64,000 bases of DNA from Gammaproteobacteria bacterium Gsub (GCA_002007405.1 JYIN01000011.1:62001-126000), one strand, 5' to 3'. Shown: positions 1 to 64,000, numbered from the stretch's first letter. Made by a program: numbers and translations. The notes: generated by a model not told the origin, from the sequence alone.

Positions 1-1368
1 CTCTTCAATGCTCATTTAGTGCGTAAAGAGGGCAACATTGCACTGATCTATATTGACCGGCAACTGATTCATGAGGTAACTTCTCCACAGGCTTTTGAAG
101 GCTTAAAATTGGCGGGTCGTAAGCCTTGGCGCTTGGCTGCTAATCTTGCAGTACCAGAACACAATGTGCCCACTACGCAACGCTCATCTGGTGTTAGCGG
201 AATTAAAGACCCAACCTCAAAACTTCAAATTGCAACCTTAGATAAAAACTGCGAAGAATTTGGCATTAAAGAAATTACCATGAATGATATTCGCCAAGGT
301 ATTGTCCATGTGATGGGACCTGAACAAGGGGCAACTTTGCCGGGCATGAGCATTGTTTGTGGTGATTCCCACACCTCAACCCATGGTGCACTCGGGGCAT
401 TGGCTTTTGGTATTGGCACCTCTGAGGTAGAGCATGTATTGGCAACTGGTTGCTTGTGGCAATCCAAATCCAAAAATATGAAAATTGAAGTGAATGGTAA
501 GTTAAATTCTCATATCAGTGCAAAAGATTTAGCACTCTACATTATTGGTCAAATTGGCACTGCTGGTGGTGCTGGGTTTGCTATTGAATTCACTGGTAAC
601 ACAATTGAAAATTTATCTATTGAAGGTAGAATGACTCTATGTAATATGGCAATTGAAGCTGGCGCACGAGTGGGTATCATCGCGGTTGATAATAAAACTA
701 TTGATTATGTCAGGGGGCGCCCACTTTCCCCAACTGGAAAAAGCTGGGACCAGGCATGCCAATATTGGCAAACACTATACTCAGACGATAAAGCACACTT
801 TGATAAAGTGATTAGTTTTAATGCCAAAGACATCAAACGCCAAGTTACTTGGGGAACTTCGCCGGATATGGTGGTGGCAATTGATGCGTTTGTACCCAGC
901 CCTAGCAATTCTAAAAACAGTGTACAAAAAGCCAACTGGCAAAATGCCCTTAATTACATCCATTTAAATGCTAATACAAAAATTACCCAAATCAAAATTG
1001 ATAAAATTTTTATTGGCTCCTGTACTAACGCCCGAATTGAAGATTTGCGCATTGCAGCCAATGTTCTCAAAGACAAATCGATTGCCAGCAATATTAAACT
1101 AGCCTTGGTTGTGCCCGGCTCTGGGTTGGTTAAAAAACAAGCAGAGGACGAAGGGTTGGATAAAATTTTTATCAACGCGGGGCTTGAATGGCGTGAAGCA
1201 GGTTGTTCAATGTGTTTGGCAATGAATGCTGATAAACTCAGCGTTGGTGAGCGCTGTGCCTCCACTTCTAATCGCAACTTTGAAGGTCGCCAAGGGCAGG
1301 GCTCATTTACCCATCTTGTCAGCCCTTACACCGCCGCAAAAAGTGCAATTTGCGGCAAATTTTGTTAA
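1..1368 (+). CDS. leuC: 3-isopropylmalate dehydratase large subunit (5' end cut by window edge)
   Basis: LeuC with LeuD isomerises 2-isopropylmalate to 3-isopropylmalate in leucine synthesis. The frame is open to base 1 (LFNAHLV...), so roughly the first eight or nine codons lie outside the window; the GTG at 19 is internal. The aconitase-type features are present: the [15 protein letters not shown] start region, [19 protein letters not shown], the first cluster cysteine in [13 protein letters not shown] and the CSMC pair in [10 protein letters not shown] that together hold the 4Fe-4S cluster, and the [12 protein letters not shown] signature near the end. It is followed after 16 bp by leuD, so the two subunits are co-transcribed. 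The assignment is secure; only the true start is unseen. Confidence 0.97.
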
Positions 1369-1384
1369 AATTCAAGACATAATT

Positions 1385-1999
1385 ATGGATAAATTTACCA
1401 CCCTAACTTCTATTGCTGCGCCCTTAGACCGAGCTAATGTAGATACCGATGCAATTATTCCCAAGCAATTTTTAAAATCCATCAAACGCTCTGGTTTTGG
1501 AGAAAATTTGTTTGATGAATGGCGCTATTTAGATCATGGCGAGATTGGCATGGATAATTCTAAGCGTCCGCTAAATAAAGATTTTGTACTCAATAAAACA
1601 GAATATAGAGATGCAACAATCCTACTCACACGGGATAATTTTGGCTGTGGATCAAGCCGAGAACATGCCCCTTGGGCACTTAAAGATTACGGATTTAAGG
1701 CAATTATCGCCCCGAGTTTTGCTGATATTTTTTATAATAATTGTTTCAAAAATGGGATTTTGCCAATTACCCAAGACAAACCCATAATAGATAAATTATT
1801 TGCAACAAAAGCCAAAATTAGCATCAACTTGGATGCCCAAACCATTAGTTTCAATAACAAAATTTACACTTTTGAGGTTGATTCCCAGCACAAAAACCGC
1901 CTCCTAAATGGCTTAGATGATATTGATTTAACACTCCAGTATTCCGCTGATATTAAGGCGTTTGAAGCCGATTACTTTAAAAAATATAGCTGGCTATGA
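1385..1999 (+). CDS. leuD: 3-isopropylmalate dehydratase small subunit
   Basis: This is the swivel-domain subunit that pairs with LeuC. The 204-residue product starting at ATG 1385 ([22 protein letters not shown]) matches the usual LeuD length of about 200. Family signatures visible are [14 protein letters not shown] near the start, [14 protein letters not shown] in the middle and [16 protein letters not shown] after it. The same frame is open further upstream through the end of leuC, but that would add residues unlike LeuD, so 1385 is preferred. The stop codon overlaps the ruvA start (ATGA), implying translational coupling of an amino-acid gene with a recombination gene. Confidence 0.97.
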
Positions 2000-2583
2000 T
2001 TGGGCAACTCAGCGGTAAAATCTTAGAAAAAACCCCACCTGAAATCTTATTAGAGGTTGGAGGTGTTGGCTATGAAATTCTATGTCCGATGTCAAGTTTT
2101 TATCAAATGGGAGAAGGCACACAGCTGTCGTTATATACCCACTTTTATATCAAAGAAGATGCACAAACACTATATGGTTTTATCTCTAAGGATGAAAAAA
2201 CCTTATTTAAAGAGCTCATCAGAGTCAGTGGCATTGGCCCTAAAGTAGCACTGGCAATTCTATCAAACTTAGATACTGCCACACTCATTAACACGGTTGC
2301 TAACGAAGATGATGCTGTGTTGGCAAAAATTCCAGGTATTGGCAAGAAAACCGCACAAAAACTAATTGTTGAGATTAAAGACCGACTAACAAAATTAACC
2401 CTTAGCAATACAAATTATCAAAGCCTTTCCAAAACCAACCGCAACCCCAATAAAATAAAGGCTTTACAAGCACTACAAGTACTTGGATTTAAACTCAGGG
2501 AAGCAGAGAAAATGCTGAGCAATATTGAAGATAATTCACTTTCTGTCGAAGCACTTATTCGTCTAGCTTTACAAAATAAATAA
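1996..2583 (+). CDS. ruvA: Holliday junction branch migration protein RuvA
   Basis: RuvA binds Holliday junctions as a tetramer and loads the RuvB motor. The 195-residue protein has the N-terminal OB-fold ([12 protein letters not shown]...GGVGYEI), two helix-hairpin-helix motifs ([13 protein letters not shown] near residue 80 and [20 protein letters not shown] near 115) and the short C-terminal three-helix domain ([19 protein letters not shown]) that contacts RuvB. It overlaps leuD by 4 bp. Neither ruvB nor ruvC is adjacent; the next gene is an unrelated thioredoxin-fold protein. Confidence 0.97.
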
Positions 2584-2600
2584 AATCTTTGTAATAAAAC

Positions 2601-4868
2601 ATGTTTAGAATACTGATTTTATCGTTTTTTTTAATCCTATCACCGCAGGCACATTTTATGAATGTATTAGAACAAGCCTATCATAATAAAGGCGAAGATT
2701 ATTCACCCAGAACCAAACATATTAATAAACAGGGTCGGGCTAAATTCGTCAATCATTTAATCTTAGAATCATCGCCCTATTTATTACAACATGCACACAA
2801 TCCAGTATTTTGGTATGGGTTTTCTGACGAGGCGTTTATAGAGGCAAAAAAAGTCAATAAACCTATTTTTATCTCTATCGGTTACGCTACATGCCATTGG
2901 TGTCATGTGATGGAAGAAGAGAGTTTTGATGACCTTGAAGTGGCAGATTTTCTCAACCAAAATTTTATCTCAATTAAGGTTGACCGTGAAATTAGACCCG
3001 ATGTGGATGCCACTTATATGGGGGTCTCACAACTGATAAATGGCTCTGGAGGTTGGCCATTAAATGCCGTTATACTACCCAATGGTAAGGCCTTTTTTGC
3101 TGGCACTTATTTTCCTAAATCACAATTATTAGAAATCTTGTCCAAAATAACAACACTTTGGAAAAACGAGAAAAATAAAATCATTAACCAAGCCAATGAA
3201 ATTGAAAGAATTTTAAACAATACCAATCATAAAACTAAAAGTAGTATTGATAAAAATATCATTACTAAAACCATCCAAGCTTTAATTGCCGATTTTGATG
3301 AATTAGAAGGCGGTTTTGGGCAAGCGCCAAAATTCCCACATGAATCTATTCTATTATTACTTATAGACGAGCAAAAACGCCACCCAAATAAGCCCCAACT
3401 CAATGCCATTACCATAACCTTAGACGCTATGGCAAGCGGTGGATTGTATGATATTGTCGGTGGCGGTTTTCATCGGTATGCAACTGACAATAGTTGGTTG
3501 GTGCCACATTTTGAAAAAATGCTCTACAATCAAGCACAGCTCAGCTTGGTTTATACCCGCGCTTATGAACTAACAAAAAACCCTCTTTATCAACGCATTG
3601 CTGAGCAAACCCTAGATTATGTTTTGACAGAGATGAAAAACCCTGACGGTGGTTTTTTCTCAGCGACTGATGCAGATTCACAAGGCGAGGAAGGGACTTT
3701 TTTTGTTTGGTCAGTTGAAGAGATAAAAAATATCCTTAATAAAGATGAATTTGAACGCTTTAATCACTGGTTTGACTTATCCGTACACACTGATTTTGAG
3801 GGCAAACATATCATCCGCTTCAAACATATAGAATCTATCAATCAGGCAGATTACCCAAAAATCGATAAACTCCTAACCAAGTTATATAAAGCTAGAATCA
3901 AACGCGATGCACCTCTAACTGATCATAAAATCTTGCTTTCTTGGAATGCTTTGATGGTTCCCAGTTTGCTTGAGGCAGGAGCGGCTTTTAACCAACCTAA
4001 ATACACCCAAGCTGGTTTAAAATTGGCAAACTACCTGCAATCTTTTAATAAAAACGAGCAACTGTATAGAGTTTCAATTAACAATAAATTACAAACTCTA
4101 GCATTATTTGAAGATTATATTTATCTAGCAAACGCTTACCTATCGGTATTTGATCACAGTGCACAGAAAATTTGGTTAGATAAAACCCTGCAACTGCTTG
4201 AGACAATGAATAAAAAGTTTTGGGACAAGGAAAATTTTGGCTTTAATATCGGCAGTGACAATAAATACATTAACAACAGCCGTAAAGAAATATACGACGG
4301 TGCCCTACCCTCACCAAACGGGCTAGCTTATCAAGTTTTGGTAAAACTCAACAATCGCACCACAGACAAACATTTACAAACCCAAAAAGAACAATTAGAA
4401 AATGCCTTTGCAAGCCAAATCAATCAAGCCCCAGATAATTATAGCTCGTTTATTTTAGGGCTAAATGATGCAACTTTTGGTGAATTATCAAGCGTTCAAT
4501 ATGCTTATAATGGGCGTATCCGCATTCACACCGAGTTAGCCAACCAACAAATTAATATCAATTTAAACCTCCAACCGCTTTGGCACATTAACGCTAATCA
4601 ACCCTTACAAAGCTCGCTAATCGCTACTAAAATAACCAACCCAGACCCCAAAAATTGGACATTTGAGAAAATCATTTATCCGCCAGCTGAGCTAGTCCAA
4701 CTGGGATTTTCAAAGGAGAAAATCTCAGTCTATAAAAATCAAGCAACCATCAAACTCAACTTAACACAGCGCTCAGATACCTATCAGCCACCCAATCTAT
4801 CACTAACACTACAAGCATGCAGCGATAAAGTCTGCCTGCCTCCTATCACCAAAATTTTAAAACCTTAA
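2601..4868 (+). CDS. DUF255 (YyaL-type) thioredoxin-fold protein with DsbD-like C-terminal domain
   Basis: The first ~650 residues are the DUF255/YyaL family: [16 protein letters not shown], a thioredoxin-like redox site C98-H-W-C101 in [29 protein letters not shown] and an (alpha/alpha)6-barrel region ([25 protein letters not shown]). The residues before 20 form a hydrophobic leader ([16 protein letters not shown]), so export is likely. The last ~110 residues differ from the usual family end and close with [12 protein letters not shown] (C740 and C745), which resembles the N-terminal beta-domain of DsbD, the periplasmic disulfide reductase. A periplasmic thiol-redox role is inferred; the family's exact activity is not established. 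It lies 17 bp after ruvA. Confidence 0.85.
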
Positions 4869-5403
4869 AACAGGTAGAGACTTTTATATTTGCCTCTTCG
4901 GATAACTTTACAATGTGCGGGGTGATGGTTTTTTCTGTTAGGCATGATGATAGATGTACTTTTTCCACTTCACAGAATAGGTGCAATGTGCACTAAGGTG
5001 ATATAGTAAAGTTAATGCTTTAATCCGTGTTGGTAGGGCATACATTGAAAACCGAGAGAAAAGTAGTTAGCGTACCCCCTACGGTGCACTATTTTTTAGC
5101 ACTTTTATTTTCTCGCCTGGGAAACCTTTGCGTATTTTTAACAAATAAGCCTTTTTATTTATTGTGTAAAAACCCCATAAGAACAAGCGTCATACATTAC
5201 ATGTACGCACACAACAACTTAACAATCTTGCCAATGCCTGAGTAACGGTTTAAAAAAATCACAAAAACGACGCCCATGGTCATCAAATAAACGATTATCC
5301 ATTTCCGACTTCTGGTTTATTAAAACTGGTTTATTAAAAAGTGTATTTTTTTCTTTATTGGTAAAAAATTTTGTGGTTACAATTAAAAATGGGTCTTAAT
5401 CAA
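4869..5403. other. 535-bp stretch without a recognisable gene
   Basis: This lies between the convergent DUF255 gene and gltX. I see no tRNA, no convincing coding region and no strong terminator. A 72-codon open frame at 5027-5245 has no ribosome binding site and reads like noise. A short tandem repeat occurs at 5312-5339. The length is unusual for this compact segment, so it may be the residue of a decayed gene. Confidence 0.5.
5312..5339. repeat. 14-bp perfect tandem duplication
   Basis: The unit ctggtttattaaaa occurs twice head to tail, at 5312-5325 and 5326-5339, about 65 bp beyond the 3' end of gltX. It could be a slippage product. No function is evident. Confidence 0.8.
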
Positions 5404-6777
5404 TTAAAATCTTTGAAAATTAATTGCTTTGTTGAGGCGGTTTAGGGTTTTGGTTTTTCCGACTAAAGTGGCAACTTCGTCAATGGCACCAGCGTTACCG
5501 TCGCCACTAAGGGTTAGGCGCAAAGGCTGACCTACTTTTCCGAAGCCAATGTTGAGCTCGGTGCAAACTTCTTTGATGATGAGCTTGATTTTGTCTGCCT
5601 GCCAGTGGTTTAAATGGGTTAATTTTTTTTGCAAACTGATAAGTGGGGCTTTGTTTTTAAAGTGTTTTTTAGCAAGTTGAGGGTCAAACTCAGCAAAATC
5701 TTGGTAGAACATTTTTACTCCAGATGCCATCTCAGATAATGTTTTGCAACGCTCTTGTAAGTGTTTAATCACAGCATTTATATCAGGTGTTGGGGTGATT
5801 TTAATTTGCATCTTTTGTAAATGCCAAGCGAGGTTTGAGCGTAAATTATCAATGTTTGATTGTTTGATATGTTCTTGATTGATCCACAGTAGTTTGTCTG
5901 GATTAAAACTGGCAGGTGCTTTATTGACATCTTTTAACTCAAATAAAGCGATCATTTCATCAATGGAAAATAGCTCTTGGTCGCCGTGTGACCAGCCCAG
6001 TCGCACCAAATAATTGAGCAGTGCTTCAGGTAAAAAACCTGCATCCCGATACGCCATCACATTCACCGCACTATGGCGTTTTGATAGCCTTGTGCCGTCG
6101 CTACCCAGTATCATCGGCAGGTGTGCAAATTCAGGCAGATTCCAACCCAGTGCGTGGTAGAGGTTGATTTGTCTGGGAGTATTGTTAATATGGTCATCGC
6201 CACGAATCACACAATCGATACCCATATCGTGGTCATCTATCACCACCGTTAAATTATAGGTAGGTAAGCCATTACTACGAGCGATAATCAAATCATCTAA
6301 TTCTTTATTATTAACACTAATTTTACCTTTGACCAAATCCATAAAATCCATATTGCCCCGTGTTGGAGTGCGAAAACGCACTGCCCCTGTAGTGAGATTT
6401 TTATGTGCGCAATGCCCATCATATTTGGATTTTTCACCTTTTGCTATCAACCCCTCACGCAAAGTTTGCAAACGCTCGGGTGAGCATGCACAATAATAAG
6501 CCTTATCCGCATCCAATAATTGCTGAATAACCGCCTGATAACGCTCAAATCTTTGAGTTTGATAATAAGGTCCAGCGTCATAATCAAGCCCTAACCACGC
6601 CATGCCCTCTAAAATAGCATCAACCGACTGTTGAGTAGAACGCTGTTGGTCGGTGTCTTCAATGCGCAAAATAAACGCCCCTTTTTGCTTCTTTACCCAA
6701 ATCCAGGCGAATAATGCAGTTCTAACACTGCCAATATGTAAGTACCCAGTTGGAGAAGGGGCAAATCTTGATTTCAT
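5404..6777 (-). CDS. gltX: glutamate--tRNA ligase
   Basis: GltX charges tRNA-Glu with glutamate. The 457-residue class I synthetase shows the HIGH-type motif in FAPSPTGYLHIGSVRTALF at the start, RIEDTD in the Rossmann fold, the GLPTYNLTVVIDDHDMGI substrate region and the KMSKS equivalent RLSKRH. The anticodon-binding helical domain fills the C-terminal third. Because gatB is also present (21750-23180), this organism probably forms Gln-tRNA by amidation, in which case one GluRS may also misacylate tRNA-Gln; that is inference. Its start overlaps the stop of the upstream Sel1 gene by 4 bp. Confidence 0.96.
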   Translation of the reverse strand: MKSRFAPSPTGYLHIGSVRTALFAWIWVKKQKGAFILRIEDTDQQRSTQQSVDAILEGMAWLGLDYDAGPYYQTQRFERYQAVIQQLLDADKAYYCACSPERLQTLREGLIAKGEKSKYDGHCAHKNLTTGAVRFRTPTRGNMDFMDLVKGKISVNNKELDDLIIARSNGLPTYNLTVVIDDHDMGIDCVIRGDDHINNTPRQINLYHALGWNLPEFAHLPMILGSDGTRLSKRHSAVNVMAYRDAGFLPEALLNYLVRLGWSHGDQELFSIDEMIALFELKDVNKAPASFNPDKLLWINQEHIKQSNIDNLRSNLAWHLQKMQIKITPTPDINAVIKHLQERCKTLSEMASGVKMFYQDFAEFDPQLAKKHFKNKAPLISLQKKLTHLNHWQADKIKLIIKEVCTELNIGFGKVGQPLRLTLSGDGNAGAIDEVATLVGKTKTLNRLNKAINFQRF

Positions 6778-7235
6778 TGCAAAGGTTTTGGAGTAATTTT
6801 CTGTGCTTTAGCACGCCAAGTTTGGGCTTTTTTGGTGTCTTTTGGTAGCTCGGTGCCCTCTTCATAGAGTGTGGCTAAAGTTAGCATTGCACCCGGCAAA
6901 TCAAATTCAGAGGCTTTTTCAAACCATTCAACGGCTTGATCAATGTTCTTTTCTGTGCCTTCACCCATCATAAACGCTACCCCAATCATGTGGTGTGCAA
7001 AGGCATGACCTTGTTGGGCCGCCTTCATAAAATTTTCCAAACCCAGGGATTGGTTTTCAACCATGCCCAGACCATTCATTTGCATCATCCCAACCCGCCA
7101 GAGCGATTCAGCATCTCCCTTAGCGGCTAAGGGGGCTAATAATTGATACGCCATGGAAAAATTTTTTGCATCAAAAGCCGCTAGACCACTGGACAGGTCG
7201 GCTTTAAACGCATCGACTTCATTGCTATTAGACAT
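6774..7235 (-). CDS. Sel1-repeat (TPR-like) protein
   Basis: This 153-residue protein has two to three Sel1-like helical repeats: AESLWRVGMMQMNGLGMVENQSLG (about 43-66), AFAHHMIGVAFMMGEGTEKNIDQA and PGAMLTLATLYEEGTELPKDTKKA, each with the G-x-G/D and A-x-x-W/F spacing typical of the family. Such repeats mediate protein-protein contacts. No signal peptide is visible, so it is probably cytoplasmic. It overlaps gltX by 4 bp and is likely co-transcribed with it; the partner and role are unknown. Confidence 0.85.
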   Translation of the reverse strand: MSNSNEVDAFKADLSSGLAAFDAKNFSMAYQLLAPLAAKGDAESLWRVGMMQMNGLGMVENQSLGLENFMKAAQQGHAFAHHMIGVAFMMGEGTEKNIDQAVEWFEKASEFDLPGAMLTLATLYEEGTELPKDTKKAQTWRAKAQKITPKPLQ

Positions 7236-7304
7236 AAAAAATTACCATCATAAATATTAAAACAAGGAGTGATTTTACCTTGTGAGAGCAAAATTTTAAA
7301 ACCA

Positions 7305-8537
7305 TTACCCCTGCCTTGATTTGATTTTTTTGGCTAGATTCATCGCACTTTGCATACAAATATCCATATTATAATATTCCCATTCACCAAATCTACCAAC
7401 AGAATGCAAGTTGATGCTGTTTAAATAATCCTTCACCGCTTTGCTTGAATGCTGATGATTTTCATCATAAACCACATACGCATGCTCGGACACATTGTAG
7501 TCAAGCGGCTTTAATAGGTAGTCAAATTTCCTGCCAGCCTGAACCATCTCAGCATACGAATGAACACCGATACTTTCGGTAATGGTTCTTGTTTTGACAG
7601 GCTTAAAAAAATTGCCAATATGAATATGACGATGAAAAATGGTATCAGTACTGGGGTAATAACGCCAAGTATCGTCTACTGGCTTAGTATCCCATAGCAT
7701 ATTACTGACTTTATTGAATTTTAATTTTTTGGCGTGTTGAAGAATATTTTGGGGCGTATCTGCCAATAAAAAAGGGGTTAAATTCAACGGCATGGTGCTA
7801 ATCACCATATCATATTCATCACTGTGGTTAATAGTCCAACTGGCTTTATTTTTCTTAATAGCTGAGACTGTAAAATTTTTAACCACATTTAGCCCCAGCC
7901 CCAGTGCTTCAATAAAAGTATTTTGATTGTTTGAATTAGGATAATAAAAAGTACTGTGGGGCATTGTGTCTTTATTATCATCAATCAAGGCGGTAAAAAA
8001 ATCCGCTTTATTGGGAATCGGTAATTTATCCTGTACCCAAACATAATCCATATCTTCAGGGTTCATCCCCCATATTTTACTGTTGTAGGGGATAAAATAT
8101 TCCTTTGCTAGGGTAGCGCCAAATTTTTGCATAAACCAATCTTTGAGATTACGCACTGGTTTTTCTTTAGATGAGAGAAAATCTTGGGTCATATTAAAGG
8201 CAAGTAACTTGTCAAACTGGGCAATTTCTTTAATCGCGAACTCTATCGGGTAAGAGATGAGGTGGTCGTTAAAAAAAATCTTAGCATTTCTTTGCACATG
8301 ATGCCATTGGTCTTTGGGTAAAATTTCATTAAAAATAAAATCCATAATGGTTTTATTTTTAGAGTTGAGACAATGTCCGCCAACGATATGATAAGCACAA
8401 TCATTGATATTTCTGGTACGCGCAATGCCACCCACCTCAGTCTCTTTTTCTAATAAAGTTACCTCAAAATCATCCTTTAATAGCCGACCTAAAGTCAGCC
8501 CAGTAACGCCAGCACCAATAATTGCAATTTTCTGCAT
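7305..8537 (-). CDS. FAD-dependent oxidoreductase, UDP-galactopyranose mutase/protoporphyrinogen-oxidase-like
   Basis: The 410-residue protein opens with a dinucleotide-binding motif (IAIIGAGVTGLTLGRLL, residues 4-20) followed by LLEKETEVGGIART, the layout of flavin amine-oxidase-like enzymes and UDP-galactopyranose mutase. The middle holds YHIVGGHCLNS, which parallels the active-site glycine/histidine region of the mutases. It ends a leftward operon of sugar-nucleotide genes, 4 bp after cysQ, so a role in making an unusual sugar precursor or modifying a surface polysaccharide is likely. The sequence is not close enough for me to call it a true Glf. Confidence 0.7.
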   Translation of the reverse strand: MQKIAIIGAGVTGLTLGRLLKDDFEVTLLEKETEVGGIARTRNINDCAYHIVGGHCLNSKNKTIMDFIFNEILPKDQWHHVQRNAKIFFNDHLISYPIEFAIKEIAQFDKLLAFNMTQDFLSSKEKPVRNLKDWFMQKFGATLAKEYFIPYNSKIWGMNPEDMDYVWVQDKLPIPNKADFFTALIDDNKDTMPHSTFYYPNSNNQNTFIEALGLGLNVVKNFTVSAIKKNKASWTINHSDEYDMVISTMPLNLTPFLLADTPQNILQHAKKLKFNKVSNMLWDTKPVDDTWRYYPSTDTIFHRHIHIGNFFKPVKTRTITESIGVHSYAEMVQAGRKFDYLLKPLDYNVSEHAYVVYDENHQHSSKAVKDYLNSINLHSVGRFGEWEYYNMDICMQSAMNLAKKIKSRQG

Positions 8538-8541
8538 AAAT

Positions 8542-9309
8542 TCAGCTTGCCTCTAAATTCACAACAAACCAAGGATTTAATAAATTTTCTTTATTATAAA
8601 TGATGGGCTTTTTGTTGTTAAATTGTAATATTTCCTTACCTGCTTCAAGCACAATCACATGTGCTGCAGCTGTATCCCATTCCATGGTTGAGGAAAGTCT
8701 GGGGTAGATATCTGCCTCACCTGTTGCCACTAAACAAATTTTTAGAGAGCTGCCAATTGTTATCAATTTTTTTTCCCTATTGGTTTTTATCGCCTTGATA
8801 AAAGTCTTTGTCTCATCAGACAGGTGGGATCGACTGGCAATGATTTTGTAGGTTTTTGTTGATTTTTGAGTTTTTAATGGTAATTTTACCCCATCTTTAA
8901 ATGCACCAGCGCCTTGCTTTGCCCAGTAACATTCATCTAATGCGGGGGCATAAACCACACCCAATACAGGCTTTCCTTGATGAATTAAAGCGATATTAAT
9001 GCTAAATTCATCTCTGTTTTTAATAAATTCTTTGGTACCGTCAAGCGGGTCAATAAGCCAAAAATAACGCCAATTTTTTCTTATCTCATAAGGGATATTT
9101 TTACCCTCTTCAGACAAAATCGGATAATCAACAGGTAGCTTTTTTAAGCCTTGTATTATCAGTAAATGGGCAGTTTTATCCGCCAATGTTAAAGGTGATT
9201 TGTCGTCTTTATATTCAATATCAAAATCTTGATTGTAAATCTGCATAATAGCTTTTCCCGTGTCTTTGGCAATTTTAATAACTGCATTGATTGACACATT
9301 ATCCAGCAT
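8542..9309 (-). CDS. cysQ: 3'(2'),5'-bisphosphate nucleotidase CysQ
   Basis: CysQ removes the 3'-phosphate from PAP, the inhibitory by-product left when PAPS donates sulfate, and can also act on PAPS. The 255-residue protein belongs to the inositol-monophosphatase fold: metal-binding motif 1 in [13 protein letters not shown] (about 88-100), the upstream acidic residue in LSEEGK, and motif 2 in [15 protein letters not shown] near residue 210. Its start overlaps the APS kinase gene by 11 bp, a pairing that makes PAP recycling the best reading rather than generic inositol phosphatase activity. Confidence 0.9.
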
Positions 9310-9904
9310 TGATGATCCCTCTTTTTTGTAATAGCTTGATGATTTTTTGCACGGATTCAGCTAAATCTTCAACCTCGGTATTGATAACCATCTCTGGATT
9401 AAGTGGTGGCTCATAAGGGGAATCTATACCTGTATAATTTTTAATCTCACCGGCTCTGGCTTTTTTATACAGCCCCTTGGTGTCTCTTTTCTCACAAACT
9501 TCAAGGCTGGCTTGGCAATAAATTTCAATAAAATCATCGCTAGACATCATCTTGCGAATCCTATCTCTTTCTATTTGAAAAGGGCTTATAAAAGCTGTTA
9601 TAACAATCGTACCAGCCTCTATCATCAATTTAGCAACTTCACCAATACGGCGAATATTTTCTTTGCGGTCGTCATGGTCAAAGCCTAAATCACGCGATAG
9701 CCCATGACGAATATTATCACCATCCAAAACAAAAGTTAGACAGCCTCGAGTAAATAAAACTTCCTCCACCGCATGAGCCAAGGTGGATTTGCCAGACCCT
9801 GAGAGCCCAGTAAGCCAAACAACAACAGAACGGTGTCTGTTAGCAGTGTTGCGTCTTTTACGCGTTAGTGTGGCGTGGTGGTAAATAATATTGTTTTTTA
9901 ACAT
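9299..9904 (-). CDS. cysC: adenylylsulfate (APS) kinase
   Basis: CysC phosphorylates APS to PAPS, the universal sulfate donor. The 201-residue protein has the P-loop GLSGSGKS (33-40), the [15 protein letters not shown] substrate motif, the [15 protein letters not shown] segment and FISPF, all typical of stand-alone APS kinases. It overlaps fcl upstream by 7 bp and cysQ downstream by 11 bp, so PAPS production is tied to GDP-fucose synthesis in one transcript. No PAPS reductase or sulfate adenylyltransferase is beside it, which points to sulfation rather than cysteine synthesis; no sulfotransferase is seen in the window. Confidence 0.95.
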
Positions 9905-10875
9905 CTGATTTTACGATTTTTTTCCTGCTCTGCGTACCACGCATAAGTTTTCCTTAGCCCTTGCACTAAATCTACCCCAGATCTCCAACCCATATTGGAT
10001 AAACGCGAGACATCACTGAGTTTGCGCAATGTACCGTCTGGCTTGCTGGTATCAAATACCAATTTTCCTGTAAAACCAACCACTGTTTGCATGATTTGTG
10101 CCATTTCGGTAATGCTAACATCAACACCAGTGCCAATATTAATATGTGAGAGCATGGGCTGGGTATTGGCTTGGTAGGTTGCTTCATCTAATGCCAATAC
10201 AAATAATGAACCTTGTGCCATATCATCTACATATAAAAACTCACGCCTAGGTTTGCCACTGCCCCAAATCACTACTTCAGTGGCTTGGTTAATTTTCGCT
10301 TGGTGAAATCTTTGCATTAAAGCAGGAATTACATGTGAATTTTCAGGGTGGAAATTATCATTGATGCCATATAAATTGGTGGGCATAACTGAGCGAAAAT
10401 CCGTGCCGTGCTGACGATTGTAAGATTCGCAAAGTTTAATACCAGCAATTTTAGCCACTGCATAAGGTTCGTTAGTCGGCTCTAAAATGCCTGTCAGTAG
10501 TGCGTCTTCACGCATTGGCTGGGGTGTTGCTTGAGGATAGATGCAAGTGCTACCCAAAAACAACAACCGTTTAACTCGGTATTTAAAAGCGGCATGAATT
10601 ACATTCGCCTCAATCATCATATTTTGATAAATAAAATCAGCAGGGTAAGTATTATTGGCATAAATACCGCCCACTTTTGCTGCTGCCAAAACGACATAGT
10701 CGGGGGCTTGTTGTTTAAAAAAATCATCCACTACCCGCTGGTTGGTTAAATCTAACTGTTGATGGGTTTTGGTGATGAGATTATCAAAGCCTTGTTGCGA
10801 TAATTGGCGAACAATCGCCGACCCAACCAAGCCATGATGTCCTGCAATGTAGATTTTTGAATGTTTGTCTATCAA
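9898..10875 (-). CDS. fcl: GDP-L-fucose synthase
   Basis: Fcl (WcaG) epimerises and reduces GDP-4-keto-6-deoxymannose, the product of Gmd, to GDP-L-fucose. The 325-residue short-chain dehydrogenase has the NADP motif [11 protein letters not shown] (11-21), the GSTCIYP serine/cysteine region (108-114) and catalytic Y138-x3-K142 (YAVAK). The start appears to be TTG at 10875, overlapping the last codons of the gmd frame; no ATG is better placed. It sits between gmd and cysC in the operon. Confidence 0.94.
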
Positions 10876-11027
10876 TATTCAACACCGCCAAAGTCATCAT
10901 TTTCAAGGTCGTATTTAACCATGCTGGATATTAAATCTTGGAAACACACTTGACGCCTCCAACCGAGTTCTTTCTCAGCCTTTGAGGGGTCTCCCAGTAA
11001 CAATTCTACCTCTGCGGGACGGAATTA
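10872..11027 (-). pseudogene. gmd: orphaned C-terminal tail of gmd after an in-frame TAA
   Basis: Translation of the gmd frame beyond its TAA at 11025-11027 continues in the same frame as FRPAEVELLLGDPSKAEKEL and GWRRQVCFQDLISSMV to a TGA at 10872. This is the conserved GDP-mannose dehydratase C-terminus (family form K-Y/F-F-R-P-A-E-V). A single substitution in a Tyr codon (TAT/TAC to TAA) explains it. About 50 residues are cut off. The tail is not expected to be translated on its own. Confidence 0.85.
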
Positions 11028-11906
11028 TTTTTTATCAATCTCAACCAATATATTCCCAGTTTTGCTATCAATGCCTTTTTCATCAACGCCTGTACCTTGC
11101 CATTTGATGTCAATCCCCACTTCCTTAAATGCCAATTCAACAAACTCACGAACGGTATGGGTCTCACCAGTGGCAATAACAAAATCCTGAGGCTTGTCTT
11201 GTTGTAGCATTAGCCACTGGGCATAGACAAAATCCTTAGCATGCCCCCAGTCTCGCTTGGCATCTATGTTGCCAAGCTTTAAGATTTTTTTTCTACCTTG
11301 ATAGATTCTAGCAACGGCTTGGGTGATTTTTTTGGTAACAAAAGTCTCTCCTCGTCTAGGAGATTCGTGATTAAACAAAATACCATTACAGGCAAATAAA
11401 TCATAAGCTTCACGATAATTAACCGTTACCCAATAAGCATATAATTTTGCCGCCCCATAAGGAGATTTTGGATAAAATGGCGTGGTCTCACTTTGAGGCT
11501 CGGTGCCGGGAATGCCACCAAATAATTCTGAGGTGGAGGCTTGGTAATATTTACAGTGTATTCCAGAATCGCGAATTGCATCTAATAGACGAACTGCCCC
11601 AACTCCCACCACTTCAGCGGTATATTCTGGCACCTCAAAACTCACTGAAACATGCGATTGTGCGCCTAGATTATAAACTTCATCAGGCTGGATTTTGGTC
11701 AATAAGCGATGCAAATTGCTGGAGTCGGTAAGGTCACCATGATAGGTGTGTAAATTCGGGTTGTTAAAAATATGCTCAATCCTTTGAGTGGTAAAAATTG
11801 AAGAGCGCCGTAAAATCGCATGCACCTGATAGTTTTTTTCCAATAATAATTCGGCTAAATAAGAGCCGTCTTGCCCGGTAATCCCTGTTATAAATGCTTT
11901 TTTCAT
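11025..11906 (-). CDS. gmd: GDP-mannose 4,6-dehydratase, prematurely stopped
   Basis: Gmd converts GDP-mannose to GDP-4-keto-6-deoxymannose, the precursor of GDP-fucose. The 293-residue product has the NADP motif [14 protein letters not shown] (8-21), [33 protein letters not shown], the Y-x3-K of [12 protein letters not shown] and the [16 protein letters not shown] segment. Normal members run about 340-370 residues; here an in-frame TAA follows VEIDKK and removes the conserved FRPAEV tail, which remains intact downstream. Whether the enzyme still works is uncertain, since that tail contributes to the sugar-nucleotide domain. It overlaps manC by 4 bp. Confidence 0.9.
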
Positions 11907-13318
11907 TTTTCTACCCTACCATAAATATCTTCAAATCTCTCAATGTCATCTTCGCCCAAATAACTTCCACTTTGTACCTCAATAATCTCTAATGGTACAT
12001 CATTTTGATTTTCTAAGGCGTGTTTTACTCCTAATGGAATGTAGGTAGATTCGCCTTTATTTAAGGTCAATACTTGGCTGCCATTGATTGCTGTAGCAAT
12101 ACCGCTGACCACTACCCAATGTTCTGCACGCTTATGGTGCAACTGCAATGATAATTTTGCACCTGGATTAACATACAATCTTTTTACTTGAAAATGCCTA
12201 CCTACTTCGATACAATCATACCAGCCCCAAGGGCGATAGACCTTGCGGTGAGTGTTTGATTCTTTTCTGCCTTGTTGTTGCAACTTCTGGATTATTTTTT
12301 TTACCTCTTGGGCTCTACTTTCATCAGCAATCAAGGTGGCATTTGCGGTATCTACAATCAGCAAATCTTCTACCCCCATCGTAACCAGTAGATGGTGATT
12401 GGCATGGATGTAAGTGTTGACGGTGTCTTGGGTGATAACATCACCTTTAATAACATTGCCATTGCTGTCTTTTGTGCCAATGTCATATAACGCTGAAAAT
12501 GAGCCGATGTCATTCCAGCCAGCAGCCAATGGCACGAGCACAACTTTATCACTTTTTTCCATCAGGGCGCAATCAATGGAATCATTCGGCGAGGCACCAA
12601 AAGCGCGTTTATCTAAGCGGATAAAATCTAAATCTAAGATGGCGTTATCAACAGCGGTACTAACCGCCTCTACAATATCAGGGGCGTAAGTGGTAAGTTC
12701 GTCAATCAGAGTATCGGCTTGAAACATAAACATACCGCTATTCCAAAGGTAGTTACCCTGCTTTAAATAGGATTGTGCTCTTGATAAATTTGGCTTTTCA
12801 ACAAACTCTTCCACTTGATAAACCCCACTGCTGTGTTTAATAAATTTAATATAACCATAACCAGTATTCGCCTGCGTTGGCATAACCCCGAAGGTTACCA
12901 ATTTGCCAGCTTGTGCTTGGCTAGCAGCAATATTAACCGCTTGATGAAATGCAGTAATATCTTGGATAACATGATCTGCTGACAAAACCAATAACAAAGC
13001 ATCATCAAATTGTTTAATAGATTGCAGTGCAGTAGCTGCAATTGCAGGAGCAGTATTTCTGCCCACTGGTTCAAGCACTATGGTTGGGTTGTTAATATTG
13101 ATTTGCTGACATTGATGAGCTACTAAAAAACGATGTTCGGCATTACAAATAATGATTGGATTGGTAAGATTATCCAAACCATTTAAACGCAAAATAGTTT
13201 CTTGCAATAGGGTGTTATCCCCTGCTAATGACAAATATTGCTTCGGATGTTGCCTACGAGACAATGGCCAAAGTCGTGTGCCAGAGCCACCTGAGAGAAT
13301 AATAGGCACTATTTTCAT
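11903..13318 (-). CDS. manC: mannose-1-phosphate guanylyltransferase / mannose-6-phosphate isomerase
   Basis: This bifunctional 471-residue enzyme makes GDP-mannose. The N-terminal nucleotidyltransferase shows [20 protein letters not shown] (8-27), VEKPNL and the WNDIGSF motif; the last ~120 residues are the cupin phosphomannose isomerase domain with [26 protein letters not shown] and the [12 protein letters not shown] metal-site region. It feeds Gmd directly downstream with a 4-bp overlap and follows galU by 12 bp. No phosphomannomutase is present in the window. Confidence 0.95.
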
Positions 13319-13330
13319 AATTAAGGTAGA

Positions 13331-14179
13331 TTATATAGTTCTTAAGATGAGATTTTTAGCAAAATGTTCGGTAGCACTGACAAAACCTTTAACACTGCCA
13401 CAGTCAAAACGCTTACCCTGAAACTGATAAGCAATCACTTTGCCTTTTTTGGCAAGTGATAGCAGTGCATCGGTAATCTGAATTTCGCCATTTTTATCGA
13501 CTTTGGTATTTTCTAATGCGGGAAAAATATCGGCACTGAGAATATAACGACCAATAATTGCCAAATTGGTTGGGGCATCTTTAGGGTTTGGTTTTTCAAT
13601 CATATTGATCACCTGATATACATTTTTTTCAAGCAATTCGCCTGCAATCACGCCATATTTATCAACCTCGCTCATAGGCACTTGTTCAATTGCCACAATG
13701 CAACAGTCAGGGTATTTTTTATGTAATTCACTCATTTGTTGAAGCACGCTATCACCTTTATTAACACAAAGATCATCTGCCAAAATCACTGCAAATGTCT
13801 CATTACCAATGAGCATTCTTCCGCTATAGATAGCATCACCCAAACCTAGCATTTGTTGCTGTTCGGTATAAGTAAAAGTGCACTGGTTAATAATGTGATT
13901 AATCTCATCCAATAAAGATTCTTTAGCACTGCCTTTGATGCTTGCCTCAATATCTAAATGTGGCTTAAAGTGATTTTTAATTGCGGATTTGTGTTTATTA
14001 GTTACCATCACCATAGCATTTATGCCCGCACTTATTGCCTCTTCCACGCCATATTGAATTAAGGGTTTGGTGAGAATGGGCAACATTTCTTTAGGAATGG
14101 CTTTGGTGGCTGGTAAAAAACGCGTGCCATAGCCCGCCACAGGAAAAAGACAGCGGTTGATTTGATGTGAATTTATCAT
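13331..14179 (-). CDS. galU: UTP--glucose-1-phosphate uridylyltransferase
   Basis: GalU makes UDP-glucose for LPS and exopolysaccharide. The 282-residue protein has the signature PVAGYGTRFLPATKAIPKEM (13-32), KPLIQYGVEEA, the ADDLC metal/nucleotide segment and MIEKPNPKDAPTNLAIIGRY. It is second in a leftward sugar-nucleotide operon, 16 bp after pgi and 12 bp before manC. Confidence 0.95.
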   Translation of the reverse strand: MINSHQINRCLFPVAGYGTRFLPATKAIPKEMLPILTKPLIQYGVEEAISAGINAMVMVTNKHKSAIKNHFKPHLDIEASIKGSAKESLLDEINHIINQCTFTYTEQQQMLGLGDAIYSGRMLIGNETFAVILADDLCVNKGDSVLQQMSELHKKYPDCCIVAIEQVPMSEVDKYGVIAGELLEKNVYQVINMIEKPNPKDAPTNLAIIGRYILSADIFPALENTKVDKNGEIQITDALLSLAKKGKVIAYQFQGKRFDCGSVKGFVSATEHFAKNLILRTI

Positions 14180-14195
14180 ATTTTATTTAGCGCTG

Positions 14196-15380
14196 TTACA
14201 AATTATTTTTAAGAATAATTTTGCCACGCTCAACACCGGGCTGGTTATAGGTATCAATTTGCAAAAATTGACCAATGACTGAGACCATTAATTGGTAACT
14301 AAACATAAGTTTGGCAATATTATATTCATCAACTGTAGAGATGCTAATCACATCACAAGGAATGTCTTTTTGTTCTTTTATTGCTTGAATGGTGGCGTCC
14401 GCTTGTTTGTTGAGTAATGCGTTAAAACTAATGCCTTCAACCATTTTTAAATCAATCCCAGTTTTAGGGATTAAGGTGTTGTCTTTTAAATCATCAATTT
14501 TGATAAAAGTCATGGTCTTATCACGCACGCCATCAATAATCAATTGCAAAAAACTGTGTTGATCTGCTGGACCAATCAGCGCTACTGGAGTGAGTGCTTG
14601 GCGGGTATTATTTTTATTAACTTTACCTAGAGACTCTGCCCAAAGTTGTAGATACCATTTATTAAAACCCTCCAACGAAGAGGAATAAGAAAAAATGACA
14701 TTAATATTAAAACGGCTCTTATTTTCAACCAAAAATCGTGCCTTTTCAATAATTGGCTGATAATAATGGGTTTTTTTAAAAAAACTATCTACCACCCGCT
14801 TACAACCATTCAGTAGATTGTCAATATCAACGCCAACCATTGACAAAGGCACCAAGCCTGCGACACTAAACACAGAAAAACGCCCGCTGATATTTTTTTC
14901 CAGAACGAAAGTTTTAATGTTTTTAGCATTGGCAAATTGAGTGAGTTTGCTGTCTTTCTCAGAGATAATGGTGCAATTTGATTGGTCAATACAAACCAAA
15001 GTGTTTAAATATTTAAACAAACTTAAAGTTTCAATGGTATCACCAGATTTGCTAACCACTACAAAATGCCCATCATTAACATCAATGGATTTAAGTAGGC
15101 GTTTAATTTCTAGAGGGTCAACTGTTTCCAAAAATAATAAATCTTTGGGATATGTATTAGAAGGCAATAAAAATTCGTAAATCGCCCGAGCACCAAGGCT
15201 GGATCCACCAATGCCGATAACAATAATATGTTTTTTACTAATATTAGATGTATAAGTTTTGATTTGTGTAATGTCTTGATAGGGTAGATGATAATAGCCC
15301 CCCTCTTCACGCTCAGATTTAATTCGCTCAAAAATTTCATGATTGGATTTGATTTGGTAAAAATTTTTATTGTATTGCAT
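14196..15380 (-). CDS. pgi: glucose-6-phosphate isomerase
   Basis: Pgi interconverts glucose-6-phosphate and fructose-6-phosphate, linking central carbon to the sugar-nucleotide genes that follow. SIS-type phosphosugar motifs are clear: IGIGGSSLGARAIYEFL, VVSKSGDTIETLSLF and the C-terminal QPGVERGKIILKN. At 394 residues it is shorter than the enterobacterial enzyme (about 550) and resembles the compact form found in other lineages. It is the first gene of the leftward operon and is divergent from hldD. Confidence 0.93.
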   Translation of the reverse strand: MQYNKNFYQIKSNHEIFERIKSEREEGGYYHLPYQDITQIKTYTSNISKKHIIVIGIGGSSLGARAIYEFLLPSNTYPKDLLFLETVDPLEIKRLLKSIDVNDGHFVVVSKSGDTIETLSLFKYLNTLVCIDQSNCTIISEKDSKLTQFANAKNIKTFVLEKNISGRFSVFSVAGLVPLSMVGVDIDNLLNGCKRVVDSFFKKTHYYQPIIEKARFLVENKSRFNINVIFSYSSSLEGFNKWYLQLWAESLGKVNKNNTRQALTPVALIGPADQHSFLQLIIDGVRDKTMTFIKIDDLKDNTLIPKTGIDLKMVEGISFNALLNKQADATIQAIKEQKDIPCDVISISTVDEYNIAKLMFSYQLMVSVIGQFLQIDTYNQPGVERGKIILKNNL

Positions 15381-15400
15381 TTTTTAAAAGTGTGATGTCG

Positions 15401-15406
15401 TATAAT
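15401..15406 (+). promoter_or_regulatory. candidate -10 element upstream of hldD
   Basis: A perfect TATAAT lies in the 96-bp divergent gap between pgi and hldD, about 70 bp before the hldD start. A matching -35 at good spacing is not evident, so it is only a plausible promoter for the heptose operon. Confidence 0.35.
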
Positions 15407-15476
15407 ACGCGAAATAAAACATAGAAAAATATGCCAACCAGATTTATCAAAGCAGTCGTATTTTAACAGAAAAACA

Positions 15477-16481
15477 ATGACTTATAATACGATTGATTTT
15501 AACCAAAAAACCATTTTAATCACTGGCGGCGCAGGCTTTATCGGCAGTAATTTGGCGTTTTATTTTCAGCAAAATTATCCCCAATCTCAAGTGGTGATAT
15601 TTGATTGTTTTCGTAGTGGCGCGGTCTTTAACAATGGCAATTTGCAAAGCCTTGGGCATTATAAAAATTTAATTGGCTTTAAAGGTGATGTCATTTGTGG
15701 CAATATCAATAATAGAGATGATTTATCACATTTAGAAAATTATCAATTTGATTATATTTTTCATCAAGCGGCCATCTCTGATACCCGTGTTTATGACCAA
15801 GAAATAATGATAAAAACCAATGTCAATTCTTTTTGGCAACTATTAACCCTTGCCAGAGAGCATAATGCGGCGATGATCTACGCCAGCTCTGCAGCGACTT
15901 ATGGCAATCTGCCTTCGCCACAAACGGTCGGTGTGGAAAATCCCCAAAACCCTTATGCTTTTAGTAAATATATGATGGATAAAATGGCTTCTAATTATGA
16001 TAAATTGCATCCGCATATGACAATTGTCGGTTTGCGATTTTTTAATGTTTATGGTGCGCGTGAATATTACAAAAATAAGACTGCTTCAATGGTGATTCAA
16101 CTCGGACACCAAATCCTATCAGGCAATGCGCCAAAACTCTTTAAGGGGTCGGATAAAATTTTGCGTGATTTTATCAATATTGAAGATGTGGTGCAAGCCA
16201 ATATTTTGGCGTGCAAACCCAAGCAAAACGGTATTTATAATATCGGTACTGGCAAGCCTAGAAGTTTTCAAGCACTTGCTGACATTTTGCAAAAAGAACT
16301 GGGCACCGATTTAGGCACGCAATATATTCCCAACCCCTACAATGGCTACCAAACGCATACCCAAGCAGATATTGCAACAGCACAAGCCAATCTGGGTTTT
16401 ATGCCAAAAATAGACTTAGAAATGGGTATTAAAGCTTATATTCCAGAGATTAAACGCCTGTACGGCAGCGATATTGTATGA
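15477..16481 (+). CDS. hldD: ADP-L-glycero-D-manno-heptose 6-epimerase
   Basis: HldD (RfaD) epimerises ADP-D-glycero-D-manno-heptose to the L-glycero form used in the LPS inner core. The 334-residue SDR protein has GGAGFIGSNLAFYF near residue 18, DCFRSGAVFNN, a YASSAATYG serine region, the Y-x3-K of YAFSKYMMDKM and RFFNVYGARE. It overlaps hldE by 4 bp and is followed by gmhA, giving a compact heptose-supply operon. Confidence 0.93.
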   Translation: MTYNTIDFNQKTILITGGAGFIGSNLAFYFQQNYPQSQVVIFDCFRSGAVFNNGNLQSLGHYKNLIGFKGDVICGNINNRDDLSHLENYQFDYIFHQAAISDTRVYDQEIMIKTNVNSFWQLLTLAREHNAAMIYASSAATYGNLPSPQTVGVENPQNPYAFSKYMMDKMASNYDKLHPHMTIVGLRFFNVYGAREYYKNKTASMVIQLGHQILSGNAPKLFKGSDKILRDFINIEDVVQANILACKPKQNGIYNIGTGKPRSFQALADILQKELGTDLGTQYIPNPYNGYQTHTQADIATAQANLGFMPKIDLEMGIKAYIPEIKRLYGSDIV

Positions 16482-17902
16482 TTAGGTTACAAGGAAAAAC
16501 TCCAAAATTATTGGTCGTTGGTGATTTGATGCTTGATCACTACCTATGGGGATCATGTGCACGAATTTCTCCAGAAGCGCCTGTACAGGTGATAAATGTA
16601 GCTAGCGAAAGTACGCTATTAGGGGGGGCGGGCAATGTGATCAACAATCTTAAATCTCTAGGGGCAGAAGTTGATGTGATTAGCGTGATTGGTGCATGTA
16701 ATACGACAGACGAACTTAAAACTCTATTGCTTGATATTGGTGTTGATACACAATATTTAATCACCCAAAAAAACCGAATTACCAGTAAAAAAAGCAGAAT
16801 CGTCGCCGCACAACAGCAGGTAGTTAGATTTGACCGTGAAAGCGTAGATGAAATCCCTCTTGATAAGCAAAATTTAGTTTTAAAAAACTTTAAAAAAATT
16901 GTGGCTAATTATGATGCCATACTACTGTCTGACTACGGAAAAGGTGTTTTAACACACCAACTAACCCAATCTTTAATTGCCACTGCCAATGCTAATAATA
17001 AAAAAATTTTAGCCGACCCGAAAGGCTTGGATTATACAAAATACAAAGGCGCTTATTTATTAACGCCTAATAAAAAAGAAGCCAGTGAGGCAACGGGCAT
17101 TAAGATTAAAAATGAGGCAGATCTCACCCGCGCTATAAAACAGATTAAAACCCAGTGTGATTTAACCGTCTCTCTTATTACTCTTAGCGAGCAAGGGGTG
17201 GCAATTTTTGATGAGACATTACGCACTCATCTTGCCAGTGCTAGAGAAGTATTTGATGTAACAGGGGCGGGAGATACAGTGCTCGCTTCACTGGGTTTTG
17301 CCTTGTCATGTGGGCTTGATATTGATGCAGCCGTGAAATTTTCCAACCTAGCCGCAGGGGTTGTTGTTGGAAAATTTGGCAGCGCTACTGCCACTTTGAA
17401 TGAAATTATTGAATACGAATCCAGTTTGCATCAATCCATTAGTGATGAACACATAAAAACTTTAAGTGAAATGACACTTTTAAGTGCAGAGCTAAAATCA
17501 CGCGGCAAAAAAATTATTTTTACCAACGGTTGCTTTGATTTATTACACGCTGGACATGTGCGCTATTTAGAACAAGCCAAAAGTTTTGGTGATGTTTTAA
17601 TACTAGGGCTAAATTCTGATAATTCTGTCAAAGCTTTAAAAGGCAATAACCGCCCAATTAACCCGCAAATTGACCGTGCTTATATTTTAGCAGCATTAGA
17701 GGCAGTAGATTTTGTGGTCGTGTTTGATGAGGACACCCCCCTTAATTTAATCAAAGCTATTAAACCTGATGTTTTGGTCAAAGGCAGCGATTATGAAGGC
17801 AAGGAAATCATTGGTCAAAACATTGCCCACGAATTAAAATTGGTACAATTTATTGACGGTAAAAGCACCACAAAAACCATAGAAAAAATCCAAAAATCAT
17901 GA
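16478..17902 (+). CDS. hldE: bifunctional heptose kinase / heptose-1-phosphate adenylyltransferase
   Basis: HldE phosphorylates heptose-7-phosphate at C1 and later adenylylates heptose-1-phosphate. The 474-residue protein has an N-terminal ribokinase-like domain ([47 protein letters not shown] near residue 260) and a C-terminal cytidylyltransferase-fold domain starting near 340 with [20 protein letters not shown], whose HAGH motif is catalytic. It overlaps hldD and gmhA by 4 bp each. Confidence 0.95.
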
Positions 17903-18462
17903 AATCTATTATTCAAAATGAACTTGACTCCCACCTAAAAACTGCCAAGCAAATGACAGCCTTGGTTGATAAAATTGAAGAGGCTGCTAAATTATGCATC
18001 AATGGGCTAAAAAATGGGGGGAAAATCCTTATTTTTGGCAATGGCGGATCCGCAGCTGATGCTCAGCACATTGCCGCAGAATTGGTTGGTTGTTATAAAA
18101 TTAAGCGCAAGGGGCTGCCCGCCATTGCCCTCACTACAGATACCTCAGCACTCACTTCTATTGGTAATGATTATGGCTATGAATATATTTTTTCACGGCA
18201 AATACAAGCTTTGGCAAACAAAGGAGATATTGCCATTGGCATCAGTACAAGCGGTAACAGTCAAAATGTCATTAATGCCTTAAAACTTGCCCAAGAAAAC
18301 GGCTGCAAAACCATTACTTTTAGTGGTGGCAAAGGTGGCATAATGAATGCTCTAAGTGATGTTAGTTTGGTCGTAGCATCTGCAGATACGCCACGCATTC
18401 AAGAAATGCACATTCTCATCGGGCACATGCTTTGTCATTTAATTGAGCAAACTAATTTTTGA
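17899..18462 (+). CDS. gmhA: sedoheptulose 7-phosphate isomerase
   Basis: GmhA starts the heptose pathway by isomerising sedoheptulose-7-phosphate. The 187-residue SIS-domain protein shows [18 protein letters not shown] and [14 protein letters not shown]. It completes the hldD-hldE-gmhA operon; the remaining phosphatase GmhB is not in the window. Its 3' end overlaps the convergent waaF gene by 24 bp, so the two transcripts are partly antisense. Confidence 0.95.
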
Positions 18463-19392
18463 TTCAATCGCCTCAAGTACTGTACTGGCTTTAATTTGGC
18501 GCATACAGTTATGGTGTTTAAGCGGGCAAATTCGTTGCATACACGGCTGGCAGTCTAAATTTTTTTTCACAATCACACTTTTTTTATTCATCCATTGCCG
18601 GGTTTCATTATCTTTTGTGGGTCCAAAAATTGCCACAGTTGGCACTTGAAAACTAGCACCAATGTGCATCGGACCGCTGTCACCAGTAATCAACAAATCC
18701 AAATTTGATATTTTTTCAATCAGCTCAAAAACCATTGTTTTACCTGCTAAATTTTGATAATTACTAACGCCTTCTTCAAGCAAAAATTTTTCAATATCAG
18801 CAGCAATATCAATTTCATCCGAACTGCCAAAAATAATAATATCGTATTCGCCACAAAATGCACTCGCCACTTTGGCAAATTCCAAAGGATACCAGCGTTT
18901 AGCACTACCATACGATGCTCCAGGGTTTATACCCAATGTTTTTTTTGTATTTTTTTGGGTTTTTTTAGTATAAATTTTAAGCGCTCCAGCATCATTATTT
19001 ATACCCAAAACCCGATTAACAAAATCATTGTATCTTAATACTTGATGCTGGGATTTTTTATCATAACGCTGGTAAATTGCCCTGTGTTTGGTATTTACAA
19101 AAAAAATAAAAAAGTGGCTGGAAAACCGCCTTCTAAATGAAAACGCACAATCAAATTGTCCGACTTTTTTAGCAATTTTGTATAAATTAAAAAGGCGATT
19201 GCCGTGACTTTTGCTATTGTCAATTATTATTTTTTCTAAATTTGGATGTTGGGAAAAAACTGCACTGGAAATTTTAGTGCCAAAAATCGTCATTTTTACT
19301 TTTGGATAAGTGTGAATAATATTTTCAATAGCCGAAGTTGCCATCACACAATCTCCAAGCCAAGTCGGCAGCTCAATTAGAATTTTTTTCAT
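18439..19392 (-). CDS. waaF: ADP-heptose:LPS heptosyltransferase (WaaF-like)
   Basis: This is a GT9-family transferase that adds heptose to the LPS inner core. The 317-residue protein has the family start [22 protein letters not shown], the [14 protein letters not shown] motif that binds ADP-heptose, and [23 protein letters not shown] near the C-terminus. A cysteine-rich stretch near residues 280-300 ([16 protein letters not shown]) is typical of heptosyltransferase II. It faces the heptose-supply operon and overlaps the upstream glycosidase-like gene by 20 bp. Confidence 0.9.
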
Positions 19393-20422
19393 TGATTATT
19401 TTTTTAAAACTGTAAAAAGCAGGCATTTTACGAATTTTTCCCGCGCGATTATCTACCAAACCATAGCCGGGTGCGACCAACTGATGCCAATATACGCGGC
19501 TTATTTTTCCACTTTTACGAACAATGTCAAAATATTGCCGCATGTATTTTGCATAATCTTTTTCACTGACACATTCTTTTTCGCTGGTAGGCGCGTATGG
19601 CGCAGTGTCTTTTAACGGATAATTTGTTTCAGTAATATAAATCTCATTGTTACTCTTATTTGCTAAATGCACTATTGCCGACAGTAGAGTAATTTTATTT
19701 TTAAGATTAAACCCATATTGCCGATTATAAGGCGAGCCGCGTCTATCAACATAGAGCAGTGCTGAGAGTTTATCAAATTTAATTTTTTTTTGATGAAACA
19801 AACTGCCGATAGTGTAATGGTATTCAAAATCAATCACACTAGGACCTATCAGTTGTAAGTTAGGAAACTGCTCATCTTTAATTTTTTGTACAAGTTGATA
19901 AAAATCCAAATACTCACCCACCGTAAAAAATCCCCATTTAGTGCGATTAACAGCGTTACCCACTTGATATTCGGTTGCCAAGTGTTGCAATTTTTCAAAA
20001 ATAAGTCTGACATTTTTCTCTAAAAGGGCGTCATTTTCAATATTTTCACGATTTTGTAAAATGTTAATCAAAATAGTTTTGCCCCTAAACCCTGCAACAA
20101 AATCAACATAATTATCAATATTATCAATATCGGCAAGAGGGATACGAATGATTAAATTCTGCACTCCCAACTCTTCCACCAGCTCATATTGCACTCTGCC
20201 TTTGTCTAAATTCACCCCAACCCCAATCTGGGTTCTAGCCTTTGGAAAACGCATCAAAAACTGCCAAAAAAATGCCAGTAGAAAAACCCCAATAAACAAT
20301 AAAAATAGGGCTAAATGTGCAAAAAAATATTTCCTTTTTTTCTGTTTTTTAAATCTTTTATTGGTGATGATATAGGGCTGGTCAGAGTATTTATCCCATT
20401 CAAATTTTTGCTTGTCTGTCAT
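19373..20422 (-). CDS. membrane-anchored glycoside-hydrolase-like protein
   Basis: I recognise no exact family. The roughly 349-residue protein has a basic cytoplasmic N-terminus (RFKKQKKRKYF), one membrane segment at about 32-54 (FAHLALFLLFIGVFLLAFFW) and then a soluble domain that reads like a TIM-barrel glycosidase: IGVGVNLDKGRV, WGFFTVGEYLDFYQ, IGPSVIDFEYHY and YITETNYPLKD, where the Glu after IT could be a catalytic nucleophile, and a late YWHQL. ATG at 20422 is chosen, but one two codons earlier is possible. It lies between a GT4 gene and waaF with overlaps, so a role in surface-glycan assembly or trimming is inferred. Confidence 0.6.
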   Translation of the reverse strand: MTDKQKFEWDKYSDQPYIITNKRFKKQKKRKYFFAHLALFLLFIGVFLLAFFWQFLMRFPKARTQIGVGVNLDKGRVQYELVEELGVQNLIIRIPLADIDNIDNYVDFVAGFRGKTILINILQNRENIENDALLEKNVRLIFEKLQHLATEYQVGNAVNRTKWGFFTVGEYLDFYQLVQKIKDEQFPNLQLIGPSVIDFEYHYTIGSLFHQKKIKFDKLSALLYVDRRGSPYNRQYGFNLKNKITLLSAIVHLANKSNNEIYITETNYPLKDTAPYAPTSEKECVSEKDYAKYMRQYFDIVRKSGKISRVYWHQLVAPGYGLVDNRAGKIRKMPAFYSFKKIINEKNSN

Positions 20423-20434
20423 GCACATATCTGC

Positions 20435-21520
20435 TTATTTTATAAGCCGATGATAAAGTTGTAACACCTGTTCAAATTGCATATTTTCAGCAAATATTTT
20501 TTGCGCCCTTAACTGTCCATTTTGAGCTAATTGTTTGCGAAAATCTGGGTTTTTAGCTAGTTTTTCAATTTTTAAAAATAAATCATCAGAATCAAAAGTT
20601 TTAAATAATAAACCGTTTTTATTATTGTTAATAATCTCCGTTGGACCGCCACTATCACTAGCAATAACACAAATACCCGCGTGCATTGCCTCAATCAAAA
20701 CCATGCCAAAAGTCTCTTTTTTAGTTGCCAATACAAGTGTATCCAGCACTTGCATTGTTGCTGCTATATCAAAGCAAAACCCAGTAAAAATAACCCGTTT
20801 AATTAAATCCTTTTGGATAAGTGTTTGTTTCAATTCACACAAATAGTTTTGCTCACTTGTATCGCCAATAATCAATAATTGTGCGTCAATACCTTGTTTG
20901 ATTAATTTAGCAAATGCCTCGATAACAATATGCTGACCTTTTTTAGGCTCAATTCTACCAATAATACCAATTACAAATTGGGCGTTAATATTGTGTTTTT
21001 CTCTTAATTTTTGTAGGCTCTCAATATCTAAAAATTTTGGGATTCTAGTGCCAATATACGACACCGAGACTTTATTTTCAAAGTTATGAATAAATTTTTG
21101 AGCTTGTTTTTTCAGTTGCTGAGTTACTGTAATCATCAAATCCAAATGATGATACAAAAATCTATGGTAGAAGTTTTTTTTAGCCCGAGTCATGTTCATA
21201 TGTCGAGTTTGAATTAGTTTTAATTTATGTTTGCTCAATATTTTTGCCAATACTGCCACTGGCAAATCTTTTGTCCAATGAATATGAATAATATCAATTT
21301 GTTCTTTGTTGATAAATTTGACTATTTCTATAACACTAATAACACCCCGCTTGACTTGATGAACTAGGTTTTTTGTGCCGTTCAAATAAGGTTTTATCTG
21401 ACTATCATCAGAAATAAACATAGATACTTTTATTTTTTTATCTAAAAAATTAGCCAATTTTGCTGAATAGATTTCCAACCCACCCCGACTTGGTGATAGG
21501 CAAAGTTGTAATATTTTCAT
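20435..21520 (-). CDS. glycosyltransferase family 4 protein
   Basis: The 361-residue GT-B transferase begins LQLCLSPSRGGLEIYSAKLA, an N-terminal acceptor-domain motif with the G-G-x-E loop. The C-terminal domain has IGIIGRIEPKKGQHIVIEAF and the E-x7-E pair in KKETFGMVLIEAMHAG followed by ASDSGGPTEIINN, which bind the sugar nucleotide in GT4 enzymes. It starts a leftward run with the anchored glycosidase-like protein and waaF, so it probably acts on LPS core or another surface glycan. Donor and acceptor cannot be read from the sequence. Confidence 0.88.
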   Translation of the reverse strand: MKILQLCLSPSRGGLEIYSAKLANFLDKKIKVSMFISDDSQIKPYLNGTKNLVHQVKRGVISVIEIVKFINKEQIDIIHIHWTKDLPVAVLAKILSKHKLKLIQTRHMNMTRAKKNFYHRFLYHHLDLMITVTQQLKKQAQKFIHNFENKVSVSYIGTRIPKFLDIESLQKLREKHNINAQFVIGIIGRIEPKKGQHIVIEAFAKLIKQGIDAQLLIIGDTSEQNYLCELKQTLIQKDLIKRVIFTGFCFDIAATMQVLDTLVLATKKETFGMVLIEAMHAGICVIASDSGGPTEIINNNKNGLLFKTFDSDDLFLKIEKLAKNPDFRKQLAQNGQLRAQKIFAENMQFEQVLQLYHRLIK

Positions 21521-21749
21521 AGTAAAAATGGATGTGAATTAAATACAAGTTATCAACGCTTTATTATAAACTTGACCAATAGATCATGCTATCAAAAAAT
21601 ATGTTTTTTAGTCGTTTTTATAGAGGTTTTCTATAGCAAGTAAGGATAGGGTTTTAAGAATGAAAATGTTCAGTATAAAATAACCTATTTGTTGATTTAT
21701 AGTATCATTTCTCACTGAGCAAAAAAAAAATACAAAAAAGGCAATTATT

Positions 21750-23180
21750 ATGAAATGGGAAACCATCATCGGATTAGAAATCCATGCACAGCTTAATACT
21801 AAATCTAAGATTTTTTCAGCTGCTGGCACTGAATTTGGACAAGCACAAAATTCGCAGGCTTGTGCGGTGGATTTAGCTCTGCCAGGCGTGTTACCAGTTT
21901 TAAATGAGGCAACAGTGGAAAAGGCAATTAAATTTGGTTTGGTAATTGATGCTCATATCAATCAGCGCAATGTATTTGATCGAAAGAATTATTTTTACCC
22001 TGATTTGCCAAAAGGGTATCAAATCTCGCAGTTGGATTTTCCGATTATCGGAAGGGGTAAAATTGAAATTACTGTAGCCAATACAAGCAAAACTATTGGT
22101 ATTACTAGGGCGCATTTAGAAGAAGATGCGGGCAAATCCATCCATGATTTATATGATGATGACACTGCCATTGACCTCAACCGTGCAGGCACACCTTTGT
22201 TAGAGATTGTCTCTGATCCAGATATGCGCAGTGCTAAGGAAGCAATAGCGTATGCCAAAAAAATTCATACTTTGGTGCAATATTTGGATATTAGCGATGG
22301 AAATATGCAACAAGGGTCCTTTCGTTGTGATGCCAATATCTCAATTCGCCCGATAGGACAAGAAAAGTTTGGCGTTCGCACCGAGCTTAAAAATATCAAT
22401 TCGTTTAAATTTTTGGAGCGTGCCATCAATTTAGAAATCCAACGGCAACAAGATATTTTGGAAGATGGCGGTGCGGTTGTGCAAGAAACACGCCTTTTTG
22501 ATGCGTTAAAAAATGAAACTCGTTCAATGCGTAGTAAAGAAGAGGCAAATGATTATCGTTATTTTCCAGACCCAGATTTATTGCCAGTTGAGATTTCTGC
22601 TGAGTTAATTGCAAAAATTAAACAAAACCTACCTGAATTACCGCAACAAAAAAAAGCTCGGTTTATTGCTGAGCTGGGCTTGAGTGATTATGATGCGAAT
22701 ATACTAACTTCGCAAAAAGGATTGGCGGATTATTTTGAAACTATGCTAAAAAGCAATCCTGATAACGCCAAACTGTGTGCAAATTGGGTGATGGGTGAGT
22801 TAAGTGCCGCACTCAATAAATACCAAATAGAGATACAAAACACGCCAATATCTGCCCAAAATCTATCCTTGTTGGTGTGCCGCATCAGTGATGGAACGAT
22901 TTCAGGAAAAATTGGTAAAGACATTTTTCAAGCCATGTGGGCAGGTGAAGGCAGTGCTGATGAGATTATTGCTACCAAAGGGCTAAAACAAATGAGTGAC
23001 AGCGGACAAATTGAGGCAATTATTGATAAAATTATTGCCGAGCACACCCAACAAGTGGCACAATTTAAGTCGGGCAATGAAAAAATCTTAGGCTTTTTTG
23101 TTGGTCAAGCCATGAAAGCTACAGCAGGCAAAGCCAATCCTAAATTATTAAATGAATTATTACGCGCTAAGCTTAGTTAA
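21750..23180 (+). CDS. gatB: aspartyl/glutamyl-tRNA amidotransferase subunit B
   Basis: GatB binds misacylated Glu-tRNA-Gln or Asp-tRNA-Asn and activates the acid for amidation. The 476-residue protein has the family start [21 protein letters not shown], the [19 protein letters not shown] motif, [29 protein letters not shown] and the C-terminal YqeY-like helical tail ending in [13 protein letters not shown]. Neither gatA nor gatC is adjacent; upstream is a divergent glycosyltransferase across a 229-bp gap in which I see no other feature. Confidence 0.96.
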
Positions 23181-23196
23181 AAAATCTCTAAACAAC

Positions 23197-23835
23197 CTAA
23201 AACAGTCCAACAGTATTAAACATAAACTTTTGAATGCTGATGACAATCGGAAGAATAACCCCTTGAAACACTCCCAAAAGTAAAAGCCCCAAAAGGATAA
23301 ACAAACCATAAGGCTCTAGTTTTTCATACGAGTAACTTAATCTGTTGGGCAACAGGCTACTGACTACACGGCTACCGTCTAATGGTGGTAGAGGTAAGAG
23401 ATTTAACACTGCTAAAATGAGGTTGATTTGAATGCCAACCTGCCCCATCGTTGCCAAAAATTGAGAATTGGTATTAATAGAAAAAATAATAACAATTAAC
23501 CATAACCCTGCCATGATAAAGTTGGCAGCAGGTCCGGCAATGGCAACCCAAAGCATATCGCCTTTAGGATTTTTAAGAGCGCTAGCGTTAATTGGCACTG
23601 GTTTTGCCCAGCCGAATATAAAACCTGAGGTGAAATACAAAATTGCAGGCACCAAAATAGTGCCAATTGGGTCAATGTGTTTAATCGGGTTTAGGGTCAA
23701 TCTACCTAACATTTGGGCACTGTGGTCACCAAATTGTAGGGCAGTCCAGCCGTGTGCGGTTTCATGCACAGTAATGGCAAACAAAATCGGAATTGCATAA
23801 ATTAAAAAGGTTTGAATGGTTTGAGCATCAAGCAT
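23197..23835 (-). CDS. site-2-protease family (M50) membrane metalloprotease
   Basis: The 212-residue membrane protein has the zinc motif HETAHGW (HExxH) near residue 24 and the second metal-ligand motif NLLPLPPLDGSRV near 145-157. About five hydrophobic segments surround them, including FLIYAIPILFAITVHETAHG and VAIAGPAANFIMAGLWLIVI. This is the short rhomboid-like S2P/YwhC subgroup without PDZ domains. Its substrate is unknown; intramembrane proteolysis is inferred from the family. It is convergent with gatB and divergent from proS. Confidence 0.88.
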   Translation of the reverse strand: MLDAQTIQTFLIYAIPILFAITVHETAHGWTALQFGDHSAQMLGRLTLNPIKHIDPIGTILVPAILYFTSGFIFGWAKPVPINASALKNPKGDMLWVAIAGPAANFIMAGLWLIVIIFSINTNSQFLATMGQVGIQINLILAVLNLLPLPPLDGSRVVSSLLPNRLSYSYEKLEPYGLFILLGLLLLGVFQGVILPIVISIQKFMFNTVGLF

Positions 23836-23868
23836 AGGTAAAATTAGGTATTTTTTTCGCTATTATAA

Positions 23869-25557
23869 ATGAAAACCACACAACTATTAATCCCTACACA
23901 AAAAGAAGTACCAAATGATGCGCAAATTATCTCTCACCAACTTATGATTCGTGCTGGCTTGGTTACTAAATTGGCATCAGGTTTGTATTCTTATTTGCCA
24001 ATAGGGGTGCGGATTTTGCAAAAAGTAGAGGCCATCATACGCGAAGAAATGAACAAAGCTGGCGCCCAAGAGGTGTTGATGCCAGTCGTCCAACCTGCTG
24101 AATTATGGCAAGAATCAGGTCGGTGGAGTGAATATGGCAAAGAGCTTTTAAGGTTTAAAGACCGGCATGATAGAGATTTTTGCTTAGGTCCCACACATGA
24201 AGAAGTGATTACCAATTTGAGCGCACAATATCTGCGTAGTTACAAACAATTACCGATGAATTTCTATCAAATTCAAACCAAATTTCGTGATGAAATTCGC
24301 CCGCGTTTCGGGGTGATGCGCGCGCGCGAATTTATTATGAAAGATGCCTATTCATTTCATTTAGATGAAGAATCATTACAAAAAACTTATGCCTTGATGT
24401 ATCAAACTTATGCCAATATTTTTACCCGTTTAGGGCTTAAATATCGTGCAGTATTGGCTGATTCTGGTGCCATTGGTGGTAACAGCTCACATGAGTTTCA
24501 TGTTTTGACACAAAGTGGCGAAGATTTGATTTGTTTTTCCGATGAATCAGATTATGCGGCAAATATTGAAAAAGTAACTTTTAAACAAAGACAAAAAACT
24601 TGCCAAGCCACAGCTACGGAAAAAAAAGTTGCAACTAAAAAAATCACCAGCATCGAGGCAGTAGCAAAATTTTTAAATATTGAAAAATCCCAATGTGTTA
24701 AGGTTTTAATTGTTAAAACAGCCAAAGGCTTTAAAGCCTTGGCGCTCAGAGGCGACCACGAATTAAATAAGCTCAAAGTCCAAAATTTATTAGGCAAATT
24801 TGAGTTTGCAACTGATACGCAAATTAAAAATTTAGGTCTGAATAAAGGTTTTATTGGAATTCGGGATTTAGGTATTGATTTGATTGTAGATTATGCTGCT
24901 GAGGTGTTGTGTGATTTTGTTTGCGGGGCGAATGTGCAAGATTACCACCTGACTGGGGTGAATTGGCAGGACTCTCAATTTACCTCAACGGATTTAAGAA
25001 ATGCAACTGAAGGCGACTCCAGCCCTTGTGGCAAGGGTAAATTAAGCATTAAACGCGGCATTGAAGTTGGTCATATTTTCCAGCTTGGCAACAAATATTC
25101 TGCTGCTATGGGGGCTAATGTAATTGGCAAATCTGGCAAAGCGATAACCCTCACTATGGGGTGTTATGGTATCGGGGTAACACGCGTTATTGCCGCTGCC
25201 ATTGAGCAAAATTATGACAAGTGGGGGGTTATCTTCCCAGAATCAATCGCCCCCTTTTTTGTGGTGATTGTACCGATTAACTATCACAAATCTAACCGCG
25301 TAAGAAAAATGACCGATGATTTATATCAACAACTATTAGCCGCTGATATTGAAGTTTTGTTAGACGACAGAAAAGAGCGCGCTGGGATTTTATTTGCCGA
25401 TAGTGAACTCTTAGGAATCCCCCATAGAATAGTCATCAGCGATACCCATGCCGATAATTTTGAGGTGGAATATAAAGCACGCAATCAAACCGATAAAGTG
25501 GCAGTAGATTATGCTAAAACTTTGTCATTTATACAATCAAAATTGGCTCAAGTTTGA
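23869..25557 (+). CDS. proS: proline--tRNA ligase
   Basis: ProS charges tRNA-Pro. The 562-residue class II synthetase is the bacterial type: motif 1 region [19 protein letters not shown], the GPTHEEVI segment and motif 2 [17 protein letters not shown], then the YbaK-like editing insertion at about 240-380 ([20 protein letters not shown]) that clears Ala-tRNA-Pro, motif 3 [14 protein letters not shown], and the anticodon domain. Its stop overlaps the psd start by 4 bp. Confidence 0.96.
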
Positions 25558-26369
25558 TGATATTTTGGCAATATATGCTCCCCCAACACTGGGCATCAAA
25601 GTTGATATTTAAATTGACTCGAATTGAGAATACTTGGCTGAAAAATTTATCTATCCGCTGGTTTATCAAAACTTATCAAGTGGATTTGTCATTAGCAGTG
25701 CACGAAAATATCCAAAAGTATCAAAATTTTAATGATTTTTTTACCCGCACATTAAAGCCAGGTATAAGACCGATTGCTGATAGTGCAATTATTTGCCCCG
25801 TAGATGGCACGGTCTCACAATTAGGAAAAATTGATAATGCCCAAATTATTCAAGCCAAAAATCATCATTATAGGGTTGATAAATTACTTGCCAATAATGC
25901 AAAAAACGCTATGTTTGAGACTGGAATTTTCGCCACGATTTATCTCTCGCCTCAGGATTATCACCGTATCCATATGCCTTATGATGGTAAGTTGGTTGAG
26001 ATGGATTATATCCCCGGGAATTTATTTTCAGTGAGCCCAAAAAACACCCAAAATATTGATAATCTATTTGCTAAAAATGAGCGTGTAGTGTGTTATTTTG
26101 AGAGTGAATTTGGGTTATGTGCCATCGTTTTAGTCGGTGCTATTTTTGTGGGTTCAATACAAACCGTCTGGCAAGGGCAAATAACCCCACCCTATCAAAA
26201 AAAAGTACGACATTTTGATTATTCAAAACAGGCGATTTTTTTAAAAAAAGGTGAAGAATTAGGGCGATTTAATATGGGTTCAACGGTAATTATGCTTATC
26301 CCCAGAAATAATAAAATATTTAATCTATCAAAGTCCCAAGTGGTAGAAATGGGGCAAGCATTAGTTTAG
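25554..26369 (+). CDS. psd: phosphatidylserine decarboxylase proenzyme
   Basis: Psd makes phosphatidylethanolamine and matures by self-cleavage that converts a serine to a pyruvoyl group. The 271-residue protein has [27 protein letters not shown], the [13 protein letters not shown] active-site histidine region and the cleavage motif [10 protein letters not shown] (G-S-T). The usual LGST is MGST here, which is common. It is coupled to proS by a 4-bp overlap and its 3' end overlaps the convergent corB-like gene by 9 bp. Confidence 0.94.
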
Positions 26370-27608
26370 TTTGGTGAGTTTTACCAGTTTGATGGTTTGT
26401 CCAGAAATTTGCACAATTTCAATAAGCACATTATCAATTTTGAGACTAATATCGCGTTCAGGGATACTTTTTAGGGTTTCCAAAATCAGTCCATTTAGGG
26501 TTTTAGCATACGCCACAGAAAGGTTGATTTTGAGTAAGGCATTAAGCTCGCGAATGCTAATTTTCGGGTCAATTAAATAACTCCCATCTTTTTGCTGGCT
26601 AATCTCCTCAATTTTCTCGCTTTGGTTTGAGGTAAATTGACCAACAATTTCTTCTAAAATATCTTCCAAAACAATCATCCCTCTAACTTCACCATATTCG
26701 TCAACCACCAATCCCAAACGCCTTTTTTGTGCTTGAAAGTGTTCCAGTTGATTTGCCAGTGAAGTCCCCTCAGGCACAAAATAAGGCGCACGCACCAAGG
26801 CCAACATATTCTCAATAGTAAAATTACCTTTGGCATATAAATTAGCAACATCACGCATATGTAAAACTCCAGTAATATTGTCATTTGAGCCATCAAAAGT
26901 CAGTAGGCGAGTGTGTTGAATCCGCCCTAATTGGCTTAAAATTTCTCGGTGATCGTTAATATCAACACTAATAAGTTCATGACGCGGAATCATAATATCT
27001 TCAACTTTGACTTTTTCTAAATCAATAATATTGAGTAGCATTTTTTGATAGTTTGAGGCAATGATAGGTTTGGCATCACCAACTACCATTCTGAGTTCTT
27101 CTGAGCTTATGTTGCTTGATTGTTGTTGATTGTGTACGCCAAAAAACTTCAAAGCAAATTTGGATAATTGCGCAATAAACCAAACAAAAGGTTTGAATAA
27201 TTTAATCAATAATTCAATAATAAATGAGGCTGGAAGGGCAATTTTTTCAGGATTTTTGGCAGCAAAAGTTTTAGGTGTGGTTTCTGCAAATATCAAAATT
27301 ACAAAAGTTAATGCCAAAGAAACCAGCACAACAGAGCCTTCACCCCAAAGTTTAATCGCTAATATGGTGGCAATTGATGCAGCAAAAATATTAACAAAAT
27401 TATTTCCCAGTAAAATAGTGCCAATTAGGTAATCAAGATTTTTTAGTAAACGCTCAGTGCGTTTGGCGTTTTTATTATTTTTACTCAATGCCTTAAGACG
27501 ATAGCGATTAAGTGCCATCATTGAGGTCTCAGTACTGGCGAAAAAGGCCGATACTATTATCAATCCTAGTAGGATAATGCTTAGCCAAAAAGTTGAAAGT
27601 GATTGCAA
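26361..27608 (-). CDS. CNNM/CorB-like transporter-associated protein (DUF21, CBS pair, CorC_HlyC)
   Basis: The 415-residue protein carries an N-terminal DUF21 membrane domain with about four hydrophobic segments (FWLSIILLGLIIVSAFFAST at the start, TFVILIFAETTPKTFAAKNP after), a CBS pair at about 190-310 (VEDIMIPRHELISVD, GVLHMRDVANL, GLVVDEYGEVRGMIVLEDIL) and a C-terminal CorC_HlyC domain. This is the YfjD/CorB family linked to Mg2+ or Co2+ homeostasis. It follows the eno terminator, so it probably has its own promoter or is reached by read-through. Confidence 0.9.
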   Translation of the reverse strand: MQSLSTFWLSIILLGLIIVSAFFASTETSMMALNRYRLKALSKNNKNAKRTERLLKNLDYLIGTILLGNNFVNIFAASIATILAIKLWGEGSVVLVSLALTFVILIFAETTPKTFAAKNPEKIALPASFIIELLIKLFKPFVWFIAQLSKFALKFFGVHNQQQSSNISSEELRMVVGDAKPIIASNYQKMLLNIIDLEKVKVEDIMIPRHELISVDINDHREILSQLGRIQHTRLLTFDGSNDNITGVLHMRDVANLYAKGNFTIENMLALVRAPYFVPEGTSLANQLEHFQAQKRRLGLVVDEYGEVRGMIVLEDILEEIVGQFTSNQSEKIEEISQQKDGSYLIDPKISIRELNALLKINLSVAYAKTLNGLILETLKSIPERDISLKIDNVLIEIVQISGQTIKLVKLTKLN

Positions 27609-27623
27609 TCAGTTAGAGGGTTG

Positions 27624-27660
27624 TTAAAAAAATACTTTTGCCAAGTAGTGGGCAAAGGCA
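27624..27660 (-). terminator. intrinsic terminator downstream of eno
   Basis: Read on the minus strand, a stem formed by 27651-27659 and 27634-27642 (gcctttgcc against ggcaaaagt, one wobble) with an 8-nt loop is followed by a U-rich run at 27625-27632. It lies 30-70 bp after the eno stop and before the corB-like start. Confidence 0.7.
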
Positions 27661-27691
27661 GTGTTTTTATTATTCATTATTATTTTTAAAG

Positions 27692-29053
<1,362 letters not shown>

Positions 29054-29110
29054 TTAATAGCGGAAATAAAGTCGTTTTTAATATTTTTTTGAAGACGCAT
29101 TGAAGTTTGA

Positions 29111-30217
29111 TTATTCAAAAAATGCCCTCATTTTACCAAAGAAAGAGTTTGATTCTGGGTGTTGTTTCTTACCACAAGACTCGGAAAAATCTTGCAATTG
29201 TTGTCGTTGTTGTTTATTCAAATTAACTGGTGTCTCGATTTTAACTTGACATAATAAATCACCTGTTGTGCCGTGGCGAATGGCAGTGATTCCTTTGCCT
29301 TGTAGGCGAAATAGTTTCCCCGTTTGCGTACCTGCTGGCACTTTGAGTTTGAGTTTGCCGCTAAGAGTCGGCACCTCAATTGAGCCACCCAATGCTGCTG
29401 TTACAAAATCAATAGGTACTTTACAATATAGATCGTTGCCTTTTCTTTGAAAAATATTGTGTTTTTTGACATGGATTTGAACATACAAATCGCCACTAAC
29501 GCCGCCACGAATCCCTGCCTCACCTTCACCACTTAGGCGAATACGGTTGCCTGTATCAATACCAGCGGGGATTTTAACCGAGAGTGTTTTTTGTTTACGC
29601 ACCACACCTTGTCCGCGACAAGTGCGACATGGGCTATCAATACTTTGACCAGTGCCAGCACAATCATGACAAGGGCGCTGTACTGTAAAAAAACCCTGTT
29701 GTACCTGCACTTGCCCGTGCCCCCCGCAAGTGCTACAAGTTTTAATTGCAGTGCCTGGTTTTGCACCAGTACCAGAACAAGTGCTACAAGTTTCATTTTT
29801 AGGAATACGGATTTTGACGGTGGTGCCCTCAACGGCTGATTTTAAGTCAATTTCCAAATCGTAGTGTAAATCTGAGCCGCGATTATCATTTTGGGCAGAA
29901 CTGCCACCAAAAATATCACCAAAAATATCACCAAAACCGCCACCACCGAATGGATTGCTACCGCTAAAACCACCAGCGCCTGCACTACCGTCAACACCTG
30001 CATGACCAAATTGGTCGTAGGCTTGGCGTTTTTGCGGGTCTGAGAGAATGGCATAGGCTTGTTGAATTTCTTTAAATTTTTTCTCAGCAGAAGCTTTATT
30101 ACCCACATTACGGTCAGGGTGGTGTTTCATTGCCAAGCGTTTATAAGATTTTTTGATTTGCTTATCGTCGGCACCTTTATCAACACCCAGTATTTCGTAA
30201 TAATCTCTTTTTGCCAT
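29111..30217 (-). CDS. dnaJ: chaperone protein DnaJ
   Basis: DnaJ delivers clients to DnaK and stimulates its ATPase. The 368-residue type I protein has the J domain with the HPD motif (MKHHPDRN, about 31-38), a glycine/phenylalanine-rich linker ([22 protein letters not shown]), four CxxCxGxG zinc repeats ([32 protein letters not shown]) and the C-terminal client-binding domain. It follows dnaK by 64 bp, across a strong hairpin that may lower its expression relative to dnaK. Confidence 0.97.
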
Positions 30218-30223
30218 AATGTT

Positions 30224-30275
30224 AAAAAAAAGAAAGCAGGACTTGGCTCATAAATGAGCGTGTCCTACCTTCTTT
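30224..30275 (-). terminator. hairpin with U-tract between dnaK and dnaJ
   Basis: On the minus strand the inner stem pairs gctcat (30254-30259 as read) with its complement at 30246-30251, and the outer stem pairs aggac (30238-30242) with gtcct (30262-30266) with further partial pairing. An A-run precedes it and a U-run of about eight follows at 30224-30231. It looks like an intrinsic terminator or attenuator after dnaK. Confidence 0.7.
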
Positions 30276-30281
30276 TTTAAG

Positions 30282-32234
30282 TTATTTGTCGTCTTTTACT
30301 TCTTCAAAATCAGCATCTACGACATCATCACTGGCACTGCCATTTGCACTCTTGACACCGCTACCATTAGCACCTGCATTGGCTGCATCGGTAAACCCTT
30401 CACCATTACCTTTGACTTTGGCTTGGGCTTTTTCGCTTAAAGGTTGGGCTTTTTCACTAAGAGATTGGATCTTGGCATCAATTTGATCTTTGTCGTCCTC
30501 CTTTATACTTGCTTCAAGTTCGCTAATGGCAGTTTCAATGGTTGATTTTTCCTCATCGGTTATCTCATCTTTTAACTCCTCCAAAGTTTGTTTGGTAGAA
30601 TGCAACAAAGAATCCGCCATGTTGCGTGTGCTAACCAATTCTTGGAATTTTTTATCCTCTTCAGCGTGTGTTTCAGCGTCTTTAATCATTTTTTTGACCT
30701 CTTCTTCGCTCAAACCACTAGAAGCTTTGATGGTAATCGATTGTTCTTTACCAGTGTTTTTATCTTTGGCAGAAACATTTAAAATACCATCGGAGTCAAT
30801 ATCTAATGTTACCTCAATTTGAGGCTGTCCCTTGGGTGCTGGCGCGATACCCTCAAGGTTAAATTGACCGAGTGATTTATTGGCATTTGCCACTTCGCGC
30901 TCGCCTTGCAGAACATGCACAGTCACAGCCGACTGATTATCAGCTGCAGTTGAGAAAATCTGTGCAGCATTGGTCGGAATGGTGGTGTTTTTCTCAATCA
31001 ATTTAGTCATCACCCCACCCATCGTTTCAATACCGAGTGACAAGGGGGTAACATCAAGTAGCAATACATCTTTTACATCACCACCCAAAACGCCCGCCTG
31101 AATTGCCGCACCCATAGCAACAGCCTCATCAGGATTAACATCTCGTTTAGGTTCTCTGCCAAAGAAATCTTGCACCATTTTGCCCACCTTAGGCATCCGC
31201 GTTTGTCCGCCAACCAAAATCACTTCGTTAATGTCTTTATTAGAAAGATTGGCATCTTTTAAAGCAATTTTACAAGGCTCAATTGAACGCTTTAATAAAT
31301 CCTCAACCAAAGATTCAAGTTTGGCACGAGTGATTTTAATATTTAAGTGTTTAGGACCTGAGGCATCAGCAGTAACATAAGGCAAATTAACCTCAGTTTG
31401 CTCCAAGGAAGACAGCTCAATCTTGGCCTTTTCTGCTGCTTCTTTGAGGCGCTGTAGTGCTAGGGGGTCGTTTACTAAATCAACACCTTGGTCTTTTTTA
31501 AATTCAGCAACCAAATAACTGATAATGCGTTGGTCAAAATCCTCACCACCTAGAAAAGTATCACCATTGGTAGAAAGCACTTCAAAGTGTTTTTCGCCAT
31601 CAATATCTTCCATTTCAATGATTGAGACATCAAAAGTCCCACCGCCCAAATCATAAACAACAATGGTTTTATCACCTTTAGATTTATCCATACCATAAGC
31701 AAGTGCTGCGGCAGTTGGCTCGTTAATAATGCGTTTGACATCTAAGCCAGCAATTTTGCCTGCATCTTTAGTAGCTTGGCGCTGTGAATCGTTAAAATAA
31801 GCAGGTACGGTAATAACTGCCTCAGTTACTTTTTCACCTAAATAATCTTCTGCTGTTTGTTTCATTTTGCCAATCACTTTGGCTGATACTTCAGGAGCCG
31901 CCATTTTTTTGCCTTTCACCTCAACCCACGCATCGCCATTATCGGCTTTAATAATTTTATAGGGCACTAAATCAATATCTTTTTGCACTGCTTCTTCGTC
32001 AAAACGGCGACCGATTAGGCGTTTAATTGCATATAAAGTGTTTTTAGGGTTGGTTACTGCTTGACGCTTAGCGGGCTGACCGACTAAAATTTCGTCAGAA
32101 TCTTTGGGGTAGGCGACAATTGATGGGGTGGTGCGATCGCCCTCAGAATTTTCAATAATTCTAACCTTGCCACCGTCCATAATGGCAACGCATGAATTGG
32201 TTGTTCCTAAGTCAATACCGATAATTTTTGACAT
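30282..32234 (-). CDS. dnaK: chaperone protein DnaK (Hsp70)
   Basis: DnaK is the ATP-driven Hsp70. The 650-residue protein has the phosphate-1 motif [34 protein letters not shown], the phosphate-2 motif [15 protein letters not shown], the adenosine motif [11 protein letters not shown], the [14 protein letters not shown] linker and a substrate-binding domain with a helical lid, ending [12 protein letters not shown] Shine-Dalgarno GGAG sits 6 bp before ATG 32234 and a sigma-32-type promoter lies just upstream. grpE, often the upstream neighbour, is absent; coaD is there instead. Confidence 0.98.
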
Positions 32235-32264
32235 TTTTTACTCCTTGTGTTTGATATAGTGCCT

Positions 32265-32292
32265 ATGTAGGGATAGTTATTTTTTTTTCAAG
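32265..32292 (-). promoter_or_regulatory. sigma-32-type heat-shock promoter for dnaK
   Basis: On the minus strand, CTTGAAA (32286-32292) is followed after a 13-bp spacer by CCCTACAT (32265-32272). The known heat-shock consensus is CTTGAAA, 13-15 bp, CCCCATNT. The element lies about 30-60 bp before the dnaK start, in the right direction. Heat-shock control of dnaK, with dnaJ downstream, is therefore well supported by sequence alone. Confidence 0.75.
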
Positions 32293-32311
32293 TCAAGGGT
32301 TTTTTTAAAAA

Positions 32312-32788
32312 TTATAAGCGTTGTTTGAGCAGTGCTTCTACTGATGCAGGGACAAAGGCAGAAATATTGCCACCAAGCATTAGGATTTCCCGCACCAAAG
32401 AAGAAGAAATGTTTGCGTATTGTTCCGCAGGGGTCATAAACAGGGTTTCAATATCGGGGTTTAAATGTTTGTTCATGCCTGAGAGTTGAAATTCGTATTC
32501 AAAATCACTTACAGCACGCAACCCACGCAAAATTACCTGCGCATTTTGAGCATTTGCAAAATCAACCAGCAAAGTATCAAAACACAATATTTTAGCCCTC
32601 TCAATCCCCTTAAGTGCTTTGCGTGCTACAGCAATTCTATCGTCAATACTCAAAAAGGCAGTTTTTTTACTGTTTTGGCTAATACCAATAATAACTGTAT
32701 CAAATAATTTAACCGCGCGTTGGATTAAATCAATATGGCCGTTGGTAATTGGGTCAAACGAACCTGGATAAATGGCGATTTTTTTCAT
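32312..32788 (-). CDS. coaD: pantetheine-phosphate adenylyltransferase
   Basis: CoaD carries out the penultimate step of coenzyme A synthesis, forming dephospho-CoA from phosphopantetheine and ATP. The 158-residue protein beginning MKKIAIYPGSFDPITNGHID has the T/H-x-G-H nucleotidyl motif, GLRAVSDFEYEFQLSGMN and the ISSSLVRE signature. The frame is open 28 codons further upstream, but homologues start at this ATG (32788). It is 5 bp after rsmD, a common bacterial pairing. Confidence 0.96.
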   Translation of the reverse strand: MKKIAIYPGSFDPITNGHIDLIQRAVKLFDTVIIGISQNSKKTAFLSIDDRIAVARKALKGIERAKILCFDTLLVDFANAQNAQVILRGLRAVSDFEYEFQLSGMNKHLNPDIETLFMTPAEQYANISSSLVREILMLGGNISAFVPASVEALLKQRL

Positions 32789-32793
32789 AGAGT

Positions 32794-33408
32794 TTATAAT
32801 ACCTTGATTAAACAATAATGGACTTGTCCCGATTGTTTTTGTTTGATTATTTGGATTTTTTTTGCTGACCACCGTGCTGCCTCTTCAGGCTGTATTTTAA
32901 ACTCAGATTCCAAATAGATTTTACCGTTTGTAGCAATAAAATTATTTTGGGTGAGTAATGTTAAAGTTTTTGGTAGCAGGTTTTGGTTAAAGGGGGGATC
33001 TAAGAATACAAAATCAAATTTTTTTAGACTTTTGTTGGTTAGGAAATCTAAGGCATTTTGATTGAGGATTTGGATTTTATCAGCTTGCAAACTTTGAGAA
33101 TTTTTTGTTAGCCTTTGAAAGGTTGAAAAGTCCCGCTCAACGCATACAATTTTTGCTGCACCGCGTGATAGTGCTTCAAAACCAAGTGCGCCACTGCCTG
33201 CAAATAAGTCTAGGCAAGTTTTATTCAATATCTCAAATTGAATCCAGTTAAATAAGGTTTGACGAATTTTTCCTGAAGTGGGTCTGAGTTTAGCGTTATC
33301 GAAAAAGCGGAATTTTCTACCGCGATATGCGCCCGATATAATTTGAAAAGAATTATTTTTGATAAGTATTAAAAGCGTGTTGGAGCTCTCGTTTGGCTTC
33401 TTTAGCAT
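32794..33408 (-). CDS. rsmD: 16S rRNA (guanine966-N2)-methyltransferase
   Basis: RsmD methylates G966 in the small-subunit rRNA. The roughly 204-residue Rossmann methyltransferase has ISGAYRGRKFRF, LRPTSGKIRQTLFNWIQ, the SAM motif LDLFAGSGALGFEALSRGA and the catalytic DPPF. ATG 33408 (MLKKPNES) resembles known N-termini; ATG 33420 is possible. Either start lies inside the 3' end of ppa, giving an unusually long overlap of about 56-68 bp. coaD follows by 5 bp. Confidence 0.93.
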   Translation of the reverse strand: MLKKPNESSNTLLILIKNNSFQIISGAYRGRKFRFFDNAKLRPTSGKIRQTLFNWIQFEILNKTCLDLFAGSGALGFEALSRGAAKIVCVERDFSTFQRLTKNSQSLQADKIQILNQNALDFLTNKSLKKFDFVFLDPPFNQNLLPKTLTLLTQNNFIATNGKIYLESEFKIQPEEAARWSAKKIQIIKQKQSGQVHYCLIKVL

Positions 33409-33883
33409 CGCCCCAGCCATTAATTTTTACCCATTTGCCCTCATCAAGGTCTTTGTAATAAGTAAAGAAATGCTCGATTTGATCTTTTAGGGTAGCGCCG
33501 ATGTCATTAATGCCTTGAATATTGTGATAAGAACGACAGAGTTTATCGGTTGGCACAGCTAAAATTTTTGCATCTCCCCCTGCCTCGTCAGTCATATATA
33601 AAACCCCAATTGGACGCACAGTAATGACTGAGTCGTGAATCAGTGGATACGGGGTAATGACCAAGACATCAGTCGGGTCACCATCATCTGCTAAGGTTTG
33701 TGGCACAAAACCATAGTTGCATGGGTAGAACATTGGGGTTGAGATAAAGCGGTCAACAAACATCGCACCGGTGATTTTATCAATTTCATATTTAACGGGT
33801 GATGAGTTAGCTGGAATTTCAATAATTACATTGACTTCATCGGGAATATTGCCCGCTGAGACTGGTTTTAAACTATTTTGCAT
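33353..33883 (-). CDS. ppa: inorganic pyrophosphatase
   Basis: Ppa hydrolyses pyrophosphate and pulls biosynthetic reactions forward. The 176-residue family I enzyme starts at ATG 33883 (MQNSLKPVSAGNIPDEVNVI). Conserved active-site stretches are IEIPANSSPVKYEID, FYPCNYGFVPQT, the signature DGDPTDVLVITPYP and DEAGGDAKILAVP. The start overlaps rnd by 16 bp and the 3' end overlaps rsmD. Confidence 0.97.
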   Translation of the reverse strand: MQNSLKPVSAGNIPDEVNVIIEIPANSSPVKYEIDKITGAMFVDRFISTPMFYPCNYGFVPQTLADDGDPTDVLVITPYPLIHDSVITVRPIGVLYMTDEAGGDAKILAVPTDKLCRSYHNIQGINDIGATLKDQIEHFFTYYKDLDEGKWVKINGWGDAKEAKRELQHAFNTYQK

Positions 33884-34908
33884 TTTCCTAACTCCTTTTG
33901 TAGCAAACGCCAGCGCCAACCTTGACAAAAAATAGGCGAGTGCTCACCACGAATATATTGTAATAACGATTTCCCATTGGCAATCATTTTGTCGTCTAAA
34001 TTATACTGTTTTGCTTGTCGCTGAATGATTTTTTGCAACTTGATTTTTTGTACTTTTTCAGCTTGGGTTAGTGGCTGGTTTTTGCCAACATTAGGGCTTA
34101 GGTTTTGGATTTTATTTTGACGCACAAAATGATCAAAATTTTGTTGTATTTGACTGCCAAACTTTTCCTGCCCTGTAGCCAGTGCTAATAATTTATTATC
34201 AGTCAGTATCCATTTTCTAGGTTTGTTTTTAGTTTGTGCCTGATATTCACGCCATGCGGCTAGTTGGGCTGCCAGCACTTGGGTTTTTTGATTAAGTCGC
34301 GATAGACCCTTGATTTTGCGCCAAGCTTGCTCAATAGAGAGTGTGTAGAGTTTGGCATTAAGTAACGGTTGGATTTCTTCTTGAAGCCAGTCTATTTTAT
34401 TTTCTGCCTCTAATTGGGCACACAATTGCTGATAATTTTTGTGCAAATAACGCACATCGTCTAAGGCATATTCAATCGCCTTTTGGGGTAATGGGCGCTG
34501 CGTCCAATTCAAGCGTGTATAGGCTTTTTCAAGATGGATATTTTGCAAAACTTCGGTGAGGGTTTGGTAGGAAATTTGGGCAGGATTACCTAACAAAGCG
34601 GCTGCAATTTGGGTGTCAAATAATTGCTTGGGTAGGCGTTTTGAAAGATGATATAACGCTTCAATATCTTGTCTAGCCGAGTGCACAATCCATAAACAAT
34701 TAGGCTGATAAAGTTTTTCAAATAATGGTCTTAAATTTTTAATCAGCATAATATCAATGCAATCAGTTGCCTCTTTGGTGGCTATTTGCAAAAGACACAA
34801 CAGCGGATAATAAGTATTCACTCGCCTAAATTCAGTGTCAATCGCCAACTCGGTTTCATTTTTGATGGCTGATAAAAAATCCAGCAACTGGGTTTGATTT
34901 TGTATCAT
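33868..34908 (-). CDS. rnd: ribonuclease D
   Basis: RNase D trims tRNA 3' ends exonucleolytically. The 346-residue protein carries the DEDDy motifs: Exo I in LAIDTEFRRVNTYYP, Exo II in VHSARQDIEALYH, and Exo III in IEYALDDVRYLHKNY. A C-terminal HRDC-type helical region (about 200-290) follows. It begins the leftward rnd-ppa-rsmD-coaD run and is divergent from ntrY across a 78-bp gap. Confidence 0.94.
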   Translation of the reverse strand: MIQNQTQLLDFLSAIKNETELAIDTEFRRVNTYYPLLCLLQIATKEATDCIDIMLIKNLRPLFEKLYQPNCLWIVHSARQDIEALYHLSKRLPKQLFDTQIAAALLGNPAQISYQTLTEVLQNIHLEKAYTRLNWTQRPLPQKAIEYALDDVRYLHKNYQQLCAQLEAENKIDWLQEEIQPLLNAKLYTLSIEQAWRKIKGLSRLNQKTQVLAAQLAAWREYQAQTKNKPRKWILTDNKLLALATGQEKFGSQIQQNFDHFVRQNKIQNLSPNVGKNQPLTQAEKVQKIKLQKIIQRQAKQYNLDDKMIANGKSLLQYIRGEHSPIFCQGWRWRLLQKELGKCKIV

Positions 34909-34986
34909 TGTTGTATTTTATCAACAACATGCTTAATATAAGTATTTTTTTATGAGATAATCCAGTAACCAATAACTCCAATTCCC

Positions 34987-37155
34987 ATGATTTTTAATCA
35001 AGATCTTGCACTCAAAAAAATGCCGAAAAAATGGTTTTGGCTCGGTGTTTTTTTAATTTCACTAGGAGGTTTATTGTATCTTGGCTTAAACCCTGATTTG
35101 ATTGAAGATTGGTGGTGGGTTTTGGTAACTTATAATCTACTAATGAGTTTTATCGCAATATATTACATTGCATATACTGTTGTTAAGCTCAAAAAAGACA
35201 ATAAAGACGGTGTTATTGGCGCACAATTTACTTGGTCTTTTGTCAAAATTATCCCTTTATTGGTAATGGTGCCAGTGTTGTCGTTTTATATTTTTTCGTT
35301 TCAAACAATTCGCGATAATGTTGAACGCTCACAAAATACTTACGATAAATTTAATAAAATTTTCCTCCAACAAGTCAATGCCCTATATCAAGGCGTGCAA
35401 GTAGTTAGAGATGATCGTTATATAGACCATACAAAAATCTTATTAAAGCAAATCGCACATTATGCAGATTCTAACAAAGACTCTAAAACTTATAACCAAT
35501 TGATGAAAATCTTTATTGAAAATCTTGTTGCTGACGGTTGGGCTTGTTACATTGAGTTGAGTGATGAAACAGGGCAGATGATCGCACAAAGCACGCGTGA
35601 TAATACTTGTGTGGTTGAGGGCAGTCGGCCCTCAGCAACTCAGCAGGCTTTTACTGCCTTTGAAGATGTGCAAAAAAATATTTTTCAAATCCAGATGTCA
35701 ACCCGTTATTTAAACAAAAAATCAAACAAAGCGTCTATAAATATTACTGCTTTATATGCTACCGACCCACATTTGTTGCGTTTTTTAGGGCAGGTGAGGG
35801 CTTTTTATAATTTTGCCAGTAATATTAAATTTGAAGTCAATACTTCACTTACCCAAAAGCGTTTTTTATTGGATTTTTCATCAACCATTTTGCTCACTAT
35901 CTTAAGTGTGTTGCTGATTGTTTTTAAAATGATGGACCAACTCATGCGCCCAATGCATAATTTGTCGGAAGCAGCCAAAGAAATTGCCCGTGGTAACTAT
36001 GATGTTTTGGTACATCACCACGAGGAAAATAGGGATATGCGTCAATTGATTGGTCAATTTAATGAAATGTCGCGACAAATTAAATCTTCTCGTAAGGGCT
36101 TGGATACGCATAATTTATATTTAGAAACGATTTTAAGATATTCTTATGGAGTGATTGGATTAGATAAAAAAAATAATATCCGTCTCATCAATCCAGCGAT
36201 CGGTAAGATATTGGCAATTGATAATGAACAGCAATTTATTGGCAGTGTATGTGAGAAAATAGTCGAGCAAAACCCTCATCTCTCATCTTTATTTAGGATG
36301 ACAGCAGAAAAATTTAAACAAGGCTTGAACGAATGGAGCGAAGAAATTGAGTTATCGCTTCCCAATCGTTCTATTTTGCTAACTTGTCAGGGTGCAGTAC
36401 TTGATATTAGTGATGAAACACTGGGCTATGTGATTATCGTTAAAGACATCTCAAAGTTACACAGGGCACAACAAAAAGCTGCATGGGGTGAGGTGGCACG
36501 GCGTATGGCGCATGAAATTAAAAATCCACTTACTCCCATTCTACTTTCCGCTCAACGCCTAAGGAATAAATTTTTACACACCTTAAAAGGCAAAGATTTG
36601 GCAATCATTGATAAAACCACCAGCGTGATTATTGACCAAGTAAAGTCATTAGATGCGATGGTCAATACTTTTACAGATTATGCCAATATCCCAAAAATTG
36701 AGCGTAAATTGGTTGATTTAAATATGTTAATTAACCAGTCCATAGCCCTGTACGATGCCCAAAGTAATGTCAGCATTGAGCTTGATTTATCTGGTGATGT
36801 ACCCGAATTATTGTTAGATGCCAACAGTATTTCTAGAGTATTGATTAATTTGATTAAGAATGCCACTGAATCCGTTAGCAAACAGCGTGATTTACAGATC
36901 AATATAGCCACCCGATATTTAGCATTAGAGGGTATAGTGCGCTTAAGTATCCAAGACAATGGCGATGGTTTTGATAAGGCAGTGATTAAACGCGTATTTG
37001 AGCCCTATGTTACAACTAAAATTAAAGGCAGTGGTCTGGGTATGGCAATTGTACAAAATATTATTGAGCAACATGATGGACGAATTTTTGCTAATAATGC
37101 ACTGCCACATGGGGCAATTGTTACCATTGAATTTGATTATAAAAAGCGAGGATAA
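34987..37155 (+). CDS. ntrY: NtrY-like membrane sensor histidine kinase
   Basis: The 722-residue kinase has three membrane segments near residues 17-100, a periplasmic region of about 190 residues and a fourth segment near 295-312, then HAMP, a PAS domain (about 375-480), a HisKA domain with the phosphorylated His509 in RRMAHEIKNPLTPI, and HATPase_c boxes (NLIKNATESV, DNGDGFD, GSGLGMAIVQNI). The order matches NtrY, linked in other bacteria to nitrogen, redox or envelope signals. The response-regulator gene follows 3 bp later. The signal here is unknown. Confidence 0.9.
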   Translation: MIFNQDLALKKMPKKWFWLGVFLISLGGLLYLGLNPDLIEDWWWVLVTYNLLMSFIAIYYIAYTVVKLKKDNKDGVIGAQFTWSFVKIIPLLVMVPVLSFYIFSFQTIRDNVERSQNTYDKFNKIFLQQVNALYQGVQVVRDDRYIDHTKILLKQIAHYADSNKDSKTYNQLMKIFIENLVADGWACYIELSDETGQMIAQSTRDNTCVVEGSRPSATQQAFTAFEDVQKNIFQIQMSTRYLNKKSNKASINITALYATDPHLLRFLGQVRAFYNFASNIKFEVNTSLTQKRFLLDFSSTILLTILSVLLIVFKMMDQLMRPMHNLSEAAKEIARGNYDVLVHHHEENRDMRQLIGQFNEMSRQIKSSRKGLDTHNLYLETILRYSYGVIGLDKKNNIRLINPAIGKILAIDNEQQFIGSVCEKIVEQNPHLSSLFRMTAEKFKQGLNEWSEEIELSLPNRSILLTCQGAVLDISDETLGYVIIVKDISKLHRAQQKAAWGEVARRMAHEIKNPLTPILLSAQRLRNKFLHTLKGKDLAIIDKTTSVIIDQVKSLDAMVNTFTDYANIPKIERKLVDLNMLINQSIALYDAQSNVSIELDLSGDVPELLLDANSISRVLINLIKNATESVSKQRDLQINIATRYLALEGIVRLSIQDNGDGFDKAVIKRVFEPYVTTKIKGSGLGMAIVQNIIEQHDGRIFANNALPHGAIVTIEFDYKKRG

Positions 37156-37158
37156 AAC

Positions 37159-37719
37159 ATGACAATTGGGAGCATTCTTATTGTTGATGATGAAAGTATT
37201 AATGCCGAGACCATCAAAGATATTTTAGAAGATGTAAATTATAAAGTTGTTTTAGCAACTGACGCACAGCAAGCAAAAACCATCGTCAAAACCCAAGTCT
37301 TTGATTTGGTCATGATGGATGTTTGGATGCCCGGACAAGATGGCATGAGTTTGTTAGAGGAATGGTTGAGTACGGGTTTTTCTATGCCAGTGGTGATGAT
37401 GTCTGGACATGCTCAGCACCAAGATGTGGTGCGAGCTATCAAACTCGGTGCGGTTGACTTCCTGCAAAAGCCACTACATGATATTTTGCCGTTGGTGCGT
37501 AAAATTCTCTCAGAACACAAACTTAACAAAAATCAATCAAAAAACGGGATTGATTTTAGCTTGCCTTTAAAAACTGCTAGAAATTTATTTGAAATACAAT
37601 ATCTCAACCACCTGTTGGAAGAAAATAACCATAACATTGCCAAAGTTGCTGAAATTGCTGGATTAGAGCGAACCACTTTGTATCGTAAATTAAAAGATTT
37701 GGGGATTGATAAAAAATGA
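37159..37719 (+). CDS. NtrX-like response regulator lacking the AAA+ domain
   Basis: The 186-residue protein has a receiver domain (LIVDDESINAETIKDIL, phosphoacceptor Asp54 in VMMDVWMPGQDG, and a conserved Lys in VDFLQKPL) and a Fis-type helix-turn-helix at about 154-181 (NIAKVAEIAGLERTTLYRKL). Classical NtrX has a sigma-54-interacting AAA+ domain between these; here it is missing, and a linker of only ~30 residues replaces it. It is therefore built like the RegA/ActR class and would act as a conventional DNA-binding regulator. The stop overlaps trkA by 4 bp. Confidence 0.88.
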   Translation: MTIGSILIVDDESINAETIKDILEDVNYKVVLATDAQQAKTIVKTQVFDLVMMDVWMPGQDGMSLLEEWLSTGFSMPVVMMSGHAQHQDVVRAIKLGAVDFLQKPLHDILPLVRKILSEHKLNKNQSKNGIDFSLPLKTARNLFEIQYLNHLLEENNHNIAKVAEIAGLERTTLYRKLKDLGIDKK

Positions 37720-39089
37720 AAATTTTAATTTTAGGTGCTGGACAAGTTGGCTCAACATTAGCTAAATATCTGGTTATTGACCAAGAAAACGACATCACCA
37801 TTATTGATAAAAACGAGGATAATTTACTAGCCCTACAGCGTCATTTAGATATTAAAACAGTCTGCGGGCACGCCTCTTACCCTAATATTTTAGAAGAAGC
37901 TGACATTGAAAATATGGATATGGTCATTGCAGTTACCCGCTCTGATGAAGGCAATATGGTTGCTTGCCGCATGGCACACACTTTGTACCAAGTTGATAAA
38001 AAAATAGCACGCATCCGCACCGCCGAATATTTGCATAGAAAAGAATTATTTGCAGACGATGCCATCCCTATTGATTTTGTTATTACCCCCGAAGTATTAG
38101 TAACCAACTACATTAAGCGTGTTGTTGAAGAGCCGGGTGCTGAACAAGTGTTTGAATTTGAAAATGGTTTAGTGCAATTAGTGGAAACCAAGGCGTATGC
38201 AGGCACACCGATTGTCGGGCATCCAATTAAAGAATTGCATCAGCATTTGCCCAAAACCCACATGCGTATTGTTAGTTTATATCGTAATGGTGAAGCAATT
38301 CCAGCCTATGGCGATACTGTCATTAAAGACGGTGACCGAGTTTATTTTGTTACTAAAAAAGAAGGGGTGTCTAAAGTTTTAAAAGAGTTTAGGCGTTTAG
38401 ACAGAGCGTATAAAAATATCATCATTGCTGGTGGCGGGCTGATTGGGCTAAATTTAGCACTATTTTTAGAGAAAAATCATCGCGTTCGGATTATCGAAAT
38501 GAATAAAAAACGGGTGATTGAAATTGCCGAACAACTCAAAAATACACTGGTTTTACACGGCAATGCTTCCGATGAAGAATTATTGTTAGAAGAAGGGATT
38601 GAGAACAGTGATTTATTCCTATCACTTACTGATTCTGATGAAACTAATGTGATTGTCTCAATTCTGGCAAAACGCTTAGGCGCACACAAAACCGTTGCCT
38701 TAGTCAAACGCAATGTTTATGAAGATTTGGCAAAACAAAGTGCAGATGTGGATATGGTCATCTCCCCTGACCAAATTACCACCAGTGGTATTTTGGCACA
38801 CATTCGCAAGGGCGATACGATGATGGTGCATTCTCTACGCCAGGGCAAGGCTGAGGCGATTGAGATTATTGTGCATGGCGATAAGCATCATTCAGATGTT
38901 GTAGGCAGAGCCATTGAAGAAATTAACCTGCCTGATGGTGTTGTGGTAGGGTCGGTAGTCAGGGATTCTGAAGTTATTATGAGCTCACGAAAACTGGTGA
39001 TTGAAGAGGGAGACCATGTATTGATTGTGCTCAGTGATATTAGCAAGATTCATGAAGTAGAAGAATTGTTTGAGGGTTATTTTGACTGA
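37716..39089 (+). CDS. trkA: Trk potassium uptake regulatory protein TrkA
   Basis: TrkA is the cytosolic gating ring of the Trk K+ channel. The 457-residue protein has duplicated RCK units: a first Rossmann motif ILGAGQVGSTLAKYL (4-18) with DIDxxD-like ITIIDKNEDNL, and a second IAGGGLIGLNLALFLEKN near residue 230, each followed by a TrkA_C domain. It is coupled to the upstream response regulator and to trkH 8 bp downstream. Confidence 0.96.
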   Translation: MKILILGAGQVGSTLAKYLVIDQENDITIIDKNEDNLLALQRHLDIKTVCGHASYPNILEEADIENMDMVIAVTRSDEGNMVACRMAHTLYQVDKKIARIRTAEYLHRKELFADDAIPIDFVITPEVLVTNYIKRVVEEPGAEQVFEFENGLVQLVETKAYAGTPIVGHPIKELHQHLPKTHMRIVSLYRNGEAIPAYGDTVIKDGDRVYFVTKKEGVSKVLKEFRRLDRAYKNIIIAGGGLIGLNLALFLEKNHRVRIIEMNKKRVIEIAEQLKNTLVLHGNASDEELLLEEGIENSDLFLSLTDSDETNVIVSILAKRLGAHKTVALVKRNVYEDLAKQSADVDMVISPDQITTSGILAHIRKGDTMMVHSLRQGKAEAIEIIVHGDKHHSDVVGRAIEEINLPDGVVVGSVVRDSEVIMSSRKLVIEEGDHVLIVLSDISKIHEVEELFEGYFD

Positions 39090-39097
39090 TATTTATT

Positions 39098-40546
39098 ATG
39101 CAGTTTAGTATTGTTTTTAAAACCATTGGGCTATTGTTGATGATCTTTAGTTTGACTCAAATTCCCCCTATTATCATTGATTTTATCTATGCTCAGAATG
39201 AAACCCAATCTTTTCTCATTGCTTTTTTATTAACCTTATTTGTCGGTTGTTTTTTATGGTTTCCTTTTAGAAACACTCAAAAAGATTTTAGAATTCGTGA
39301 GGGTGTTCTGGTGGTGGTGAGTTTTTGGTTCGTTTTATCACTTTTTGCAACCCTGCCTTTTTTATTATCAACGGTACTCAATATGTCGTTTAGTGATGCT
39401 TTCTTTGAGTCAATGTCGGGTCTCACCACCACAGGCGCAACGGTTTTATCAGGCTTAGATGAGATGCCTAAGGCGATTTTATATTATCGCCAGCAACTGC
39501 AATGGCTCGGTGGTATGGGGATTATTGTTTTAGCAGTAGCCATATTGCCGATGCTGGGTGTGGGCGGCATGGAGTTGTATCATGCTGAATCGAGTGGCAT
39601 TTCAAAAGAAAGGCTAACCCCAAAACTCGCCCAAACTGCCAAAGCCCTGTGGAAAATTTACATCAGTTTCACCCTACTTTGTGCTATTGGTTATTATCTA
39701 GCGGGTATGAGTTTGTTTGATGCAATTGGACACAGCTATGCCACTGTTGCAATTGGTGGTTTTTCAACCCATGACGGCTCAATTGGTTTTTTTAACTCCG
39801 GCATGATTGAGGCAGTTGCGATTGTTTTTATGTTTTTAGCGGGGGTCAACTTTTCTTTGCACTTTTTTGTTTGGCAAAAGAAAAATGCCCTCATCTACAT
39901 TCGTGATTCAGAATTTAAAACTTACCTATTCATTTTGTCAGTGGTTACCTTGGTGATTTTTGTTTATTTGTCTAATAGCGCCTATTATGCAAGTATCGGT
40001 GAGTCATGGCGGCATGCCATTTTCCAAACAATTTCTCTTGCTACCACCACTGGTTTTGCTACTGCCCATTACTCAGATTGGCCTTTTATGCTACCCGTGT
40101 TGTTAATTTTTATTAGTTTTATTGGCGCCTGTGTTGGCTCAACAGGGGGAGGCATCAAGGTGGTGCGAATTTTGTTAATGTTTAAATTGGCTACAAAAGA
40201 AATCCGCAAATTTATTCATCCAAAAGCCTATGTCAGCATCAAACTCAATCAAAAAAGCATTGCCGAGCGTGTGCTGGTGTCTGTTTGGGGGTTTTTTTCA
40301 TTGTATGTGATTGCTTTTGTGATGATTTTAATCGCCCTTATGTTCACTGGGCTTGACCAAGTCAGTGCTTTTTCAGCAACCGCAGCATCTATCAATAATC
40401 TAGGACCAGGTCTGGGTGTAGTAGCAGATAATTACGGTAACATCAGTAATACTGCTAAGTGGATTTTAAGTTTTTCAATGTTGCTCGGACGCTTAGAAAT
40501 TTTGACCCTGATAGCATTATTACATAAAACTTTTTGGCGCTTTTAA
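39098..40546 (+). CDS. trkH: Trk-type potassium transporter membrane subunit
   Basis: This 482-residue integral membrane protein is the K+-conducting subunit. Pore-loop signatures are visible: SMSGLTTTGATVLSGLDEMP in the first repeat, VAIGGFSTHDGSIGFF in the second, TISLATTTGFATAHYSDWP in the third, and SINNLGPGLGV in the fourth, each with the selectivity-filter glycine. It partners TrkA, encoded immediately upstream. Confidence 0.95.
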   Translation: MQFSIVFKTIGLLLMIFSLTQIPPIIIDFIYAQNETQSFLIAFLLTLFVGCFLWFPFRNTQKDFRIREGVLVVVSFWFVLSLFATLPFLLSTVLNMSFSDAFFESMSGLTTTGATVLSGLDEMPKAILYYRQQLQWLGGMGIIVLAVAILPMLGVGGMELYHAESSGISKERLTPKLAQTAKALWKIYISFTLLCAIGYYLAGMSLFDAIGHSYATVAIGGFSTHDGSIGFFNSGMIEAVAIVFMFLAGVNFSLHFFVWQKKNALIYIRDSEFKTYLFILSVVTLVIFVYLSNSAYYASIGESWRHAIFQTISLATTTGFATAHYSDWPFMLPVLLIFISFIGACVGSTGGGIKVVRILLMFKLATKEIRKFIHPKAYVSIKLNQKSIAERVLVSVWGFFSLYVIAFVMILIALMFTGLDQVSAFSATAASINNLGPGLGVVADNYGNISNTAKWILSFSMLLGRLEILTLIALLHKTFWRF

Positions 40547-40846
40547 ATACCCCATGTCCTCGTTCCAACGCCCAACCCATTCTCGTTCCCATGCTGTGCA
40601 GTGCGTGGAAATGTGCATCTAAAATATAGATTAAGACTGATTGTATGAGTTATTTGGACTGTTGAACAGGTCAAAGTAGATTGATTTTTAATTAAAGAAA
40701 AACAACAATCAGAGCAAGTAATTTGCCCAAGTGAATAATACGCTCTTTTGCCTTTATATAGGTTTTTTCTGTTGGAGAAAATTATGGTGTATTTGGGCTT
40801 GTACACATCCAATAATCAAAGATTTTTGCATCATTATGTAAAAGTC
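40547..40846. other. 300-bp gap between trkH and orn
   Basis: The gap holds a CGTTCC-type intergenic repeat at its left end (described separately). The remainder is A+T-rich with no tRNA and no credible gene. A leftward 89-codon frame covering most of it (40543-40812) contains the repeat itself and has no family features, so I do not call it. Confidence 0.5.
40556..40620. repeat. dispersed CGTTCC-type palindromic intergenic repeat
   Basis: Two related units, ctcgttccaacgc (from 40559) and ctcgttcccatgc (from 40582), are followed by gtgcgtggaaatgtgcatct. The second unit forms an imperfect hairpin (ttcccatgc with gcgtggaa). The pattern resembles the ctcgttcccacgctctgcgtgggaatgc repeats found between genes of many gammaproteobacteria. 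Only this copy was noticed in the window. Confidence 0.6.
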
Positions 40847-41389
40847 TCAAGTTTTAATAAAATTCTTACGATAGTGCTTGAGTTCATCGATTGAATCATA
40901 AATATCGGCTAATGCCAGATGTGTGGAGTCTTTTTCAAACTCCATTGTCACACTGGGATTCCAACGCTTTGCGAGCTCTTTTAAGGTTGAAACATCAATA
41001 TGCCGATAGTGAAAAAATTGCTCTAACTTTGGCATATAGTTGTATAAAAAACGCCGATCTTGGCAAATGGTATTACCACACATTGGAGATTTACCAATAT
41101 TAAGGTATTTTTTTAAAAACTCTAGTGTTTGAAACTCGGCTTGTTGAGTGGAAATATTGCTTTCCCTGACCCGTTTTATCAAACCAGATCGCGTGTGTTG
41201 TTTGGTATTCCATTCGTCCATGCCTGCCAAAAGTGTATCACTTTGGGCAATGACAAGTGCTGGACCTTCGGCTAATAAATTGAGATTTGCATCCGTTACC
41301 ACAGTTGCAATTTCAATAATAACATCTTTTTCTGGCACTAAGCCGGTCATTTCTAAATCAATCCAAATGAGGTTTGTGTCTTTGTTCAT
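40847..41389 (-). CDS. orn: oligoribonuclease
   Basis: Orn degrades short RNAs and pGpG to mononucleotides. The 180-residue DEDDh enzyme starts at ATG 41389 ([20 protein letters not shown]), with Exo I in IDLEMTGL, Exo II in [20 protein letters not shown] and Exo III around [20 protein letters not shown]. The open frame extends 19 codons upstream into trpD, but homologues begin at this ATG. It lies 1 bp after trpD. Confidence 0.96.
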
Positions 41390-41390
41390 A

Positions 41391-42410
41391 TTAACAACCG
41401 GTTGATTCGCGCACAAAATCGTCAAGTTTTTGGTGGGCGCTACCACAATTCAAAATTTTAATAGCCTTGTCCACTCCTGCCTGTAAAGAATCAGCGAGTC
41501 CGCAGACATAAATGGCAGCACCAGCATTGAGGGCAACTATGTTTTTTGCCCCGCCATCCTTACCATCCAAAGCTTGTTGAATCAAATATAAGGAGCTATT
41601 GGCATCTTTGGCTTTAATGTCATCAAGTTTGCCAAACGGCAAGCCAAACTCAGTAGGGCAAATAGTATAAGTTATGATTTTTCCATTTTTTAACTCCGCC
41701 ACAAAAGTATTGCTAGCAATGGATATTTCATCTAAGCCATCTTCTGAATGTAGCACCATCACATGCTTAGAGCCTAAATTTTTAACTACATTGGCAATTG
41801 GCTCAACTAAAGCTTTGGCATACACGCCGATGACTTGATTGGGTGCTTTTGCTGGGTTGGTGAGGGGTCCTAAAACATTAAAAATAGTGCGAATTGCTAA
41901 ATCTTTGCGGGCACCAATAGCATATTTCATAGCACGGTGATGGGCGGGGGCAAACATAAAACCAACGCCAATTTTTTCGATACATTTACCTATCTTTTTT
42001 GGACTCATATCAAGATTAACCCCAGCCGCCTCCAAAACATCAGCGCTACCTGTTGTTGAAGAGACAGAGCGATTGCCGTGTTTGGCAACTTGACCACCAG
42101 CAGCTGCTACAACAAAAGCACAAGCAGTAGAGATATTAAACAAACCCAACCCATTGCCGCCAGTGCCACAAGTATCTACAAGGTGTCTAGGATGACGAAT
42201 ATTCACTTCAGTTGCTAGAGCACGCATGACCTTTGCACTGGCAGTAATCTCATCAACAGTCTCCCCTTTTATTGAGAGTGCCACCAGCAACCCTCCAATT
42301 TGTGCGTCAGTGGTTTTGCCACTCATAATGTCGCTCATTACTGCATACATTTGTGTTTGGGTCAAATTTTGTTTTCTAACGAGTACTTTAATCGCTTGTT
42401 GTATGTTCAT
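41391..42410 (-). CDS. trpD: anthranilate phosphoribosyltransferase
   Basis: TrpD joins anthranilate to PRPP in tryptophan synthesis. The 339-residue protein shows [18 protein letters not shown] (PRPP loop), [22 protein letters not shown], the [21 protein letters not shown] anthranilate-site region and [14 protein letters not shown]. No other trp gene is adjacent; it is wedged between pepP (23-bp overlap) and orn. Confidence 0.96.
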
Positions 42411-43626
42411 TTTTTACTAAATCCTCAATTTCGTCAATATTTTTAACCAATGCTGCTGAGAGTACTTTGTGGCTGGTTTGTGTTACTAAGACATCATCTT
42501 CAATACGAATTCCAATACCCCAATAAATGGGGTCAATTTTATCATCCTTATGAATATAGATGCCGGGTTCAACAGTTATCACCATGCCTGCGATAAATTC
42601 ATGATATTGGGTAGTGCCTTTATACTCTGGAGTATCGTGGACATCTAAACCCAGCCAATGTCCTGTGTTGTGCATATAAAACTGTGATAAATTGCCGTCG
42701 TGAGGCAAAATATCCAATTTAATCAAACCCTGACGAATAATATCGCTGGCAATTTGGTGCGGTCTGTTAATTGCCACCCCCGGCCTAATACTTTTAATCG
42801 CCGAGGATTGTGCATCCAGCACAATTTGATAAATTTGTCGTTGTGCGTCACTGAATTTACCATTAATAGGAAAGGTACGAGTAATGTCTGCGGCATAGCC
42901 ACTGACTTCACAACCGGCGTCAATGAGTAGCAAATCGCCGTCTTTTAATCTTTGATTATTGTCATTATAATGCAAAATACAAGCATTTTCACCGCCAGCG
43001 ACAATTGGCGGATAGGCGTGTTCGGCATTATTTTTCCTAAAATGAGAATCAAGCACACTGGTAATTTCAAATTCAAATAAACCCGCCTGGGTTTTCTGCA
43101 TTGCTAATTTGTGCGCTGCAACAGATATATCACTGGCTTGTTGCATCAATTTAATTTCTTCAGCGTCTTTAAACAAACGCATCTCATGTACATAAGGTGT
43201 TAGAGATTGATATTCAAAGTCTGCCAATAAGGTAATAATTTCATCATCCAAGGCACCAGGTTTAAAATCATAATACAAAACGCTAGTATTGGTTATTAAC
43301 TTCGGCAATCGGGTTTTTAATTGTGTAATCGGATAGGAAAAATCAGCCTTTAATGCCTTTGGTGCAGCCTCAACGCCCAAATGTTTGCCATCCCAAATAT
43401 CACGCACTGGGTCTTTATCACGCAGGAAAATATGATAACTTTTAGATGAGAAAATCGCCACCGCATCAGGCTCGGTAAACCCCGTTAAATACCAAAAATC
43501 ACTGTGTGGGCGAAACGGATAATGCACATCCCCACTGCGAATTTGCTCAGGATTGGTAGCAATAATCACCAAGCCACCAGCATTGAGCCGACTTAGTAAT
43601 TTTGCCCTTCTATTTTTATGTATCAT
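42388..43626 (-). CDS. pepP: Xaa-Pro aminopeptidase
   Basis: This M24B metallopeptidase removes N-terminal residues preceding proline. The 412-residue protein has the N-terminal creatinase-like domain (YPFRPHSDFWYLTGF) and a pita-bread catalytic domain carrying the metal ligands: DAGCEVSGYAADITRTFP (two Asp), HNTGHWLGLDVHD (His), TVEPGIYI (Glu) and GIRIEDDVLVT (Glu). It overlaps trpD by 23 bp and is divergent from rsmE. Confidence 0.95.
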   Translation of the reverse strand: MIHKNRRAKLLSRLNAGGLVIIATNPEQIRSGDVHYPFRPHSDFWYLTGFTEPDAVAIFSSKSYHIFLRDKDPVRDIWDGKHLGVEAAPKALKADFSYPITQLKTRLPKLITNTSVLYYDFKPGALDDEIITLLADFEYQSLTPYVHEMRLFKDAEEIKLMQQASDISVAAHKLAMQKTQAGLFEFEITSVLDSHFRKNNAEHAYPPIVAGGENACILHYNDNNQRLKDGDLLLIDAGCEVSGYAADITRTFPINGKFSDAQRQIYQIVLDAQSSAIKSIRPGVAINRPHQIASDIIRQGLIKLDILPHDGNLSQFYMHNTGHWLGLDVHDTPEYKGTTQYHEFIAGMVITVEPGIYIHKDDKIDPIYWGIGIRIEDDVLVTQTSHKVLSAALVKNIDEIEDLVKNEHTTSD

Positions 43627-43658
43627 CTGAGTTATTTTTTGTAGTTCGTAAAGATACC

Positions 43659-44375
43659 ATGAAACACATCCGCTTGTATCAAAATACCGATTTTAAAATT
43701 GATAATGAATATATTTTAGATTCGTCTGCTACTTATCATTTAGTGAAGGTTTTACGCTTTCCACAAGGGAAAACTATTATTTTGTTTAATGGCAATGGTA
43801 TTGATTACACAGCAAAAGTGCTTTTAAATAAAAAAAAATGTGTTGTCCAAGTATTTGATACAACACAGAATCTAAGTGAATCAAAACTCAATTTAACCCT
43901 CATTCAAGGTATTGTTAAAGGCGAAAAAATGGATTTTATCATCCAAAAATCTGTGGAATTGGGAATAAGAAAAATCATCCCCATCTTCACCGAGCATTGC
44001 GTGGTTAAATTACGCAGTGATAAACTCAAAAAACGCAGCCAACATTGGCAAAAAATCATCATTGGCGCTTGTGAGCAATCGGGGCGTGCATTCGTGCCTG
44101 AAATTGTTGCCCCTCTTAATTTAGAGGAATTACTAAAACGCCCAGTGCGCAACGGTTTTGTCCTCCACCACCGAGCCGAACAAGGCTTACTAACATACAA
44201 GATGCAAACCGAATCCAGTATTTTAATCGGACCTGAGGGTGGTTTAACAAAGGCTGAAATCGTTCAAGCAACCGCAGCAGGTTATCAGCCACTATTGTTA
44301 GCCTCAAGAGTGCTCCGTGTTGAAACTGCTGTCATAACAGCAATCGCTAATATGCAATTATTGTGGGGTAGTTAA
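43659..44375 (+). CDS. rsmE: 16S rRNA (uracil1498-N3)-methyltransferase
   Basis: RsmE methylates U1498 of 16S rRNA. The 238-residue SPOUT enzyme begins at ATG 43659 (MKHIRLYQNTDFKI), with a PUA-like N-terminal domain (HLVKVLRFPQGKTIILFNGNG) and the trefoil-knot motifs KGEKMDFIIQKSVELGI, ACEQSGRAFVPEI, LIGPEGGLTKAEI and LLASRVLRVETAVITAI. Its 3' end overlaps the convergent 45401-44358 gene by 18 bp. Confidence 0.95.
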   Translation: MKHIRLYQNTDFKIDNEYILDSSATYHLVKVLRFPQGKTIILFNGNGIDYTAKVLLNKKKCVVQVFDTTQNLSESKLNLTLIQGIVKGEKMDFIIQKSVELGIRKIIPIFTEHCVVKLRSDKLKKRSQHWQKIIIGACEQSGRAFVPEIVAPLNLEELLKRPVRNGFVLHHRAEQGLLTYKMQTESSILIGPEGGLTKAEIVQATAAGYQPLLLASRVLRVETAVITAIANMQLLWGS

Positions 44376-45401
44376 GCATTCTATTGCGGCTTGGATTGGT
44401 GTTAGCACGGTGTTTAGTTTTTTACGGATGGCAGACCCTGCTAAACCATGCGCAGAAATGGTGTCGACTACCAGTTTTTCGCTAACACCAGCGAGCAATA
44501 GCCGAGCCTTGATTTTTTCATCCGTTAAACCCAACGCCTCTGATACCGTCTGTGCTTGGGTCTGTAATACTTCAATTTGATTTGAGGGGCGAATCATAGG
44601 GTGTGATAAATAAACTCCCAAGACTTCTAAAGTGCGGTATAGGATATGTTCTTGGTTGATTTTTTTTAAGATGTAGGCAATGGTTTTGAGCAAAATTTGC
44701 CCTTGCTCGCTATTGACACATTCTAATTCTTGGGTGTTGGATCTGAACGCAAATGTGCCATCAGTATTAGGCAAGTTGCCTTGCATACGCTCAATAAAAC
44801 CAACTAAAAAAGCTGGCTTCCTCCGCCCTTGTTGCCATAATTTTTCCTTTGCCTGCTGGCTGATAAGCCCTTTTTGTAATAACAAATTAATCGTGTCAAT
44901 TAACTGCACCGTATCATCTGTAAAAGGCAAAAATTCTAACAAATAATTAGCGATTTGTCTGCCCACAGTGTGGGAGATTACAAAATCTCGGGTGAGTAAA
45001 AATCGACCAATTTCAGCCTGTTGGTCGGTATTAGTAGCACACCACCAGACTAGGTCAAGCATCTCGGCAGATAGGTTTTTAGAATTAGCAACTGCCATCA
45101 CCGCCTCAATATTACCGATTTTTAGCAAGGCGACTAAATTGGTAGAATTGACCTGCCCCATTCTTGACCAACGCTTGAGATAAGCGGGGTAGGCGCCCAT
45201 ATTGCCTAGCACTTTACCCGCTAACAATTTTTGCACTGCTTGTATATATTTATCACTATCAATGGTTGGATTAAGGTGAATGGTTTGCTCTTTTTTATCC
45301 TTATTTAGACCTACAACCACCAATTTATATGTATCAATACGAATGGCAATACAAGTTACAATCAGTGCATTGAGTTTAAGTTTATCCTCAGGTGTGAGCA
45401 T
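44358..45401 (-). CDS. uncharacterised 347-residue helical protein
   Basis: I do not recognise the family. The ATG at 45401 (MLTPEDKLKLNALIVTC) is preferred over an open 25-codon extension that would run into the upstream gene. The protein is largely helical with no signal peptide or membrane segment; recognisable short stretches are VVVGLNKDKKEQT, LDLVWWCATNTDQQAEIGRFLL, LLEFLPFTDDTVQLIDTI and LLLAGVSEKLVVDTI. The many short helices suggest an alpha-solenoid adapter. It overlaps the upstream small membrane-protein gene by 14 bp and appears co-transcribed with proC. Confidence 0.7.
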   Translation of the reverse strand: MLTPEDKLKLNALIVTCIAIRIDTYKLVVVGLNKDKKEQTIHLNPTIDSDKYIQAVQKLLAGKVLGNMGAYPAYLKRWSRMGQVNSTNLVALLKIGNIEAVMAVANSKNLSAEMLDLVWWCATNTDQQAEIGRFLLTRDFVISHTVGRQIANYLLEFLPFTDDTVQLIDTINLLLQKGLISQQAKEKLWQQGRRKPAFLVGFIERMQGNLPNTDGTFAFRSNTQELECVNSEQGQILLKTIAYILKKINQEHILYRTLEVLGVYLSHPMIRPSNQIEVLQTQAQTVSEALGLTDEKIKARLLLAGVSEKLVVDTISAHGLAGSAIRKKLNTVLTPIQAAIECLTTPQ

Positions 45402-45792
45402 TGAGAAAATTATTGAGTTTTGAGAGCGATTCTTCTTTAAGAGAATCTTTAAATACCACAATACATTCTTTTTCAAAGTTAATTATCAGCAAAAATCTAG
45501 ATTGATAGGCTGGGTAAAATTTTGAATATTGCTGAGTTGATTGGTCTTTTTTTTGAATGATTAGGTAGTTTTGACTCAAAGTAATTTGAGTAATAGAATC
45601 GTGGCGTGCCAGTAGCACTATTTTAAACAAAAAATAATACAGCCACAGCGATAAAACAATACTCATAACAAGGCTTATCCAAAAATTATAAAAATAATAC
45701 CAAACGCTAAATAAAGCCAGTAGATAGGTGCTGATGGTAAGGATTAAGTAGATTTTTGAGGGTTTAATTTTAATGGTTAATTTATCGCTCAT
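45388..45792 (-). CDS. small two-helix membrane protein (YgfX-like architecture)
   Basis: The 134-residue protein has two adjacent membrane segments at about 14-32 (IYLILTISTYLLALFSVWY) and 36-58, then a soluble tail rich in beta-strand character (SITQITLSQNYLIIQKKDQ and SRFLLIINFEKECIVVFKDS). This arrangement resembles the YgfX/CptA inner-membrane proteins, but similarity is architectural only. It overlaps proC by 4 bp and the next gene by 14 bp, so it belongs to the same transcript. Confidence 0.7.
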   Translation of the reverse strand: MSDKLTIKIKPSKIYLILTISTYLLALFSVWYYFYNFWISLVMSIVLSLWLYYFLFKIVLLARHDSITQITLSQNYLIIQKKDQSTQQYSKFYPAYQSRFLLIINFEKECIVVFKDSLKEESLSKLNNFLNAHT

Positions 45793-46622
45793 TTTTTATT
45801 ATTGTCTGATTCAATGCCCATCTCTCTAGCCCGCTCAAACGCAGCGCGCATTGCCGTTGCTACAACAGATTCAAAATTTTGGGCTTGGAAGGACTGAATT
45901 GCAGCTTGTGTGGTGCCTTTTTTTGAACTAACTCTAGCGCGTAATGTCGCTGCAGACTCACCACTATTATGGACCATCATGCTTGCACCAAATGCAGTTT
46001 GGGTGCTGAGTTGTTGTGCAGTTTTTGCATCAAGCCCTAATTCAATACCTGCCTTGGTCATGGATTCAATGAGTAAAAAGAAATACGCTGGACCACTACC
46101 TGAGAGTGCAGTGACTGCATCTAACATGGCTTCACTTTTCACCCATAAACAAAGACCAACAGAGCCAAGAATTTTCTCACTCAATAGTTTTTGTGCGTTA
46201 CTAAGTGTATCAATAGCCACCATGCCTGTGGCGCCTTGCTTTAGAAATGCAGGGGTGTTGGGCATCGCCCGCACAATAGTAGCGTTGCCGCCGAGCCAAT
46301 GGTTGATATTGGTTATTTTAACCCCAGCGACAATAGAGATAATCAGTGGATTATGGCTAATATGAATTTGTAGTGCTTTACAAACCGCAGGCAATATTTG
46401 CGGTTTAACAGCTAAAACAATCACATCACATCCGAGCGCTAATTTGTTATTATCTTCAAAAACCCGCACTTTAAATTCATTAGCACGAGCAGATAGTAGT
46501 TCTACATTGGGATCGCTAAGTTTAATATATTTTGCTGGAAATTTATTACCAATTAAGCCTGAAACCAGCGCATATGTGATATTTCCAGCACCAATAAAAC
46601 CAATAGTGGGGGTGTTTTGCAT
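45789..46622 (-). CDS. proC: pyrroline-5-carboxylate reductase
   Basis: ProC reduces pyrroline-5-carboxylate to proline. The 277-residue protein has the Rossmann motif IGFIGAGNITYALVSGLIG (8-26), VLAVKPQILPAV, the RAMPNTPAFLKQGATGM segment and the C-terminal signature ALSGSGPAYFFLLIESM with GLDAKTAQQLSTQT. It is divergent from gph across 53 bp and coupled to the small membrane protein downstream. Confidence 0.96.
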   Translation of the reverse strand: MQNTPTIGFIGAGNITYALVSGLIGNKFPAKYIKLSDPNVELLSARANEFKVRVFEDNNKLALGCDVIVLAVKPQILPAVCKALQIHISHNPLIISIVAGVKITNINHWLGGNATIVRAMPNTPAFLKQGATGMVAIDTLSNAQKLLSEKILGSVGLCLWVKSEAMLDAVTALSGSGPAYFFLLIESMTKAGIELGLDAKTAQQLSTQTAFGASMMVHNSGESAATLRARVSSKKGTTQAAIQSFQAQNFESVVATAMRAAFERAREMGIESDNNKK

Positions 46623-46675
46623 TAAAATACTTCAACTCAGTTTAATAATGCGTATTCTACCAATAAAGCACGGCA

Positions 46676-47344
46676 ATGAAAAAATTTAACCCAAAATTAA
46701 TTATGATTGATGTCGATGGCACGATGGTCAATAGCGTGCCAGATTTGGCGTATTGTGTGGATGCTTTAATGGATGCTATGAATCGGGATAAATGGGGTGA
46801 GTCGAAGGTGCGTCATTGGGTCGGCAATGGGGTGCCAAAATTGGTGGAAAGGGCATTAACAGGCGAGCTAGAAGGCACAGTTAATGAAGAGGATTTTGCC
46901 AAAGCTTACCCTATTTTTTTAGATTTATATGCTGCTAATACCTCGGCTCGTTCGTTTTTGTATGCGGGCGTGCGTGAAGGCTTGGATTATTTAAAATCAC
47001 AAAACTACAAATTGGGCTGCGTTACCAACAAAGCTGAGCAATTCACCTTGCCGATTTTAAAAGATTTGGATATTTTTTCCGATTTTTCTATTGTGATTTC
47101 TGGTGATACACTAACAAAGAAAAAACCAAATCCACTGCCACTTTTATACGCTGCTGAGTTTTTTTCTGTTAATCCGCAAGATTGCCTGATGATTGGCGAT
47201 TCAATCAGCGATGTGAGTGCCTCCCGTGCTGCGGATTTTAGAATTATTTGTATGTCGTATGGTTACAACCACGGCAAGGATATCAATGATGCCCACCCCG
47301 ATTTGGTGATTGATTCAATGGCGCAACTCAAACATTATTTATAG
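46676..47344 (+). CDS. gph: phosphoglycolate phosphatase
   Basis: Gph dephosphorylates 2-phosphoglycolate, a by-product of RuBisCO oxygenation and DNA repair. The 222-residue HAD hydrolase has motif I in MIDVDGTMVNSVPDL, motif II around LGCVTNKAE, motif III in KKKPNPLPLLYAA and motif IV in CLMIGDSISDVSAS. A Gph would suit an autotroph with RuBisCO, but no RuBisCO gene is in view, and related HAD phosphatases have overlapping sequence. Confidence 0.88.
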   Translation: MKKFNPKLIMIDVDGTMVNSVPDLAYCVDALMDAMNRDKWGESKVRHWVGNGVPKLVERALTGELEGTVNEEDFAKAYPIFLDLYAANTSARSFLYAGVREGLDYLKSQNYKLGCVTNKAEQFTLPILKDLDIFSDFSIVISGDTLTKKKPNPLPLLYAAEFFSVNPQDCLMIGDSISDVSASRAADFRIICMSYGYNHGKDINDAHPDLVIDSMAQLKHYL

Positions 47345-47357
47345 CCAACCGAGTTTG

Positions 47358-48590
47358 ATGGATTTATTTGATAATCATCATATTTGGCATCCGTATGCCA
47401 AAATTCCAAATGATACGGCAGCACACTTGGTTAAATCTGCTGACGGCGTTTATCTGCATCTATCCACTGGGGAGCGCGTGATTGACGGCATGAGTGCTTG
47501 GTGGAGTGCGATTCACGGTTATAATCACCGCGTGCTTAATCAAGCCATTCAAATCCAACTCAATAAAATGGCACATGTTATGTTTGGCGGTCTTACCCAT
47601 AAACCCGCGATTGATTTAGCCAAAACCTTGGTTAAAATCACCCCAGAAAATCTCAGCAAAGTATTTTTTAGTGATTCTGGATCAATATCGGTTGAGGTAG
47701 CATTAAAAATTGCATTGCAATATTGGCATAATAAAAATCAACCCAATAAACATAAATTTGTTACTTTGCGGGGTGGCTACCATGGTGATTCGTTTGGTGC
47801 TATGAGCGTATGTGATCCAGAAAACGGCTTCCATCATTTATTTTCTACGGTGCTACCACAACACTTTTTTGTTAAAAGCCCAGCAATGGTGGGCATGGAT
47901 GAATCTTTGGCGGATTTGCGTCTAACCTTGCAACAAAATACCAACTCAATTGCCGCTATGATTTTGGAACCTGTGGTGCAAGGTGCGGGCGGTATGCGAT
48001 TTTACAATCCCGCCTATTTGACCCAAGCAAAAATACTCTGCGAGCAATATAATGTGTTATTTATTGTTGATGAAATTGCCACTGGTTTCGGACGCACAGG
48101 CAAATTATTTGCTTGTAGTCATGTTGGCGTCCAAGCGGATATTTTATGTCTAGGTAAAGCACTCACTGGTGGCTACATGACACTTGCTGCCACACTCACT
48201 AATGATGAAATTTCCACCACTGTCGGGACACTGATGCATGGTCCAACTTTTATGGCAAACCCTCTGGCTTGTGCTGTTGCAAATGCCAGTATTGAGTTAT
48301 TACTGCACTCATCTTGGGTAGATAATATTATGCGTATAGAAAAATTTTTCCAAACTCAACTAACATCGCTTATCAATCATAAAAAAGTGGCAGATGTGCG
48401 TATTCTAGGCGCCATTGCGGTGATTGAAATGAAAGACGATATTGCACTGACAACCGTGCAACAAAACTTGATTAAACAAGGCGTTTGGTTAAGGCCCTAT
48501 GGCAAACTGCTCTACACTACGCCCCCTTTTGTGATTAGTGATGCCCAATTACTGCGTCTTACTCAGGCTATTAAAATTGCTATTGATTAA
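47358..48590 (+). CDS. bioA: adenosylmethionine--8-amino-7-oxononanoate aminotransferase
   Basis: BioA makes 7,8-diaminopelargonate in biotin synthesis using SAM as amino donor. The 410-residue class III aminotransferase starts at ATG 47358 (MDLFDNHHIWHPYAKIPND). Features are SAWWSAIHGYNH, FSDSGSISVEVALKIALQYW, GGYHGDSFGAMSVCDP, the VDEIATGFGRTGKLFA cofactor region and the PLP lysine in LGKALTGGYM. The start lies 13 bp after gph. No other bio gene is adjacent. Confidence 0.95.
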   Translation: MDLFDNHHIWHPYAKIPNDTAAHLVKSADGVYLHLSTGERVIDGMSAWWSAIHGYNHRVLNQAIQIQLNKMAHVMFGGLTHKPAIDLAKTLVKITPENLSKVFFSDSGSISVEVALKIALQYWHNKNQPNKHKFVTLRGGYHGDSFGAMSVCDPENGFHHLFSTVLPQHFFVKSPAMVGMDESLADLRLTLQQNTNSIAAMILEPVVQGAGGMRFYNPAYLTQAKILCEQYNVLFIVDEIATGFGRTGKLFACSHVGVQADILCLGKALTGGYMTLAATLTNDEISTTVGTLMHGPTFMANPLACAVANASIELLLHSSWVDNIMRIEKFFQTQLTSLINHKKVADVRILGAIAVIEMKDDIALTTVQQNLIKQGVWLRPYGKLLYTTPPFVISDAQLLRLTQAIKIAID

Positions 48591-48632
48591 AAAATAATGT
48601 TAGAATGGGGATTTTAAAAAAAGGTAAAGACA

Positions 48633-48863
48633 ATGAAAAATAGAACCACAATTATTGCTGGGGCACTGTTATTAGGTTTGAGTAATACCGTTGTTGCTGA
48701 GGAATGTTTTGGCGTTGTATTAGCAGGTGAGAATGATTGTGCCACCAGCCTCAATGCTTGCGCTGGACATTCACTTGAAGATGGGCAAAAAGACGCTTAT
48801 ATTAATTTACCCAAAGGTCTGTGTGAAAAATTAGTAGGTGGCAGCTTAACTCCTAAAGAATAA
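48633..48863 (+). CDS. bufA1: bufferin-type metallophore precursor BufA1 (DUF2282)
   Basis: The 76-residue protein has a Sec-type signal peptide ending near VVA-22 and a mature part with four cysteines at 25, 36, 43 and 64 (ECFGVVLAGENDC, NACAGHS, KGLCEKLVGGSL). This is the cysteine pattern of DUF2282, the precursor of bufferins, exported peptides whose cysteines are turned into thiooxazoles by the BufB/BufC enzymes and which bind copper. No bufB (DUF692) or bufC gene is adjacent, so maturation would need enzymes encoded elsewhere. It is shorter than many members. Confidence 0.8.
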   Translation: MKNRTTIIAGALLLGLSNTVVAEECFGVVLAGENDCATSLNACAGHSLEDGQKDAYINLPKGLCEKLVGGSLTPKE

Positions 48864-49132
48864 CACTACTGTGTCTCATTTAATACTAACCCGAACAAAA
48901 TCAGTTATGGTTGGATTTAATAAATATATTGAAACCATAATAACTGCCCCAGTGAAATTTACAATTTAAGTAATTATAGAAAAATAGTGTTTTTTGGATA
49001 AAAAAATATTGTTTTGTGCTTTTATATATTTGTATGGTATGCAATTTATATCATTGGCGTTAGCCTAAAAACATCATAAAGGTGTATGGCGGAGTTAAAA
49101 ACTGAGCTGTATGCTGAGCATCCAGTATTCAT

Positions 49133-49165
49133 ATTTCCCTGTTAACAGCCACTTTACAGGGAAAT
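49133..49165. repeat. 10-bp perfect inverted repeat, first of two
   Basis: Arms atttccctgt (49133-49142) and acagggaaat (49156-49165) are separated by 13 bp. The arms share the ccctgt core with the second repeat 70 bp away. Confidence 0.8.
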
Positions 49166-49232
49166 TTGTAAAATGCCGCTATTTTTAGCTAAAAATAGGT
49201 ATTTTTTAATACCAAAAACTCTACTATATCAG

Positions 49233-49280
49233 CAAATTTTCCCTAAATTCCCTGTTTTGATAATTAACAGGGAAAATTTG
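49233..49280. repeat. nested inverted repeats sharing the ccctgtt core
   Basis: Outer arms caaattttccct (49233-49244) and agggaaaatttg (49269-49280) are perfect 12-bp complements. Inner arms tccctgtt (49249-49256) and aacaggga (49266-49273) overlap the right outer arm, so the two hairpins are mutually exclusive. It lies about 30 bp beyond the 3' end of the GHKL gene and could act as a terminator, or as a mobile hairpin element. Confidence 0.75.
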
Positions 49281-49309
49281 TTTGTATTTAAATTGGATGA
49301 CATAGTTAT

Positions 49310-51751
49310 TTATTCAGCAAGAATTGTTAATAAATCAGTCATTTCAAAATTTAATAAAAATGCAGAGTAGTGGTTGTTAAAGATGTCTTGTAGATAATCC
49401 TGTAAGTCAGTATCTACTTTATCGTCTCTTTGAATTTTATACTTCCTATGCTTGCTAATCATATATAAAAATAGTGTGTGAAAATAGACAGTAGAAAGAT
49501 AACGTTTTTTTGCGGCTGATATTCCATTTTCATTTTTAAGTTTACTTAAAAATTTTTTTAATACGCCACTGTCCATGTTAATGTAGATGCTTTCTAATTG
49601 GTCTCCGTTAACAAATGGATACATAACAGTCTTTGTATCAAAATTAATACCAACACTATCTAAACTACTCCAAGTTTTCCCCTCAAACCCTTCTGTTAAC
49701 TCTTTTTGAACTTGAATTAATTGTGGCAACCCTAAATTTTCTTGATTTTCTTTCTTTGGCTTTTTGTCTTGCTTATTTTTGTCAGTTATTTTTACTAGAA
49801 AGACTTGCTCTATATTGCCATTAGGAGAAGTCAATGTAGCTTTAATTTTTATTGAATCGCCGACATTTAAATGTTTTTTGGCTTTTGTATGGATTCTAAT
49901 AATTCCACTACTAGGACTGGATTTAGATACTGATATAACTCCATCTATTTTTCCAGGACTGACACCATTGCCACCACCACTGCTAGTGTTGTTTTTATAA
50001 TCTAGCAAAGCAATTTGTAGTTCTCCTGGCTCATCTATTCTATCAAAATAGCTATCTTCTACATCAGTATTAAATGTAATAATCTTTTCGTTTCCCATAG
50101 GTAGTTGGACCATAGGAATAGCATTTTCTTCTTGTTTAGTGTTTATCTTAAAACTGGTAGGAAACCTTTTAGGATTAAATGGAGCAACTTCAGTTTTTTT
50201 CTTAGGCTTAGTAAATTCTTTTTTACTGTTGGTCTTATTGTTAGTGACACTGTCTAGATTGAATGTTTGTTTTATTAGCTGAGTTAATTCTGGATTATTT
50301 AGGGGCAAATTTTTGCTAATTTCTTTAATAAGATTATTTGAGTCATCGCTAGAGGGAGTTATTTTAGATTTAAACTCTTTACTAATTTCTTTTAGTTGAC
50401 TTTTATTTAAAATTTCAACAATTTTTTTTCTTAATAGCTGAGTTTCTTCGCTAGTTTTCATTCTATCTCTAGATGCCATGAATAACTCACTTCTAAAATT
50501 CTGTTCTAAATTAGAGCAATCTATGTGAAGTAATAAATGTTTCTTTAAAAATGATTCTTTTAAAGCAACAGATATAAATTCAGATGTAAAACTGCCATGA
50601 ACTTGACCGTTTAATGAGAATAAAACGGACATATTATTTTTAAAGAACTCTCTTTTTATTGTTTCAATACTTTCTTTACTGTTTTTTTTATCAATCAAAA
50701 AATTAAAAACATAGCAATTTATTTTAAATTTTCCTATTTCACTGTCTTCGTATTGTTCGGAAAATTGCTTGTATATATATTTTTCGTTATTATCTAGTCT
50801 TCTCTTAAGTCCATATAAATATCTCTCTAAATTTCTATCATCTGGATAACGCTGGGCATTATCAATTGTATAAATAGGCAATGCAGGTTCAAATAAATAC
50901 TCGTTTATACTTCTATTTAAATCTCTTGATATAACAGATCGGCTACCAGTTGGTAACGAATAAGAATATAGTTTGATAACAGTACCTGTAGTAAACTCCC
51001 TACCCTTTAATCCTAAATCTATAGATTCAATTGGAAAACTTGCTATTTCGTTATTAATTCTTACATATTCATACCATGTGCTCTTAACTTTTTCATCTTC
51101 TTTTAACGGATGTTTTCTAACTAAAGTCCATCCAAAATCGCCTGTATTATCATATTTTTTTGATCCTATTAGCTGATAGCGTTTTTTACCGCAGAATACT
51201 ATAGCGCCAGATCCTCCCATATTGTATTTTCCCTGAACGAAAGGAATTTCATTTTTGTTACCTTTAAGCAGCGATAACAAAGTGTTTTCAAAATCTTTAG
51301 GATGCTGACCCTCCCCATTATCATAAATAATTAATGAGGTATTCTTTTTTGGTCCGTGAGCTAATATTTGAATTTCCTCAGCCTGTAAAGAAATATTTTT
51401 AGACAGATCCCAATTTTTATTATCGGGAAAAAATTGGTCAACAGCTTTAGAAATAGACTGCGGAGCTTGTTCAGATTTTGGATCTATGTTTTTAAGATAA
51501 CAGCACTTCATTAAAACAGCATCAATTGAATTAGTTATTTTTTCTACTAATGCTGCAATTGGATTAGCTTGCTGATTTTCTACGACTCCGTAGTTACTTT
51601 GGTTATTGCCATATGGGTGCCAATTCTCTTGAGAGAAGATCTTAGGATATTGATTGATAATCTTATCGATACTATCTTCCGTTTCAGCTTGATATAATTC
51701 CTTAAATATTTTCTTCACTTCTGCTGCCTTTTTTTTGATTACATTTAGCAC
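49310..51751 (-). CDS. GHKL-type (Hsp90/MORC-like) ATPase at the end of an Ssp-like operon
   Basis: The 813-residue protein has a GHKL ATP-binding fold: N-box E70-x3-N74 in VEKITNSIDAVLM, G1 box D144-N-G-E-G148 in IIYDNGEGQHP and G2 GKYNMGGSG (174-182). A middle domain follows to about 450, then a charged linker (KEFTKPKKKTEVAP) and a C-terminal part with a beta-rich segment (NTSSGGGNGVSPGKIDGVIS). No nuclease motif is recognised. The apparent start is GTG 51751, 50 bp inside the end of the SspE-like gene; GTG 51718 is possible. Translational coupling to the effector suggests a shared defence role. I know of no such protein as a standard Ssp component. Confidence 0.8.
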   Translation of the reverse strand: MLNVIKKKAAEVKKIFKELYQAETEDSIDKIINQYPKIFSQENWHPYGNNQSNYGVVENQQANPIAALVEKITNSIDAVLMKCCYLKNIDPKSEQAPQSISKAVDQFFPDNKNWDLSKNISLQAEEIQILAHGPKKNTSLIIYDNGEGQHPKDFENTLLSLLKGNKNEIPFVQGKYNMGGSGAIVFCGKKRYQLIGSKKYDNTGDFGWTLVRKHPLKEDEKVKSTWYEYVRINNEIASFPIESIDLGLKGREFTTGTVIKLYSYSLPTGSRSVISRDLNRSINEYLFEPALPIYTIDNAQRYPDDRNLERYLYGLKRRLDNNEKYIYKQFSEQYEDSEIGKFKINCYVFNFLIDKKNSKESIETIKREFFKNNMSVLFSLNGQVHGSFTSEFISVALKESFLKKHLLLHIDCSNLEQNFRSELFMASRDRMKTSEETQLLRKKIVEILNKSQLKEISKEFKSKITPSSDDSNNLIKEISKNLPLNNPELTQLIKQTFNLDSVTNNKTNSKKEFTKPKKKTEVAPFNPKRFPTSFKINTKQEENAIPMVQLPMGNEKIITFNTDVEDSYFDRIDEPGELQIALLDYKNNTSSGGGNGVSPGKIDGVISVSKSSPSSGIIRIHTKAKKHLNVGDSIKIKATLTSPNGNIEQVFLVKITDKNKQDKKPKKENQENLGLPQLIQVQKELTEGFEGKTWSSLDSVGINFDTKTVMYPFVNGDQLESIYINMDSGVLKKFLSKLKNENGISAAKKRYLSTVYFHTLFLYMISKHRKYKIQRDDKVDTDLQDYLQDIFNNHYSAFLLNFEMTDLLTILAE

Positions 51752-52955
51752 ATAGTGTTTGTCCGTTTTCTATAGTTGTTTTACCTCCTTTTGAATGAGG
51801 CTCAATATGATCGGCATGCATTTCTGTAAATTCAATCTTACATCCACAAGTTACGCATTGTCCGTTGTTTTTTCTCCAGATAACAACTTTTTGATTTTGA
51901 TTAAAAAATCTATTATTGTCTTTAGGTACTAAATCAATTATTTCTTTATAAATTTTTCTAGTATATACTTGGTTTCTAGTTTCTATATTTTTTTTAACTC
52001 CTCCACTTTTATTAAACGCATCAATATATTCATATAAGTCTTTCGACCAAGAATCTTTTTTAATTTCTATTAACTCAATTGGGTCATCTACTTCTCTTCT
52101 TTCTTTTTCAAACCCTACATAAAAAGAGCCAAACTCTGTATTTCTATTATTGATAACAAACATTTCTACCAATAAAGAAATTAACAAATAAAAATCAACA
52201 AACCCCCATTTAATATTCATTTCTGGAGTTTTGCCTTCGAATGAACTTTGAATATAATTTAGAATCCTTTTTATTTTTTTAGCATCACTGGAGTTTTTGT
52301 TAAAATTTTTATTATTTTCATACATTTTTTTTAAATTATCAGCCTTAACATCGGTAGGGCCTTTTGCTAATTCTAAGCATACAATATGGGCTATCCAGTC
52401 AGCATATAAAAATCTTTTATTATCTTTGGGTATAATTTGAAACACTTTATGAGATGCTAACTCAGATATAAAATCTCTCATATTTCCTATCATTGCATTT
52501 CTTTTTTCTGGAGGGTTTAAAGTTACACCCTCCTGTAGCCTAAGAAATAAATCACGTACCTCCTCTTGTGAGGCATCTTTAATAATAATTATTGATAACT
52601 CGTAAAGCTCAAATGTATCTAAAATATCATTCATTAAATCACTATATTTTTGTCCAGAAACATCTCCAATTGGAAGATCTTTTGAATAGTTTCCCAATGG
52701 ATACTCATTATTAAAGAACTCCCAAATAGCTCTTAATCTTTGTTGCCCGTCAATAACTTCATGTTCAAAATTTTCCTCCTCGCTTTCTTTTAAATACACC
52801 TTAGGTATATCATAACCTCTCAAAATAGTATCCATTAGTAGTTGTTTTTTTGATTCTGACCACACCTCTGTTCTTTGATATTGAGGTTGTGGATTAATCT
52901 TATTTTTTCTCCTATTAATAGTGCTTAAATTCCATGATTTTGTTATTGTTTCCAT
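51702..52955 (-). CDS. SspE-like DUF262 protein with C-terminal HNH nuclease
   Basis: The 417-residue protein carries a DUF262 (GmrS/SspE-type) domain: NPQPQYQRTEVWS and the nucleotide-site DGQQR motif at 69-73 (EVIDGQQRLRAIWEF), then NPPEKRNAMIGNMRDFI. The last ~60 residues are an HNH nuclease with CVTC (367-370), HADHIEPH (380-387) and CAKC (402-405). Characterised SspE senses phosphorothioate DNA through DUF262 and uses a DUF1524 HNH to nick unmodified phage DNA; here the nuclease is a compact zinc-type HNH. The gene starts 8 bp after the SspD-like gene. A GmrSD-like type IV enzyme is an alternative, but the context favours Ssp. Confidence 0.8.
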   Translation of the reverse strand: METITKSWNLSTINRRKNKINPQPQYQRTEVWSESKKQLLMDTILRGYDIPKVYLKESEEENFEHEVIDGQQRLRAIWEFFNNEYPLGNYSKDLPIGDVSGQKYSDLMNDILDTFELYELSIIIIKDASQEEVRDLFLRLQEGVTLNPPEKRNAMIGNMRDFISELASHKVFQIIPKDNKRFLYADWIAHIVCLELAKGPTDVKADNLKKMYENNKNFNKNSSDAKKIKRILNYIQSSFEGKTPEMNIKWGFVDFYLLISLLVEMFVINNRNTEFGSFYVGFEKERREVDDPIELIEIKKDSWSKDLYEYIDAFNKSGGVKKNIETRNQVYTRKIYKEIIDLVPKDNNRFFNQNQKVVIWRKNNGQCVTCGCKIEFTEMHADHIEPHSKGGKTTIENGQTLCAKCNQKKGSRSEENI

Positions 52956-52963
52956 ATTTTTTT

Positions 52964-53752
52964 TTATAAACTACAAATTGTGCAAGCTTGATTTTCATCA
53001 TCTTGCCCATCTTCTATTAAAATATCTTGCCAGGATCTAGCATCCTTTGTGCTTTGTTGTTTGCGTATTTTACTGTTACTTAAAATTTTTTCTTTATGTT
53101 CAAGTAACTGCTCTAAAGTCATGCCTTGGATCCAAGTGTAGCCTTCACCTCCTTCTCTTTTTTCAATCTCAATGGCTTGAGCAAATTTCTCAGGATGATG
53201 TTTTGATAGTCCTATCCACTCTTCCTTACGCTGAAAAAAACAAAAAAAACACCCTGAACGACTACGCCACTTGTAATATTCGGGAATACCAACAGTACTT
53301 TTTAATATATTGAAAATATCTTTTCTTATTAAACCATCTTCAATAAAAGGATATTTTGGGGTAATATTGTCCTTGAGACTTAAGTAACCGTCTCTAAACT
53401 CATCTGCTCTAATGCCAATGTAAGATATACATCTATCACTACCAACAAACTCTTCAAATGGTTTAAGTTTCATTTCTCTTGTACACCAGCGTTGTTTTGG
53501 CGAGGGAAGCATTCCATTATGCATTTTTAAATGATGAAAAAAATCTTTCTTGCTGCCAAGTCTTTTAATTGGTTTTTCTAAATAAATCTCCAGTTTATCT
53601 AAAAAAGTATAAACCTCTGGAAGCTCAACTCCAGTATCGCAAAAAAAATACTCTAAATTTAAATTTTTATTCTGTTGCTTTAGGTAAATAGCTAAGGCAG
53701 CACTATCTTTTCCTCCGGATAAACCTAATACATGTCTTACTTTTTTAGACAT
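52964..53752 (-). CDS. sspD: SspD/DndC-like PP-loop ATP pyrophosphatase (PAPS-reductase family)
   Basis: The 262-residue protein has the PP-loop SGGKDS at 12-17 in HVLGLSGGKDSAAL, FFCDTGVELPEVY, a second segment QRWCTREMKLKPFEEF and YIGIRADEFRDGY. Cysteines in GCFFCFFQRKEEW (about 165-170) and a terminal CTIC pair could hold an Fe-S cluster or relay sulfur, as in DndC. In the phosphorothioation pathway this protein activates the DNA phosphate with ATP for sulfur insertion. Its gene overlaps the ATPase gene by 8 bp. It is not an assimilatory PAPS reductase: no cys reductase genes are near, and the partners are defence genes. Confidence 0.82.
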   Translation of the reverse strand: MSKKVRHVLGLSGGKDSAALAIYLKQQNKNLNLEYFFCDTGVELPEVYTFLDKLEIYLEKPIKRLGSKKDFFHHLKMHNGMLPSPKQRWCTREMKLKPFEEFVGSDRCISYIGIRADEFRDGYLSLKDNITPKYPFIEDGLIRKDIFNILKSTVGIPEYYKWRSRSGCFFCFFQRKEEWIGLSKHHPEKFAQAIEIEKREGGEGYTWIQGMTLEQLLEHKEKILSNSKIRKQQSTKDARSWQDILIEDGQDDENQACTICSL

Positions 53753-56700
53753 TTTTTATCCTTGTTGATAAAAGTGGTGTTTTATTTTTTTTAGATAAGT
53801 CCTCTAATAACGAACTTATAACCCTCATTTGACTTTTTTCTGACAATTTTTGTATATTAACTTTAGATTCTTGCTCCTCAAATGTAAGCTCCCCCTTAGT
53901 GTGATATTGGTGGACTTGATATAAATTTACAACGATCCTTGAGTATTCTGACAATTTTTGACTAACAAAAATAACATCGTTATCAGTCCAATTTTTACTA
54001 GTTTTTCCGATTATATTGGTGAATATTCTTTCAAAATACTCATCTAAATCTCCATATTCATAATTTGCACTTTTAATAAAATTAGTCACCTCCTCATCAA
54101 TAGTATAGTTTTCGAGTTTGGCACAACATTGGGAAAGGCGCATTCTTAGCTGTTTTTTTTCTTCAGTATCAAATGCGTTGTGAAGTATATTGGTTTGCTG
54201 TTCAAGCATTTTAGGGTAAGCGTTTTTAATTTCTTGTAACGCTTCCTTTAAAGTCTTACCAAAAGATTTCAGGTTTTTGCTATTTGGAGTGCAAATTTTT
54301 GGAAGTTTTTTGAATAACAAATCTTGAGGGTTTTTAGGGTATTTAAAAGCATTTATAATATCTTGTGATGTGCCTGATATATTTTGTGTTTGAGAAGTAT
54401 AATCTGGAACGTCTCTAAAGAAAACAGCCATAGCTTTGAATAAATCTTGTATAGCTGATACTTTTTTGCCTCCTAATAAACTTTCTTCGTATTCTTGTAT
54501 TAAGTTTTGAGTAACTTTTCCTATTTTAAATTGCTGAAAGTTAAAAGTTTCAGGGCGTTTTAAAAACCTCTCTAAATGCTCAGGAGTAAAATATGGAACA
54601 TAAATCCTATCCTCATAGACGGCAATCTCATTTTTTTTGTACAGGTAAAAACTTATGTAAAAAAATGCTAACACCGGTTTTTTTATTCCATAAGGATTGG
54701 AGGTTAGAATAGCGTCTAATTCAGAGAGATTTTTTGGTTGTTGTAGCGAATTGAAAAAAACTTCTATGATTCGCCAAACCTTAAGAAATTTTTCATCAGT
54801 GGGAGGTTGTATTTGCCACTTATTATTCATACTACTATGCATTCCACTATCTTTAAAAACAGATAAATACATACTTTTTTCAGCAGGAAACCCTGTAATT
54901 CCTAAATCTTCTATATTATTTTTTTGTAACAATGCTAGTAGTAGTTTTTTTCTTCCAGACATTGCTTGACTAGAAGGATTGTCTCTATTGATAAGTTCAT
55001 TCTTTATGATCGGTGCACTATTGAAGGCATATTCCAAAACTTTTGAAAGTAAAGATTGCAGTTCTCTTTTCTTTTTAATGCTTCTTAATCCATTCCAGTG
55101 CCATAAACATTCACTAGGATTTTCTATAATTTGTTTGAATAGATTGCTTTCTTGCTGTCTTGCATTTATCAAATAGGTTTTAAACTCTCTTTGAATGACC
55201 GGGTCTTGTTGGATCACTGCTTCTTTACTATATATATTTTCCAAAGCTATTCTTTCTTTGCTAATTTTTTTAATATCGGCACTATTGTTTAAAAAAACAC
55301 AAATGTCTTGACCAGAAAAATAATTAATTAAATTATCTTTAAATGTGATTTTATCCTGCTTATTATCACTCAAGCAAAATATAACTCTGGGTTTGTCATT
55401 TTGTGCTTTTGTATTTTTGTACTCTGATACATTGATAAAAATTGGCTCAAAATAAAATAAACTATGTTTTTCAATTGAATAGCGTTTAGCGACAAAAGGG
55501 AAGAACACCGACATTTTAGTTATTTCTTCCGCAATATTTATTGTAGTAAGTTGAGCAATTTCTTTTGATAAAGATTGCATTAAATCAAAATCGCTACCTT
55601 GCCATATTCTGTATTCACTACTGAATTTACGATAAGTGACAATTGATTTACTCATCAATGAGTTAATACTGTCTTCAAATCTTGAAGTACACAATTTAAG
55701 TACATCCTCAGACGCTCTAGTGTTTCCTGAGATATTAAATAATCCAATGGTTTTTAATAGATTTACCTCTATATAAGATTCATCAGTAATTCGCTCTAGT
55801 GCAATTATTACTTCAGAATAAATTCTTTGAGTCTGAAGGTCGTTTGTAAGAATTTGTCCATTAATAAAATAATCATATATGTCTGCAGGCATAATAAATT
55901 TACCAAATTCTAAAATCTCCATTTTCTTTGTTAGTCCAAAAGGGTTATTGCTGCTTAAATACCCAAATAAACTTCTTTCATTTTGAGCTATTTTTTGACA
56001 TAATTTTGGCAATAATAATGATGTTACTGGATGCAATGGATAGCATTTAGCAAGAAGCTCAGTAAGTTTTGTTGAGTTTAAAGATGTTGGCAAAAAGTCA
56101 CTATTTTTTAATTTATTTATTATAGATTTAGTTTTATTCTTAATAATTTGTAATTTTGTTGCTGGTAGTTTTTGTTCAAAAAACTGAGACATAACATGCA
56201 AAGATTGAACAGTGGTTTCTATGAAAGGTACAGTTTCGTATCTGCCCTGTATTTTTGTCCATTCATTTTTAAGTTTAGGACTTAAATTTACACCATATTG
56301 ATCAAATGCCTGGTGCAGTAATACGAATAGTAATATACGACTTTTATCTGTTGTGTATGCTATTTCTGCTAACAGTTGTAGTAAAAAGATATCACTACTT
56401 TCATGGCGAGCAGCATATTCCAAGAAATTACCTAATTCATCAATAATAATAAGTAATCCTTTGCCGCCAGATTGTTTAATAGTTTTCTGGATGTTATTGA
56501 TAATCGGAATTATGCTTGAAGTGTTTATTTCCTTGTACTTTAACAAGGAATCAATATCTAGATAATCTTTTTTATTGTTGATAGAATATTTTGCATAGTA
56601 ACTACTAACGCTATTTTTTAATGCTTTTAAAAAGGCCACAATTAAACTTTCAGGGTGACCAGTTAATAAAACTTCACAGTAACCTAATGATTTTTTTATG

Positions 56701-57029
56701 TGGTTATTAATAGTATGCCTCAGTTCTGGGTTAATTTCTTTTAATTTATTTAATGCTAGGTTATTTTTTAAACTATTTGGGTTTGTTAATAAATTAGAAA
56801 GATATAAAGCAAACGATGATTTTCCTGATCCATAAGGACCAATAAGTGACCATGCTTTATTACTATTTTCATGAGAGTTGCAAATATTGGTGATATTCAC
56901 TATATTCTGTAGTGCACTAGAAGTTAATATATAAGATTCCAGAATATCAACAGAGGCTTTGTCTCTATCCAGATTAACCGATTTTGATAGATTTGTTTTT
57001 ATGCTAATAAATTGACTAGTCTTTTTCAT
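53745..57029 (-). CDS. sspC: SspC-like large P-loop ATPase
   Basis: The 1094-residue protein has Walker A GPYGSGKSS at 64-72 and Walker B GLLIIIDELGNF from 191, with about 900 further residues of helical regions and no recognised nuclease. Architecture recalls the large NTPases of BREX (BrxC) and of Ssp phosphorothioation. Its place between a DUF4007 gene (14-bp overlap) and a PP-loop gene (8-bp overlap) makes SspC the best call. It is unusually long for a DNA-modification ATPase, so a fused C-terminal domain of unknown function may be present. Confidence 0.75.
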   Translation of the reverse strand: MKKTSQFISIKTNLSKSVNLDRDKASVDILESYILTSSALQNIVNITNICNSHENSNKAWSLIGPYGSGKSSFALYLSNLLTNPNSLKNNLALNKLKEINPELRHTINNHIKKSLGYCEVLLTGHPESLIVAFLKALKNSVSSYYAKYSINNKKDYLDIDSLLKYKEINTSSIIPIINNIQKTIKQSGGKGLLIIIDELGNFLEYAARHESSDIFLLQLLAEIAYTTDKSRILLFVLLHQAFDQYGVNLSPKLKNEWTKIQGRYETVPFIETTVQSLHVMSQFFEQKLPATKLQIIKNKTKSIINKLKNSDFLPTSLNSTKLTELLAKCYPLHPVTSLLLPKLCQKIAQNERSLFGYLSSNNPFGLTKKMEILEFGKFIMPADIYDYFINGQILTNDLQTQRIYSEVIIALERITDESYIEVNLLKTIGLFNISGNTRASEDVLKLCTSRFEDSINSLMSKSIVTYRKFSSEYRIWQGSDFDLMQSLSKEIAQLTTINIAEEITKMSVFFPFVAKRYSIEKHSLFYFEPIFINVSEYKNTKAQNDKPRVIFCLSDNKQDKITFKDNLINYFSGQDICVFLNNSADIKKISKERIALENIYSKEAVIQQDPVIQREFKTYLINARQQESNLFKQIIENPSECLWHWNGLRSIKKKRELQSLLSKVLEYAFNSAPIIKNELINRDNPSSQAMSGRKKLLLALLQKNNIEDLGITGFPAEKSMYLSVFKDSGMHSSMNNKWQIQPPTDEKFLKVWRIIEVFFNSLQQPKNLSELDAILTSNPYGIKKPVLAFFYISFYLYKKNEIAVYEDRIYVPYFTPEHLERFLKRPETFNFQQFKIGKVTQNLIQEYEESLLGGKKVSAIQDLFKAMAVFFRDVPDYTSQTQNISGTSQDIINAFKYPKNPQDLLFKKLPKICTPNSKNLKSFGKTLKEALQEIKNAYPKMLEQQTNILHNAFDTEEKKQLRMRLSQCCAKLENYTIDEEVTNFIKSANYEYGDLDEYFERIFTNIIGKTSKNWTDNDVIFVSQKLSEYSRIVVNLYQVHQYHTKGELTFEEQESKVNIQKLSEKSQMRVISSLLEDLSKKNKTPLLSTRIKNV

Positions 57030-57900
57030 AGTATTTTCTTAAATATTTTAGACCGTCATTGGTTTTTGATTTATATAGTTGAAATATTCCAGCATCTTCT
57101 ATTAATGAATATTCATTAGGATATTTATTTGCTAAGTTCTCTAAATAAGTTGTTAATGAATCTTCTGTAATTTTTAATATAGCCCCTAATGATAATTTAT
57201 CATCGTACATTAAATCTTTTACAGGGACTATTGATTTATTGCTAAATATTGTGTTAATAGCATAAGCAATAATTTCTATTGGTATATCTTTTTTAGATGA
57301 AAAAGAAAAATGATATTTATCATCAAAATAATCTAGCAGACCTAATAGTGATAATGGAGATTCAAGCATATCTTCTATTTGTGTTTTTTTTGACTTATGA
57401 GGCGCATACATTCTTAAGATAACTTGAATATCCATTTTTAATGTTTTTTCAGAAATTCTCCAATTATTTTTTAGTGCATAGTCATAAAAAGCGTTTCCAG
57501 CCTCTTCTGCAGTAAATTCATTCTTATGAAAATGATTGAATAACCAATATATTGAAGTGGCTAATTTTTTATTTTTTGCTAGCTCAATATGTAATAACCA
57601 TAGGCTTGCGTCATCTTCTAGATAGGGGTCAAAACCTGTGTGTTTATCAAATAAAACTAGTCCCAAGTTTGTAATTTTATTGTTACTTATAACATTAGTA
57701 GCTGCTAGCCAGTATCTTATGGATGAAACCATATTTTTACCCACACCCAAGTTAATAGTAGCATCATCAGATGTAAAGATATTAGATATGTTAGACTTGC
57801 CTTCAGATTCTTGAATAGCCATTATTCCCTTTGTTAACCAACTATATTTGAGTTGGAAAGAACCGTGACGCCCTATTGCATAATCATTATTCATGGTCAA
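57016..57900 (-). CDS. sspB: SspB-like DUF4007 protein
   Basis: The 294-residue protein is a clear DUF4007 member: GRHGSFQLKYSWLTKGI at the start, NLGVGKNMVSSIRYWL (51-66), FDPYLEDDASLWLLHIEL near 90-107 and YWLFNHFHKNEFTAEE. SspB of characterised systems is a DUF4007 single-strand nickase that opens DNA for sulfur insertion. ATG 57900 and ATG 57894 are both possible starts. It is the first gene of the operon; only about 50 bp separate it from the IS256-type element, so its native promoter may be gone. Confidence 0.82.
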   Translation of the reverse strand: MTMNNDYAIGRHGSFQLKYSWLTKGIMAIQESEGKSNISNIFTSDDATINLGVGKNMVSSIRYWLAATNVISNNKITNLGLVLFDKHTGFDPYLEDDASLWLLHIELAKNKKLATSIYWLFNHFHKNEFTAEEAGNAFYDYALKNNWRISEKTLKMDIQVILRMYAPHKSKKTQIEDMLESPLSLLGLLDYFDDKYHFSFSSKKDIPIEIIAYAINTIFSNKSIVPVKDLMYDDKLSLGAILKITEDSLTTYLENLANKYPNEYSLIEDAGIFQLYKSKTNDGLKYLRKYYEKD

Positions 57901-57950
57901 GTAAACTTTTTTCTGTAAATTCCCATCTACTCCCTAAAACTTAAACATCG

Positions 57951-57988
57951 ATTATATTCATTTTTTATTATTATATTCATTTTTTATT
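57951..57988. repeat. 19-bp perfect tandem repeat at the IS left end
   Basis: The unit attatattcattttttatt occurs twice, at 57951-57969 and 57970-57988. The second copy contains the transposase stop codon. It may be a duplicated element end. Confidence 0.85.
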
Positions 57989-59151
57989 ATCTTCAACTGA
58001 CAAATAAGCCTTACCACTTTGCCACTCATCTGATACTTCTATCAATAAACTACTTATTAACCGCAAACAAGAAGTCTTGTTTGCAAAAATCTTAGCCACC
58101 TTAGTGCGTTGCTTAATGGTTTGATTAAGTCGCTCTAAAAGGTTGGTTGTTCTTAACCTCCTGCGATTAAACTCACACAAACCTAAATTAAATACCGTCC
58201 AACCCTCTGGAATATACTCTTCTGCCCATTGAGTTAAATCAGACATTGTTTTTTCATATTTAGCAATAAAAATATCCAATAAGCGTTTAGCCTCTACTTT
58301 ATCTGGTGCATTAAATATCATTCTAATCTCTTCAGCAATCTTTTCTTTCATTGACCGCCTAGTGATATATTTTTGTGCATTTTGTTGTAAGTGAAACTGA
58401 CAACGCTGCCAAGGGATAGATGGCATGACAGTCGTTTTGGCTGCTTTTAATCCTGCATGAGCATCCGAGGTAATTAGTTTTAACCCATGCAATCCTCTTT
58501 GTTGTAATGACTCTAAAAAATCACGCCAATAGACTTCTGCTTCAGACAGACTGACACTAACACCTAATATATCCCGTTTCCCTTGGCTATCAATGCCAAT
58601 AGCAATCAAGACAGCACAATCTCTTACTATACCATCTACTCTAACTTTCTCATATCGTGCATCTATCATTAAGTAATCTATTTGTCCAATGGGTTTGTTA
58701 CGCCAAGCCTCTAATCCTTCATCTAAGGATTGACTGGCATTAGAAACCATTTGAGAAGAAACTTCAAAAAGCCACACATTTGTTCCACGATACGCTTAAC
58801 CTTACGAGTAGAAGTGCCTTGAATATACATCTCAACTAACGCAAGATTAAGTGCTCTTTCACTTCTTAATCCTCGTTCTAGGCAACTGGGGTAAAAGTCT
58901 GTCCTTCTAGTTTGAGGAACTTTTAAATCTAACGCACCAATACGGGTTTTTAATTGCTTAGACTTATAACCATTTGCGTAGTCAATTCTATTATTGCTTC
59001 TTGCATAGTGATCAACACCAATATGATGTTGTCTTTCTATTTTCATCGCTTCATTAAACAGCACTTCCATTACCTTTGGCATTGCTTCTGTGCCATAGTG
59101 CATAATCATCTCATAAACTTCATTAAATGCGTTATCATTATTGTTGTTCAT
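57977..59151 (-). pseudogene. IS256-family transposase split by a frameshift
   Basis: The N-terminal part starts at ATG 59151 (MNNNNDNAFNEVYEM) and runs through IGALDLKVPQTRRTDFYPSC and STRKVKRIVEQMCGF. The C-terminal part continues one base back from a run of five T (about 58768-58772 on the plus strand as A5) with EVSSQMVSNASQSLDEG and holds the DDE core: YLMIDARYEKVRVDG, LITSDAHAGLKAA, and the Glu in LGLCEFNRRRLRTTNLLERLN. A -1 shift at the homopolymer restores the family sequence. Either a mutation or programmed slippage could explain it. Confidence 0.85.
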
Positions 59152-59212
59152 CACTATCTCCATATTAAAAAAATACATCATAGATGGTGATGAACATCGC
59201 CCAAGCCTATTT

Positions 59213-59368
59213 TTAAGTTCTCTCATGAAGTCGCCACTTTTGATTTTTCTCAAACTTAGACGGCTTCTTGTTTTCATATTTGGCTTTATCTTTTGGTTTA
59301 GATAGTAGAACCTCTTTTAAGGCTTTTTCTAATTGAGTTAAGTTAGTGGTGTTATCAAATGTATCCAT
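59213..59368 (-). CDS. small charged hypothetical protein (51 residues)
   Basis: A short frame starting at ATG 59368 overlaps the end of the HNH frame by 14 bp and ends at TAA 59213. The product is lysine-rich (LEKALKEVLLSKPKDKAKYE, KKPSKFEKNQKWRLHERT) and has no recognised domain. The overlapping start suggests translational coupling with the HNH gene and real expression. It lies just outside the likely right end of the IS element. Function is unknown. Confidence 0.5.
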   Translation of the reverse strand: MDTFDNTTNLTQLEKALKEVLLSKPKDKAKYENKKPSKFEKNQKWRLHERT

Positions 59369-59737
59369 TTTCACTCATCCACTCAATGATTCTGTTTCGG
59401 TCTTCGTTGTTTAGTCTATTGATTGCGGATTTTGCTCTATAAAAATCTTTATTTGAATCAATAAAGCTAGATTCTTTTAAGGCTACACCTCTTTTTAATT
59501 CTCCATTGGCTATTTTGCTTAGGCAATCATTATCTTTAGTGTTTAGCTGTAGTATTCCTTTATCTGTTCCTTTTGATCTGGAAGGATGATATGTAATCTT
59601 ATTGCCAAATTCTGGTGATTTAGCTTACCTTGTTCTAACTCACAACTGCACCTTTGGCATTTACCTTCGGCATCGGTAAAAATAATTTGTTTTTGTTTTT
59701 CATTGTCATAACAATACTTTAACATGTTTTTATACAT
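59355..59737 (-). pseudogene. HNH-type nuclease gene broken by a frameshift
   Basis: The first part begins at ATG 59737 (MYKNMLKYCYDNEKQKQ), with a zinc pair in GKCQRCSCELEQGKLNHQN, and stops early at 59543. The continuing frame, open from 59624 to TGA 59355, reads YHPSRSKGTDKGILQLNTKD, then NDCLSKIANGELKRG and an end IIEWMSENGYI. Joined near 59590, they give the HNH order C-x2-C, H-x-P-x-SKG-TD, C. The gene begins 18 bp after the NurA stop, so it belongs to the HerA/NurA operon. A single-base change or an assembly error would account for the break. Confidence 0.7.
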
Positions 59738-59755
59738 GCTCAAGTTGTCATGACC

Positions 59756-61117
59756 CTATTTCTTTTTTATCTCTCTAGCAATTTCCTCAAAAATCTTTCT
59801 CCCTAAATTAAGTGGTATTGCTGCTTCTGAGTGTGCTAATACAAGTGGTGTTATGGAATGATTGTAACGACTAGAAGTTAGGTCATCTAGTAAATTGATT
59901 AAATCATTCAATCTTGGATATTGATTTATATTTGCCGTTAGGGTATTTGCATCATCGCTAGATAAAAAGGCAATGTTAATAACTAAACGGTAATTGTTTT
60001 TAGTTTTATAGAAAAATTTTCTGCCAAAATAAGTTTCTTTGCCATAAGGTTTAGCACTATCTGAAAAGATGATATTTTGCTTAATGTATGCATCATTTAA
60101 CAATAAGCCTGTTTGTGGTTTAAACTTACCTTGAATACCTGTATTCTCAGTATCTAGTGCTTCAAAATGGTTACAAAAAGCCCCTGACTTTTCAATGCTA
60201 AATATTAGCAAATCAGGATGATTTTTTTGTTTTTGCACAATGTTAATGCGTTCTATTTCCTTTATGATGCTTTTATGTAGCCATGACCATGTGCTAAAAC
60301 AAGCTAATGGTCCATCTAAAACAAAGACCGTTTTGCTTAACAACTCTAGCCAACCTTTTTGCTCAAACGATCTTAGAATATGTATTAACCAAAGAGCTTC
60401 TAATAGACCCATTACTTGACCATATAGACCGCCATTTTCACCCATATCATTAAATAACTCGTGTAGTCTGAGTGCGTCAGTAGAATACAATGTTTCACCA
60501 CTTTGGGTGCACTGATATTTACCTTTTTGATACATCATATGAGACACTACACCATCAATAGGACTTTGTGCTGGTTTTGAAAATCCAGACTTTAGTTTTA
60601 AGTCTAGCAAATATTCATAAGTATCTAATAGTGTTTCACCATCATCAAACACCTTTGTTGCTGATAATTCATCAAATAATGCTTTACGCATTGATGCCTT
60701 GCCTGATTTTTCTCCTTGAATGATGATATTACAACCTGGAATAATGGTATCAATCGTTGAGGCTTTTTCAGTGTCTCTAAACTCTTTAGGATCAATAAAG
60801 TTTTGTTTGGATAATTGATTAACTTCGTTATGTAAGATAAGTCCAGCTGCAATGGCAATGTAGCCAATTTCTGCCTCTGGAAAACCATTGTTTATTTTTA
60901 CTTGATGATAACTGCCGTCTATGGCGATAATATAATTTGGTGTAAAGTCGCTTGGCAATAATTCTTTATTAAATATATATTGTTGGTATTTGTCAAAAAA
61001 ATCTATCCCACTGACTGTTTGATTAACCAATAACTTTTCTTGTAAAGATTGAACTTTTTTACTTTCTAAGATACGCCTTAGTGGACTATAACTTGCATAT
61101 TCCCCATCAAACCCCAT
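59756..61117 (-). CDS. nurA: NurA-type 5'-3' nuclease
   Basis: The 453-residue protein has the NurA active-site start YIIAIDGSYHQVKIN (Asp67), followed by EIGYIAIAAGLI, a second acidic strand in TVFVLDGPLACFSTW and the late PLVLAHSEAAIPLNLG segment with its histidine. NurA nucleases work with the HerA pump to resect or degrade duplex DNA. The start at ATG 61117 is 4 bp after the HerA gene. It is longer than archaeal NurA proteins (about 300-350), mainly through an N-terminal extension and a central insertion. The pairing with a methyltransferase suggests defence rather than repair. Confidence 0.82.
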   Translation of the reverse strand: MGFDGEYASYSPLRRILESKKVQSLQEKLLVNQTVSGIDFFDKYQQYIFNKELLPSDFTPNYIIAIDGSYHQVKINNGFPEAEIGYIAIAAGLILHNEVNQLSKQNFIDPKEFRDTEKASTIDTIIPGCNIIIQGEKSGKASMRKALFDELSATKVFDDGETLLDTYEYLLDLKLKSGFSKPAQSPIDGVVSHMMYQKGKYQCTQSGETLYSTDALRLHELFNDMGENGGLYGQVMGLLEALWLIHILRSFEQKGWLELLSKTVFVLDGPLACFSTWSWLHKSIIKEIERINIVQKQKNHPDLLIFSIEKSGAFCNHFEALDTENTGIQGKFKPQTGLLLNDAYIKQNIIFSDSAKPYGKETYFGRKFFYKTKNNYRLVINIAFLSSDDANTLTANINQYPRLNDLINLLDDLTSSRYNHSITPLVLAHSEAAIPLNLGRKIFEEIAREIKKK

Positions 61118-61121
61118 AATG

Positions 61122-63236
61122 CTAACTAATGTTAAATTTACTAATTTGAACGGGTATTACAAATGGATTACTGAGGGTTTTTACTCTTAAAAACCCTTTA
61201 TCTTGCACCCGTCTAATTGAAGATTCAAAATCAGCAAAGTCATAATACTTACATAATTCTTTTGTTTCATCGGTATTGTTTAAGTGAGCGATAAACCAAT
61301 TGGCCGTATTACGCAAAATATTTTTTTGAATACTACTTACTTCTTGTGTGGCATACACCATGCCAATACGGTATTTAGCACCTTCTTTGGCTGTTCTAAC
61401 CCAAATATCTAATAAATCTAAATCGGTACCTGCAGGTAATATGTTATGTGCTTCTTCAATATAAATCAATATTTCTGGTATGTTTGTATCGCTATTAATA
61501 AATTTCTTTTGCTGACTAGAAAATATTTTAGTCATTACTCTATTAGCAGACGATTTATTAAGTTGTGGGTTACCGCTAGATTGATCAATAATCACTAATT
61601 TACCTAAACACAGGTCATCATAAATATCTTTAGCGTAGTCATTGCTAACGGACTCACTGTGTTGAACCTTAAGCCCTGATATTTTACGAATACCATTTGG
61701 GTATTGAAATATACCAATCAGTTTTTTCAAATCTTCATCAGCCCATCTATCACCTGATGCGTTTGGTTTATCCATATACCAACTCTCAAAATTTTGGTAA
61801 TTACTTTTGGGGTCTCTGATAAATTTATCTAGTATCTCAAAAACACGAGCTACTTTATCTAGTGAGAGTGTTTCTTCTGCTAAATACTTTTCTGCCTCTT
61901 TATAGTCAATATCATTATTGTTGGCTTTTTCACTATCTTGGTTTAAATATTCTTTAAGTTTTGCGTTAAATAAGCCTTTAATATTAGCTTGTGATTTATT
62001 AACATTAAACCCCGCCTTTTTTAAAATGGAGCGGTAAGCTAAGACTTGTCTATTGTATCTAGTAGTTGCACTTCTATCATCTGCATGTGGCTCTTCTAAT
62101 AAAACTTGAGTAAAGTTTTTTACATAGATTGATGTTTGGTCTTCTAGCAAAGCACTATCAATGATTTGCTTACCAATTTGTAAATTATCTTTTTCATAGA
62201 AATTTAGAAGCATCAATTTTCTATCCTGGTCATTTGGATGTGAAGTAATGCCATAGGTTACTATCTCATCATTTTTATTAGTATTTGTATATAATTTCCA
62301 AACATTTTTAAGTGCATTGGGATTATTATGATTGTCACTATCTTGGGTATTTTCATTAGCATATTCACCATTAGGATCAAAGATTAATTGTCCAATCCTA
62401 AGTGATCTATCACTTTCTTTTTTCGGATACCTTAACTCATAAACTGACTTGGCAATAATTTTTGTCGTATTTGACTTACCCGTTCGTGTCATGCCAAATA
62501 AAGCACTTTTTTGTGAGAGTAAATCAGCTGGATAAATATTAACAGGTATATCATCAATATTTTGAAAGTTACGATTAGTTGAAGCATAACGAATACAGCC
62601 AAGGTTGACACTTTCAGATGTCTGATATTGCTCTTTATGCTCTGCTAGATTATTTGGATCAATATAATTAACAATTTGTGCAAGTGCACCGCCTGTTGGT
62701 TTATAAATTTTTAAACCTCTATTGGGATAAAAATTAGATAAATCACTACCAAACTTTAAACCTAGTTTATCTTGATTGCCCTTATCTAAATAAAATGTAC
62801 CGATAATACGACATTTAATACCAGCATAACCTAAATAAACCCGTGTTCTAGTATCCATGGCATTTTCGTCCCAGTGTTTATCAATCTCACCACTAACTCT
62901 TTGAGCCGTTTCTGTGCGTATTCTCTCAGCTTCTGTGTGGTTGTGTAGTGGTGCTGAGTCTAATACTCTTAGTAGGATAAAAGATGAATCTTCTTCTTTA
63001 AAATCTATGGCATCTGAGTTAGGGTTGACTCTTGTTGCAATTAAAAAACTTAATGCTGGAATGCCGCCAACCTTTTGTCGTTCATGATCATGAATTTGTA
63101 GTATTGCTGCTTCATAATCAATAGAAATTGTTTCACCAATATATTGATTGGTTTGTATTAATGACTTAAATATTTCAATGGATTGCTTATTATTTTGATT
63201 TGACAACTCATCTTGTAGCGTGTATTCAATAGACAT
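61122..63236 (-). CDS. herA: HerA-type hexameric DNA translocase
   Basis: The 704-residue ATPase has an N-terminal HAS-barrel-like region, Walker A GMTRTGKSN at 248-256 in ALFGMTRTGKSNTTKII, an insert of about 300 residues, Walker B ILIYIEEAHN at 589-598, and the sensor and arginine-finger region VYATQEVSSIQKNILRNTANWF. This is the HerA/FtsK superfamily. Being 4 bp from nurA, it very likely forms the HerA-NurA motor-nuclease complex. It follows the methyltransferase gene by 25 bp, all in one leftward operon. Confidence 0.88.
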   Translation of the reverse strand: MSIEYTLQDELSNQNNKQSIEIFKSLIQTNQYIGETISIDYEAAILQIHDHERQKVGGIPALSFLIATRVNPNSDAIDFKEEDSSFILLRVLDSAPLHNHTEAERIRTETAQRVSGEIDKHWDENAMDTRTRVYLGYAGIKCRIIGTFYLDKGNQDKLGLKFGSDLSNFYPNRGLKIYKPTGGALAQIVNYIDPNNLAEHKEQYQTSESVNLGCIRYASTNRNFQNIDDIPVNIYPADLLSQKSALFGMTRTGKSNTTKIIAKSVYELRYPKKESDRSLRIGQLIFDPNGEYANENTQDSDNHNNPNALKNVWKLYTNTNKNDEIVTYGITSHPNDQDRKLMLLNFYEKDNLQIGKQIIDSALLEDQTSIYVKNFTQVLLEEPHADDRSATTRYNRQVLAYRSILKKAGFNVNKSQANIKGLFNAKLKEYLNQDSEKANNNDIDYKEAEKYLAEETLSLDKVARVFEILDKFIRDPKSNYQNFESWYMDKPNASGDRWADEDLKKLIGIFQYPNGIRKISGLKVQHSESVSNDYAKDIYDDLCLGKLVIIDQSSGNPQLNKSSANRVMTKIFSSQQKKFINSDTNIPEILIYIEEAHNILPAGTDLDLLDIWVRTAKEGAKYRIGMVYATQEVSSIQKNILRNTANWFIAHLNNTDETKELCKYYDFADFESSIRRVQDKGFLRVKTLSNPFVIPVQISKFNIS

Positions 63237-63261
63237 AATTTATCGCTTATCGCATTAGAAA

Positions 63262-64000
63262 TTAATTTGTCATAATAATATCAGTTTCCCCTGTATTTTT
63301 TGGCTTATTTTTAAAAATACGCGTTTGTCCTTTACCTTGTGATATGGGTTTGGTATAAGTTGATAGTCTATGATAAGGGAAGTGTTTTTTTAAAATAGAT
63401 AATGTTACCTCTTTGGTAAATTTCCTAACATCAGTCCTAATGTATACCACACTTTTTTCTGTCATTAAAGCAGCACTATGAGAAAAAATACTATCTAATA
63501 AATTATAATAGTGTTCCCGATCAGTAAATCCTCCATGATTTTTACTTTGTTGCTGCACTCTTTTATCTTTTCCACCTAATAACCAAAGCCTTAGCCATTG
63601 ATCCGCATGATAATTAGTTACCGAGTAATAAGGTGGGGAAGTAAACAGTAATGAAAATTTTTTATTATTCTGTTTTAAAACTTGGCTACTCTCTCCTAAT
63701 ACGACAGTTGATTGTGTTTTATGACTTGGAATACCTTTTTGATAACGCCAGTTAATCTTTTTGAGTAATAGTTCTAATGGGTTAATTTCTGGTGGTTTTG
63801 CTAAATTATTTTTTTGCCACCAATTAAGCGAATAATACTCACCCATTGCCTTAGTTTTATGCATTTTATTAGATAGAGATGTTCCAATATTGCCGTGCAA
63901 GCTATCTAATATAAGCGCCATTAATGTTACATCAGTTTGATTATTTCTCCAGTCAAGGTGTTTTCTTGTTGCCAATAATAAGCCTAGTACATCAGAACAA
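63262..64000 (-). CDS. DNA amino-methyltransferase, C-terminal part (gene continues past window edge)
   Basis: The frame is open to the right edge (CSDVLGLLLATRKHLDW precedes the first internal TTG), so the gene start lies outside. The visible ~246 residues contain the catalytic motif IV TSPPYY in LLFTSPPYYSVTNYHADQWL, conserved GTSLSNKMHKTKAMGEYYSL and INWRYQKGIPSHKTQST upstream of it, and YIRTDVRKFTKEV after. The SAM motif (FxGxG) is not seen and should be in the missing N-terminal part. It is an N4-cytosine or N6-adenine methyltransferase, presumably protecting host DNA from the linked HerA-NurA nuclease. Confidence 0.85.
   Translation of the reverse strand, partial: CSDVLGLLLATRKHLDWRNNQTDVTLMALILDSLHGNIGTSLSNKMHKTKAMGEYYSLNWWQKNNLAKPPEINPLELLLKKINWRYQKGIPSHKTQSTVVLGESSQVLKQNNKKFSLLFTSPPYYSVTNYHADQWLRLWLLGGKDKRVQQQSKNHGGFTDREHYYNLLDSIFSHSAALMTEKSVVYIRTDVRKFTKEVTLSILKKHFPYHRLSTYTKPISQGKGQTRIFKNKPKNTGETDIIMTN

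Follow-up and report, generated by a model that had tools for sequence, protein, structure and literature searches.

A conserved methyltransferase-HerA-NurA operon in a gammaproteobacterial defence island suggests a mobile restriction-modification-like system

The ring-shaped DNA pump HerA and the nuclease NurA have long been regarded as a repair complex. In the TdpAB(C) system of extreme thermophiles, reportedly described by An et al. in 2025 (PDB entries 8wet, 8wfd and 8y1k), an antiphage pump-nuclease pair, TdpAB, is said to degrade phage DNA that lacks phosphorothioation, and the modification is reported to keep self DNA from degradation. In Thermococcus kodakarensis, a complex of six HerA and two NurA subunits uses ATP to degrade double-stranded DNA on both strands, and the authors suggest a role in antiviral defence (PMC12977600). 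The integrative element ICEth1 of Thermus thermophilus carries in one operon the type IIG enzyme Tth111II, NurA (TTC1878), the HerA-family protein TdtA and an N4/N6 methylase (TTC1880). This operon is reported as DNA-donation machinery, as knockouts of TdtA and NurA abolished or strongly reduced DNA donation, for which Tth111II was also needed (PMC5365140). A kat mutant of the methylase is among the listed strains (PMC5365140), which weakens the case for a strictly protective methylase in ICEth1.

We analysed a window of 64,000 nucleotides from Gammaproteobacteria bacterium Gsub (G000:C2:62001-126000), on a contig that ends at 126575. The features considered here, in window coordinates, are:

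51702..57900, minus strand: Ssp phosphorothioation defence operon (SspB, SspC, SspD, GmrSD/DUF262-HNH), a separate system that provides defence context
about 57896..59277, minus strand: degenerate IS256/Mutator-family element (PF00872), between the operon and Ssp
59213..59368, minus strand: small ORF of 51 aa, no match
59543..59743, minus strand: ORF of 66 aa with one CxxC, originally predicted as HNH, apparently a short frameshifted remnant
59756..61117, minus strand: NurA-family nuclease of 453 aa (PF09376, E=9e-18)
61122..63236, minus strand: HerA-family DNA translocase of 704 aa (PF01935, DUF87, E=1e-11)
63262..64000 and continuing beyond the window end, minus strand: DNA methyltransferase of 363 aa, N6_N4_Mtase type (PF01555, 1.4e-13)

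The methyltransferase, HerA and NurA genes form a single leftward operon in this order, with gaps of 25 bp between the methyltransferase and HerA and 4 bp between HerA and NurA. The original prediction had placed five genes in the operon; these three stand, but the HNH gene and a small coupled protein fall away. The 66-aa ORF and the open frame after it look like a single frameshifted remnant, no Pfam match was found for them or for the 51-aa ORF even at E<=1, and neither ORF recurs among the 80 related loci described below; both are outside the conserved system. This bears on the mechanism originally proposed, in which HNH nicks unmodified DNA and HerA-NurA degrades it afterwards. A short CxxC-bearing ORF does directly follow NurA in the window, but it is a frameshifted remnant missing from the relatives and the conserved unit lacks HNH, so that we give this largely refuted design next to no probability and rule out HNH as the effector.

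Extending the sequence beyond 64 kb, as had been proposed, completed the methyltransferase gene to its ATG (window-equivalent position 64353; whole gene L002:7262-8353), but the contig runs on for only about 575 bp beyond the window and stops within a partial second copy of the IS element (L002:8455-8575). The first copy, downstream of the operon, has its transposase in two ORFs (57977-59277) broken by a frameshift. Since the operon is flanked by two IS copies, its upstream context is unreadable. A zinc-ribbon fragment lies upstream of the methyltransferase (L002, about 8360-8455) and is suggested to be a truncated gene. Further copies or fragments of the IS256/Mutator-type element were found at the end of contig G000:C4 and at G000:C3:70714-70802; the assembly probably breaks at this element, because two contigs end in copies or fragments of it.

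The neighbouring Ssp operon, noted in the original prediction as Ssp-like, is well supported (SspB, 8e-76; SspC, E=0; SspD, 2.9e-103) and also encodes a GmrSD/DUF262 protein with an HNH domain. SspB, SspC and SspD are adjacent to the methyltransferase-HerA-NurA operon rather than members of it, with the IS element in between. A gene for an 813-aa protein (window 49310-51751) overlaps the end of the GmrSD-HNH gene of Ssp and is possibly a further member of that operon; the protein's HSP90-like ATPase domain (HATPase_c_3) is weak, scoring slightly below the Pfam cut-off.

In the methyltransferase, the catalytic TSPPY motif comes after motif I (DPFAGRG), an alpha-like order, and both DPF.G and TSPPY are invariant across 71 methyltransferase sequences. 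HerA carries a Walker A motif (G248-MTRTGKSN) and a Walker B motif (Y592-IEEAH) and is 67-68% identical to its closest relatives, and NurA keeps D67-G-S, D268-GPL and H317. The three proteins agree with nearly all columns conserved at 95% or more in their families, catalytic residues included, and the genes therefore look intact. The locus thus combines two features of restriction-modification systems, a methyltransferase with intact catalytic motifs and an adjacent nuclease, NurA, with conserved catalytic residues, which would act as its cognate partner. No hypervariable target-recognition region stands out in the methyltransferase; this would be unusual in a restriction-modification system and counts against that reading.

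Among solved structures, the nearest PDB chain to the window HerA is TdpA (phmmer, 5.6e-13; profile, 1.5e-37), which outranks SIR2-HerA, DUF4297-HerA and Sulfolobus HerA. A sequence search of NurA against PDB gave no match, but its AlphaFold2 model (pLDDT 86.8) has TdpB (8wfd_G) as top Foldseek match (E=6.5e-7), at 12% identity and therefore a likeness of fold only, followed by the NurA of Deinococcus radiodurans, T. kodakarensis and Sulfolobus. For the methyltransferase, the fold search hit generic Rossmann methyltransferases and E. coli Dam and nothing else, so that specificity is not readable from it. The locus thus resembles Tdp in coupling a HerA-type pump and a NurA-fold nuclease to a DNA modification enzyme, with the same inferred logic, but the modification is phosphorothioation by TdpC in Tdp and would be made by a SAM methyltransferase here. 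The operon encodes neither TdpC nor a PAPS reductase; its partner gene is the PF01555 methyltransferase, and SspD belongs to the Ssp system. The statement in the original prediction that known HerA defence pairs use SIR2 or DUF4297 was accordingly incomplete, as the closest solved relatives of HerA and NurA are TdpA and TdpB. SIR2-HerA and DUF4297-HerA likewise combine a HerA-family ATPase with an effector, but the effector differs and these systems have no methyltransferase. The window HerA scores 32 bits against the NCBIfam HerA_antiphage model (cut-off 800), and the genes beside it are NurA and the methyltransferase rather than a SIR2 or DUF4297 effector.

A HerA alignment used to scan about 85,000 species genomes retrieved 412 relatives, and the 80 best were taken with their flanks. 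Among these 80, all 72 loci with room for it carry a methyltransferase and all 74 a NurA gene, on the same strand, although the 72/72 figure is conditional on this subfamily, the loci being the best matches to the window HerA. In the same best 80 of 412, the HerA-NurA gap is at most 20 bp in 73 of 78 loci, the NurA-methyltransferase gap is at most 17 bp in all 73 loci measured (median -4 bp), and the hosts span about 24 named phyla, archaea included. The usual order, that of the main clade, is HerA-NurA-methyltransferase; the methyltransferase comes first in the window and on a Deferribacter megaplasmid. Pairwise distances of the three proteins are correlated at 0.86-0.89 over 71 loci. Phyla are intermixed in the HerA tree, with close cross-phylum copies such as those from Poribacteria (L066) and Gammaproteobacteria (L067). 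HerA is broken while the methyltransferase is intact in three loci and the reverse occurs in none, which fits restriction-modification although, with so few cases, it carries no weight.

No fourth gene is conserved, the most widely shared being present in 9 of 89 loci. Next to the trio, an HTH gene recurs most often (9 loci), followed by a PIN_8 gene (6 loci) and assorted defence genes. The PIN_8-family gene lies immediately upstream of HerA (about 25 bp or less, or overlapping) in L055, L058, L063, L064, L087 and L094, two of these six having been checked with Pfam, and is possibly an accessory effector or regulator.

As these loci were picked by similarity to the window HerA, the association was also checked from the NurA and methyltransferase sides. 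A phylum-wide search with NurA profile A2 retrieved only the window's own genome, and the class samples were therefore searched with protein queries. Among 369 genomes of the class, the NurA-side search found four carriers (the window, G096, G055 and G022), each with a methyltransferase, which is of the window type in G096 and of the Dam/D12 type (PF02086) in G055 and G022. When 274 genomes were searched from the methyltransferase side, three strong relatives other than the window itself came up (G096, G125 and G014), each lying beside HerA and either NurA or a gene resembling it (the one in G125 has no Pfam match and was assigned by position and likeness); weaker matches were orphans. The original prediction had allowed that the methyltransferase might be a chance neighbour and had called for a search for conserved methyltransferase-herA-nurA-HNH sets. 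Its presence in every locus with room, and the same trio in the samples taken from either side, speak against chance, and the trio is a real, conserved association; HNH is no part of it among the 80 loci.

The distribution is patchy. Beyond the four carriers in 369 genomes of the class, the window's own genome is the sole carrier among the family members searched, and carriers include plasmids and a Vibrio prophage. This matters for the view that the trio is an accessory double-strand-break repair module with a regulatory methyltransferase. Archaeal and Deinococcus HerA-NurA, built from the same two protein families, does act on DNA ends (PMC9960219, PMC12977600), but these repair complexes are linked to Mre11-Rad50 or stand alone, with no methyltransferase. 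The other NurA genes in the carrier genomes, repair-type paralogues that coexist with the trio, fit that pattern, lying in archaeal Mre11-Rad50-NurA-HerA operons or alone and always without a methyltransferase. The trio in the window shows neither Mre11-Rad50 linkage nor a stable housekeeping place, and instead sits in a defence island between IS copies. We consider a repair module very unlikely, and the expectation that HerA-NurA here is not a repair operon is borne out by the paralogues.

The surroundings of the relatives point to defence as well. At E<=1e-8, 120 proteins encoded by flanking genes matched 159 PADLOC families (AbiE, type II restriction enzyme and methyltransferase, and PDC families), compared with 14 families for 99 control proteins from carrier genomes, these figures counting families and not proteins. 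In PADLOC 2023 and NCBIfam, the trio proteins themselves have no defence label beyond generic HerA and methyltransferase matches. Likewise, we found no description of the trio as a defence system in the literature searched, most subscription papers being outside its reach.

The original prediction had named prior publication of a system with these genes as grounds for rejecting it, and in ICEth1 the core set is indeed in print, with DNA donation as its reported role (PMC5365140). The gene set thus has a precedent. Compared by gene content, both loci encode NurA, a HerA/FtsK ATPase and a PF01555 methylase in a single tight operon, which in ICEth1 is part of a mobile element, although the order is NurA-HerA-methyltransferase in ICEth1 and differs from that of both the main clade and the window. 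ICEth1 has in addition its own type IIG enzyme and integrase, and an experimental tie to DNA donation. The present family might similarly serve a transjugation-like donation of DNA by mobile elements, in which HerA would export DNA, NurA would trim it and the methylase would mark the element or modulate transfer. The tight spacing in ICEth1 (gaps of 2 and -4 bp), the donation defects of its TdtA and NurA knockouts (PMC5365140) and the identical gene order of locus L197 are in keeping with this. ICEth1, however, comes with a type IIG nuclease, an integrase and a recipient that is competent, whereas a Tth111II-family enzyme is absent from the window operon and is no common fourth gene in the relatives, and no other fourth gene is conserved. 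The family also occurs in defence islands and on a phage, and spans hosts not known for transjugation. We regard a donation role as unlikely.

The modification enzyme paired with HerA-NurA can be exchanged or missing. The order D12 methyltransferase-HerA-NurA was found on viral contigs (L097-L099) and in gammaproteobacterial loci (L013 and L014). In the Vibrio phage PQ189353 (L007:1309-3502), HerA is split into two overlapping genes beside NurA, and the Vibrio prophage locus has a convergent Dam-type (D12) methyltransferase and an integrase alongside, in the lysogeny region; it is possibly a superinfection defence. HerA-NurA is therefore kept while the methyltransferase class changes, which argues that the link is functional. 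On cyanobacterial plasmids of Nostoc and Calothrix (L009 and L011), HerA-NurA occurs without a methyltransferase and with an XRE-type regulator ahead of it, which counts against a restriction-modification-like reading; on the Nostoc plasmid, AbiTii is the next gene, and the association with AbiTii and XRE is possibly a further front end.

A second HerA-NurA pair is encoded elsewhere in the same genome, in a DruA-NurA-HerA operon between metG and nrdA (L140:5991-10148, G000:C5; DruA, PF14236, 4.9e-59). The same arrangement is present in all four other gammaproteobacterial genomes with that NurA and may be a second HerA-NurA immune module, of which our literature search found no description.

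These variants without a methyltransferase, beside AbiTii and DruA, would suit a modification-dependent (type IV-like) or abortive system, in which the methyltransferase marks invaders or DNA ends and HerA-NurA attacks the marked DNA or kills the cell, and the direction of control is not readable from sequence. A methyltransferase that is always present and co-inherited, however, would trigger self-attack by acting on host DNA, and the Tdp precedent is reportedly the opposite. We judge such a system quite unlikely.

We consider it fairly probable that the trio works like a restriction-modification system, compact and mobile: methylated DNA would count as self, DNA lacking the mark would be degraded by HerA-NurA, and HNH would have no part in it. 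The methyltransferase would mark host DNA; a HerA hexamer would thread double-stranded DNA into a NurA dimer, where both strands are cut, as shown in other organisms; methylation would somehow stop HerA-NurA either from loading onto self DNA or from degrading it; and incoming unmodified linear phage or plasmid DNA would be degraded. This is the simplest model because TdpA and TdpB are the nearest relatives, the T. kodakarensis complex degrades double-stranded DNA and TdpAB reportedly acts on unmodified phage DNA. Like type II restriction-modification systems, the trio is small and mobile and joins a methyltransferase to a nuclease, but an ATP-driven HerA-NurA machine would take the place of the site-specific endonuclease. 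It is observed that the operon is conserved, that its catalytic residues are intact, that the three genes are inherited together, that the methyltransferase class can be exchanged and that the context is a defence island; we infer antiphage activity, the specificity for targets and the direction in which self/non-self control runs. A restriction-like role with a HerA-NurA engine, as originally predicted, is the best-supported reading, given the conservation of the trio, the PADLOC matches of its flanks and the repair paralogues without a methyltransferase. The general role was thus well guessed and the association is real, while the HNH step was wrong and the gene set has a precedent in ICEth1.

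More tentatively, HerA-NurA could be a DNA-shredding engine used generally in prokaryotic immunity, with varied front ends that mark self or sense (TSPPY methyltransferase, Dam-type methyltransferase, Tdp phosphorothioation, DruA and possibly AbiTii). The trio would then represent a restriction class, widespread and as yet without a name, in which the methyl mark is read by translocation in place of site-specific cleavage.

The recurrence of the tight trio in about 24 phyla suggests, from gene content and conservation, a mobile immune system that marks its own DNA and shreds unmarked DNA. If true, a restriction class carried by some two dozen phyla, by plasmids and by a phage would be added to those known, and HerA-NurA would have an immune role in which the DNA mark can be exchanged. 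Experiments could then address how methylation is read by a DNA pump that works with no site-specific endonuclease, and whether the transjugation operon of Thermus is a repurposed defence system.
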